Shown here in pieces: positions 1-36,300 of a DNA stretch of 36,300 nt. Made by a program: the position numbers and the translations under genes. The notes under the pieces are model-generated. The model was not told the DNA's origin and did not search any database. It saw only the letters and a list, made by a program, of their open reading frames with translations. How positions within the stretch are numbered: the stretch's first letter is position 1; every line of letters begins with the position of its first letter. The DNA is taken from assembly GCA_035512495.1 (NCBI GenBank), contig DATKDW010000051.1, positions 1-36,300 of the forward strand, given 5' to 3'. This DNA is from Acidimicrobiales bacterium. Lineage in GTDB: Bacteria > Actinomycetota > Acidimicrobiia > Acidimicrobiales > CADCSY01.

Positions 1-359
1 GGCGCATCTTCGACGGCCTCGCCGACCTCGGCGTGCCCCGCATCCACTTCGGGGTTGGCACCGGCCACCTCCTCGGCCTCATGGCCGAAGCCGGCGCCGA
101 CGGGGTGGGCGTCGACTGGCGCACACCGCTGGACGAAGCCCGCCAGATCGTGGGCCCCGACCGGGCTGTGCAGGGCAACCTCGACCCCACCACGCTCTTC
201 GCCCCCGACGACGTGCTCGACGACCGGGTCCGCCAGGTCCTCGCCGCCGGCGCCGGGCCCGGCCACGTGTTCAACCTGGGCTGGGGTGTGCTGCCCGAGA
301 TCGACCCCGACCGCCTCCGCCGCGTCGTCGACCTCGTCCACGCCGAGACCACCACGTGA
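1..359 (+). CDS. hemE: Uroporphyrinogen decarboxylase, C-terminal part (cut by window edge)
   Basis: The frame is open from base 3 and gives 118 C-terminal residues of an enzyme that decarboxylates uroporphyrinogen III to coproporphyrinogen III in the cytoplasm. Family landmarks are visible: a [11 protein letters not shown] stretch, the GNLDP strand-loop, and the closing [13 protein letters not shown] segment. In most family members the closing segment reads NLGHG; here the histidine, which lies in the active site of characterised enzymes, is a tryptophan. The stop overlaps the hemY start by four bases (GTGA), so the two genes are translationally coupled. The N-terminus lies outside the window. 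The family assignment is secure; the effect of the His-to-Trp change is unknown. Confidence 0.93.
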
Positions 360-1741
360 GGGTCGCGGTCGTCGGTGGGGGGATCGCCGGGCTGGCGGCG
401 GCCCACGAGCTGGCCGACCGGTCCGACGTCGAGGTGGTGGTGCTCGAGGCAGGTGACCACATGGGCGGCAAGGTGGCCACCGCTCCCTTCGCCGGGGTCG
501 ACCTCGACCTCGCTCCCGACGCCTTCCTGGCCCGCCGGCCCGAAGCGGTGCAGCTGTGCCGCGAGCTCGGCCTCGAGGACCGCTTGGTGGCGCCGGCCAG
601 CGGCTCGGCATGGGTGTGGACCCGCGGGCGCCTTCGGCGGCTGCCCACCGGGCTCCTCCTCGGCGTGCCCACCGACGTGCGCTCCCTGCTCCGCTCCGGC
701 GTGCTCTCCCCCCTCGGCGCCCTGCGGGCCTCCCTCGAGCCGCTCCTCCCCGGTTCGCCGCTCGGGTCCGACGCCACCATCGGCTCGGTCATGCGCCGGC
801 GGCTGGGGCACGAGGCCCACGAGCGCCTGATCGACCCCCTCCTGGGTGGCATCAACGCCGGCGACACCGACGCCCTCGGCATCGACGCCGTCGCCCCCCA
901 GCTGGCGGCGGCCGCTCGCCACGACGCCAGCGTGGTGAAGGGCGCCCGCCACCTCACCTCGCAGGCGCCGCCGCAGCCGGGCGCGCCGGTGTTCCTCACC
1001 CTGCCCGAGGGCCTCGGCGCCCTCATCGACGCTCTGACCGACCGGCTGACCGTCGCCGGCGTGGAGCTGCGGACGAACACCGAGGTGGCCGAGCTCACCC
1101 ATGCCGACGGGCACTGGTCGCTCACCACCAGCGCCGGCGAACAGACGGCCGACGCCGTGGTGCTGGCCGTCCCCGCCTTCGCCGCCGCCCCGCTCCTGGA
1201 ACCCCACGCTCCGTCGGTGGCGTCCACCATGGCGGGCATCGAGCACGCCTCGGTCGCCCTCGTCGCTCTCGCCTACGCCGACCGGTCGGTGCCCGGACCG
1301 CTCGACGGCAGCGGGTTCCTGGTCCCCCGCGTCGATGGGCGTCTGATGACGGCGTGCTCGTGGGCCTCGAGCAAGTGGGCCCACCTCGGCCGGCCGGGCC
1401 AGGTGCTGCTGCGGGTGTCGGCCGGGCGGGCCGGCGACGAGCGGGCCATGGCCATGGACGACGACGCCCTCGTCGCCCGCCTCCGGGTCGAGCTGGAGGC
1501 TGCCATGGGGATCCGCGATGAGCCGATCGAGGTGCGGGTCACCCGCTGGCACCGCGCCTTCCCCCAGTACGGCCCGGGCCACCTCACCCGCATGGCCGAC
1601 GCCCGGGCCCGGCTGGCCGCCGAGCTGCCGACCCTGGCCCTCGCCGGGGCCGCCCTGGGCGGCGTCGGCCTCCCGGCGTGCATCGGCACCGGCCGAATCG
1701 CCGCACAGACCGTCGCCGACGCGGTGACCGCCTCGTCCTGA
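356..1741 (+). CDS. hemY: Protoporphyrinogen/coproporphyrinogen III oxidase, HemY (CgoX) type
   Basis: This 461-residue FAD enzyme oxidises the porphyrinogen ring in late haem synthesis. In Actinobacteria this family normally acts on coproporphyrinogen III in the coproporphyrin-dependent route. The N-terminus carries the dinucleotide-binding signature [17 protein letters not shown] (residues 3-19), and the C-terminus has the FAD-closing segment [18 protein letters not shown]. The length matches the family. It starts at a GTG overlapping the hemE stop, so the two form an operon. No haem-synthesis gene follows; the next gene is convergent and the 81-base gap holds nothing I can interpret. Which porphyrinogen is used cannot be told from sequence alone. 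Confidence 0.92.
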
Positions 1742-1822
1742 CCTGTGGGGCGGGGCTTCATGCCGCCGCGCACCTGCACTTGAGGCGATCGAGACACTGC
1801 ACAGCAGGGGCGCAATCGGGCG

Positions 1823-2890
1823 TCAGCCGGTGGGGCGGGCCTCGACGACCTCGATCTGGGCGATCTCGTCCTCGGCGACGGTGTGGGGGTCGTCGGAGAG
1901 GACGGTGGTGCCGGCCGAGGCGTCGGTCATGAGCGGCAGGGCGCGCTCGACCGGGAGGGTGGGCGCACCGGCCCGACGACCGTCGAGGTGGTCGCCGGTG
2001 GCAAGGACCTGCAGCCCCTTGAGCGGGGACAGCGTCTCGATGGGAAAGTCAGAGCCAGCGATCACCCGCACCCCGGCGTCGAGGAGGGTGTCCCAGCGGT
2101 AGGCATCCTCCCAGCGGTCGCCGAGGGCGGCCCGGGCCGTCTCGGCGTCGGACACGGCAAAGCCGGGTTGGATGCACGCCACCACGCCGAGGGTGGCCAT
2201 GCGCTCGACCAGCTCGGGGTTGAGCACCTGGGCGTGCTCGATCCGAGGGGCGGCCTCGGGGCAGTCGCTGCCGTAGACCTTCTCGTATGCGTCGAGGCAG
2301 GCCTCGATGGCACGGTCGCCGATGGCGTGGGTGGCGAGGGTCCAGCCCGCCTCGGCGAAGGGGTCAGCGCGGCTGGCCAGGGTGTCGGCGTCGAGGAACA
2401 GCACACCGGCGTCGTCCTCGTCGTCGAAGGGACGGCAGAGGGCGCACGTCCGTGGACCGACCCACCCGTCGGCGTAGAACTTCACGCCCACCACCTCGAG
2501 CCACGGGTCGCCGGTGCGGGCCATGCGACCCACGTCGGCGATGCCGCTGGCGACGAAGAGGCGCAGCCGCACGGGGAGCGGCCCCCGCTGGCGCAGGGCG
2601 AGGAGCGCTTCCAAGTAGGCCCAGTCGGTCATGCCCGCCTCGGTGACCTGGACCAGGCCGTGGGACGCGGCCCGGGCCAGGCCCCGCTCGAGCTGTCCCC
2701 GGAGGTGGTCATCGACGGTGAGCGGCGGGTCGGGCTCGTCCATGGGCGTCGACCACCGCCCCGCCACCGACCGGTGGTAGTCGGCCACGGCGGCGGCGTC
2801 GCCCGGGTCGCACCATGGCGGCTCCACGCCGGCCGCCACCCGCAACACGTGGGTGTGGTGGTCGACGAAGCCAGGTCCCTCCCAGGTCAT
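1823..2890 (-). CDS. Compact YtcJ-like metal-dependent amidohydrolase
   Basis: A 355-residue protein of the amidohydrolase 3 (YtcJ-like) family. The metal-binding GFVDHHTH motif sits at residues 7-14, almost at the N-terminus. Later motifs are FYADGWVG, THAIGDRAIEA, RIEHAQVL and AGSDFPIETLSPL, the usual metal and catalytic strands of the TIM barrel. Typical relatives exceed 500 residues because a beta-sandwich precedes HxH and a long segment follows the last Asp; here the N-terminal part is missing and the C-terminal part is short. The ATG at 2890 lies six bases after a TAGCGT box, so the short start looks genuine and not truncated. Substrate unknown. Confidence 0.8.
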   Translation of the reverse strand: MTWEGPGFVDHHTHVLRVAAGVEPPWCDPGDAAAVADYHRSVAGRWSTPMDEPDPPLTVDDHLRGQLERGLARAASHGLVQVTEAGMTDWAYLEALLALRQRGPLPVRLRLFVASGIADVGRMARTGDPWLEVVGVKFYADGWVGPRTCALCRPFDDEDDAGVLFLDADTLASRADPFAEAGWTLATHAIGDRAIEACLDAYEKVYGSDCPEAAPRIEHAQVLNPELVERMATLGVVACIQPGFAVSDAETARAALGDRWEDAYRWDTLLDAGVRVIAGSDFPIETLSPLKGLQVLATGDHLDGRRAGAPTLPVERALPLMTDASAGTTVLSDDPHTVAEDEIAQIEVVEARPTG

Positions 2891-2896
2891 CGCCGC

Positions 2897-2902
2897 ACGC
2901 TA
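2897..2902 (-). promoter_or_regulatory. -10 box TAGCGT, leaderless promoter of the amidohydrolase
   Basis: On the minus strand TAGCGT is followed by six bases and then the ATG at 2890. This is the same geometry seen before many other genes here, and it predicts a transcript starting at or next to the start codon. Confidence 0.5.
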
Positions 2903-2970
2903 CCGGCGGCGACCGACCTCGCCCCGGGCCGTCCCACCACGTCTGGGCGGTGATGGTGGCTGCTGGCGCA

Positions 2971-2984
2971 GGGGCGCAGGCCCC
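2971..2984. terminator. Small GC hairpin after the epimerase gene
   Basis: GGGGC-GCAG-GCCCC forms a five-pair stem just beyond the stop of the minus-strand epimerase gene. It has no T-tract, so it is only a weak terminator candidate. Confidence 0.25.
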
Positions 2985-2989
2985 CGGCC

Positions 2990-3457
2990 CTACTCCTCGA
3001 CAAGCTCGATCAGGGTGCCGAAGCTGGCCTTCGGGTGCACGAAGGCCACGGTGGTGCCGCGCGAGCCCGGCCGTGGCACCTGGTCGATGACCTTGCCACC
3101 CGAGTCCTTGACCGCCTGGAGGGCCGCCGCGCAGTCGCGGACGCGGTAGCCGATGTGGTGCATGCCCTCGCCCTTCTTCTCCAGGTACTTCGCCACCGGT
3201 GAGTCATCCCGGGTGGGGGTGAGGAGCTGCACGTAGGACTCGGCGACCCGCAGGAGGGCCTCCTCGACGCCGTCGCTCTCGACCACCTCGCGATGCTCGA
3301 CGACGGCGCCGAAGACATCGCGGTACCAGTCGACGGCGGCGGCCAGGTCGTGCACCGCGATCGCCACGTGGTCGATCTCGGTGAGCAGGGTGGCGTCCTG
3401 GCTGGCGACCACCTGGTCGTTGACGGGGTCGGAGGGTTGCTTCGCCGCGAAGGTCAT
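2990..3457 (-). CDS. mce: Methylmalonyl-CoA epimerase
   Basis: A 155-residue VOC-fold enzyme interconverting (2R)- and (2S)-methylmalonyl-CoA, used in propionyl-CoA metabolism and the ethylmalonyl-CoA pathway. The two beta-alpha-beta modules show the family's metal ligands: the His in EIDHVAIAV, the His pair in GMHHIGYRV, and the Glu in the final LIELVEE. About 25 residues precede the domain. It lies nine bases downstream of ccr on the same strand, which supports a shared pathway. A TAGGCT box overlapping the ccr stop sits six bases before the ATG, so it may also have its own leaderless transcript. Confidence 0.92.
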   Translation of the reverse strand: MTFAAKQPSDPVNDQVVASQDATLLTEIDHVAIAVHDLAAAVDWYRDVFGAVVEHREVVESDGVEEALLRVAESYVQLLTPTRDDSPVAKYLEKKGEGMHHIGYRVRDCAAALQAVKDSGGKVIDQVPRPGSRGTTVAFVHPKASFGTLIELVEE

Positions 3458-3463
3458 GGCGCC

Positions 3464-3469
3464 AGCCTA
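3464..3469 (-). promoter_or_regulatory. -10 box TAGGCT of mce, overlapping the ccr stop codon
   Basis: The ccr stop TAG (3467-3469) forms the first three bases of TAGGCT, which is followed by six bases and the mce ATG. An internal leaderless promoter inside the ccr-mce operon is inferred from this geometry. Confidence 0.45.
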
Positions 3470-4804
3470 GGAGTGCCGCTTGAACAGCGTGATCTTGTCC
3501 TCGCCGACCTTCTCGCGGAACTCCGGGTCGTCGATGCCGAGGCCCTCCTCGGGCGCCAGGCACAGCACGCCGAGCTTGCCCTCGTGGAGGTTGTGGTGGA
3601 TCTGGTAGGACGCCTCGCCGACATCCTCCAGGGCGTAGGTGGCCGACAGCAGCGGCTGGATCATGCCCTTGGCCAGCAGGCGGTTGGCCTCCCACGACTC
3701 CTTGTAGTTGGCGAAGTGGCTGGACTTGATCTGCTTCAGCTTCATCCAGAGGTGGCGGTTGTCGTACTCGATCATGTAGCCGGAGGTGGCGGCGCAGGTC
3801 ATGACCGTGCCGCCTCTCTTGGCGATGAACACCGAGGCGCCCATGGTCTGGCGGCCGGGGTGCTCGAAGACGATGTCGGGGTCCTCGCCCACGAGGCCGC
3901 GCACGTCCTTGCCGAGCCGGCGCCACTCGGACTCGTCCTGGGTGTTGGGATCGGACCAGAACCGGTAGCCCTTCTCCTTGCGGTCGAGGACCGCCTCCAC
4001 GCCCAGCTCGTTGAGCAGCGCCACCTTCTCGGGCGAGGACACCACGCAGACGGGGATCCCGCCGCCGTTGAGCACGTACTGGGTGGCGTAGCCGCCGATG
4101 CCGCCGGTGGCGCCCCAGATGAACACGACGTCGCCCTGCTTCATGCCGGCGCCGTTGCGGCTGACGAGCATGCGGTACGAGGTGGAGTTGCACAGCCCGT
4201 TGACCGCCGCCTCCTCCCAGGTGAGGTGGGCGGGCTTGGGCATGAGCTGGTTGGCCTTGACCACGCTCAGGTCGGCCAGGCCGCCGAAGTTGGTCTCGAA
4301 GCCCCAGATGCGCTGGTTGGCGCCGAGCATCGAGTCGTCGTGTGCCGAGGGGTCCTGGTCGTCGACGTGGTTGCAGTGGACGGTGACCCGGTCACCGGGC
4401 TTCCAGCTCCGCACGGCGTCGCCCACCCGCAGCACCACGCCCGAGGCGTCGGAGCCGACGATGTGGTACGGCAGGTCGTGGCGGGCACCGTAGGCGGACT
4501 CCTTGCCCAGGCGCTTCAGGAACCCGAAGGTGGGCAGGGGCTCGAAGATCGAGGTCCAGACGGTGTTGAAGTTGATCGAGCTGGCCATGACCGCCAGCAC
4601 GACCTCGTCGGGCGCCAGCTCGGGGAGCGGCACGTCCTCCACGTGGAGCGCCTTGCGGGGGTCCTTGTCGTTCGACTCCACCCCCTCGAACATGTCGACC
4701 TCGTCGGCGTGGACGGTCGCGGCCCGGAAGGACTCGGGGAGGGCGATGTTGGCGAGGTCGTCGCCGGACGCACCGGCCTGGATGGCGTCGAGGATCTCCT
4801 GCAT
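3467..4804 (-). CDS. ccr: Crotonyl-CoA carboxylase/reductase
   Basis: A 445-residue NADPH-dependent medium-chain dehydrogenase/reductase that reductively carboxylates crotonyl-CoA to ethylmalonyl-CoA. The nucleotide-binding segment WGATGGIGGYATQYV is at about residues 230-244. The CO2-pocket residues known for this family are all present: Asn80 in SSINFNTVW, Phe169-Glu170 in WGFETNFGG, and His363 in SSHFANY, which argues for a true carboxylase and not a plain enoyl reductase. I chose the ATG at 4804 because TAGGTT lies seven bases upstream and the length then matches the usual 445-450 residues; an in-frame GTG at 4909 would add 35 Arg-rich residues. mce follows; the thiolase gene is divergent. 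Confidence 0.95.
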   Translation of the reverse strand: MQEILDAIQAGASGDDLANIALPESFRAATVHADEVDMFEGVESNDKDPRKALHVEDVPLPELAPDEVVLAVMASSINFNTVWTSIFEPLPTFGFLKRLGKESAYGARHDLPYHIVGSDASGVVLRVGDAVRSWKPGDRVTVHCNHVDDQDPSAHDDSMLGANQRIWGFETNFGGLADLSVVKANQLMPKPAHLTWEEAAVNGLCNSTSYRMLVSRNGAGMKQGDVVFIWGATGGIGGYATQYVLNGGGIPVCVVSSPEKVALLNELGVEAVLDRKEKGYRFWSDPNTQDESEWRRLGKDVRGLVGEDPDIVFEHPGRQTMGASVFIAKRGGTVMTCAATSGYMIEYDNRHLWMKLKQIKSSHFANYKESWEANRLLAKGMIQPLLSATYALEDVGEASYQIHHNLHEGKLGVLCLAPEEGLGIDDPEFREKVGEDKITLFKRHS

Positions 4805-4811
4805 GACCCGC

Positions 4812-4817
4812 AACCTA
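4812..4817 (-). promoter_or_regulatory. -10 box TAGGTT, leaderless promoter of ccr
   Basis: TAGGTT, seven bases and the ATG at 4804 on the minus strand. It helps decide the ccr start against the upstream GTG. Confidence 0.5.
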
Positions 4818-4924
4818 CCCCCGAGGGCCCCCGGTCTGGAACGTGGCGGACGACGCTTTGGCCGCGACGCCCGCCGCCTTCCTAGACTGGCCTGCACTCG
4901 ATCCACCACCTGGGGGAGGACCTC

Positions 4925-6109
4925 ATGCCCGGTTCCGTCATCGTCGCAGGGGCCCGCACGCCCATCGGCAAGCTGTCAGGGGCCCTCGCCGGCTTCTCCG
5001 GCACCGACCTCGGTGGTCTGGCCATCAAGGCCGCGCTCGAGCGGGCGGGCGTGGCGCCCGATCAGGTCGACTACGTCTTCATGGGCCAGGTGCTCCAGGC
5101 CGGCGCCGGCCAGATCACCGCCCGTCAGGCGGCGGTCAGCGGCGGCATCCCGATGTCGGTGCCCGCGACCACGATCAACAAGGTCTGCTTGTCGGGCCTG
5201 AACTCGATCTACCTGGCCGACCAGCTCATCGCCAACGGCGACGCCGACATCGTGGTGGCCGGTGGCATGGAGTCGATGACCAGCTCCCCCTACCTGCTCC
5301 CCGGTGCACGCGCCGGCTACCGGGCGGGCGACAAGACGGTCGTCGACTCGATGATGTACGACGGCTTGTTCTGCGCCTTCGACGTGTGCGCCATGGGCGC
5401 CGGCACCGAGAAGTACACCAAGGCCGCCGGCACCATCTCCCGCGAGGACCAGGACGCCTTCGCCGCCACCTCCCACGAGCGGGCCGCCTCTGCCATGAAG
5501 GAGGGCCGCTTCAGCGACGAGATCGTCGCCGTCGAGGTCCCCCAGCGCAAGGGCGACCCGGTGCTGGTGGAGGAGGACGAGGGCGTGCGCCCCGGCACCA
5601 CCGCTGAGACGCTGGCCAAGCTCAGGCCCGCCTTCGACCCTGACGGCACCATCAGCGCCGGCAACGCCAGCCAGATCTCCGACGGCGGCGGCGCCGTGGT
5701 CGTGATGTCGAAGACAAAGGCCGACGAGCTCGGTGTGACCCCCCTCGGCGAGATCCTCGGCTACGGCCAGGTCGCCGGGCCTGACGCCTCCCTGCTCACC
5801 CAGCCCTCCCGTGCCATCAACAAGGCGCTCGGCAAGGCGGGCATGTCGGTCGGCGATGTCGACCTCTTCGAGCTCAACGAGGCCTTCGCCGCGGTGGGCC
5901 TGGCGTCCATGGCCGACCTCGGCATCACCGACGAGATCACCAACGTCAACGGCGGTGCGATCGCACTCGGCCACCCCATCGGCATGTCGGGCACCCGCCT
6001 TGCCCTCACCATCCTCCACGAGCTCAAGCGCCGTGGCGGCGGCACCGGTGCCGCCGCCCTCTGCGGCGGTGGCGGCCAGGGCGACGCCTTGCTGCTCAAG
6101 ACCCTCTAG
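4925..6109 (+). CDS. Acetyl-CoA C-acetyltransferase (thiolase)
   Basis: A 394-residue thiolase of the AtoB/PhaA/FadA type that condenses or cleaves acyl-CoA at the acetyl-CoA/acetoacetyl-CoA level. The acyl-accepting cysteine is Cys88 in NKVCLSGLNS, His350 lies in GHPIGMSGTR, and the second catalytic cysteine Cys380 is in ALCGGGGQGDALL. It has full family length. A clear GGGGGAGG ribosome site lies six bases before the ATG, and a TAGACT box about 40 bases upstream gives it a conventional leader, unlike its leaderless divergent neighbour ccr. Together with ccr and mce it fits a route from acetyl-CoA through acetoacetyl-CoA and crotonyl-CoA to ethylmalonyl-CoA. The exact chain-length preference cannot be read from sequence. 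Confidence 0.95.
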   Translation: MPGSVIVAGARTPIGKLSGALAGFSGTDLGGLAIKAALERAGVAPDQVDYVFMGQVLQAGAGQITARQAAVSGGIPMSVPATTINKVCLSGLNSIYLADQLIANGDADIVVAGGMESMTSSPYLLPGARAGYRAGDKTVVDSMMYDGLFCAFDVCAMGAGTEKYTKAAGTISREDQDAFAATSHERAASAMKEGRFSDEIVAVEVPQRKGDPVLVEEDEGVRPGTTAETLAKLRPAFDPDGTISAGNASQISDGGGAVVVMSKTKADELGVTPLGEILGYGQVAGPDASLLTQPSRAINKALGKAGMSVGDVDLFELNEAFAAVGLASMADLGITDEITNVNGGAIALGHPIGMSGTRLALTILHELKRRGGGTGAAALCGGGGQGDALLLKTL

Positions 6110-6130
6110 GACGAGCGGGCAGACGACCGG

Positions 6131-6152
6131 AGGCCGGGGACGACCCCGGCCT
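6131..6152. terminator. Hairpin terminator after the thiolase
   Basis: AGGCCGGGG-ACGA-CCCCGGCCT forms a perfect nine-pair stem with a four-base loop between two convergent genes. It can serve both strands. It has no long T-run. Confidence 0.65.
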
Positions 6153-6169
6153 TCGTCGCGCTCGGCGGC

Positions 6170-6427
6170 CTACGCCGGGGTGTCGGCCTCTTCCCGCCAG
6201 CTGATGTCGTCGACGGCGAGTCCGGCCGCCTCCACCGCGGCCTCGACGATGTCGCGCCCTGCCTGGCGGGTGAGCGGGCCGAGGGGCAGGAGCACCTCGG
6301 TGTGGTGGATGGCCCGGGTCAGCACCGCGTCAGACACCAGATCGAGGATCACGGCGGCGAACTCGTCGACGACGACATCGAGGCCCCGAGGGTGTTTGAC
6401 GTGGGCGATCAGGTTGGTCCTCGCCAT
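6170..6427 (-). CDS. Small protein of unknown function
   Basis: An 85-residue protein that I do not recognise. It is soluble-looking, with no membrane segment, no cysteine and no signal peptide. The middle (DVVVDEFAAVILDLVSDAVL) looks like an amphipathic helix or strand pair, and the C-terminal third is acidic. A strong ribosome site GGAGGAGG lies three to four bases before the ATG, which supports real translation. It sits downstream of the RsbW-like kinase on the same strand with an 85-base gap, and its 3' end faces the thiolase terminator. A link to the sigma cassette is only positional. Confidence 0.6.
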   Translation of the reverse strand: MARTNLIAHVKHPRGLDVVVDEFAAVILDLVSDAVLTRAIHHTEVLLPLGPLTRQAGRDIVEAAVEAAGLAVDDISWREEADTPA

Positions 6428-6512
6428 CGGCCTCCTCCCCGGGTGCGGACTGCGGGGCGCAGCGGGGCGTCAAGGCTAGGCGACGGACCACCGAGGCGGT
6501 CCGAGCCCGGCG

Positions 6513-6962
6513 TCAACCGAGGTCGCCGCCCGCAGGGGAGAGCCGCATGGCGAGGGAGACGGCGGTGCCGTTGCCGCTCCGGTTGAAGGTGACGTCGTCC
6601 ACCAAGGCGCGGATCAGCTGGATCCCCCACCCGCGCTCGGCGCGCAGCCCCTCGGGGTCCTCGCCTCTCGGGGTGGACAGCGAGTCGGGGTCGAAACCAC
6701 CGCCGGCGTCCTCGATGCGTATCTCGAGGTGCTCGTCGTCGAGGAGGCACCGCAGGACCACCCGCTGCTCGATCTCCTCGGAGCGGTGGGCCTCGACGGC
6801 GTTGGTGCACGCCTCCGAGACCGCGATGCGCAGGTCCTCGAGGCGATCGTCGTCGATGCCCTCGATGGAGGTGGCGATGGCCACGATGACGGTGCGAGCC
6901 ACGCCGACGAAGGCGGGGAGGGCGGGGATCTCGAGACGGACCAGCTCAGCCTGGGTGGTCAT
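6513..6962 (-). CDS. RsbW-like anti-sigma factor / serine kinase (HATPase)
   Basis: A 149-residue GHKL ATPase of the RsbW/SpoIIAB class. Such proteins bind a SigB/SigF-type sigma factor and phosphorylate a partner anti-anti-sigma protein. The Bergerat-fold motifs are intact: N-box SEACTNAVEAH with Asn54, G1 box EDAGGGFDP (residues 84-92) and G2 box RGWGIQLI (about 110-117). It is divergent from an operon encoding a second, degenerate RsbW-like protein and the sigma factor, so this intact copy is the likely kinase of the cassette. No anti-anti-sigma (STAS) gene is in the window. A palindrome directly upstream of the ATG includes a TAGGTT box nine bases before it. Confidence 0.85.
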   Translation of the reverse strand: MTTQAELVRLEIPALPAFVGVARTVIVAIATSIEGIDDDRLEDLRIAVSEACTNAVEAHRSEEIEQRVVLRCLLDDEHLEIRIEDAGGGFDPDSLSTPRGEDPEGLRAERGWGIQLIRALVDDVTFNRSGNGTAVSLAMRLSPAGGDLG

Positions 6963-6984
6963 GGCGCGCTCAACCTAGCGCGCC
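6963..6984. promoter_or_regulatory. Palindrome containing the -10 box of the RsbW-like gene
   Basis: GGCGCGCT-CAACCT-AGCGCGCC is a perfect eight-base inverted repeat touching the ATG at 6962. The minus-strand -10 candidate TAGGTT (6972-6977) lies in its centre. A protein bound here, or a hairpin in the opened DNA, would affect initiation. Regulatory use is inferred. Confidence 0.45.
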
Positions 6985-7048
6985 CCTCCGCCGGACCCTC
7001 CAGAGCCTGTACCGGTCGGCGGGCGGGGAGCCCAAACGGGTCCGGTGT

Positions 7049-7054
7049 TAGGTT
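7049..7054 (+). promoter_or_regulatory. -10 box TAGGTT of the sigma operon
   Basis: TAGGTT lies 45 bases before the GTG at 7100 and gives a leader of about 40 bases with a GGAGGAGG ribosome site. It looks like the housekeeping boxes elsewhere in the window, not like a SigB box. No clear -35 was found. Confidence 0.35.
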
Positions 7055-7099
7055 GCGAGGCCGCAGGCACGGAGCCCGCGGGAGGAGGCGGAGACGAGC

Positions 7100-7486
7100 G
7101 TGATCGACGTGCAGGGCGAAGAGGTCGTCCTCGCCATGCCGGCCACCCCGCAGCTCCTGCGGGTTGCCCGTCTGACCGCCGCCGGCCTCGCCGGCCGGTT
7201 GGGGTTCAGCTTCGACGAGATCGAGGACGTCAAGATCGCCGTCGACGAGCTCTGCTTCGCGCTGGTGGGCACCCACGGGCGCGCGGGCTCCCTGACGATC
7301 ACCTACCGCCTCGAGCCAGCCCAGCTGGTCATCGAGGGCATCGGTCGCTTCGACGGGAAGGTCGTCACGCCGACCCCCAGCGAGCTCTCGGCGCAGATCC
7401 TCTCCGCCGTGGTCGACGAGAGCAGCCTCGCCCTCGAGGGTGACGAGGTCCGGTTTCGCCTGGTGAAGCGGCGGACGGGGAGCTGA
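7100..7486 (+). CDS. Degenerate RsbW-like (HATPase-fold) protein
   Basis: A 128-residue protein whose first half matches the anti-sigma kinase fold: FDEIEDVKIAVDELC aligns with the DIEDLKIAVSEAC helix of RsbW proteins. The essential N-box Asn is absent (ELCFALVG instead of EACTNAV), the G1 box is reduced to GIGRFDGK, and the glycine-rich G2 lid is missing. It probably cannot bind ATP in the normal way and may act as a scaffold, a non-kinase anti-sigma factor or a kinase partner. It starts at a GTG 12 bases after GGAGGAGG and ends two bases before the sigma gene, so the two are co-expressed. The relationship is seen in sequence; the function is inferred. Confidence 0.7.
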   Translation: MIDVQGEEVVLAMPATPQLLRVARLTAAGLAGRLGFSFDEIEDVKIAVDELCFALVGTHGRAGSLTITYRLEPAQLVIEGIGRFDGKVVTPTPSELSAQILSAVVDESSLALEGDEVRFRLVKRRTGS

Positions 7487-7488
7487 TA

Positions 7489-8235
7489 ATGGCCCTCGAC
7501 CGGTCGGACAAGGAAGCGCTCATGGAGAAGTTCCGTGCGTTCGCCTCCTCAGGTGACCAGCGGCTCCGCGGCGAGCTCATCGAGGCGCACATCGGCCTGG
7601 CCGAGTACCTGGCACGCCGCTTCGCCAACCGAGGCGAACCCCTCGACGACCTCGTCCAGGTGGCGTCGCTCGGGCTCGTGAAGGCGGTCGAGCGGTTCGA
7701 CCCGGGCCGGGGTCTCGAGTTCACCACCTTCGCCACCCCCACCATCGTCGGTGAGCTCAAGCGGCACTTCCGCGACAAGGGTTGGGCGGTGCGCGTCCCT
7801 CGCCGCGTCCAGGAGCTGCACCTGCGGGTCACCCGGGTGATCGACGACCTCTCCACCGAGTTGGGTCGCTCGCCCACCATCGGGGAGATCGCAAGGCGGG
7901 CGGGCACCACCGAGGACGAGGTCACCGAGGCGATCGAAGCCGGCTCGGCCTACCGCTCCACGTCCCTCGACGCCGGACGCACCGACGACGACGAGAGCCC
8001 GGGCCTGCTCGGCCAGCTCGGCGAGCTCGACCCCGAGTTGGGACGGGCGGAGCGGCGCGCCGCCCTCGGCCCGCTGCTCAACACACTGCCCGAGCGGGAG
8101 CAGATCATGTTGTACCTGCGCTTCTACGAGGGCATGACCCAGTCGGAGATCGCCAAGCAGATCGGCATCAGCCAGATGCACGTCTCGCGCCTGTTGACCC
8201 GGAGCCTCCAGCAGCTGCGCGAAGTGGCCGGGTAG
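7489..8235 (+). CDS. SigB/SigF/SigG-family RNA polymerase sigma factor
   Basis: A 248-residue alternative sigma factor for general stress or developmental genes. Region 2 includes LDDLVQVASLGLVKAVERF and the -10-reading segment TTFATPTIVGELKRHFRDK. Region 3 is about residues 105-165. Region 4 carries the -35 helix-turn-helix MTQSEIAKQIGISQMHVSRL near residues 219-238. The length is typical. It directly follows the degenerate RsbW-like gene with two bases between stop and ATG, and the ribosome site GGGGAG lies in the end of that gene. The convergent csbD gene 110 bases away has a promoter matching what this family reads. Subtype (SigB versus SigF) is not resolvable by eye. Confidence 0.93.
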   Translation: MALDRSDKEALMEKFRAFASSGDQRLRGELIEAHIGLAEYLARRFANRGEPLDDLVQVASLGLVKAVERFDPGRGLEFTTFATPTIVGELKRHFRDKGWAVRVPRRVQELHLRVTRVIDDLSTELGRSPTIGEIARRAGTTEDEVTEAIEAGSAYRSTSLDAGRTDDDESPGLLGQLGELDPELGRAERRAALGPLLNTLPEREQIMLYLRFYEGMTQSEIAKQIGISQMHVSRLLTRSLQQLREVAG

Positions 8236-8269
8236 CGACGCTGCGGACCCACCGCCCGAGCGCGCCGAA

Positions 8270-8297
8270 GGGGCGGCTGGTGGGAGTCAGCCGCCCC
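8270..8297. terminator. Bidirectional hairpin between the sigma gene and csbD
   Basis: GGGGCGGCT and AGCCGCCCC form a perfect nine-pair stem around a ten-base loop, between two convergent genes. It has no T-tract on either side. Confidence 0.55.
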
Positions 8298-8346
8298 GTC
8301 GGGATCGGTGGGATGGCCTGGGGTGCGCCCGGCCCCTGGTACGTGG

Positions 8347-8523
8347 TCAGTCCTTCGTGACGGCATCCTTGACCGAGTCGACAGCGTCGCCGACCTTGCC
8401 CTTGATCGAGGCCGAGGCCTGGTCGGCCTTGCCCTCGCGCTTGAGGTCGTCGTTGTCGGTGAGGTCGCCGCCGGCTTCCTTGATCCGACCCTTGAGCTCT
8501 TCTGCCTTGTTCTCTGATGCCAT
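8347..8523 (-). CDS. csbD: CsbD-family stress protein
   Basis: A 58-residue, highly charged, Lys/Asp/Glu-rich protein. It starts MASENKAEELKGRIKEAGG and continues with LTDNDDLKREGKADQ and IKGKVGDAVDSVKDAV, the pattern of CsbD-like proteins (a four-helix-bundle family named from a SigB-controlled Bacillus gene). The biochemical role of the family is not settled; it is used as a general stress marker. Directly upstream, GGTT-N15-GGGTAA matches the SigB/SigF promoter pattern, nine bases before the ATG. The SigB-type sigma gene is its convergent neighbour, so direct control by that sigma factor is likely. It ends facing a hairpin terminator. Confidence 0.88.
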   Translation of the reverse strand: MASENKAEELKGRIKEAGGDLTDNDDLKREGKADQASASIKGKVGDAVDSVKDAVTKD

Positions 8524-8532
8524 GACCGCGCG

Positions 8533-8557
8533 TTACCCACACGGCGACGGCTCAACC
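8533..8557 (-). promoter_or_regulatory. SigB/SigF-type promoter of csbD
   Basis: On the minus strand GGTT (8554-8557), 15 bases, then GGGTAA (8533-8538). This agrees with the GTTT-N14-16-GGGTAT pattern read by SigB/SigF-family factors, and differs from the TANNNT boxes used elsewhere in the window. It lies nine bases before the csbD ATG. Confidence 0.6.
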
Positions 8558-8601
8558 CCACCGACGGGCCGGGAGTGCGCGCCGCGGACCCCCGCGTCGG
8601 G

Positions 8602-8607
8602 CACGCT
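8602..8607 (+). promoter_or_regulatory. Possible -10 box CACGCT of the YibE/F gene
   Basis: CACGCT, six bases, ATG at 8614: the same spacing as the leaderless starts in this window, with a weaker box. It was used to prefer this ATG. Confidence 0.3.
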
Positions 8608-8613
8608 GGCGTC

Positions 8614-9939
8614 ATGGGTCACGTCCACGTCCACCCCAGCGAGGAGGCTCCGGCCTCCCCCCAGGCCAGGCGCATGCTCCTCGTGCTCCTCGCTCCCCTC
8701 ATCATCGCCACCGTCGCCGGGCTGGTGGTGCTCTGGCCGAGCGAGGTCCGCCCGGACCTGAGCGCTGAGTTCGGAGCGCCCGACGACCTCGTCGACGCCC
8801 AGGTGGTCGGCCTCCAGCGCGGCCCCTGCCCCGGGACCCCCGACGAGGCCGACATCCGCTGCGTGACCCCGACCGTCGAGATCCTCGGCGGCGCCGACCG
8901 GGGCCGGACCGTCACGCTCCAGCCCCAGTCGAGGGCTGCCGGGGTCGACTTCGACATCGACGAGCGGGTGGTCCTGGGCTACACCGCTGCTGCCGAGGAG
9001 GACTTCCAGTACTACTTCGCCGACCGCGAGCGGCGCGGCCCCCTGCTGGTGCTCGGCATCCTCTTCGCCGTCGCCGTCATCGGCCTGGGGCGCTTCCACG
9101 GCTTCCGCGCCCTGCTCGGCGTGGGGATCAGCCTCCTCGCCCTCACGACCTTCGTGCTGCCGGCGGTGCTCGAGGGCTCGAACCCGCTGGCGGTGGCGCT
9201 GGTGGGCTCGTCGTTCATCGCCTTCGTCTCCCTCTACCTCGCCCACGGCCTCAACGCCCGCACCACCACCGCCCTCCTCGGCAGCCTCGGCAGCCTGGCC
9301 CTGGTCGGGGTGCTGTCCACCATCTTCGTGGCCGCCTCGCGCTTCTCCGGCCTCGCCGACGAGGAGGCGCTCTTCCTCTCGATCTCGGCCGTCGACCTCG
9401 ACCTCACCGGTCTGCTCCTCGGTGGGATCGTGATCGGCACGCTCGGCGTGCTCTACGACGTCACCGTGACCCAGGCGTCGGCGGTCTGGGAGCTGCAGCG
9501 GGCCAACCCGAGGTACACCCGCTGGGAGCTCTACCGCTCGGCCATCCGCATCGGCCGCGATCACATCGCCGCCACGGTCAACACCCTCGTGCTGGCCTAC
9601 GCCGGCGCCTCGCTGCCGCTGTTCCTGATCTTCACCCAGGCCGACATCGGGCTCCTCGACGCCGTGAACGGCGAGCTCGTGGCAGTCGAGATCGTGCGCA
9701 CCCTCTGCGGCAGCATCGGCCTGGTGGCCTCGGTCCCGCTCACCACCGGCCTCGCCGCGCTGGTGGTGCGGGGGCCCGAGCCGCCGTCCACCGAGGGGGA
9801 GGACCCTGTCGACGGCGACGAGCCGCCCGACGAGGCCGAGGCCGTGCCCGCCGCCAAAGAGGCGGCGGCGACCACACCCACGGCCGACAACGACCCCCGC
9901 CACTTCCGCAGCCGCGGCGAGCGCTCCTTCTGGGGGTAG
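8614..9939 (+). CDS. YibE/F-family integral membrane protein
   Basis: A 441-residue membrane protein of the YibE/F family, whose molecular role is unknown. One N-terminal segment (MLLVLLAPLIIATVAGLVVL) is followed by an extracytoplasmic domain of about 110 residues (roughly 40-150) containing two cysteines (CPGTPDEADIRC). Seven or so further helices follow from LLVLGILFAVAVIGLG to the segment ending TTGLAALVV. The conserved loop with LYDVTVTQASAVWEL is present. The C-terminal 60 residues are acidic and polar, probably cytoplasmic, ending in an Arg-rich tip. An in-frame GTG at 8575 would add 13 residues; I prefer the ATG because of the -10-like box six bases before it. Confidence 0.8.
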   Translation: MGHVHVHPSEEAPASPQARRMLLVLLAPLIIATVAGLVVLWPSEVRPDLSAEFGAPDDLVDAQVVGLQRGPCPGTPDEADIRCVTPTVEILGGADRGRTVTLQPQSRAAGVDFDIDERVVLGYTAAAEEDFQYYFADRERRGPLLVLGILFAVAVIGLGRFHGFRALLGVGISLLALTTFVLPAVLEGSNPLAVALVGSSFIAFVSLYLAHGLNARTTTALLGSLGSLALVGVLSTIFVAASRFSGLADEEALFLSISAVDLDLTGLLLGGIVIGTLGVLYDVTVTQASAVWELQRANPRYTRWELYRSAIRIGRDHIAATVNTLVLAYAGASLPLFLIFTQADIGLLDAVNGELVAVEIVRTLCGSIGLVASVPLTTGLAALVVRGPEPPSTEGEDPVDGDEPPDEAEAVPAAKEAAATTPTADNDPRHFRSRGERSFWG

Positions 9940-10033
9940 CGGGGCCCGTCGCCGACGGAACCCTCCCACCCTCCGCAAGCTCCGGGCGGGTCCCTTCCGT
10001 TCGGCGCCACCCGCTACTGCGCCGTTCAGCGGT

Positions 10034-10050
10034 CTCGGCCTGCGGCCGAG
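10034..10050. terminator. Hairpin between yibE/F and dut
   Basis: CTCGGCC-TGC-GGCCGAG, a perfect seven-pair stem between convergent genes. It has no T-tract. Confidence 0.4.
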
Positions 10051-10065
10051 GCGAACCTTCCGCCG

Positions 10066-10082
10066 GTGACGGGGACCGTCAC
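10066..10082. terminator. Hairpin abutting the dut stop codon
   Basis: GTGACGG-GGA-CCGTCAC is a perfect seven-pair stem ending one base before the dut stop. With the hairpin at 10034-10050 it forms a double terminator for the convergent pair. Confidence 0.45.
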
Positions 10083-10520
10083 TCACCTCCCCGTTGAGCC
10101 GAAGCCACCGCCTCCCCTGCTGGTTGGGGGGAGGGCGTCGGTGACGGTGAAGGCGCAGTGCGCGACCGCTTGGACGACCAGCTGGGCGATGCGGTCGCCG
10201 CGGTGCACCTCGTAGTCGTGCTCCGGGTCGGTGTTGACGAGCAGCACCTTCAGCTCGTCGCGGTAGCCGGCGTCGATGAGCCCGGGAGTGTTGAGGCAGG
10301 TGACCCCGTGTCGCAGGGCCAGCCCGCTCCGGGGCTGGATGAACCCGGCGTAACCCGGCGGGAGGGCGAGAGCGATCCCGGTGGGGACCAGCGCACGGCC
10401 CCCGCCGGCGGCCAGCATGGCGCCCTCGCGGGCCAGCAGGTCGGCGCCCGCGTCGCCCTCCCGGGCGTAGCCGGGCAACGGCAGGTCGGGGTCGAGGCGC
10501 ACCACGGGGACGTCGATCAC
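10083..10520 (-). CDS. dut: Deoxyuridine 5'-triphosphate nucleotidohydrolase (dUTPase)
   Basis: A 145-residue trimeric dUTPase that hydrolyses dUTP to dUMP and diphosphate, keeping uracil out of DNA. All five family motifs are present: I GDAGADLLA, II PRSGLA (63-68), III GLIDAGYRDE with the catalytic Asp84, IV RGDRIAQLV, and the glycine-rich motif V RGGGGFGSTG at the C-terminus. The start is the GTG at 10520, eight bases after TAGGCT; upstream codons in this frame run into the divergent orn gene. The length matches bacterial dUTPases. Confidence 0.95.
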   Translation of the reverse strand: MIDVPVVRLDPDLPLPGYAREGDAGADLLAREGAMLAAGGGRALVPTGIALALPPGYAGFIQPRSGLALRHGVTCLNTPGLIDAGYRDELKVLLVNTDPEHDYEVHRGDRIAQLVVQAVAHCAFTVTDALPPTSRGGGGFGSTGR

Positions 10521-10528
10521 GGTCGGGC

Positions 10529-10538
10529 AGCCTACGAT
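10529..10538. promoter_or_regulatory. Overlapping back-to-back -10 boxes of dut and orn
   Basis: AGCCTACGAT holds TAGGCT on the minus strand (10529-10534, eight bases before the dut GTG) and TACGAT on the plus strand (10533-10538, seven bases before the orn GTG). The boxes share two bases, so both promoters cannot be open at once. Only 25 bases separate the two start codons. Confidence 0.5.
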
Positions 10539-10545
10539 CCGCCGG

Positions 10546-11118
10546 GTGCTCGTCTGGATGGACCTGGAGATGACCGGCCTCGACCCCGCACGCGACGTGA
10601 TCGTGGAGGTCGCCACCCTGGTCACCGACGACGCGCTCGAGGTGATCGCCGAAGGTCCCGACCTCGTCGTGCACCAACCCCCCGAGGTCCTCGAGCTCAT
10701 GGACGACTTCGTCCGCGACATGCACACCCGATCGGGCCTCCTCACCGCCATCGCGGCGTCGACCACCACACTCGAGGAGGCCGGCGCCGCCACCCTGGCG
10801 TTCGTCAAGGAGCACGTGCCCGAAGCCGCCACCGTGCCGCTGTGCGGGAACTCCATCGGCACCGACCGGCGCTTCCTCGCCGCCTACCTCCCGGAGATCG
10901 AGGATCACCTCCACTACCGCTCGGTCGACGTCTCCACCATCAAGGAGCTGGCCCGGCGGTGGTACCCGGGCGTGATCACCCGCGCCCCCCGCAAGACCGG
11001 CGGGCACCGTGCCCTCGACGACATCCGGGAGAGCGTCGCCGAGCTGCGCTACTACCGCGAGGCGATGTTCAAGCCCGCCGCCGAGGCCGGCCCCCCGCCC
11101 GCCGACCCGGCAGTCTGA
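10546..11118 (+). CDS. orn: Oligoribonuclease
   Basis: A 190-residue DEDDh 3'-5' exonuclease that degrades RNA oligonucleotides of two to about five residues, including pGpG from cyclic-di-GMP breakdown. Exo I is WMDLEMTGLDP at residues 4-14. Exo II falls in CGNSIGTDRRFL, and Exo III is in KTGGHRALDDIRES with the catalytic His and Asp. The length and the RSVDVSTIKELARRW segment are typical. It starts at GTG 10546, seven bases after TACGAT, and lacks a ribosome site, so a leaderless transcript is likely. It is divergent from dut. Confidence 0.95.
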   Translation: MLVWMDLEMTGLDPARDVIVEVATLVTDDALEVIAEGPDLVVHQPPEVLELMDDFVRDMHTRSGLLTAIAASTTTLEEAGAATLAFVKEHVPEAATVPLCGNSIGTDRRFLAAYLPEIEDHLHYRSVDVSTIKELARRWYPGVITRAPRKTGGHRALDDIRESVAELRYYREAMFKPAAEAGPPPADPAV

Positions 11119-11145
11119 CGTCGCGACGACCGTCGGCCCGAGGAA

Positions 11146-11169
11146 CTTGACCGCCGGGTCAAGTACGCT
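11146..11169 (+). promoter_or_regulatory. Palindromic operator candidate and -10 box of the MBL-fold gene
   Basis: CTTGACC-GCCG-GGTCAAG (11146-11163) is a perfect seven-base inverted repeat, immediately followed by TACGCT (11164-11169) and, six bases later, the GTG at 11176. A regulator bound to the palindrome would cover the -35 region. The palindrome is seen; an operator role is inferred. Confidence 0.5.
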
Positions 11170-11175
11170 CGGAGC

Positions 11176-12258
11176 GTGACCAGCACCCAGCGCCCCCGAC
11201 GCCAGGAGCAGCTCCCGGCCGAGGAGGAGGTCGTCGAGGTGGCACCCGGCGTGCTGCGCCTGCAGCTGCCCATCTCGCTGCCGGGCCTCGGCCACGTGAA
11301 CACCTACGCGATCTGCGACGACCGGGGGGTCGCCGTGGTCGACCCCGGCCTGCCCGGACCCTCGTCGTGGAAGGCGCTCACCGCCCGCCTGGCCGCCGCC
11401 GGGATCGGCATGCGCCGGATCCACACCGTCCTGGTCACCCACTCCCACCCCGACCACTACGGCGGGGCCAAGCGGCTCGCGCGGGAGTCCGGAGCCGAGC
11501 TCGTCGCCCACACCGCCTTCCGGCGCTGGGCGTCCACCCCGTGCACCTGCGACGACCCGTCCCACGAGCACGTCGACGCTGACGGGCCGGCCAACGCGGG
11601 AGGCGATGTCCCCGCGCGGCCCGGGCCGCCATGGGCCGGACCCACGCCCTGGGGCGGCGACCGCCACCGCCCGCCCCTGCGACGACGCATCGGCTACCGC
11701 CTGCTCGGCACGCGCTTCGCCCCGCCGGAGCCGAGCCGGCGGGTCCGCCACGGCGAGGTCCTCGACCTCGGCGGACGGGAGTGGGTGGCCCACCACACGC
11801 CCGGCCACACCCTCGACCACCTGTGCCTCCACGACCCCGCCACCGGGGTGCTGCTGTCGGGCGACCACGTGCTGCCCACCATCACCCCGCACATCTCCGG
11901 CGTGGGCGCCGGTCCCGACCCCCTCGAGGGGTTCTTCCGCTCCCTCGACGACATCGCCGCCGTCGGACCGGTCACCACCGTGCTCCCCGCCCACGGCCAG
12001 CCGTTCGACGACCTCGCCGGGCGGGCCGGCGAGATCCGCGAGCACCACGAGGCGCGACTGGCCGAGCTCATCGCCGCCTCGCACGACCTCGGGTGGGCCA
12101 CCGTCGGAGAGCTCTCCCAGCGCCTCTTCAAGGAGCGCAGCTGGGGACCGATGGCCGAGAGCGAGACCTTCGCCCACCTCGAGCACCTGCGCCTCGCGGG
12201 GCGGGCCGAGGTCCGCCGCGACGACGACGCACTGCGCTACGACCTCTCGGCGGGCTAG
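11176..12258 (+). CDS. MBL-fold metallo-hydrolase
   Basis: A 360-residue metallo-beta-lactamase-fold hydrolase. The dizinc motif THSHPDHYGG is at about residues 89-98. It is followed by HHTPGHTLDHL and SGDHVLPTITPH, then AHGQPF near the end of the domain. An insertion between about residues 110 and 180 (CTCDDPSHEHVDADGPANAG onward) is rich in Pro, Gly and Arg. The last 80 residues look like the winged-helix tail of LACTB2-like members. The substrate is not determinable; candidates are thioesters or glutathione/CoA conjugates. Its stop overlaps the convergent thioesterase stop in the tetranucleotide CTAG. Confidence 0.85.
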   Translation: MTSTQRPRRQEQLPAEEEVVEVAPGVLRLQLPISLPGLGHVNTYAICDDRGVAVVDPGLPGPSSWKALTARLAAAGIGMRRIHTVLVTHSHPDHYGGAKRLARESGAELVAHTAFRRWASTPCTCDDPSHEHVDADGPANAGGDVPARPGPPWAGPTPWGGDRHRPPLRRRIGYRLLGTRFAPPEPSRRVRHGEVLDLGGREWVAHHTPGHTLDHLCLHDPATGVLLSGDHVLPTITPHISGVGAGPDPLEGFFRSLDDIAAVGPVTTVLPAHGQPFDDLAGRAGEIREHHEARLAELIAASHDLGWATVGELSQRLFKERSWGPMAESETFAHLEHLRLAGRAEVRRDDDALRYDLSAG

Positions 12259-13001
12259 CCGCCGACGGCCACCCTGGCCGAGGCGCGGGTGGCCGCACCG
12301 GCCGTGAGCCAGAGGCCGAGGGCCGACCCCTCGGCGACGCGCAGGATCACGTCGTCGGTCGGGTCGATGGCGGCGTGGTACTCGAGCTCGGCCCGCTGCG
12401 GCACTGCGCCACGGCGCCACAGCTCGTCCTCGACAGCGGCCCACGTGGCGGCGTTGTTGACGTGGCCCAGCACGTCGAGGTCGGTCGCCCGGACGGCCCA
12501 CGGCCGGCCGGTGGCCCGGACGGGGACCGCCGGGTGGGAGAGGCGCGAGGAGACGACCCGGCCGAGGGCCGCCTCGCCGTAGGTGTCGAGGAACCAGTCC
12601 GGCAGGCGGGTGGGGCGGCCCGCATCGGAGAGGTGGACCCAGAGGGACGCCACGTCGACCCGACCACCGGCGGCGCCGGTGAGCGTGCTGCGCCGCTCGG
12701 CCCACCGGCTCCCGAGCCCGCCGCACCACGTCGTGACCTGCACCCGCTCGCCCAGCCGTGGCCAGGCCTCGACCGCCACGGCCGTGCGGCGCGCCACCCA
12801 GGGCGAGCCCGGATCAAGGCCGGCGTCGGCGAAGTCGTCGTTGCCCACGTCCTGCAGCAGGCGGGCGACGGCGTCGAGACGCAGACGGCCGGTCGCGTCG
12901 GCATCGGCCAGGCGCACCCGACGCGAGGTGGTGAAGCGGCGGCCGACCTCCGGCAGCGGCACCAGGTCGGCGGCGATGTCGGCAGGCTCCGGGCGGTCCA
13001 C
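12255..13001 (-). CDS. Acyl-ACP thioesterase (double hotdog)
   Basis: A 248-residue protein of the acyl-ACP thioesterase family, which releases fatty acids from acyl carrier protein. The first hotdog half contains FTTSRRVRLADADATGRLRL and LLQDVGNDDF. The second half has the helix-preceding motif LDVLGHVNNAATWAAVEDEL, with the Asn-His region used in catalysis in this family. I start it at the GTG at 13001, which gives a family-like length; a longer frame reaches 13244 but overlaps the MFS gene. The gene is divergent from that transporter and overlaps the MBL-fold gene tail to tail by four bases. Such enzymes are familiar from plants and some bacteria; the chain-length preference is unknown. 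Confidence 0.8.
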   Translation of the reverse strand: MDRPEPADIAADLVPLPEVGRRFTTSRRVRLADADATGRLRLDAVARLLQDVGNDDFADAGLDPGSPWVARRTAVAVEAWPRLGERVQVTTWCGGLGSRWAERRSTLTGAAGGRVDVASLWVHLSDAGRPTRLPDWFLDTYGEAALGRVVSSRLSHPAVPVRATGRPWAVRATDLDVLGHVNNAATWAAVEDELWRRGAVPQRAELEYHAAIDPTDDVILRVAEGSALGLWLTAGAATRASARVAVGG

Positions 13002-13072
13002 GGCCGTCAGCCGACCCCAGGGCGGCCACGACGTCAAACCGGGGCCGGCTCGGTGCCGGCGCACCGGTCGCC

Positions 13073-13078
13073 TACCGT
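13073..13078 (+). promoter_or_regulatory. -10 box TACCGT of the MFS gene
   Basis: TACCGT, seven bases, GTG at 13086. The geometry argues against the in-frame GTG at 13077, which lies inside the box. Confidence 0.45.
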
Positions 13079-13085
13079 GACCGCC

Positions 13086-14297
13086 GTGGCTGGCCCCGAC
13101 CTCGGCACCGACCAGCGACGGTTGCGCCGCGCGTCGGTCCTCGCCGGCCTCGGCGACGGCACCGCCGCAACCGCCCTGCCCCTCCTGGCCGCCGGGATCA
13201 CGCGCGACCCCCTCGCCGTCGCCGGGGTCATCGCCGCCCAACACCTGCCGTGGGTACTGACGGCAGCGCTGGGGCCGCTGCTGCTCCGCTCCGTCGACCG
13301 CCGCACCACCATGGGCGCCGTCGACACCATGCGGGCAGTGGCCCTCGGGGTGCTCGGGTTCGTGGTGCTCACCAACGACGAGACGATCCTCCTCGTCCAG
13401 GTCGCCGCGTTCGTGGTGGGCCTCGGCGAGATCCTCACCGACGACGGCGAGTCCGCTGGAGCGGACAGCCTCGGCGGGGGCCTCGTCGGCGGACGGCTCA
13501 GCGCCGCCGGCATGTGGGCGGTGGGGGTGGGAATGGTCGCCGGTGGCCTCCTGTACGAGGTGATCTCGGCCGCCCCGCTGCTGCTCGACGTCGGCGTCTT
13601 CTCCCTCGCCGCGCTGAGCGCCCTCTCGGTGAGCCGGACGATCCCCAGCCGAACCGACGACGGGGCCACCACGCCCTCAGGGGTCCGGCCGGCGCGGGAC
13701 AGCACCGCCGTCACCGCGGTCGCGGTGCTGGCAGCCGCCGCCACCAGTGCTGTGATCGGCGTGCTGGTGCTCTTCGCTCTCGACGACCTCGGGCTCGGCG
13801 CGCCGGCGTTCGGGTTGCTCCTCGCCGGGCTCGCCGTCGCCGCAACCGCCGGCGGCCTCATCGCCCCCGAAGTCGGGCGTCTGCTCGGGGTGCGGGCCGG
13901 GCTGGTGGCCGGCCTCCTCACCGTGGGCGCCGGCCACGCCGCAGCCAGCCTGCTGGCCGACCCCCTCCGCCCCGAGCCCGCCGTGGTCGGCCTCGGGGTG
14001 GCCGCAGGCGGGGCCATGGTCGCTGTCGTCCTGAGCCGGGTCCTGCTCTTCGCCGGCACGGGCCGGGGCATCGACGGGCCGGGCCTCCAGGCGTTCCACC
14101 TGGCGGTGTGGACCGCCGTGCCAGCTGGAGCCCTGGCCGGCGGGTGGGCAGGGCGCCACGTCGACACCGCCGGCGTGGTCCTCGGGGCCGGGGTCGCAGC
14201 GCTCCTCGCCGCCGGACTGGTGGTCACCGTCAGAAAGCCGGGCGCTCCCACCGGCGGGAGCCCGGCACGCGCGGCTCCGGACACCGTCGCCCGCTGA
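13086..14297 (+). CDS. Major facilitator superfamily transporter
   Basis: A 403-residue membrane transporter with about 12 helices in two halves separated by a polar loop near residues 190-215 (SRTIPSRTDDGATTPSG). The cytoplasmic loop after helix 2 has the reduced MFS motif RSVDRRTTMG. The frame stays open far upstream because of base composition, so the start must be inferred: I use the GTG at 13086, seven bases after TACCGT, giving an N-terminus of about 20 residues before helix 1. The next gene downstream is the whiB7-like regulator, and regulators of that type often control efflux pumps, so a drug-export role is possible but only inferred from position. Confidence 0.8.
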   Translation: MAGPDLGTDQRRLRRASVLAGLGDGTAATALPLLAAGITRDPLAVAGVIAAQHLPWVLTAALGPLLLRSVDRRTTMGAVDTMRAVALGVLGFVVLTNDETILLVQVAAFVVGLGEILTDDGESAGADSLGGGLVGGRLSAAGMWAVGVGMVAGGLLYEVISAAPLLLDVGVFSLAALSALSVSRTIPSRTDDGATTPSGVRPARDSTAVTAVAVLAAAATSAVIGVLVLFALDDLGLGAPAFGLLLAGLAVAATAGGLIAPEVGRLLGVRAGLVAGLLTVGAGHAAASLLADPLRPEPAVVGLGVAAGGAMVAVVLSRVLLFAGTGRGIDGPGLQAFHLAVWTAVPAGALAGGWAGRHVDTAGVVLGAGVAALLAAGLVVTVRKPGAPTGGSPARAAPDTVAR

Positions 14298-14305
14298 CCG
14301 GTCAG
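14294..14305. repeat. Palindrome at the end of the MFS gene
   Basis: CTGACCGGTCAG is a perfect 12-base palindrome that includes the MFS stop codon TGA. It may be a weak terminator or a protein site. Confidence 0.3.
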
Positions 14306-14316
14306 CAGGCACCGGG

Positions 14317-14366
14317 GAGAAAAATCCGGAAAAGCAGTTGACGTCCCGCTAGGGCCGTGGTCCGAT
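14317..14366 (+). promoter_or_regulatory. Promoter of the whiB7-like leader, with A-rich upstream element
   Basis: TTGACG (14338-14343), a 17-base spacer and TCCGAT (14361-14366) form a conventional -35/-10 promoter. Just upstream lies an A-rich patch, GAGAAAAATCCGGAAAAG, striking in this GC-rich DNA. WhiB7 proteins with an AT-hook bind A/T-rich DNA directly upstream of the -35 box of their own promoter, so this patch is the expected autoregulatory site. Confidence 0.6.
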
Positions 14367-14422
14367 GCCCGTGGCCGCCCGACCACCGGGCACACCGAGG
14401 CCGCCAGAACCGAGGAGGTGTG

Positions 14423-14668
14423 ATGACGCTGATGACCGAGATGCAGGCCATGGACATGGCAGCCAACCGGCACCACGCGCGTCACGCCACCGGTCGCGCC
14501 TGGCCCACTGGCCTCGTCATGCCCGGCATCGCGTCCGGCGACGCCCGTGGGTCCTTCGTGACCTGCACCGGCACCCTCGTCAAGGGCGCCGAGGCCAACT
14601 ACGTGGCCACCGGTCGCACGACCACCCCGTCCAACGGCACCCGCCGGCCCTGGGATCCTCTGCTCTGA
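14423..14668 (+). CDS. Leader ORF of the whiB7-like gene (uORF), unknown small protein
   Basis: An 81-residue ORF with a strong GAGGAGG ribosome site five bases before the ATG. The product begins MTLMTEMQAMDMAANRHHAR and resembles nothing I know; it has one Cys and no membrane segment. It lies between the promoter and the intrinsic terminator that precedes the whiB7-like gene. whiB7 genes in mycobacteria and Streptomyces are known to have a translated leader ORF whose impaired translation prevents leader termination. I therefore read it as a regulatory uORF, although a stand-alone small protein is possible. Its last codons include the candidate antiterminator arm at 14640-14649. Confidence 0.65.
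   Translation: MTLMTEMQAMDMAANRHHARHATGRAWPTGLVMPGIASGDARGSFVTCTGTLVKGAEANYVATGRTTTPSNGTRRPWDPLL
14640..14649 (+). promoter_or_regulatory. Candidate antiterminator arm in the leader ORF
   Basis: CCCGCCGGCC can pair with the left terminator arm GGCCGTCGGG (14696-14705) at nine of ten positions. If this pairing forms, the terminator cannot. In GC-rich DNA such matches arise by chance, so this is a suggestion only. Confidence 0.35.
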
Positions 14669-14694
14669 GACCTCCGAGCAGGAGCGCACTCCAC

Positions 14695-14730
14695 AGGCCG
14701 TCGGGACATCCCGACGGCCTTTCTCCTTTT
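14695..14730 (+). terminator. Intrinsic terminator / attenuator upstream of the whiB7-like gene
   Basis: AGGCCGTCGGG-ACAT-CCCGACGGCCT is a perfect 11-pair stem with a four-base loop, followed by the T-rich tail TTTCTCCTTTT. It is the only classical hairpin-plus-T-tract terminator I see in the window. It lies between the leader ORF stop and the whiB7-like start, 45 bases before that ATG. Confidence 0.85.
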
Positions 14731-14774
14731 CCCCATCAACCCCGCACGACCCACGCACGAGGAGCACACGAACG

Positions 14775-15137
14775 ATGTTCGCCGAGGTGCAGTTCATCGA
14801 GACCGACGCCGACGAGCAACCCGGGAGCGACGTGTGGTCGCTGGCTGCCTGCAACGACGGCAGCGGCGCCCTCACCGAGCTCTTCTTCTCCGAGGACCTG
14901 CTCGACATCGCCCGGGCAAAGCACATCTGCTCCGGTTGCCCGGTCCAGGGTCGCTGCCTCAACGAGGCGATAGAGCGGCGGGAGCCCTGGGGTGTCTGGG
15001 GTGGCGAGCTGCTCGTCAACGGGCGGATCCTCCCCCAGAAGCGGCGCCGGGGCCGTCCGCCCAAGCAGCGACCTGCCGAGGTCATCGTGATCGACGGCGT
15101 CGAGGTCGTGGTCGTGCCGGCCATCCAGTCGGCCTGA
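14775..15137 (+). CDS. whiB7: WhiB7-like iron-sulfur transcription factor
   Basis: A 120-residue Wbl protein. The four cluster ligands are Cys26, Cys52, Cys55 and Cys61 (ICSGCPVQGRC). The family turn is GVWGGE (73-78), in the WhiB7-like context EPWGVWGGELLVNGRI. It is followed by a basic AT-hook, QKRRRGRPPKQ (88-98), the hallmark of WhiB7, which joins the primary sigma factor and activates intrinsic antibiotic resistance and redox genes. A tail of about 20 residues rich in Val and Ile (EVIVIDGVEVVVVPA) lies beyond the hook and is not typical of mycobacterial WhiB7. A ribosome site AGGAG lies ten bases before the ATG. The leader carries a promoter, a uORF and a terminator. Confidence 0.85.
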   Translation: MFAEVQFIETDADEQPGSDVWSLAACNDGSGALTELFFSEDLLDIARAKHICSGCPVQGRCLNEAIERREPWGVWGGELLVNGRILPQKRRRGRPPKQRPAEVIVIDGVEVVVVPAIQSA

Positions 15138-15157
15138 CCATCGCCTCCCCCCAGGAC

Positions 15158-15194
15158 TCGGCGGGTCGGGTCCCCCCCCTGCCCGACCCGCCGA
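15158..15194. terminator. Long hairpin after the whiB7-like gene
   Basis: A 13-pair stem (TCGGCGGGTCGGG with CCCGACCCGCCGA) around an 11-base C-rich loop, 21 bases after the stop. It has no T-tract. The rest of the 198-base gap before the next gene shows only a TAGCGT box near 15311. Confidence 0.6.
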
Positions 15195-15335
15195 AGGTCC
15201 CCGCCCCCGGGCGCCCTGCCGCCCCGTCGCGACAGCCACTGAGCGACGGCCGCGGCAGCGCCCGGGGGACCGTGGATGCCGGGAGCCGATGGGCCGCCCG
15301 ACCGGGGCCCCCGGTAGCGTTGCGGACGAGACCCG

Positions 15336-15989
15336 ATGGCCACCGACACCCTCACCCCGTCGCCGCCGGCACCCGGCGGCCCCCCACGCCGACCGCGCCC
15401 GCGGCTCCACCCACTGGTCCTGGGTTGCCTCGCCGCCGTGGTCTCCGTCGGTGCCGGCACCGCCGCCGCCCTGGTCTACGGGGCTCTCGTCGACGAACCC
15501 CCCGCCGACCGCCCGGAGCCCGAGGTGGTCCTGCGCTTCACCCCCGACCAGGACGAGTCCGACCGGGGCGACACCGCCGGCGGGACCCGACTGCCCGACG
15601 ACCGCTTCCCGGACCTCGACGGCCAGCTCCGCTCGTTCGCCGACTACCGGGGGACCCCACTGGTCGTGAACTTCTGGGCGTCGTCGTGCGCCCCGTGCAT
15701 CAAGGAGATGCCCGACCTCGAGCAGGTGAGCCAGGAGCTGGCCGGCGAGGTGGCCTTCCTCGGCATCGCCGTGCGCGACCAGGTCGCCGACTCGCAGCGG
15801 ATGATCGAACGCACCGGCGTCACCTACGACATCGGCAGGGACCCGAGCGGGAGCCTGCTCGCCGATCTCGGGGGCGTGGTCCTTCCCAGCACCTTCTTCG
15901 TCGCCGCCGACGGCACGGTGGTGCACCTCGCCACCGGGGCCTTGACCCTCGATCAGATCCGCGAGCGGGCCGAGGCCCTGCGGGCATGA
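15336..15989 (+). CDS. Membrane-anchored TlpA/ResA-like thiol-disulfide oxidoreductase
   Basis: A 217-residue protein with one N-terminal membrane anchor (about residues 26-52), a polar linker and a thioredoxin domain facing the outside. The active site is WASSCAPC with Cys118 and Cys121, and the cis-proline region is VVLPSTFF. Such proteins reduce apocytochrome c cysteines or copper-binding sites before cofactor insertion. The ccdA gene follows after seven bases, so CcdA probably supplies its electrons. Likely clients in this window are the CXXCH haem site and the CuA cysteines of CtaC. A TAGCGT box lies 15 bases before the ATG. Substrates are inferred. Confidence 0.88.
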   Translation: MATDTLTPSPPAPGGPPRRPRPRLHPLVLGCLAAVVSVGAGTAAALVYGALVDEPPADRPEPEVVLRFTPDQDESDRGDTAGGTRLPDDRFPDLDGQLRSFADYRGTPLVVNFWASSCAPCIKEMPDLEQVSQELAGEVAFLGIAVRDQVADSQRMIERTGVTYDIGRDPSGSLLADLGGVVLPSTFFVAADGTVVHLATGALTLDQIRERAEALRA

Positions 15990-15996
15990 GGCACCC

Positions 15997-16899
15997 GTGA
16001 TCGAGGTCCCCCTCGCCTACGCCTTCACCGTCGGGATGGTGGCAGCGGTCAACCCCTGCGGGTTCCCCATGCTGCCGGCCTACCTCTCCTACTTCATCGG
16101 CCTCGACGACGAGCGAGCCGACGGCGGTGGGCGGGTCCCACGAGCCCTGGCCGCCGCGGCCGCGGTCTCGGCGGGGTTCCTGGTGGTCTTCAGCGCCCTC
16201 GGCATCCCCATCAACGCCGGTGTCACCTCGATCTACCGATGGATGCCCTGGCTCACGATCGTGATCGGGCTCGGCCTCGTCGGCCTCGGCGGGGCCATGC
16301 TCCTCGGCTACCGCCTGAAGGTGGCCCTCCCCCGCCTCGACCGGGGCGGTGGGAGCCGGCAGTTCGGCTCGATGTTCCTCTTCGGCGTCTCCTACGCGAT
16401 CGCGTCCCTGAGCTGTACCCTCCCGCTCTTCCTCACCGTCGTGGCCGGCACCACGGAGCGCTCCAATCCCCTGTCAGGCCTCTTCGCCTTCGGTGCCTAT
16501 GCCCTCGGGATGAGCGTCGTGCTCATGGTGCTGTCGGTGGCCCTGGCGCTGGCCCGGGAGTCGATGGTGCGGCGGGTGCGTGCCGCCCTCCAGTACGTCG
16601 ACCGCGTCGCCGGCGTCCTGCTCGTCCTCGTCGGGGCCTACCTCGTCTACTACGGGGTGTGGGCACGTGACCCGCTCAACGCCACCACCAGCCCGTTCGG
16701 CGCGGTGGAGCGCTGGTCGGCCGACATGGCCGGGTGGTTGGGCAACGGTGGCGTCGGCCTGGGTCTGACCTTCGCCGGTGTGGTGGTCGCCGCGGTCGTG
16801 GGCGGCGCCCTGCTCCACCGTCGTGAGCGGCACGACTTGCCCGGCGCCGGGCACGAGGTCGAGGGCGAGGGCGACACCGAGCCCGTGACCACCGCCTGA
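15997..16899 (+). CDS. ccdA: CcdA/DsbD-type thiol-reductant transmembrane protein
   Basis: A 300-residue membrane protein that passes reducing equivalents from cytoplasmic thioredoxin across the membrane. The two transmembrane redox cysteines are in VNPCGFPMLPAYLSYF (helix 1) and IASLSCTLPLFLTVV (helix 4), each followed by the family's Pro. Six helices are followed by an extra helix near the end (GLGLTFAGVVVAAVVGGALL) and an acidic tail, so it is about 50-60 residues longer than simple CcdA proteins. It starts at a GTG seven bases after the TlpA-like stop, so the two form an operon. ResB/ResC-type cytochrome c synthesis genes are not in the window. Confidence 0.9.
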   Translation: MIEVPLAYAFTVGMVAAVNPCGFPMLPAYLSYFIGLDDERADGGGRVPRALAAAAAVSAGFLVVFSALGIPINAGVTSIYRWMPWLTIVIGLGLVGLGGAMLLGYRLKVALPRLDRGGGSRQFGSMFLFGVSYAIASLSCTLPLFLTVVAGTTERSNPLSGLFAFGAYALGMSVVLMVLSVALALARESMVRRVRAALQYVDRVAGVLLVLVGAYLVYYGVWARDPLNATTSPFGAVERWSADMAGWLGNGGVGLGLTFAGVVVAAVVGGALLHRRERHDLPGAGHEVEGEGDTEPVTTA

Positions 16900-16931
16900 C
16901 CCGAGGTGGGGCGCCAAGCGCACCCAGTCCG

Positions 16932-16937
16932 TAGGGT
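16932..16937 (+). promoter_or_regulatory. -10 box TAGGGT of the LLM oxidoreductase gene
   Basis: TAGGGT, six bases, ATG at 16944. No ribosome site is visible, so the transcript is probably leaderless. Confidence 0.5.
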
Positions 16938-16943
16938 CGGGGC

Positions 16944-17876
16944 ATGGACCTCCGCATCTTCACCGAGCCCCAGCAGGGAGCGACCTACGACCAGCTCCTC
17001 GGGGTGGCCCGAGCCACCGAGGAGCACGGCTTCGACGCGTTCTTCCGCTCCGACCACTACCTGGCCATGGGCGGCGGCGACGGCCTGCCCGGCCCCACCG
17101 ACGCGTGGGTCACCCTCGGCGGCCTGGCCCGGGAGACCTCTCGCATCCGCCTGGGCACCCTGGTGACGGCCGCCACCTTCCGACTGCCGGGGCCCCTCGC
17201 CATCAGCGTGGCCCAGGTCGACCAGATGAGCGGCGGCCGGGTCGAGCTCGGCCTCGGCAGCGGCTGGTACGACGCCGAGCACTCCGCCTACGGCATCCCC
17301 TTCCCCTCCCTCGGCGAGCGCTTCGACCGCTACGAGGAGCAGCTCGAGGTCATCACCGGCCTCTGGGCCACGCCCGAGGGCGAGCGCTTCTCCTTCGACG
17401 GGTCGCAGTACCAGGTGGCCGACTCCCCCGCCCTCCCCAAGCCCGTGCAGCGTCCCGGACCCCCGATCATCATCGGTGGCGGTGGCAAGAAGCGCACGCC
17501 CGCCCTGGCCGCCCGCTTCGCCAACGAGTTCAACCTGCCCTTCGCTCCCGTCGACCGCTTCGAACGCCAGTGCCAGCGGGTGCGTGCCGCGTGCGAGGCC
17601 ATCGACCGCGACCCCGACGAGCTCACGTACTCCATCGCCCTCGTGGCGTGCTGCGGCACCGACGAGGCCGAGGTGGAGCGCCGGGCGGCCGCCATCGGTC
17701 GCGAACCCGACGAGCTCCGGGCCAACGGCGCCGGCGGCCTGCCCGGTGAGGTCGTCGATGCCATCGGCCGCTACGCCGACGCCGGCGCCTCCCGCGTGTA
17801 CCTCCAGGTCCTCGACGTCGACGACCTCGACCACATCGCCCTGCTCGGCGACCAGGTCCTGCCCCGGCTCACGTAG
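16944..17876 (+). CDS. LLM-class, probably F420-dependent oxidoreductase
   Basis: A 310-residue luciferase-like monooxygenase-fold protein. It has the N-terminal RIFTEPQQG strand, the GFDAFFRSDHYL segment, the SGGRVELGLGSGWYDAEH motif typical of the family, and PPIIIGGGGKKRT near residue 180. In Actinobacteria most such enzymes use coenzyme F420 for hydride transfer. The substrate cannot be assigned. It has full length and its own TAGGGT box six bases before the ATG. It is convergent with pdxH, with 14 bases between the stops. Confidence 0.85.
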   Translation: MDLRIFTEPQQGATYDQLLGVARATEEHGFDAFFRSDHYLAMGGGDGLPGPTDAWVTLGGLARETSRIRLGTLVTAATFRLPGPLAISVAQVDQMSGGRVELGLGSGWYDAEHSAYGIPFPSLGERFDRYEEQLEVITGLWATPEGERFSFDGSQYQVADSPALPKPVQRPGPPIIIGGGGKKRTPALAARFANEFNLPFAPVDRFERQCQRVRAACEAIDRDPDELTYSIALVACCGTDEAEVERRAAAIGREPDELRANGAGGLPGEVVDAIGRYADAGASRVYLQVLDVDDLDHIALLGDQVLPRLT

Positions 17877-17890
17877 CGCGTAGATCCCGG

Positions 17891-18577
17891 TCAGGGAGCG
17901 AGGCGCCGGCGGGACCACGGGGCGCCGGGGGTGGCGCGGGTGAAGTGGAACCGGTCGTGGAGGCGGTCGGGGCGGCCGTTCCACACCTCGATGACCTCGG
18001 GCACCACCAGGTAGCCACCCCAGTGGGGCGGGCGAGGGATCTCCTCGGTCTCGGGGTAGGCGGCCTCGACCTCGGCGAGGCGCCGCTCGAGCACGCCCCG
18101 GTCGGCGATGGGCCGGCTCTGCTCGGAGACCAGGGCCCCGAGGCGGGCACCGCGAGGACGGCTGGCGAAGTAGGCGTCGGACTCCGACGCCGGGAGCCGC
18201 TCGGCGCGCCCCGAGACCCGGATCTGGCGGGCGAGGAAGGTCCAGACCAGCACCAGCGAGCAGCGCGGGTCGGCGGCCAGCTCGCGGCCCTTCACGCTGT
18301 CGTAGTTGGTGAAGAACCGGAAGCCGGCGTCGTCGAGGCCCTTGAGCAGCACCGCCCGCGACGACGGGGACCCGTCGGACCCGACGGTCGACAGCACCAT
18401 GGCGTTGGGTTCGTCGAGGCCCGCCGCCACCGCCTCTGCCACCCAGGCGCGGGACAGCGCCATCGGGTCGTGGCCAACCTCGCCCTCGTCCAGCGAGGCT
18501 CGGCGGTACTCCTCACGCAGGCGGGCCAGCTCGTCGTCCACCCCGCCAGTCAACACCCGTCCAACGACCCGGCCCAC
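17891..18577 (-). CDS. pdxH: Pyridoxamine 5'-phosphate oxidase
   Basis: A 228-residue FMN enzyme that oxidises pyridoxamine or pyridoxine 5'-phosphate to pyridoxal 5'-phosphate. Seen are the N-terminal NAMVLSTVGSDGSPSSRAV region, FFTNYDSVKGREL, RVSGRAERL, the long SRPRGARLGALVSEQSRPI segment, and the C-terminal EVWNGRPDRLHDRF plus final RRLAP, all diagnostic of PdxH. I keep the GTG at 18577; a GTG at 18541 would remove 12 residues and begin VDDELARLREEY, closer to many homologues. It is divergent from an MFS gene, with 22 bases between the starts. Confidence 0.92.
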   Translation of the reverse strand: MGRVVGRVLTGGVDDELARLREEYRRASLDEGEVGHDPMALSRAWVAEAVAAGLDEPNAMVLSTVGSDGSPSSRAVLLKGLDDAGFRFFTNYDSVKGRELAADPRCSLVLVWTFLARQIRVSGRAERLPASESDAYFASRPRGARLGALVSEQSRPIADRGVLERRLAEVEAAYPETEEIPRPPHWGGYLVVPEVIEVWNGRPDRLHDRFHFTRATPGAPWSRRRLAP

Positions 18578-18599
18578 CCTCGGCAGGCATCATTGCCGG

Positions 18600-19868
18600 G
18601 TGGTGGTGACCGGGCGGGATGAGACGGTGGGCGGACCAACCCCACCTGGACGCGTCTTCTACGGCTGGGCCGTGGTCGCCGCGGTCTTCACCATGCTCTC
18701 CGTCGCATCCGGGCTCGGCTTCTACAACCTGACCGTGTACCTCCGAGCCCTGACCACCGAGCAGGGGTTCTCCGTGGGAGGAGTCTCCGGCGCCACCGCC
18801 GTGTTCTTCCTCACCAGCGGGGTCGTCGGCCTACCGGTTGCCCGACTCATCGAACGCCACGACCCCCGGCCCACCATCGCCGGCGGCGCCTTGCTCGGAG
18901 GCGCCTCCCTCGCCCTGCTCGGACAGGTCACCGTCCTCTGGCAGGTCTATGCCCTCTACGTCGTCTTCGGCGCCGGGTTCTCCGCCGCGGGGCTGGTGCC
19001 CGGGATCACGGTGGTGACGCGCTGGTTCACCCGCCGCCGGTCCGTCGCCCTGTCCGTGGCGTCTACCGGGCTGTCCGTGGGTGGGATCGTGATCACACCG
19101 CTCACCGCCGGGCTCATCACCCGCCACGGCCTCGACGCCGTGACCCCGTGGCTGGGACTGGCCTTCGTGGTGGGGATCATCCCTGTCACCGCCGCCGTGG
19201 TCCGGTCGTCCCCGGCTGCACTCGGCCTCCAGCCCGACGGAGACCCCGCTCCGCCCGACGACGGGACAGCCCGGGAGATCGACGGCGTGCCCTACGCCGT
19301 GGCCCGGACGACCCGGTTCTTCATCGCCGTCACCGCGGCCTACGTCTTGGTGATGCTGGCGCAGGTCGGCGGGCTCGCCCACCACTTCAACCTGGTCAGC
19401 GAACGCCTCGACGAGGGCCGGGCGGCGTCGGCGGTCTCGGTGGTGGCCGCCACCAGCGTGGTCGCCCGCCTGGTGGGCGGCTGGCTGGCGACCCGTGTGC
19501 CCATCCGAGCCCTCACCGTCGTCCTCATGGTCACCCAGGGCCTCGCACTGGTCCTCCTCGCCACCGGTCAGGGCAGTGCCGCGCTCTACGCCGGCTCGGT
19601 CGCGTTCGGCCTCACCATCGGCAACCTGCTGATGCTCCACCCGCTCCTCCTGGCCGAGGCCTTCGGGGTGCGGGAGTACGGTCGGATCTACTCGGTGAGC
19701 CAGCTGGTCATGACGATGGGCGTGGCAGGAGGGCCCGCCGTGGTGGGTGTGGTGCACGACGCCACCGGTGGCTACGGCCTGGCCCTCACGCTGGCGGCCA
19801 TGGCGTCGGTCGCCGGCGCCGTTGTGCTCCTGACGGGCAGCGGCTCGGTCCGGGCCGCATCGACCTGA
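18600..19868 (+). CDS. MFS transporter (OFA/MCT-like)
   Basis: A 422-residue, 12-helix transporter. The first helix segment FYGWAVVAAVFTMLSVASGL and the VTRWFTRRRSVALSVASTG loop resemble the oxalate/formate antiporter and monocarboxylate-transporter branch of MFS, which carries small organic acids. The central polar loop is around residues 205-230. The start is one of three successive GTG codons at 18600, 18603 and 18606; I take the first, six bases after a CATCAT box. The frame is open further upstream but overlaps pdxH. The substrate is inferred only from family resemblance. Confidence 0.82.
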   Translation: MVVTGRDETVGGPTPPGRVFYGWAVVAAVFTMLSVASGLGFYNLTVYLRALTTEQGFSVGGVSGATAVFFLTSGVVGLPVARLIERHDPRPTIAGGALLGGASLALLGQVTVLWQVYALYVVFGAGFSAAGLVPGITVVTRWFTRRRSVALSVASTGLSVGGIVITPLTAGLITRHGLDAVTPWLGLAFVVGIIPVTAAVVRSSPAALGLQPDGDPAPPDDGTAREIDGVPYAVARTTRFFIAVTAAYVLVMLAQVGGLAHHFNLVSERLDEGRAASAVSVVAATSVVARLVGGWLATRVPIRALTVVLMVTQGLALVLLATGQGSAALYAGSVAFGLTIGNLLMLHPLLLAEAFGVREYGRIYSVSQLVMTMGVAGGPAVVGVVHDATGGYGLALTLAAMASVAGAVVLLTGSGSVRAAST

Positions 19869-19899
19869 CGCAGCCACCGTGCCCCCGCTGGGGCCACGC

Positions 19900-21129
19900 T
19901 CATTGCATCGGCACCAGCTCCACGACCTCCCCGGCGATCAGGAGGACGCCGTCGGCGACCACGACGGGGGCCACGGCGTGGCGCGCCCGAGGCGCGCTGG
20001 CGACGCCGATCCGCGCACCGGTGCGGGCGTCGAGCACCTGCAGCTCGCCGTCGGTCACGGCCGCCACCGCCGAGCCGTCGGTGGCGACCCGAAGGGTCCG
20101 ATCGCCGCCCGGGCCGGCCCGCCACCGCACCGAGCCGCTGGCGACGTCGAGGGCGAGGGCGCCATCGGTCGTGGCCACCACGACGACCCCACCGGCCGAC
20201 GCCGGCGACTGGAGGAGGAGCCCCCCGGTGGCGACCCGCCAGCGCTCGCCACCGTCGAGGGTCGAGAGGCCGACCACCGCTCCACCTCCGTCGCCGGTGA
20301 CCACCACGTCGCCCACGACCACCGGGGGCACCTCGGGGCGGGCAGGCGTGCGGCGCTCCCAACGCTGCTCGCCGGCTCGGGCGTCGAGCGCCTCGATCCC
20401 GGCGTCGGTGACGACGACGACCGTTCCCGCCCCCGCCGCCACCATGCCCGGACCGGCACCGACCGCACGGCGCCAGCGCTCCTCGCCGGTGACCGCGTCC
20501 ACGGCCAGGACCTCGCCGGCCAGGAGAAACGCCGAGGTGCCGTCGATCGCCAATGGCCCACCGGGCGCCACGTCGATGGTCAGCCGCCACCGCTCGCTGC
20601 CGGTGCGGGTGTCCACGGCGAAGACGTGCCCGGCCTCCCCATCGGGCGCGGAAGTCACCAGGTAGGCGAGCCCGGCGTGGGCGACGAGGCCACCCACCGC
20701 CCGCTCGCCGGCCTCGAAGCGCCAGCGGACCCGTCCGTCGCTCAGGCCAACGGCCAGCGCGACGCCGTCGGCGGTGGCCACGAAGGCGTCGCGCCCGTCG
20801 ACCGCCGGCGGGCTGATGACCTCGGCGCCGGCGGTCAGGCGCCACACCGCCGTCAGGCCGGCATCACCGGGTTGGCGCCAGACCGACGCGACCACCACAG
20901 CAACGACCACCGACACCACGCCGAGCGCCACCGCCAGCGGGACGTTGCTCCGGGTCCTGACCGGCGCCGGCGGCTCGGCCGGCGCAGGCGGGCGGGGCAA
21001 CCCGCAGGCGGGGCAGGTCCTGGCACCGAGGGCGGTGCTGCCACAGGCCGGGCACCGCGGCGCGCTCGGGGGCGCCACCGGCCGGGGCGACGGGGCGGGG
21101 CGGCCGCAGCGGGGGCACGAGGCAGCCAC
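19900..21129 (-). CDS. Zinc-ribbon, single-pass membrane protein with PQQ-like beta-propeller
   Basis: At least 409 residues. The N-terminus has CPRCG, CPACG and CPACG knuckles, then a Pro-rich stretch and one membrane helix (PLAVALGVVSVVVAVVVASV, about residues 64-83). An outer domain with repeated strands of the PQQ/Trp-docking propeller type follows (SDGRVRWRFEAGERAVGGL, RTGSERWRLTIDVAPGGPL, VTGEERWRRAVG, LDGGERWRVATGG). Such propellers act as binding scaffolds; cofactor use is not implied. The GTG at 21129 is the first standard start, but the same frame upstream encodes another knuckle, CVGCG, preceded by a CTG at 21177, so the true start may be that CTG. The 5' end is divergent from the Fur gene. 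Confidence 0.75.
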   Translation of the reverse strand: MAASCPRCGRPAPSPRPVAPPSAPRCPACGSTALGARTCPACGLPRPPAPAEPPAPVRTRSNVPLAVALGVVSVVVAVVVASVWRQPGDAGLTAVWRLTAGAEVISPPAVDGRDAFVATADGVALAVGLSDGRVRWRFEAGERAVGGLVAHAGLAYLVTSAPDGEAGHVFAVDTRTGSERWRLTIDVAPGGPLAIDGTSAFLLAGEVLAVDAVTGEERWRRAVGAGPGMVAAGAGTVVVVTDAGIEALDARAGEQRWERRTPARPEVPPVVVGDVVVTGDGGGAVVGLSTLDGGERWRVATGGLLLQSPASAGGVVVVATTDGALALDVASGSVRWRAGPGGDRTLRVATDGSAVAAVTDGELQVLDARTGARIGVASAPRARHAVAPVVVADGVLLIAGEVVELVPMQ

Positions 21130-21218
21130 CGAGGCCCTGGCCGCACCGCAGCCGACGCAGCGGGCGGGGGCGCTCAGCGTGACGGCGAGCCCCCGGCCGG
21201 CCGCGGAGCGACCAGCGC

Positions 21219-21224
21219 TACCCT
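21219..21224 (+). promoter_or_regulatory. -10 box TACCCT of the Fur-family gene
   Basis: TACCCT, six bases, GTG at 21231, with no ribosome site. The promoter is in the roughly 50-100 base gap shared with the divergent propeller gene. Confidence 0.45.
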
Positions 21225-21230
21225 GCCGGC

Positions 21231-21710
21231 GTGGCGACCGGCGGTGGGCGAAGCGAGCGGGAGGAGCAGGTCCTCGCCCGCCTCAGGGCCAGGGGCGGGC
21301 GCGTCACCGGAGCCCGACGGGCGGTGCTCGCCGGCCTCCTCGACGGGCCGGGCCACGTCAGCGCAGAGGAGCTGGCCGAGGTCGTGCGGCGTAGCCAGCC
21401 CGAGGTCCACCTCTCGACGGTGTACCGCGCCCTCGAGGCCTTCGAGGCACTCGGCGTGGTCACCCACGTCCACCTCGGCCACGGCCGGGCGATCTACCAC
21501 CTGACCGACCAGCTCCAGCACCACGCCGCCTGCGAGCGCTGCGGTGCGGTGATCCACCTCCCCGACGGCCTCTTTGCCGACGTGGCGGAGCGGCTGGAGG
21601 GTGACTTCGGGTTTCACCTCGACACCCACCACTTCGCCCTCGTGGGGACGTGCGAGCGCTGCGCTCACGAGGCCGGCGGACCCGCCAGCGTGTCCGCGCC
21701 ACCGAGGTAG
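21231..21710 (+). CDS. Fur-family metal-responsive repressor
   Basis: A 159-residue Fur/Zur/PerR-type regulator. The winged helix spans about residues 10-85, with the recognition segment VHLSTVYRALEAFEALGVV. The dimer domain has the structural zinc pairs CERCG (Cys101, Cys104) and CERC (Cys141, Cys144). His97-His98 in LQHHAACERC and the HLDTHHFAL segment supply regulatory metal ligands. I cannot tell iron, zinc or peroxide sensing apart from this; no metal-uptake gene adjoins it. The last 46 bases overlap the end of serS on the other strand. Confidence 0.88.
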   Translation: MATGGGRSEREEQVLARLRARGGRVTGARRAVLAGLLDGPGHVSAEELAEVVRRSQPEVHLSTVYRALEAFEALGVVTHVHLGHGRAIYHLTDQLQHHAACERCGAVIHLPDGLFADVAERLEGDFGFHLDTHHFALVGTCERCAHEAGGPASVSAPPR

Positions 21711-22960
21711 GGCTGCAGGACCTCGGGCACCCCGACGCTGCCGTCGGGCCGACGGTGCGACTCCACGATGGCCGGCCAGATCCTCGACCACGCCAGCGCC
21801 GATCCGTTGAGGGTGTGCACGAACGCCGTGCCCTTGCCGCCGGCGGGCCGGTAGCGGATGTTCGCCCGGCGGGCCTGGTAGTCGCTGAACCACGACACCG
21901 ACGAGACCTCGAGCCACCGGTCGACGCCCGGTGCGTAGACCTCGAGGTCGAACTGGCGGGCGTGGCACTGGCCGAGGTCGCCGGTGCAGATGTCGAGCAC
22001 GCGGTACGGCAGGCCCAGCTCCTGCAGCAGGCCCTCGGCTCGGCCCAGCAGCTCCTCGTGCATGGCCGGGGCCTGCTCGGGGGTGCAGTACGAGAGGATC
22101 TCGACCTTGTCGAACTCGTGGCTGCGCAGCAGGCCGCGGGTGTCGCGACCCGCCGAGCCCGACTCCCGCCGATAACAGGCGGTGGCGGCGGTGAGGCGGA
22201 CGGGCAGGTCGCCCTCCTCGAGGATCTCGTCGCGGGCCAGCGACGTCAGAGGCACCTCCGCTGTGGGGATGGCCCACAGGTCGTCGCGCTCCATGTGGTA
22301 GGCGTCGTCAGCGAACTTGGGGAGCTGACCGGTGGCCACCAGGGTCTCGGTGCGAACGAAGGTCGGGGGCCGGATCTCCTCGAACGCGTCGCTGTGGCGG
22401 TCGAGGGCGAAGGCGGTGAGGGCCCGCAGCAGCCGTGCACCGGCGCCCCGGTACATGGGGAACATCGACCCGGCGATCTTGGCGCCCCGCTCGAGGTCGA
22501 GGATGCCGAGCTCCTCGCCGACCTCCCAGTGCGGCACGCGCTGGTGCTCGCCGTAGCCGTCGGGGTCGTAGCCCTCGACGCGCAGCACCACGTTGTCGTC
22601 CTCGCCGAGCCCGTCTGGCGCGTCGTCGGCAGGCAGGTTGGGGATGCGCAGCAGCAGCTCCCGCAGCTCGACCGCGGCGAGGTCGGCCTCTGTGGCGAGC
22701 TGCTTCTCCTCGTCGCCGAGCGCTCGGCTCTGCTCCTTCCTCGCCTCGGCAGCCTCACGGTCGCCGGCGCTGGAGAGCCGACCCACCTCCTTCGAGAGGT
22801 CGTTGACCTCGCTGCGGATCCGGTCGCGCCCCTCCTGGAGCGCCCGTCGGCGCTCGTCGAGCGATGCCGCACGGTCGAGCTCGCCCAGGTCGGCGCCTTT
22901 GCGGGCCAGGCCGGCCTTCAGAACGTCGAGCTCCGTGCGCAACCGTCGGGCATCGAGCAT
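21665..22960 (-). CDS. serS: Seryl-tRNA synthetase
   Basis: A 431-residue class II synthetase charging tRNA-Ser (and tRNA-Sec where present). Residues 1 to about 105 are the antiparallel coiled-coil arm that reads the tRNA long variable arm (charged, with SLDERRRALQEGRDRIRSEV). Motif 2 is near TACYRRESGSAGRDTRGLLR, with the following SHEF. Motif 3 is in TLNGSALAWSRIWPAIVE. The C-terminus ends just after VLQPYLGG. The start ATG lies seven bases after TACCGT. The 3' end overlaps the Fur gene by 46 bases. Confidence 0.96.
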   Translation of the reverse strand: MLDARRLRTELDVLKAGLARKGADLGELDRAASLDERRRALQEGRDRIRSEVNDLSKEVGRLSSAGDREAAEARKEQSRALGDEEKQLATEADLAAVELRELLLRIPNLPADDAPDGLGEDDNVVLRVEGYDPDGYGEHQRVPHWEVGEELGILDLERGAKIAGSMFPMYRGAGARLLRALTAFALDRHSDAFEEIRPPTFVRTETLVATGQLPKFADDAYHMERDDLWAIPTAEVPLTSLARDEILEEGDLPVRLTAATACYRRESGSAGRDTRGLLRSHEFDKVEILSYCTPEQAPAMHEELLGRAEGLLQELGLPYRVLDICTGDLGQCHARQFDLEVYAPGVDRWLEVSSVSWFSDYQARRANIRYRPAGGKGTAFVHTLNGSALAWSRIWPAIVESHRRPDGSVGVPEVLQPYLGGADTLAGPPAS

Positions 22961-22967
22961 GGCGGGG

Positions 22968-22973
22968 ACGGTA
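22968..22973 (-). promoter_or_regulatory. -10 box TACCGT of serS
   Basis: TACCGT, seven bases, ATG at 22960 on the minus strand. A leaderless transcript is likely, and no T-box-like leader fits between gene and promoter. Confidence 0.45.
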
Positions 22974-23022
22974 GCGGGCGGAGCGATGCCGCCGAAGTCG
23001 GTTGGCCCCGGCCGGGCGACGG

Positions 23023-23028
23023 TAGCGT
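23023..23028 (+). promoter_or_regulatory. -10 box TAGCGT of the ABC transporter operon
   Basis: TAGCGT, six bases, GTG at 23035. A leaderless transcript is likely. Confidence 0.45.
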
Positions 23029-23034
23029 CCCGTC

Positions 23035-24012
23035 GTGCCTGCGGTGTCGGTGTCCGACTTGGTCGTCCGCTACGGCGACACCACCGCCGTTCGTGGCATC
23101 AGCTTCGAGGCAGAGGCGGGTGAGGTTTGCGCGCTGCTCGGGCCGAACGGCGCCGGGAAGACCACCACCGTCGAGACCCTCGAGGGATACCGGCGGCCCG
23201 ACACTGGCGAGGTGCGCGTACTCGGCTTCGACCCCCGCCGCGACCGGGCCCGGCTCGCACCTCGCATCGGCGTGATGCTCCAACAGGACGGCGTGTACCC
23301 GGGCATCCGTCCCCTCGAGGCGCTGCGCCTCTTCGCGGCCTACTACGACGACCCTGCCGACCCCGAGCAGCTGCTCGACCGCGTGGGGCTGCGACCGGTG
23401 GAGGGCGCCACCTGGCGCCAGCTCTCCGGTGGTGAGCAGCAGCGCCTCTCCCTCGCGTTGGCCCTCGTCGGGAGGCCGGAGGTCGCATTCCTCGACGAGC
23501 CAACAGCGGGGATCGATGTCGGCGGGCGCCAGGTGGTCCGCCAGGTGGTCCGTGAGCTGCGCGAGGCAGGGGTGGCAGTGGTCATGACGACCCACGACCT
23601 GGAGGACGTCGAGCGCCTGGCCGACCGCGTGGTGATCATCGACCGGGGGACCGTGGTGGGAGCGGGCACGCCCGCCGAGCTCATGGGCTCCGGCCCCGGC
23701 GACGAGATCCGCTTCGGCGCGCCGGCGGGCATCGACGTCGCCGACCTGGCCACCTCGATCGGAGCCTCTGTCACCGAGGTCACGCCGGGCGAGTACGTCG
23801 CCGCCGTCCCGCCCACACCGGCTGCCGTGGCTGGTCTCACCGGCTGGCTGGCAGCCCACGACCTCCCCCTCGCCGACCTGCGGGCAGGCCGCCAGCGCCT
23901 GGAGGACGTGTTCCTCCGCCTCACCAGCGAGGCCAGCGCTGCCACCGCGGCGGCGGAGGGCGACGGGCCTGTGCCGGGGACGGGCCGGCGGCGGGTCCGG
24001 AGACGCCGATGA
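23035..24012 (+). CDS. ABC transporter ATP-binding protein (drug-export type)
   Basis: A 325-residue ATPase of an ABC-2-type exporter. Walker A is GPNGAGKTT (36-44), the signature is LSGGEQQRLSLALAL, and Walker B with the catalytic Glu is EVAFLDEPTAGID; the switch His is in VVMTTHDLEDVERLADRV. After the nucleotide-binding domain (about 225 residues) a C-terminal extension continues as in DrrA-like proteins and ends in an Arg-rich tip (GTGRRRVRRRR). The permease gene overlaps by four bases (ATGA). The cargo is unknown; drugs, lipids or polysaccharides are all possible. Confidence 0.92.
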   Translation: MPAVSVSDLVVRYGDTTAVRGISFEAEAGEVCALLGPNGAGKTTTVETLEGYRRPDTGEVRVLGFDPRRDRARLAPRIGVMLQQDGVYPGIRPLEALRLFAAYYDDPADPEQLLDRVGLRPVEGATWRQLSGGEQQRLSLALALVGRPEVAFLDEPTAGIDVGGRQVVRQVVRELREAGVAVVMTTHDLEDVERLADRVVIIDRGTVVGAGTPAELMGSGPGDEIRFGAPAGIDVADLATSIGASVTEVTPGEYVAAVPPTPAAVAGLTGWLAAHDLPLADLRAGRQRLEDVFLRLTSEASAATAAAEGDGPVPGTGRRRVRRRR

Positions 24013-24737
24013 CGGCGTTGCTGGCCCAGGCACGAACCGAGCTGGCGCTCACCGCCCGCCGGGGTGAGTCACTCCTCCTCCTCCTCGGCATCCCGGTGGT
24101 GCTGCTGGTGTTCTTCTCCCTGGTCGACGTGCTTCCCATGCCAGCGGGCGTCGACAACCCCGTCGACTTCCTGGCGCCCGGCATCCTTGCCCTGGCGGTG
24201 ATGTCGGCCGCCATGGTGAACCCCGCGATCGCCACGGGCTTCGAGCGTGAGCTCGGCGTCCTCAAGCGCCTCGGCACCACCCCGCTCGGCCGGCCGCGCC
24301 TCCTCGGCGCCAAGACCATCGCCGTCCTCGCGGTGGAGGTGGTGCAGGTGGTGGTGTTGGTGGGGGTGGCCGTCGCCCTCGGCTGGCGGCCGGGCGGCAA
24401 CCCGGCGGTGGCGGCCGTTGTCGCCCTCGTGGCCAGCGTGGGCTTCGCCGGCATCGGGTTGTTGCTCGCCGGGACCCTCCCGGCACTCACCACGCTCGCC
24501 GCCGCCAACGGCCTCTACCTGGTCCTTCTCCTCCTCGGTGGCATGGTCTTTCCCCTCGACCGGCTGCCCAGTGCGCTGCGGACGATCGCCGAGCTGCTAC
24601 CGGCCGGTGCCCTCTCGGCCGCCCTCGACGCCGCCCTCACGACCGGAGCTGCCGTGCCGGCCAGAGCCTGGCTGGTCCTGGTCGCATGGGCGTTCGCCGC
24701 CCCCGCCCTCGCCGTCTGGCGCTTCCGCTGGGAGTAG
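24009..24737 (+). CDS. ABC-2 type transporter permease
   Basis: A 242-residue integral membrane protein with six helices, starting with a short amphipathic segment (LLAQARTELALTARR) and helix 1 LLLLLGIPVVLLVFFSLVDV. The conserved ERELGVLKRLGTTPLGRPRL loop between helices 2 and 3 is the coupling helix typical of ABC-2 permeases. It partners the ATPase encoded immediately upstream, with a four-base overlap. Homodimers are usual for this type. Transcription probably ends at the palindromic repeats that follow. Confidence 0.9.
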   Translation: MTALLAQARTELALTARRGESLLLLLGIPVVLLVFFSLVDVLPMPAGVDNPVDFLAPGILALAVMSAAMVNPAIATGFERELGVLKRLGTTPLGRPRLLGAKTIAVLAVEVVQVVVLVGVAVALGWRPGGNPAVAAVVALVASVGFAGIGLLLAGTLPALTTLAAANGLYLVLLLLGGMVFPLDRLPSALRTIAELLPAGALSAALDAALTTGAAVPARAWLVLVAWAFAAPALAVWRFRWE

Positions 24738-24762
24738 CCCGCGGGAGCTGTCGAGCGACATC

Positions 24763-24878
24763 GACATCGTTCTGGCACCAGAAACGCGCCGTCGGGCAGC
24801 GCGATGTTGGTGCCATAACCGAGGCGACATTGTTCTGGCACCAGAAACGCGCCGTCGGGCAGCGCGATTCTGGTGCCA
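24763..24878. repeat. Two tandem 53-base palindromic repeat units
   Basis: Units at 24763-24815 and 24826-24878 are 50 of 53 bases identical, with a 63-base period. Each holds the 14-base palindrome TTCTGGCACCAGAA and an inner GCGC...GCGC pair. They lie between the 3' ends of two convergent operons. Open frames cross them in several registers, but none looks like a gene. The surrounding gap (24738-24899) contains nothing else. Confidence 0.85.
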
Positions 24879-24882
24879 GAAC
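24832..24882. terminator. Near-perfect 21-base inverted repeat (second repeat unit)
   Basis: Arms at 24832-24852 and 24862-24882 pair at 20 of 21 positions around the nine-base loop CGTCGGGCA. As RNA on either strand this gives a very stable hairpin between convergent transcripts, so bidirectional termination or 3'-end protection is plausible. It lacks a T-tract. Confidence 0.5.
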
Positions 24883-24899
24883 CACGGACCGCGTCCGGG

Positions 24900-25829
24900 T
24901 CAGGAAGTGGGACGGTCGACGGGATCGGTCGGGGCGGGGGGTGCGGTCTTGAGCTGGCGCTCGACCTCCTCCCACGTCAACGTCCCGGCCGCCGTCGCGA
25001 CCGGTGCCCGCCGATCGAGCGGCATGCCACCGGCGCGGTCATCCTCCTGCTGCTTGGTGGCGAAGCGGATGAACAGCATGGCGATCACGAACCAGAGGTA
25101 GAAGCCGCCGACGGTCTTCATCACCAGGCCGGCCAGCTGCTGGTCGTGGGCCACCGACATGCCGGCGAGGCGGGTGGGCACGTCGTAGGCCTTGTAGACG
25201 ACGCCCTCGGCGAAGGTCAGCCACCCGGCGGGCACGGTCGGGATGATCGACTGCATGAACAGGAAGATCATCTGCACCGGGAGGGTGAATCGCAGCTCCG
25301 GCAGCGGGCCCGCCACCGGGGTCCACATGATGAGGGCGGCGGCGACCACGACCACGTGCACCAGGTAGTGCAGCGGCGCACTGGACGCCGACGCGTTGAC
25401 CACGCCAGGGATGTGGGTCGCGGCGACCACGGCGTTGAAGATCAACGTGGCAGTGACCGGTCGGGTGAGGAAGCGCAGCACCCGATACGGCACCCCGCTG
25501 CCCACCACCATCCGGGCGAGCCAGGTGGGCGTCGCCAGCAGGACCATCGGGGGGATCACCAGCGACAGCAGCAGGTGCTGGACCATGTGGACGCTGTAGA
25601 GGTAGCCCTCGGCGATGTCGTGCACAGGCCAGTCCGAGGCGACCCACAGCAGCACCAGGCCGGCGACGAACCAGCGGACCTGGCTGGCGGTCACCACCGG
25701 CTCGTCAGGACGGGTGGCCGTGGGCCCGATGCGGGTGATGGCGTACCAGTAGAGGAGGGCCAGGCCCCCGACCAGCACCCAGACCTCGGGGTGCGGGGTG
25801 AACCGCCAGGGGTCGGCCTGGGCGGCCAT
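24900..25829 (-). CDS. ctaG: Cytochrome c oxidase assembly protein, CtaG (caa3) family
   Basis: A 309-residue polytopic membrane protein of the caa3-type CtaG family found in Gram-positive bacteria, linked to maturation of the CuA/CuB copper sites. The N-terminus has DPWRFTPHPEVWVLVGG. Later come HMVQHLLLSLVIPPMVLLATP, where His and Pro are family-conserved, and MWTPVAGPLPELR; about seven helices in all, then a polar C-tail. The start is uncertain: the ATG at 25829 is used, but a GTG at 25865, two bases after the subunit IV stop, is possible and adds 12 residues. It is the last gene of the oxidase operon. Confidence 0.85.
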   Translation of the reverse strand: MAAQADPWRFTPHPEVWVLVGGLALLYWYAITRIGPTATRPDEPVVTASQVRWFVAGLVLLWVASDWPVHDIAEGYLYSVHMVQHLLLSLVIPPMVLLATPTWLARMVVGSGVPYRVLRFLTRPVTATLIFNAVVAATHIPGVVNASASSAPLHYLVHVVVVAAALIMWTPVAGPLPELRFTLPVQMIFLFMQSIIPTVPAGWLTFAEGVVYKAYDVPTRLAGMSVAHDQQLAGLVMKTVGGFYLWFVIAMLFIRFATKQQEDDRAGGMPLDRRAPVATAAGTLTWEEVERQLKTAPPAPTDPVDRPTS

Positions 25830-25867
25830 GGTGCTGCCGTGGACCAGCTCCGCCGAGGCACCCACGG

Positions 25868-26236
25868 TCAGCCCGACGAGCCCCAGAAGGAGAACGTGGC
25901 GAGGAACACGACGTAGACCGCGGCGGCCAGGGCGAGACCGGAGTAGAAGAGCCTGGTGAAGAGGTTGGAGTCGAAGCGCAGGTGCATGAAGAACGCGGCG
26001 ACGACCCAGAACTTGACCGCCATCATCAGCAGGAGCCCGGTGATCACGATCGTGTTCCCGAGGTCGTCCTCGAGGTAGTAGAAGAGGACCTCCACGGCGG
26101 TGATGGCGCCCAGGATCAGGGCGATCGTCGCGTACTTGCGGTCGTTGGGGTGCTCGTGGCCCGCCCCGGTGACCGTCTCCTCGTGCGCCGTGGGCGCCGA
26201 TGCGGGATCCTGCTCGAAGGTCTCGGTCTCGCTCAT
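25868..26236 (-). CDS. ctaF: Cytochrome c oxidase subunit IV (COX4_pro type)
   Basis: A 122-residue small oxidase subunit. About 35 acidic N-terminal residues precede three membrane helices: YATIALILGAITAVEVLFYY, NTIVITGLLLMMAVKFWVVA and the last from LFYSGLALAAAVYVVFLATF. The motif KFWVVAAFFMHLRFD between helices 2 and 3 is diagnostic of subunit IV of caa3 and quinol-oxidase type enzymes. It sits nine bases after ctaE. Its role in the complex is structural. Confidence 0.9.
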   Translation of the reverse strand: MSETETFEQDPASAPTAHEETVTGAGHEHPNDRKYATIALILGAITAVEVLFYYLEDDLGNTIVITGLLLMMAVKFWVVAAFFMHLRFDSNLFTRLFYSGLALAAAVYVVFLATFSFWGSSG

Positions 26237-26245
26237 GGTCGCCTC

Positions 26246-26890
26246 TTAGGGGACGAGGTAGATGACGGTGAAGATGATGATCCAGACGATGTCGACGAAG
26301 TGCCAGTAGAGGCCAACGATCTCGACCGTCTCCGAGCGCCCCGTGGGCAGTGAGCCCCGGTGCGACATCACGAACAGGCTCAGCAGCATCACGATGCCGA
26401 TCGTGACGTGCGCGCCGTGGAACCCGGTGAGCACGTAGAACGCCGAGCTCTGGATGTTGGTCGTGAAGCCCAGGCCCTCCCGGTAGAAGGCCGTGAACTC
26501 GTAGACCTGGCCGGCGACGAAGGTGGAGCCCAGCAGTGCGGTGGTGAGCAACCAGGTGCGGAGCTGGCGGTGGTTGCCCCGCTGGATCGCCGACAGGGCC
26601 AGCACCATGGTCAGCGAGCTCATCAACAGGATGAACGAGCTGACCGAGGTGAAGGGGATGTCGTAGAGCTCGCGCACCTCTGGCCCGCTGACGACCTCCT
26701 TTCCCCGGTAGAGCAGGAAGGTCGAGATCAGCCCGCCGAAGAGAAGGCACTCGGACCCGAGGAAGGTCCACATCGCCATCTTCTCGTTGGAGAGGCCGGT
26801 GCTCGTGTGGTGCCCGCCTCCGGCGTGCTCGGCGTGCGGCTCGTGCCCACCGGGGGGCACCACCATGGTCGACTGCTCGGTGGTGCTCAC
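26246..26890 (-). CDS. ctaE: Cytochrome c oxidase subunit III
   Basis: A 214-residue subunit III with about five helices. About 35 His-rich residues (GGHEPHAEHAGGGHHTS) precede helix 1, MAMWTFLGSECLLFGGLI. The family motifs GFHGAHVTIGI and YWHFVDIVWIIIF are intact. It stabilises the catalytic subunit and helps keep proton uptake active. Its start overlaps the ctaD stop by four bases (ATGA). The His-rich lead could bind copper, but this is speculation. Confidence 0.94.
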   Translation of the reverse strand: MSTTEQSTMVVPPGGHEPHAEHAGGGHHTSTGLSNEKMAMWTFLGSECLLFGGLISTFLLYRGKEVVSGPEVRELYDIPFTSVSSFILLMSSLTMVLALSAIQRGNHRQLRTWLLTTALLGSTFVAGQVYEFTAFYREGLGFTTNIQSSAFYVLTGFHGAHVTIGIVMLLSLFVMSHRGSLPTGRSETVEIVGLYWHFVDIVWIIIFTVIYLVP

Positions 26891-28917
26891 GAGGGCTCCT
26901 CCGTGGTGCCGGCGGCGACGGGGTCGGCCGCGGTGCCGGGGTCGTCGTCATCGTCGACCCGGTCGGGCTCGACGTGGCCGTGGCCGGCGTCGGGGTCGAC
27001 CGACGGCTCGAGGCTCCAGCCGTAGACGGATGCGATCAGGACGAGGCCGCCGAGGGCCGACAGCCAGTAGGTGAAGAGGAGGCCGTAGGCGATCAGTGGC
27101 AGGCCCAGGGCCAGCACGATCGGCCAGTACGACGGCGACGGCAGGTGGATCGACTCGGGCGGGGGTGCCGAGGTGCCACCTTCCTCGGGACCCACCACCG
27201 ACATCCACTCGTAGTCATCGCGCCGAACGATCACGCCGTGGTCGTCCTCGCCGTACTTGCGGTGCCACCACTCGTCGAGCTGGCTGACCGTCGGCTCGAT
27301 GTCGAAGTTGTGGGCCGGTGGCGGGGAGGAGATGGACCACTCGAGCGTGCGGGCGTCCCAGGGGTCGGCGCCGGCGGGCGGGTTGGCGCGGCTCTTCACC
27401 ACGTTGAAGATCCAGAGGAGGAACGACGCGGCGATCAGGTACGAGCCCCACGTCGCCAGCTGGTTCATCAGGTCCCAACCCATGCCCTCGGCGTAGGTCG
27501 CGGTGCGGCGGGGCTGGCCCTGGAGCCCGAGGATGTGCATCGGCCCGAACGTGAGGTTGAAGCCGGCGAACATCAGCCAGAAGTGAGCCTTGCCGATGGT
27601 CTCGCTCAGCATCCGCCCGAAGACCTTTGGCCACCAGAAGTAGACGCCGGCGAAGATGCCGAACATCGATCCGCCGAAGAGCACGTAGTGGAAGTGGGCG
27701 ACGATGTAGTACGTGTCGTGCTGCTGGGTGTCGTGCGGGGCGACCGAGTGGGTCACGCCCGAGAGGCCGCCGATCACGAACTGAGACACCAGCGCCACCG
27801 CGAAGAGCATGGGCACGGTGAAGTTCAGCTTCCCGTTCCAGAGGGTGGCGATCCAGTTGAAGATCTTCACGCCCGTGGGCACGGCGATGAACATCGTCGA
27901 CAGCGAGAAGGCCGCCACCGACACGGGGCCGAGCCCGGAGGCGAACATGTGGTGGGCCCACACGCCCCAGCCCATGAACCCGATGGCCACACCGGAGAAC
28001 ACCATGAACGGGTAGCCGAACAGCGGCTTACGGGCGAAGGCCGGGATGACCTCCGAGATGATGCCGAACGCCGGCAGGATCAGGATGTAGACCTCGGGGT
28101 GGCCGAAGATCCAGAAGAGGTGCTGCCACAGCAGCGGGTCGGCACCCTCGGCCACGTTGAAGAAGTTGGCGCCGAAGAGCCGGTCGAACATGAGCAGGAA
28201 CAGCGCCACGGTGATGACCGGGATGGCGAAGAGCAGCAGGAACTGCGCCACCAGGCTCATCCACACGAAGATCGGCATCCGCATGAGCGTCATGCCGGGG
28301 GCCCGCATGTTGATGACGGTGACGATCAGGTTGACCGCGCTCGCCAGCGAGGCGATGCCCGTGATCTGGAGGCCGAGCGTCCAGAAGTCCTGGCCCATCC
28401 CGGGCGAGTAGGCGAGGTTGTTGCTGAGGGGCGCGTACGAGGTCCAGCCGTTGTCGGGGGCGCCCCCGAGGAAGAAGCTGGAGTAGAGGAAGAGCCCGCC
28501 CGCCAGGAAGATCCAGTAGCTGAGGGCGTTCAGCCGGGGGAAGGCGACGTCGCGCGCCCCGATCATGAGCGGGATCAGGTAGTTCGCGAAGGCGGCCAGC
28601 ATCGGCATGATCACCAGGAAGACCATGGTGGTGCCGTGCATGGTGAAGGCCTGGTTGTAGGCCTGCTCGCTCAGCACCTGTCCGTCGGGTGTGGCCAGCT
28701 GCGTGCGGATGAGGAGCGCCTCGAGGCCGCCGATGGCGAAGAAGACCATCGCGGTGGCGCCGTACATGATGCCGATCTTCTTGTGGTCGACCGAGGTCAG
28801 CCACGAGCGCCAGCCGGTGGTGGCGGTGGGTCGCCGGAAGACGCCGAGGGGCTCGCGCCGCTCGGCGTCTTCCCCTGCCGTCAGCTCGAGGACGGGACGG
28901 TCGTCGGTCAGTGCCAT
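26887..28917 (-). CDS. ctaD: Cytochrome c oxidase subunit I (A1-type)
   Basis: A 676-residue catalytic subunit with every key residue: low-spin haem ligands His94 (FTMHG) and His410; CuB ligands His273, His322 and His323 with cross-link Tyr277 (GHPEVY, AHHM); haem a3 ligand His408 (AHFHYVLFGG); K-channel Lys351; and Glu275 of GHPEV, which marks the A1 branch. Beyond the 12 core helices it has a polar stretch with WHRKYGEDDHGV and two more helices near residues 590-640 (YWPIVLALGLPLIAYGLLF), then an acidic tail, so it is about 120 residues longer than minimal subunit I. This is the true oxidase; compare the degenerate paralogue at 31774-33378. Confidence 0.96.
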   Translation of the reverse strand: MALTDDRPVLELTAGEDAERREPLGVFRRPTATTGWRSWLTSVDHKKIGIMYGATAMVFFAIGGLEALLIRTQLATPDGQVLSEQAYNQAFTMHGTTMVFLVIMPMLAAFANYLIPLMIGARDVAFPRLNALSYWIFLAGGLFLYSSFFLGGAPDNGWTSYAPLSNNLAYSPGMGQDFWTLGLQITGIASLASAVNLIVTVINMRAPGMTLMRMPIFVWMSLVAQFLLLFAIPVITVALFLLMFDRLFGANFFNVAEGADPLLWQHLFWIFGHPEVYILILPAFGIISEVIPAFARKPLFGYPFMVFSGVAIGFMGWGVWAHHMFASGLGPVSVAAFSLSTMFIAVPTGVKIFNWIATLWNGKLNFTVPMLFAVALVSQFVIGGLSGVTHSVAPHDTQQHDTYYIVAHFHYVLFGGSMFGIFAGVYFWWPKVFGRMLSETIGKAHFWLMFAGFNLTFGPMHILGLQGQPRRTATYAEGMGWDLMNQLATWGSYLIAASFLLWIFNVVKSRANPPAGADPWDARTLEWSISSPPPAHNFDIEPTVSQLDEWWHRKYGEDDHGVIVRRDDYEWMSVVGPEEGGTSAPPPESIHLPSPSYWPIVLALGLPLIAYGLLFTYWLSALGGLVLIASVYGWSLEPSVDPDAGHGHVEPDRVDDDDDPGTAADPVAAGTTEEPS

Positions 28918-28933
28918 TGGGGGGCGCTCCAGG

Positions 28934-29965
28934 TCATCGCAGCGTCTCGAGGTAGGCGTACAGGGCGTCGATGTCGGCCTCGCTGAGCTCGCCGATCACC
29001 ATCAGGGAACCGGCCTTGCGCTGCGGGTCGCGCAGCCAGGCCTCGACCTCGTTGCGGTCGTTGAGGTCGTAGATGCACCCGGCGAAGCAGTCGCGGGTGA
29101 AGAGGTGGGTCAGGTCGGGCGCCGGCGGGGAGGTCTCCGAGACCACCTCGTACTGGCCCCGCACGTCGTGGCAGGCAGCGCAACCACGGGTCTCGAACAG
29201 CTCGAAGCCCTCGGCGGCGAGGCCGTCGGTGGGCGCCTCGGGGAGCTGGTGCTGGCTCTCGACCCAGGCGTCGAAACCGGCCTCGTCGTGTGCCACGACC
29301 TTCAGGCGCATGTTGGCGTGGGAGGCGCCGCAGAACTCGGCGCACTGGCCGGAGTAGACGCCGGGCTCGTCGGCCTCGATGGTCCAGGTGTGGACGCGGC
29401 CGGGGGTGACGTCGCGCTTGCCGTTGAGGCGAGGCGACCAGAACGAGTGGACGACGTCCTCGGAGGTCATCTCCAGGAACACGGGGCGCCCGGCGGGGAT
29501 GTGCAGCTCGTTGGCGGTGACGATGTCGCCGTGCTCGGGGTAGGAGAAGGCCCACCAGTACTGCTGACCGGTGACCTCCACCAAGATGGACTCGTCGGGG
29601 CGCTTGTCGTCGAGCTCGAAGATGACCGGCACGGTGAAGACGGCCATCACCGCGAGCACGAGGGCGGGGAGGATCGTCCAGCCAACCTCGAGGCGGGTGT
29701 TGCCGTGCGTCTGCTCGGGCCAGGCATCGTCGCCGTCCTTGCGACGGAACTTGATCACCGCGAAGACGATCGCGCCCTGGACGAGCACGAAGACGGCCAC
29801 CGCCACCCAGAACACGGGCACGAAGAGGTTGTGGACCGAGCGGGCGTAGGGGCCGGCCGGGTCGAGCGCGTCCTGGGGGGCGTCGCCGGCGCAGGCGCCC
29901 AGCACGAGCACCATCGTCGCGGGGCCGAGCCAGCGGAGCAGGCGGCGGGACTGGAGAACCTTCAT
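28934..29965 (-). CDS. ctaC: Cytochrome c oxidase subunit II with fused cytochrome c (caa3 type)
   Basis: A 343-residue lipoprotein-like subunit II. The signal peptide ends in the lipobox VLGAC (about residues 21-25). Two helices follow, then the CuA cupredoxin domain with the ligands in SGQCAEFCGASHANM. The C-terminal 100 residues form a cytochrome c domain with the haem site GCAACHDVRG, so the enzyme is caa3-type and carries its own cytochrome c. The start is the ATG at 29965, eight bases after CAGGAG; the frame opens earlier (30067) but that extension precedes the signal peptide. ctaD follows after 16 bases. Confidence 0.95.
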   Translation of the reverse strand: MKVLQSRRLLRWLGPATMVLVLGACAGDAPQDALDPAGPYARSVHNLFVPVFWVAVAVFVLVQGAIVFAVIKFRRKDGDDAWPEQTHGNTRLEVGWTILPALVLAVMAVFTVPVIFELDDKRPDESILVEVTGQQYWWAFSYPEHGDIVTANELHIPAGRPVFLEMTSEDVVHSFWSPRLNGKRDVTPGRVHTWTIEADEPGVYSGQCAEFCGASHANMRLKVVAHDEAGFDAWVESQHQLPEAPTDGLAAEGFELFETRGCAACHDVRGQYEVVSETSPPAPDLTHLFTRDCFAGCIYDLNDRNEVEAWLRDPQRKAGSLMVIGELSEADIDALYAYLETLR

Positions 29966-30083
29966 GCACGGGCTCCTGCGAGGCACACGGTGGGTCGGAA
30001 GGAGTGCAGGCGGGGGGCGGCACAGCCGCCGGCCCGAAGCCTTGCCGAAGACGGTGGGGGCGGCCAACTCGCCGAAGCGCAGG

Positions 30084-31112
30084 TCACGGGGTGCCGTGGG
30101 GGTCGTCCGCGGCCGGCTCCTGGGCCACGAGGGTCCCCTGCATGGTGGTGGGGTGCACGTCGCAGATGAAGGTGTGCTCGCCGGGAGGAGCGTTGATCAG
30201 GACCGTCGCGGCGTTCCCACCGGGGATGATCTCCGTGACGGCGTCGTCGAGGCCCTGGATGTGGACGTTGTGCTGGACGGTCTCGTCGTCGTGGTTCTCG
30301 AAGACGATCGTCACGTCGGTGTCGGCGTCGAGCGTCACCACCTCCTGGTCGAAGCCGGTCGCGCTCGACGCCGAGATGACGACGTCGGCGTCGGACTCGA
30401 CGTCAGCGTGGTCGTCGCCGTAGTGGTGGAACTCGCGCTCGCCGGCGACTGCGCCGATGATGCCCCCACCCAGGAGGGCGATCACCCCGAGGACGACGAT
30501 GCCGCTGATCAGCGAGGAGCTCAGCTGCGGCCGGTTGGCCAGGATCGCGGCGATGCTCAACACGAGGGCGGCGATGAGGATGGCGACCACGGAGGACCCG
30601 GTCTGCGGCAGCGCCAGCAGCACCCGGGAGAACGCCAGCACCACCACCGCGAAGCCGATCACGGCAAGGGCGGGGATCTCGAGGGGGAACATGATCCGGT
30701 TCCGGAGCCCCTGGTTTGCGCCGGGGTCGGACGAAGCCCGCTCGGCCCATGCCTGGACCATCCACTCGACGAGGACGACGCCGAGGAGGGCGAGGCCTGC
30801 GTAGAGAAAGGCGTTGCCGGCGGCGAAGCCGATGACGGTGAGGGCCACGCCGACCGCCGACAAGGCGGGCCAGAGGGCAGGGAGAGCGTGGGGGTGGGGT
30901 ACCTCGGTGACGGTGGCGCCTTCGGCGGGCGCAGCGACGTCTCCGTCGCGGACCACCGTCGCCGTGGTCCCGAGGACCGCGGCGGCGACACCGGCGAAGG
31001 CCAGGACGATGGCCCCGTACTCCTCGCCACTGGTGGCGACGAAGTAGACGCCGGCAGCCACGAAGGCCAGGAGGGCGATGGCGTACCAGAGCTTGGCGCC
31101 GGTGGTGATCAT
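30084..31112 (-). CDS. Seven-helix membrane protein with C-terminal type 1 copper (cupredoxin) domain
   Basis: 342 residues. About seven hydrophobic segments fill residues 8-223 (such as LWYAIALLAFVAAGVYFVA, AFLYAGLALLGVVLVEWMV and LISGIVVLGVIALLGGGIIG). After a His/Asp-rich hinge (EFHHYGDDHADVESDAD) a cupredoxin domain runs to the end, with the ligand set His281 (QHNVHIQG), Cys317, His320 and Met324 (FICDVHPTTMQG). The domain should face outside and carry electrons. Its start overlaps the COX III-like stop by four bases (ATGA), so it belongs to the COX I-like module; ctaC follows after 118 bases. I do not know a characterised protein with this layout. The copper domain is secure; the role is inferred. 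Confidence 0.8.
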   Translation of the reverse strand: MITTGAKLWYAIALLAFVAAGVYFVATSGEEYGAIVLAFAGVAAAVLGTTATVVRDGDVAAPAEGATVTEVPHPHALPALWPALSAVGVALTVIGFAAGNAFLYAGLALLGVVLVEWMVQAWAERASSDPGANQGLRNRIMFPLEIPALAVIGFAVVVLAFSRVLLALPQTGSSVVAILIAALVLSIAAILANRPQLSSSLISGIVVLGVIALLGGGIIGAVAGEREFHHYGDDHADVESDADVVISASSATGFDQEVVTLDADTDVTIVFENHDDETVQHNVHIQGLDDAVTEIIPGGNAATVLINAPPGEHTFICDVHPTTMQGTLVAQEPAADDPHGTP

Positions 31113-31774
31113 GTGGAGCCAGGACCTCCCTCGAGGAACCAGACGCACCACCACACCACGACGCCCGCGAGGGCGACGAAGTGCCAGACGATGGCGGCGG
31201 CGGCGACGAACTCGCTGTTGCGCGGGCTGAGCTGCCCGCCGAGGGCCCGGAAGCCCATGACCACGAACACGGCGACGGCGGCCACCACCATCAGGAGGTG
31301 GGTCACCGTCACCAGGTACATGGCGTTGGCCACCGCCGACTCACCGGCGGCCAGGCCGAGGACGTCCCATGAGAACGACAGGGCGTTCACGAAGGCCAGG
31401 CCCAGGAGGATGGTGATCCCGACAGCCAGGTACAGCTGGCGCCGCTCACCGATCTTGACCGCGGCCACAGCCCACTGGGCGGTGACCATCGACATCAGGA
31501 GGGTGCCGTAGGCCACGACCAGGGGGACGTTGGGCAGGTCGGCCCCGAGCCACTCCTCCCCGGCACCGGTGGTGGCCTCCCGGGCGGCGAAGTAGCTGGC
31601 CAGCACGCCAGCGAGGAGCATGATCCCGGCCGCGACGGCGAAGAGGGCGCCCACCACGACGGTGTTGCGGCGACGGGGCTCAGGCGCCGGGGGAAGGCCC
31701 AGCAGGGACATCGGAGCCCCCTCTTCGGTCGCCGCTGCGGCGCCGGAGCGGGAGACGTCGGTGGAGACGGCCAT
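31109..31774 (-). CDS. COX III-like membrane protein (divergent paralogue)
   Basis: A 221-residue protein with about five helices aligning with oxidase subunit III: VVAYGTLLMSMVTAQWAVAA, the VTHLLMVVAAVAVFVVMGFR helix in place of GFHGAHVTIGI, and the ending IVWHFVALAGVVVWWCVWF, like YWHFVDIVWIIIF. An N-terminal polar stretch of 36 residues precedes helix 1. The canonical GFHGAH motif is not kept. It shares one base with the COX I-like stop (TGATG) and overlaps the cupredoxin gene by four bases, so the three are coupled. It probably pairs with the degenerate COX I-like protein. Confidence 0.78.
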   Translation of the reverse strand: MAVSTDVSRSGAAAATEEGAPMSLLGLPPAPEPRRRNTVVVGALFAVAAGIMLLAGVLASYFAAREATTGAGEEWLGADLPNVPLVVAYGTLLMSMVTAQWAVAAVKIGERRQLYLAVGITILLGLAFVNALSFSWDVLGLAAGESAVANAMYLVTVTHLLMVVAAVAVFVVMGFRALGGQLSPRNSEFVAAAAIVWHFVALAGVVVWWCVWFLEGGPGST

Positions 31775-33378
31775 CAGGCGGGGACCTCCGTGTCGCTGCG
31801 GGCGTCGAGCACCGGGGTGGGTGAGGTGACGACGGGGACGGTGCCGACGAAGTTGCCCGGCGGGGGCGGTGAGGTCGTGGCCCACTCGAGGGTGTGGCCA
31901 CCCCAGGGGTCGGCGGTGGCCCGCACGCCATTCCCGCGGCCCACGCTCGAGAGGAGGGAGCCGACAGCGACGAGGACGCCGAGGATGCCGAGGACGCCGC
32001 CGACGAGGCTCACCACGTTGAGGCCGACGAGGAGGTTCCCGTCGAGGGTCGCCGAGCGCACGGCCTGGTCCTCGACGAGGCCGGCCACGAGGTCCGGGGC
32101 GGCCAGGAGGAGGGCACCGAGGAACGTGAGGGCGAAGACGGCCTTGCCGGCGAGCTCACCCAGGTGGACGCCCCAGATCTTGGGGGCCCAGTACCAGAGG
32201 GCGGCAAAGGCGCCGAGGACGGCACCGCCGTAGAGGGTGAGGTGGATCTGGCCGACCTGCCAGACCATGCCGTCGAGCTCGAGGGGCTCGATCACCGACG
32301 CCGCGCCGGCCAGGGCCCCGAGGAAGAGGAGCACCACAGCGCCGAGCGCGAGCAGCAGCGAGGACGAGAGGGTGAGACGTCCCCGGCGGAGGGTGTCGCC
32401 CAGCAGGCCGACGAGCGCCAGGGCGGGCAGGAGCGATGCCAGGCCCATGGCGACGAAGACCAGGCTGCCGATCCCGCTGGTGGCCTCCTCGAGGCGAACG
32501 AAGGCGCCGAAGCCGAGGGCGCCCATGGCACCGAGGACGATGATCCCCGCGGCGTGCACCCGGTAGCGGCTGGCGCCGATCACCGGCACGATCTCGAGGG
32601 CCACACCGGCGGCCGGCACCACCAGCAGGTAGACGGTCGGGACCGACCAGAACCAGGAGATGTCGGCGTAGGACCCGACCTCGCCGCCGTAGCGGTGGGC
32701 GATGAGGAGCTCGATCAGACGGGCGATGAGCACGGGGCTGGTGAGCAGGGTGAGGCCACCGCCCACGAGGATCGACCAGGTGAACAGCGGCGTGCGCAGC
32801 AGCGTCATGCCGGGGGCCCGCTCGGTGACGATCGTGGTGAGCACGCTGCCGAGGGCGACGCAGGTGGCCGTGGCGAGGGCGATCAGCGACAGCAGGTAGA
32901 GGTCGACGGCCACCGCGTCGCCACCCGTGATGCCGCCGTCGGCCGCGTAGGCGCCGACCAGGACCAGGCCCGAGGCCAGATAGGTCCAGTAGGCGGCCGC
33001 CGCGCCCCGGGGGAAGGCGATGTCGGGGGCACCGACCTGCAGCGGGACGAGGTAGGTGGCCAGGCCAAGGAAGAACGGGACCAGGAACAGCAGGACGGCG
33101 ACCTCGCCGTGGAAGGTGTGGAGCTGCTCGAAGCTGCCCGAGGAGACGAGGGCCAGGCCGCTGTCGATGCGCTCGACGCCGAGGATGGCGCCCACCACGC
33201 CCCCCACCACCAGGAACGCCAACGACGTGACGAGGTACATGCGCCCCACCCGCTTGTGGTCGGCGGTGGAGAGCCAGCCGGCCAGGCCCGCGAGCTCCGA
33301 CGGGAGGACCGGCACGTCGGTCGTCGTGGAGCCGGCCGGAGCGGTGCCGGGGGCCTCTGTGGTCTCGGTCATCGACAT
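31774..33378 (-). CDS. COX I-like protein lacking the oxygen-reducing centre
   Basis: A 534-residue, roughly 12-helix relative of oxidase subunit I. Shared landmarks are ADHKRVGRMYLV, TYLVPLQVGAPDIAFPR, ERAPGMTLLRTPLF, YWAPKIWG and the tail DPWGGHTLEWATTSPPPP. Low-spin haem ligands are kept: His90 (HTFHGE) and His379 (IHLTLYGG). The CuB His-Pro-Glu-Val-Tyr is Val246-Pro-Thr-Val-Tyr250, the His-His pair is gone (GAFVRLEEATSG), the haem a3 ligand is Gln377, and the K-channel Lys region reads SLLPALALVG. It cannot reduce oxygen in the usual way. The frame is intact, with ordinary codon use. It is translationally coupled to the COX III-like and cupredoxin genes. Confidence 0.85.
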   Translation of the reverse strand: MSMTETTEAPGTAPAGSTTTDVPVLPSELAGLAGWLSTADHKRVGRMYLVTSLAFLVVGGVVGAILGVERIDSGLALVSSGSFEQLHTFHGEVAVLLFLVPFFLGLATYLVPLQVGAPDIAFPRGAAAAYWTYLASGLVLVGAYAADGGITGGDAVAVDLYLLSLIALATATCVALGSVLTTIVTERAPGMTLLRTPLFTWSILVGGGLTLLTSPVLIARLIELLIAHRYGGEVGSYADISWFWSVPTVYLLVVPAAGVALEIVPVIGASRYRVHAAGIIVLGAMGALGFGAFVRLEEATSGIGSLVFVAMGLASLLPALALVGLLGDTLRRGRLTLSSSLLLALGAVVLLFLGALAGAASVIEPLELDGMVWQVGQIHLTLYGGAVLGAFAALWYWAPKIWGVHLGELAGKAVFALTFLGALLLAAPDLVAGLVEDQAVRSATLDGNLLVGLNVVSLVGGVLGILGVLVAVGSLLSSVGRGNGVRATADPWGGHTLEWATTSPPPPGNFVGTVPVVTSPTPVLDARSDTEVPA

Positions 33379-33385
33379 GGGGCGG

Positions 33386-33391
33386 ATCGAA
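33386..33391 (-). promoter_or_regulatory. -10 candidate TTCGAT of the COX I-like module
   Basis: TTCGAT, seven bases, ATG at 33378 on the minus strand. It has the same spacing as the other leaderless starts, though the box is weaker. The rest of the 115-base gap to ctaB holds no other signal I can see. Confidence 0.35.
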
Positions 33392-33493
33392 CCTCGGATC
33401 GTCGGCTCCGGGGTCGGGGCGGGGGCGCCGACCGGCCGGGCGGGAGGTTAGTCAGGGGGCACAGGGCTGGCGAACACGTCCGCACCAGGCCCG

Positions 33494-34390
33494 TCACACC
33501 CCGGAGCGAAGCAGCTGGTCGAGGGCCATGGCCCCGAACAGGAGGCTGATGTAGGTGATGGACCAGGTGAAGAGGCGCATCGCCCTCGCCGGGGTCGAGT
33601 CCCGGAGCAGCTGCACCGAGAACCAGGTGAAGATCGCACCCAGCACGACCGCAGCCACGAGGTAGATGGCCCCCATGCCCGCCACTGGCGAGAAGACCAG
33701 GGTGAGGGCCCAGAGGAGGAGCGTGTAGCCGAGGATCCGGATCGAGGTGGTGCGCAGGCTGGCCACGGCGGGCAGCATCGGGATGTCGGCAGCGGCGTAG
33801 TCGTCTCGGTAGCGCACGGCGAGGGCCCAGAAGTGAGGCGGGGTCCAGTAGAAGATGATGCCGAAGAGCACGATCGGCGCCCACGACAGCGAGTTCTGCA
33901 CCGCTGCCCAGCCCACCAGGACCGGCACGGCCCCGGCAGCGCCGCCGACGACGATGTTGCTGCTCGACGTGCGCTTCAGCCACAGCGAGTAGACGAAGAC
34001 GTAGAACGCCGTGGCGCTGACGGCCAGGACGGCGCTCAGGAGGTTGACCGTGCCCCAGAGCAGGGCGAACGCCGCCACCTCCAGCCCGATGGCGAAGACG
34101 AGGGCGTCGCGCGGAGCGATGAGGCCGGTGACCAAGGGACGGTTCTGGGTCCGCTTCATGATGGCGTCGATGTCGCGGTCGACGTACATGTTGATGGCGT
34201 TGGCGCCACCCGCGGCCAGCGCGCCGCCGGCAAGCGTGGCGAGGATGAGCCACAGCGAGGGCAGGCCCCCCGCGGCGACGATCATGGTCGGCACCGTGGT
34301 GATGAGGAGGAGCTCGATGATCCGCGGCTTGGTGAGGGCGAGATAGCCCGAGAGCCGGGTGCCGAGCGCCGGTCGGTCGACCTGGAGCAC
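33494..34390 (-). CDS. ctaB: Protohaem IX farnesyltransferase (haem O synthase)
   Basis: A 298-residue UbiA-family membrane enzyme that adds farnesyl diphosphate to haem B to give haem O. The two Asp-rich motifs are present: NAINMYVDRDIDAIMKRTQN near residue 66 and RYRDDYAAADIPMLP near residue 195. Nine hydrophobic segments are expected and fit. It starts at a GTG six bases after TAGGCT. The gene is first in the minus-strand run leading to the oxidase genes and divergent from ctaA, which carries out the next step. Confidence 0.95.
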   Translation of the reverse strand: MLQVDRPALGTRLSGYLALTKPRIIELLLITTVPTMIVAAGGLPSLWLILATLAGGALAAGGANAINMYVDRDIDAIMKRTQNRPLVTGLIAPRDALVFAIGLEVAAFALLWGTVNLLSAVLAVSATAFYVFVYSLWLKRTSSSNIVVGGAAGAVPVLVGWAAVQNSLSWAPIVLFGIIFYWTPPHFWALAVRYRDDYAAADIPMLPAVASLRTTSIRILGYTLLLWALTLVFSPVAGMGAIYLVAAVVLGAIFTWFSVQLLRDSTPARAMRLFTWSITYISLLFGAMALDQLLRSGV

Positions 34391-34396
34391 GGGCGA

Positions 34397-34402
34397 AGCC
34401 TA
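34397..34402 (-). promoter_or_regulatory. -10 box TAGGCT of ctaB
   Basis: TAGGCT, six bases, GTG at 34390 on the minus strand. A leaderless transcript is likely. Confidence 0.5.
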
Positions 34403-34489
34403 TGGGAGGGTCGTCGCGTGGCCCAACCCGGACGGAGGGGACCCCGTCGCGACGCCGCGCTCGACATGAGCTCGCCGGCGCCGGCGCCC

Positions 34490-34495
34490 TACCAT
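34490..34495 (+). promoter_or_regulatory. -10 box TACCAT of the ctaA-clpS operon
   Basis: TACCAT, nine bases, ATG at 34505. The transcript would have almost no leader. An in-frame GTG at 34499 is too close to the box. Confidence 0.4.
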
Positions 34496-34504
34496 GACGT
34501 GGCG

Positions 34505-35503
34505 ATGGCCCTCCCCCGCCTCTCTCCCCGGGCCTACCGGTGCATCACGCTGGGTGCCACGCTGGCGCTGGCCACGATCATCGTGACAGGTGCCGCCGTG
34601 CGCCTCACCGGCTCCGGACTCGGGTGCACCGACTGGCCCACCTGCGAGCAGGGCCAGCTGGCGCCGGCCGACATGTCGCACGCCCCGGCCATGATCGAGT
34701 TCGTGAACCGCCTCTTCACCGGCGTGGTCTCGGTGGCGGTGATCCTCGCGGTGCTCGGGTCGATGCTGCGCCGTCCCCGCCGGGGGGATCTCACGTGGCT
34801 GTCCGCCGGCCTGGTGATCGGCGTGGTCGCCCAGATCCTCCTCGGTGCGGCCGTCGTCCTGCTCGAGCTCTCCCCCCAGCTGGTGATGGGTCACTTCCTG
34901 CTCTCCATGGTCCTGCTCTGGAACGCCGTGGTGCTGCACCACCGCGCCGGGCGGCCCGAGGGCCAGGCGGTGGCCGTGGTGGAGCCGCTCGTGCTGCGGC
35001 TCGGCCGCACGCTCTTCGCGGTGGCCGCTGTCGTGATCTTCACCGGCACGGTGGTCACCGCCACGGGTCCCCACGCCGGGGACCAGCTGGCCACCCGTCT
35101 CGGCTTCCACCTCCCCGACGTGGCCCGCGTCCACGGGCTCTCCGTCGTGGTCATGGTGGTGCTGACCCTCTCCCTCGTCGCGCTGCTGGTCCGTCGAGGC
35201 GCCCCCGAGCGGGTCCGGGTCACCGGCGCCGTGCTGGTGGTGCTGCTCCTCGCTCAGGCCGGCGTGGGGTACGCCCAGTGGTTCGCCGGCGTCCCGGCGC
35301 TGCTGGTGGGCGTCCACATCATCGGGGCCATCGCGGTGTGGACGACGGTGGTGCGACTCAACCTCGTGCTCTCGGCGGTGCTCTCGCCCACGACCGGCGG
35401 GCGCCGCCTCCAGGAGCACCCTCCCGACCACCGTGACCACCGTGACCACCGCGACGACCGGGACGACGAGACGCGGCGCGACCAGACGCTGGCCGCCACG
35501 TGA
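34505..35503 (+). CDS. ctaA: Haem A synthase (CtaA/COX15)
   Basis: A 332-residue, eight-helix membrane enzyme that oxidises haem O to haem A for the aa3 centre. The first outer loop has the cysteine pair in [14 protein letters not shown]. Haem-binding histidines occur in [28 protein letters not shown] and [13 protein letters not shown]. At the fourth usual position the motif reads [10 protein letters not shown], Asn instead of His; I recall similar Asn forms in other Actinobacteria. The last 35 residues are an unusual Asp/His/Arg tail with [14 protein letters not shown]. The clpS start overlaps the stop by four bases. Confidence 0.93.
35427..35468 (+). repeat. Nine-base tandem repeat coding the CtaA Asp-His-Arg tail
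   Basis: GACCACCGT-like nonamers follow one another, decaying into GACGACCGG and GACGACGAG. They encode DHR/DR units at the CtaA C-terminus, probably expanded by replication slippage. Confidence 0.6.
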
Positions 35504-35799
35504 TCGTCGACTCCACCAGCCCCGTCGAGGTCCGGGAGCCCGACCTCGGCGAGGAGGCCGAGACCGACACCCCCTGGATCGTCCTGGTCTGGAACGACCC
35601 GATCAACCTGATGTCGTACGTGACCTTCGTGTTCCAGAAGCTCTTCGGCTACAGCCTCGAGAAGGCGACGAGCCTCATGATGGACGTCCACCACAAGGGT
35701 CGTGCCGTCGTGTCGAACGGCACCCGCGAGAAGTGCGAGATGGACGTCTTCCGCCTCCACGAGCACGGCCTCTGGGCCACGATGCAGCAGGACACGTGA
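35500..35799 (+). CDS. clpS: ATP-dependent Clp protease adaptor ClpS
   Basis: A 99-residue adaptor that delivers N-degron proteins to ClpAP or ClpCP. After a 24-residue acidic lead the core begins [16 protein letters not shown], with the N-terminal-residue pocket. It continues through [20 protein letters not shown] and VHHKGRAVV, ending in the usual short helix and strand. The start is a GTG overlapping the ctaA stop (GTGA), and its own stop shares one base with the next ATG. ClpS beside a DUF2017 gene is a common actinobacterial arrangement. Confidence 0.95.
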
Positions 35800-36290
35800 T
35801 GGGGTTCTTCACCCGCCGGGTGCGGCGGACCCGCAGCGGTGACTTCGAGATCCGCCTCCCCGAACAGGAGCGTGAGCTGCTCGCCAACCTCGTCCCCCAG
35901 CTCCGCACCGCCCTCACCGACGGAGCCGGGGACGGCGCAACCGGCGTCGCCGACCCGGGCCTGCGCCGGTTGTTCCCCTCGGCCTACGTCGACGACCCCG
36001 AACACGACGCCGAGTACCGCAGCCTCGTGCACGACGACCTGCTCGGGCGTCGCCTCGCCGCCCTCGACACCGTCGAGGAGACCCTGGCGGCGACCCGGCT
36101 CGACGAGGAGCAGCTGCTGACCTGGATGGGCGCGGTCAACGACCTCCGCCTCGTGCTCGGGACCCGACTCGACGTGAGCGAGGACACCGACTTGAGCCCC
36201 GACCCAGACGACCCCGAAGGCCCGGCGCTCGCCGTCTACGCCTACCTGGGGATCCTCCTCGAGTCGATCGTCGCCGCCCTCGCCGACTAA
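35799..36290 (+). CDS. DUF2017-family protein
   Basis: A 163-residue, mostly helical, acidic cytoplasmic protein of the DUF2017 family, usually encoded next to clpS in Actinobacteria; its function is unknown. Landmarks are the N-terminal FFTRRVRRTRSGDFEIRLPE, RLFPSAYVDDPEHDAEYRSL, LLTWMGAVNDLRLVLGTRLD and the final YAYLGILLESIVAAL. The ATG shares its A with the clpS stop (TGATG), so translation is coupled and the product may act with ClpS or be made in proportion to it. The gene is complete, ending ten bases before the window edge. Confidence 0.88.
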   Translation: MGFFTRRVRRTRSGDFEIRLPEQERELLANLVPQLRTALTDGAGDGATGVADPGLRRLFPSAYVDDPEHDAEYRSLVHDDLLGRRLAALDTVEETLAATRLDEEQLLTWMGAVNDLRLVLGTRLDVSEDTDLSPDPDDPEGPALAVYAYLGILLESIVAALAD

Positions 36291-36300
36291 GGCTCACGGG

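Follow-up and report, generated by a model that had tools for sequence, protein, structure and literature searches.

Haem-copper oxidases are among the best-studied enzymes, and their metal ligands are regarded as fixed. Here we describe an Acidimicrobiales locus encoding a relative of the A-type subunit I (CtaD/CoxA; PF00115, TIGR02891), termed coxI*, which shares the fold and 12 helices of that family and, in the window (the whole stretch of 36,300 nucleotides that was analysed), also its low-spin histidine pair, but has no CuB site and no haem a3 ligand. The nearest solved subunit I belongs to the actinobacterial bcc-aa3 supercomplex oxidase (CtaC-D-E-F; 6adq, 8hcr, 7q21). Beside coxI* lie coxIII*, a CtaE paralogue, and CU, a cupredoxin protein of which one half appears CtaF-like; the three-gene module differs from the supercomplex oxidase in having no CtaC with CuA, and in that three helices and a cupredoxin appear to follow its CtaF-like part as a fusion. 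Membrane-bound cupredoxins ('Cup') occur near COX genes and have been linked to heme A oxidases, according to the accessible part of PMC8239418, which cites Degli Esposti 2020. CU resembles 'Cup' in being a membrane-anchored cupredoxin, although it is joined to a CtaF-like half and set within a pseudo-oxidase gene set. In other orders of the class there are also haem-less CcoN-like proteins (L054, L255, L258, L262 and L265) that likewise have an oxidase fold with few membrane histidines; by motif reading they belong to another oxidase lineage than coxI*. One of them is joined to a three-helix cupredoxin of this type and lies upstream of ctaC, whereas the others form fusions with a CcoO-like cytochrome c and are not beside a caa3 operon. 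The module itself is undescribed in the literature searched, which included the accessible parts of PMC8239418, PMC9145763 and PMC8357290 and mostly excluded subscription journals. By its ancestry the module is an oxidase core, but its presumed job differs from that of the family.

The genes of the Acidimicrobiales window listed in Table 1 lie on the minus strand in the order ctaB-coxI*-coxIII*-CU-ctaC-ctaD-ctaE-COX4-ctaG-like (Table 1). Direct reading of the sequence gives the coordinates of the three module genes and their overlaps, of one base between coxI* and coxIII* (TGATG) and of four between coxIII* and CU (ATGA), in agreement with a preliminary description of the locus. Pfam and ligand alignment likewise bear out its naming of the products as a degenerate COX I, a COX III-like protein and a membrane cupredoxin, with the refinement that the last is a putative fusion; the Pfam E-values of the three (5.9e-59, 5.8e-08 and 4.1e-11) exclude chance frames. 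The placement it gave, between ctaB and ctaCDEF-ctaG, was also correct: the neighbours are identified by Pfam, except for the final open frame, which we take to be ctaG from the gene order, its position and its length. A ctaA-like gene (COX15-CtaA 1.2e-20) is found upstream on the opposite strand. In the genome from which the window comes, there are two loci for a bc-type cytochrome b, and no cytochrome bd was found; COX1 matches in that genome number two only, the intact ctaD and coxI*.

Table 1. Module genes and their neighbours in the window.
Feature	Coordinates	Strand	Description and basis
coxI*	31774..33378	-	CtaD paralogue, 534 aa; COX1 5.9e-59 (Pfam)
coxIII*	31109..31774	-	CtaE paralogue, 221 aa; COX3 5.8e-08 (Pfam), aligned to own CtaE
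CU (cupredoxin protein)	30084..31112	-	342 aa; ATG at 31112; Cupredoxin_1 4.1e-11, residues 240-330
Type 1 cupredoxin domain of CU	30123..30395	-	Translation, Pfam, ligand pattern scan
ctaB, directly upstream of coxI*	33494..34390	-	UbiA 2.9e-65
ctaC, directly downstream of CU	28934..29965	-	COX2, COX2_TM, Cytochrom_C; subunit II fused to a cytochrome c domain
ctaD, intact catalytic subunit I	26887..28917	-	COX1 3.6e-163; all ligands, HHYHHHH at seven checked sites
ctaE, intact subunit III	26246..26890	-	COX3 6.1e-18
COX4-type small subunit	25868..26236	-	COX4_pro 5.3e-10
ctaG-like gene	24900..25868	-	Open frame; position and length

Profile match and fold both identify coxI* as a haem-copper oxidase subunit I by descent. 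It scores 200.5 bits against PF00115 (cut-off 34.8) and 257.3 bits against TIGR02891, far below the cut-off of 670.75, and is 30.8% identical to the window's own CtaD, whose gene is the second one after the module. The AlphaFold2 model (pLDDT 88.1, pTM 0.90) has 12 helices, and the nearest solved folds are COX1 chains from the supercomplexes of mycobacteria and corynebacteria (E 8.6e-24 to 9gy6_F in Foldseek). When aligned to its own CtaD, the window coxI* retains the low-spin haem histidines of helix II (TFHG) and helix X (QIH), while the CuB ligand of helix VI is gone (HPEVY to VPTVY), as is the histidine pair of helix VII, leaving none of the three CuB histidines; the haem a3 ligand on helix X has changed from H to Q. 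The helix VI tyrosine is retained, and the CtaD segment PTGVKIFNW, which carries the K-channel lysine, reads PALALVGLL. Judged by its residues, coxI* cannot perform oxygen chemistry at the canonical site, and the histidine pair makes the window protein a predicted low-spin haem protein. The idea that the module is a second oxygen reductase was rejected, the binuclear centre being absent.

CU begins with a putatively CtaF (COX IV)-like half, which spans about residues 1-125; three further helices follow, and the C-terminal part is a type 1 cupredoxin (PF13473) with the full ligand set of His, Cys, His and Met. Its model has seven helices, and the cupredoxin domain is modelled poorly (pLDDT about 40-55) because almost no alignment row contains it. 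Outside the cupredoxin there is no Pfam or NCBIfam match above cut-off, and PF12270 is absent among the families listed (25 of 26) for the 27 CU proteins scanned. A profile built on 20 CU sequences nevertheless matches, in other genomes, short genes that correspond to the first half of CU only, several of which lie directly downstream of another ctaD (G581, G570, G059, G575 and G727); the one checked by Pfam belongs to PF12270 (9.5e-14). The comparison of CU with the CtaF chain 8hcr_H gives E 0.013, and that of its model with CtaF chains a Z of about 7, which is weak on its own since common helical bundles fill the same list. The second half, three helices plus cupredoxin, forms a gene of its own downstream of ctaCDE-COX4 in the majority of the 20 loci read in other actinobacterial classes, some being truncated at a contig end. 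These partial-profile matches and the stand-alone, caa3-linked cupredoxin lead us to read CU as a fusion of the two, and the module as a whole looks like a duplicated CtaD-E-F set without CtaC. We also considered whether CU might be a subunit II in disguise; this was rejected, since the ligands are of type 1, the domain has one cysteine, there is no COX2 match and the CuA site is absent. In one family of CU proteins (L038, L040 and L046) the C-terminal tail is possibly a decayed cupredoxin, though Pfam finds none in L046.

The CU profile matches 262 of 397 genomes of the order (E 1e-25), and 64 loci were fetched, 63 of which contain CU. At 60 of these 63, coxIII* adjoins CU (two of the others are cut by contig ends and in one it was not found), and coxI* is present at 59, the remaining four being cut by contig ends. 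Upstream lies ctaB in 57 of the 63, the other six again being cut by contig ends, and ctaC is within 2.5 kb in 58 (not so in L047, L129, L132, L144 and L149). A set seeded with coxI* comprised 80 named loci, 45 of them with coxI*; CU is present at 42 of these 45, and contigs end at the three loci where it is missing (L165, L180 and L190). The survey supports the expectation that the genes are made together, and it found no regular separation. By named records the module belongs to Acidimicrobiales, with examples from Candidatus Microthrix and from Acidimicrobiaceae assemblies, and no relative was found among the viral contigs scanned.

The metal sites vary far more than this arrangement. Site tables were made for 59 rows, representing the window and 58 loci, five of the 63 CU loci having been dropped where the coxI* stretch was too short; some coxI* ligand calls in them rest on uncertain alignment because the protein evolves fast. 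Of the 59 modules, 29 have the low-spin pair and 24 the copper site; 22 (the window among them) combine the two, seven have haem only, two copper only and 28 neither. All three CuB histidines are found in none of the 59, and a histidine at the haem a3 site occurs in a minority of relatives, always without CuB. Among the 45 named coxI* sequences, which overlap the unnamed set and are not independent of it, the low-spin pair is kept in five, the helix VI histidine in 15 and the helix VII pair in none. Alignment A2 contains one row twice (L170) and takes in true oxidases of other bacteria. Six of the seven haem-only modules come from close relatives of the window (L122 and L156-L160), which have lost the cupredoxin.

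In a quick tree of 108 rows coxI* forms one clade beside CtaD with support 100. Apart from the window and L124, all modules with both sites (20 of 22) fall in the two groups that branch off first, and the haem-less state requires at least four changes on the coxI* tree. Since the early splits mostly keep both sites, a haem- and copper-bearing, CuB-less module is the likely early state, on a tree that is fast-evolving and long-branched. The raw table of site combinations (22, 7, 2, 28) gives Fisher p 3e-8 for joint loss of haem and copper, a value that ignores ancestry; with ancestry respected, joint loss is not significant, as there are only four to five independent contrasts, and the raw table is thus no proof of haem-copper coupling.

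Despite the loss of ligands, coxI* is apparently under purifying selection, also in modules without the low-spin pair. Of 16 close pairs, one is saturated and the other 15 give a dN/dS of 0.05-0.35, mostly exceeding that of CtaD from the same genomes, by up to about four times; among modules without the low-spin pair, L177/L187, L196/L204 and L186/L182 give 0.11, 0.11 and 0.05 respectively. With sides assigned from the model helices, the conserved positions of the 59 coxI* rows cluster on the cytoplasmic side. D-H-K lies close to the N-terminus; P-L-Q-x-G and A-F-P-R follow helix II (each position retained in 47 to 59 of the 59 rows), R-x-P-x-F-x-W opens helix V, W-x-P-K closes helix X, and D-P-W-G-x-T-L-E-W lies close to the C-terminus. 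Positions nearly invariant in CtaD (at least 95% of 49 rows) are retained in coxI* (at least 80% of 59 rows) at 28 of 82 sites on the cytoplasmic side against seven of 102 on the outer side (Fisher p 3e-6); the retained positions show which face of coxI* still matters, the outer losses being partly expected from cofactor loss alone.

The module is also tied to one subtype of caa3 and its CtaD. We compared 71 genomes, a chosen part of those searched and not a random sample: 33 of the 36 that carry the module have a CtaD at least 61% identical to that of the window, and 33 of the 35 without a strong CU match have only CtaDs of at most 53%, one having none. The remaining genome without a strong match (G578, CtaD 64%) cannot be judged, as its contig stops inside ctaC. 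The exceptions among module-positive genomes are G567, with a 50% fragment and a 60% fragment at the end of the module contig, G582 (50%) and G577 (42%).

All three proteins, their position within the caa3 operon and the cytoplasmic face of coxI* stay constant, and the metal sites vary; the simplest reading is that the module is a non-catalytic 'pseudo-oxidase', an accessory partner of the adjacent caa3 whose common job is structural or assembly-related and independent of cofactors. We give this reading a probability of roughly 60%. It accords with the earlier suggestion that a derived oxidase complex took on a new task. Running counter to it are G577, which has the module and only a 42% CtaD match, and the five loci in which ctaC is not within 2.5 kb. 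The same description had proposed a haem-to-copper wire without oxygen chemistry, in which electrons from quinol or a bc complex travel by the low-spin haem of coxI* and the copper of CU, either to caa3 or to some external acceptor. The absence of a canonical oxygen site upholds one part of that proposal, and the intact sites of 22 modules, the window included, the two bc-type loci of its genome and the three-helix cupredoxin that accompanies caa3 operons in other classes are all in its favour. As a general task, however, a wire is not supported, given the 28 modules with neither site, to which can be added the seven that keep the haem pair without copper; reading of the sequence gave no sign of a quinol site, and we consider this explanation unlikely.

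A role in copper or haem handling during caa3 assembly, with CU as the copper donor for CuA or CuB and a coxI*/coxIII* shell as the platform on which assembly factors are held, would suit both the position between ctaB and ctaC and the retained cytoplasmic face of subunit I. As CU is without a copper site in 35 of 59 modules, however, delivering copper cannot be what the modules have in common, and the CuA chaperones Sco and PCuAC have different motifs, according to the accessible part of PMC9145763; we consider such handling unlikely. Fast evolution and repeated loss of ligands might instead suggest a functionless duplicate in decay, yet dN/dS is well below 1 in all computable pairs, open frames and synteny are retained across the order and the P-L-Q-x-G and A-F-P-R motifs persist. 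A decaying pseudogene was rejected on dN/dS, and decay of any kind has in our estimate only a very slight chance of being correct.

Under the accessory-partner reading, duplication of a CtaD-CtaE-CtaF set would have given rise to a pseudo-oxidase encoded beside caa3. We infer that coxI*, coxIII* and CU form one complex in contact with caa3, which would sit beside it in the membrane or act during its assembly. The common job would need no redox cofactor, such that the cytoplasmic face of coxI* was kept and the cofactor-bearing outer half let go. In its early state, which the window and the early-branching lineages retain, the module would have had one low-spin haem and an outward type 1 copper site; an added relay role is possible in the window, where both sites are intact, and at its outer face an early-type module may accept or keep electrons, for instance those passing from a bc complex to the fused cytochrome c and CuA of caa3. 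More tentatively, the caa3 of Acidimicrobiales could be a hetero-complex with a CtaD*, CtaE* and CtaF*-cupredoxin core, a 'pseudo-complex IV' that went from relay to cofactor-free scaffold in many lineages, a proposal that we regard as possible but would not favour.

Across a bacterial order, a three-gene oxidase core has been retained despite the loss of its oxygen site and often of all its metal sites. COX1 matches in metagenomes need not, then, be oxygen reductases, as the pseudo-subunit of the window passes Pfam at 200 bits. If the module belongs to caa3, this would be a respiratory complex with a scaffold derived from an oxidase.

In L054, a locus from another order of the class, a single protein of 709 aa combines an oxidase-fold part with a three-helix type 1 cupredoxin, and ctaC lies directly downstream of its gene. 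The oxidase-fold part contains only two histidines, and L054 is a second, apparently separate instance of a haem-less oxidase fold paired with a three-helix cupredoxin. Relatives of this protein are present in 42 of the 148 genomes searched; their CcoN-like membrane parts seem to lack the haem histidines, and several carry, as a fusion, a CcoO-like cytochrome c that contains CxxCH, the CcoN and CcoO labels having been assigned by reading motifs. In genomes of about 1 Mb the CcoN-like part stands alone (468 aa), without the CcoO-like fusion. No caa3 genes stood beside these relatives in the 16 loci read.

Positions of L054 fusion protein, example relatives and window CtaD
Feature	Locus	Positions	Strand	Domain match
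Fusion protein	L054	7090-9219	-	COX1, 2.3e-27
Relative	L255	7103-9070
Relative	L258	7207-9123
Relative	L262	7297-9192
Relative	L265	6613-8019
Intact CtaD	window	26887-28917	-	PF12270, 2.6e-06 (C-terminal tail)

Fifteen copies of coxI*, the degenerate CtaD paralogue, that lack the low-spin pair retain the helix VI CuB histidine and its tyrosine, and have lost the helix VII ligands (L196, L200, L204, L206, L218, L226, L228, L229, L230, L232-L236 and L238). The C-terminal tail of the window's intact CtaD matches the actinobacterial COX IV family, and the CtaD of the catalytic enzyme therefore appears to include part of CtaF as a fusion.

In one family of the order (L038, L040 and L046) CU, the third protein of the module, ends in a C-terminal tail of approximately 150 aa from which the copper ligands are absent, and which might be a decayed cupredoxin. 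Other classes of the phylum have three-helix type 1 cupredoxins downstream of ctaCDE-COX4 (L099-L118), some adjoining further cupredoxin domains. The three-helix type 1 cupredoxin is a widespread companion of the caa3 operon.

Follow-up and report, generated by a model that had tools for sequence, protein, structure and literature searches.

Three oxidase-like genes inside a caa3 operon

The window, i.e. the whole stretch of 36,300 nucleotides analysed here, carries a complete caa3 oxidase operon on its minus strand. Between ctaB and ctaC-ctaD-ctaE-ctaF-ctaG of this oxidase lie three coupled genes, psCOX1, psCOX3 and a psCtaF-cupredoxin fusion (P4), which we refer to as the ghost module (Table 1). 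psCOX1 adjoins ctaB, and a divergent ctaA is located beside it. The psCOX1 reading frame is unbroken, and the plus strand across the same interval is interrupted by stops. Its TGA stop and the ATG of psCOX3 overlap by one base (tgATG), and the psCOX3 stop in turn overlaps the P4 start (ATGA). An earlier note on this DNA had described psCOX1 as an intact gene in a coupled operon. Coordinates and coupling were right, but the COX3- and CtaF-like nature of the next two genes had been missed, so that the unit to be considered is the whole ghost oxidase.

Table 1. Positions of the ghost module, its putative haem-ligand codons and the surrounding caa3 genes in the window.
Feature	Position	Strand	Description	Support
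psCOX1	31774..33378	-	534 aa, 12 TM; COX1 paralogue, predicted to be catalytically dead	Pfam COX1, ligand table, AlphaFold2 model, fold matches
psCOX1 His90	codon 33109-33111	-	putative low-spin haem position	
psCOX1 His379	codon 32242-32244	-	putative low-spin haem position	
psCOX3	31109..31774	-	divergent COX3 paralogue; start overlaps psCOX1 stop	Pfam COX3 5.9e-8
psCtaF-cupredoxin fusion (P4)	30084..31112	-	CtaF-like 4 TM, then 3 TM, then type-1 cupredoxin	
ctaC	28934..29965	-	subunit II, CuA domain and cytochrome c fused (caa3 type)	Pfam COX2, COX2_TM, Cytochrom_C; CoxB 206 bits
ctaD	26887..28917	-	intact caa3 subunit I, all ligands, CtaF-like tail	CtaD_CoxA 724.7 bits, above cut-off
ctaE	26246..26890	-	subunit III	Pfam COX3 6.1e-18
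ctaF	25868..26236	-	COX4_pro-type small subunit	Pfam COX4_pro 5.3e-10
ctaG	24900..25871	-	Caa3_CtaG assembly protein, start likely inside the stretch	Pfam Caa3_CtaG 2.8e-40
ctaB	33494..34390	-	haem o synthase, next gene upstream of psCOX1	NCBIfam PRK04375 393.8 bits, above cut-off

Some features of the surroundings should also be mentioned. The tail of the intact CtaD is Cyt_c_ox_IV-like, i.e. CtaF-like (2.6e-6), though the operon has a separate COX4_pro-type subunit. At 24762-24883, between an ABC-type permease gene and the end of ctaG, there are two 59-base direct repeats with 93% identity, each of them an inverted repeat, which could represent a terminator or a mobile repeat. The other respiratory genes of the genome were checked by family search. 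At L175 (G000 contig C26), the genome's bc complex has a split cytochrome b; a Rieske-like protein and genes containing CxxCH haem motifs are its neighbours.

Fold and ligand sites of the ghost proteins

The Pfam COX1 profile is covered completely by residues 43-463 of psCOX1 (E 5.9e-59); no Pfam family other than COX1 was matched in this protein, and the sequence gave no SURF1 match. A BLASTP comparison with the neighbouring CtaD revealed 31% identity (E 7e-69), in line with the homology to the intact ctaD that had been noticed by eye, and the NCBIfam model of the actinobacterial aa3 CtaD (NF050116) scored 249.7 bits, which is below its curated cut-off of 880 bits. Structure prediction and superposition, both proposed in the earlier note, yielded a full-length COX1 fold: the AlphaFold2 model (pLDDT 85.5, pTM 0.89) can be superposed on COX1 structures end to end over about 475 residues with a Z score of about 41. 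Going by these profile matches and the predicted structure, psCOX1 is by descent a member of the haem-copper oxidase subunit I (COX1) family.

The alignment with CtaD bears out every ligand substitution that the earlier note had listed. The low-spin haem ligands are kept, with His94 and His410 of CtaD corresponding to His90 and His379 of psCOX1, and Tyr277 is retained as Tyr250. The CuB ligands are gone (His273 is Val246 and His322-His323 is Arg-Leu), the active-site Glu275 is Thr248, the K-channel Lys351 is Leu and the haem a3 ligand His408 is Gln377. The protein also lacks the Mg/CuA interface residues, the haem formyl Arg and the propionate Arg pair. Replacement of the CuB and haem a3 ligands by residues elsewhere in the helices, which would have undermined the earlier reading, was ruled out by the alignment together with the full-length fold match, and none were found in the AlphaFold2 superposition. 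Judged by the CuB histidines, the haem a3 histidine, the lysine and the glutamate, psCOX1 is predicted not to be a functional haem-copper oxygen reductase, and it possesses a putative bis-His low-spin haem site.

The best match of the psCOX3 family profile is CtaE of M. tuberculosis (4.4e-28), and a profile of the transmembrane part of P4 matches CtaF of the same organism (4.4e-6). The C-terminal domain of P4 is recognized by Pfam Cupredoxin_1 (4.5e-11) and has in the window the His/Cys/His/Met set of a type-1 copper site (HN...CDVHPTTM). In the AlphaFold2 model of P4, seven transmembrane helices are followed by a beta barrel that resembles auracyanin and CuA domains. As far as sequence comparison goes, the ghost module is made up of what were presumably subunits I, III and IV in an aa3-type ancestor; the CuA-bearing subunit II is missing.

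Loss of ligands across the psCOX1 family

Ligand positions were tabulated for 87 psCOX1 rows, in which at least three contigs are entered twice under two names. Not one of the 87 rows has two or more of the three CuB histidines, and the K-channel lysine is likewise absent from all of them; the active-site glutamate is found in 9/87 and the haem a3 histidine in 11/87. Both low-spin haem histidines are present in 21 of the 87 rows, and the pair is incomplete or missing in the other 66. According to the tree with CtaD as outgroup, the pair was kept in basal lineages and in the window's family, several of them with a cupredoxin, and most of the remaining lineages have lost it, with at least six changes. 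Within the window's family it occurs in 8 of the 9 rows in which both positions are readable, the exception being G006 with Ala at the His90 position. The conservation of His90 and His379 in orthologues, the lack of which the earlier note would have taken as a refutation, thus holds for the window's family and the basal lineages and fails for the psCOX1 family as a whole.

A sub-group consisting of L048, L050, L052, L055 and relatives has both low-spin histidines, the haem a3 histidine and in most cases the glutamate, with Arg at CuB. Judging from these residues, its members could in principle bind two haems and no copper.

Ancestry and selection

psCOX1 is monophyletic with a support of 100/100. 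An origin as a recent duplicate of the operon's own ctaD was rejected by the AU test (p about 1e-92). A grouping with the actinobacterial aa3 CtaD is allowed (p 0.22), and the free tree places psCOX1 beside a Chloroflexi-type clade (72/79), with long branches in this part of the tree. The psCOX1 family descends from a second oxidase whose oxygen-reducing site was lost long ago, and this site is gone in all of its members.

For close pairs, dN/dS is 0.21-0.36 in psCOX1, 0.13-0.39 in psCOX3 and 0.25-0.28 in P4. All three genes are therefore under purifying selection, which for psCOX1 agrees with the earlier assumption that the gene is selected, and a pseudogene is ruled out by these values together with the conserved intact frames. 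We compared the two faces of the protein, with a topology taken from the helix prediction and from the known orientation of COX1. The mean frequency of the top residue in psCOX1 is 0.61 in cytoplasmic versus 0.41 in periplasmic loops, whereas CtaD shows no such bias (0.77 and 0.81, respectively). The C-terminal tail and the cytoplasmic loops of psCOX1 are conserved and the periplasmic loops are not.

Distribution and link to the caa3 oxidase

The distribution of the module is based on a P4 profile search, as the scan with the psCOX1-family alignment used the TLEW tail motif, returned mostly ordinary oxidases and served for names and outgroups only. Full-length P4 was found in 202/298 Acidimicrobiales genomes and in no genome outside this order in a sample of 396 genomes of the phylum, where the matches beyond the order consist of the C-terminal part alone; in several of the outside genomes the C-terminal helix domain of P4 is located near a caa3 operon. 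A plasmid search returned only annotated ordinary CtaD among the best matches listed. The gene order ctaB-psCOX1-psCOX3-P4-ctaC-ctaD-ctaE-ctaF(-ctaG) is repeated in about 30 families of Acidimicrobiales.

Within this order the ghost module co-occurs almost perfectly with the caa3 oxidase. All 22 ghost-negative genomes tested are without a caa3-type CtaD (best identity 47-53%), and 36 of 40 ghost-positive genomes have a caa3 CtaD with 63-77% identity, the rest being G015, G040, G034 and G578. In G015 and G040 the contig ends fall inside ctaC/ctaD. G034 has ghost genes, with a stop inside its P4, and a caa3 CtaD was not found in this genome. The three G034 loci (L041, L232, L236) have no caa3 operon downstream, and the module is possibly decaying there after loss of the oxidase. 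In other orders of the class Acidimicrobiia the caa3 operon occurs without ghost genes, which indicates that a caa3 oxidase is not in general need of the module. Two records labelled as Bifidobacterium breve MAGs (L136, L144) carry Acidimicrobiales-like caa3 operons, in L144 together with ghost genes; these labels are probably wrong.

Possible function of the ghost module

As the constant features are the fold, the partner subunits, the cytoplasmic side and a firm link to caa3 rather than anything redox-active, we favor a non-catalytic partner of the caa3 oxidase. In this reading psCOX1, psCOX3 and P4 would fold together as a COX1-COX3-CtaF-like unit, which may dock to the living caa3 oxidase or help to build it via its conserved cytoplasmic face and would owe its retention to protein contacts rather than to catalysis. 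In the lineage of the window it can probably still bind one low-spin haem at the bis-His site together with one blue copper; both could be ancestral remnants that may still pass electrons and would be dispensable in most of the Acidimicrobiales. We judge it about as likely as not that the three genes encode a dead oxidase which serves caa3 through protein contacts, either structurally or in its biogenesis. The more specific version, namely a dead oxidase of subunits I, III and IV that ancestrally had a blue-copper domain for CuA and is kept order-wide as an obligate non-catalytic partner of caa3, is put forward tentatively, with somewhat less than even confidence. The ghost genes of G034, for which no caa3 CtaD was found, and the caa3 operons without ghost genes in other orders count against a caa3 partner. 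Furthermore, co-occurrence and operon position would look the same for an assembly factor and for a structural subunit.

An electron relay, in which a haem at His90/His379 of psCOX1 and the blue copper of P4 would carry electrons from a periplasmic donor to caa3 or quinone, had already been considered in the earlier note with respect to the haem. All nine fused cupredoxins retain His, Cys, His and Met, and the domain tracks the His pair, being present in 8/15 loci with the pair versus 1/about 27 without it (Fisher p 4e-4, for loci that are phylogenetically non-independent). The pair itself is retained in the window, the window's family and the basal lineages, and a relay is possible for the window's lineage. 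On the other hand, the cupredoxin was lost in most siblings within the window's own family, the window psCOX1 lacks the periplasmic face as well as the interface residues and arginines mentioned above, and the His pair was lost repeatedly. Since it is kept in so few rows, a haem relay is not the general function, and the His table rules out a universal role of this kind across the order. Overall, we consider the relay an unlikely explanation of the module.

psCOX1 could also be an assembly factor that is absent from the mature enzyme and acts together with CtaB and CtaA as template or chaperone for haem insertion into CtaD or for early assembly. The position next to ctaB and beside ctaA, the tie to caa3 and the cytoplasmic location of the conserved surface would fit such a role, which we nevertheless regard as rather improbable. 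The arrangement of ctaB next to an oxidase is common also without ghost genes, and one would hardly expect a mere chaperone to come with COX3- and CtaF-like partners. In addition, the genome of the window has a canonical Surf1 gene on another contig, which rules out that psCOX1 substitutes for an absent Surf1.

A new buried polar site, which would bind a small molecule or line a proton or ion path, seems very unlikely. At the four former ligand columns Gln reaches 41, 40, 66 and 35%, compared to 1% on average in the remaining columns of the helices, and the only helix column richer in Gln is already Gln in CtaD. Hence the positions that once held the CuB and haem a3 ligands and the Glu (residues 246, 248, 295 and 377) look as if they formed a buried Gln cluster. 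However, His and Glu can each turn into Gln in one step, so that part of the enrichment can be explained by shared ancestry, and in the window protein these positions are occupied by Val, Thr and Arg, with Gln at just one of them. A slowly decaying relic without function would agree with the stepwise disappearance of the CuB, haem a3 and low-spin haem ligands and with the fast divergence, but it is highly improbable in view of dN/dS values clearly below 1 for each of the three genes, intact frames, a gene order fixed in about 30 families and the near-perfect link to caa3.

Few membrane proteins are as conserved or as well studied as COX1, whose oxygen site as a rule does not change. Here, a monophyletic family in most Acidimicrobiales genomes has lost this site throughout and has kept the fold, the partners, the place in the operon and the cytoplasmic surface. 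If the module is indeed a partner of caa3, it would represent a pseudoenzyme within a respiratory terminal oxidase and would offer a natural means of telling the structural role of COX1 apart from its catalysis. The ghost genes may well be annotated automatically as cytochrome c oxidase subunit I, and therefore oxidase counts from Acidimicrobiales metagenomes may be inflated.

Comparison with known systems

The earlier note knew of no described system of this kind, and in the open-licence PubMed Central papers searched we likewise found no description of such a dead COX1 family. The best profile match for all three ghost proteins is the actinobacterial aa3 oxidase CtaD-CtaE-CtaF of the III2IV2 supercomplex of Mycobacterium and Corynebacterium. 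Its CtaD has the same fold of 12 transmembrane helices as psCOX1 and a similar C-terminal tail (DPWGG.TLEWATTSPPP..NF). In contrast to this oxidase, the ghost lacks CuB, the haem a3 ligand, the K channel and the CuA subunit, and its CtaF-like subunit is fused to a blue-copper cupredoxin in some lineages. With the operon's own caa3 oxidase (CtaC-CtaD-CtaE-CtaF), psCOX1 shares superfamily and transcription unit, but the CtaD of this oxidase is catalytically complete, and psCOX1 did not arise from it by recent duplication. The position of the low-spin bis-His haem is shared with NorB and other haem-copper variants. NOR retains the high-spin haem histidine and three histidines for FeB. Unlike NorB, psCOX1 has neither the FeB histidines nor the high-spin haem histidine in the CuB and haem a3 columns. 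Finally, the P4 domain has the fold and the His/Cys/His/Met set in common with type-1 cupredoxins of the auracyanin type, but unlike auracyanin it is fused to seven transmembrane helices, four of which are CtaF-like.
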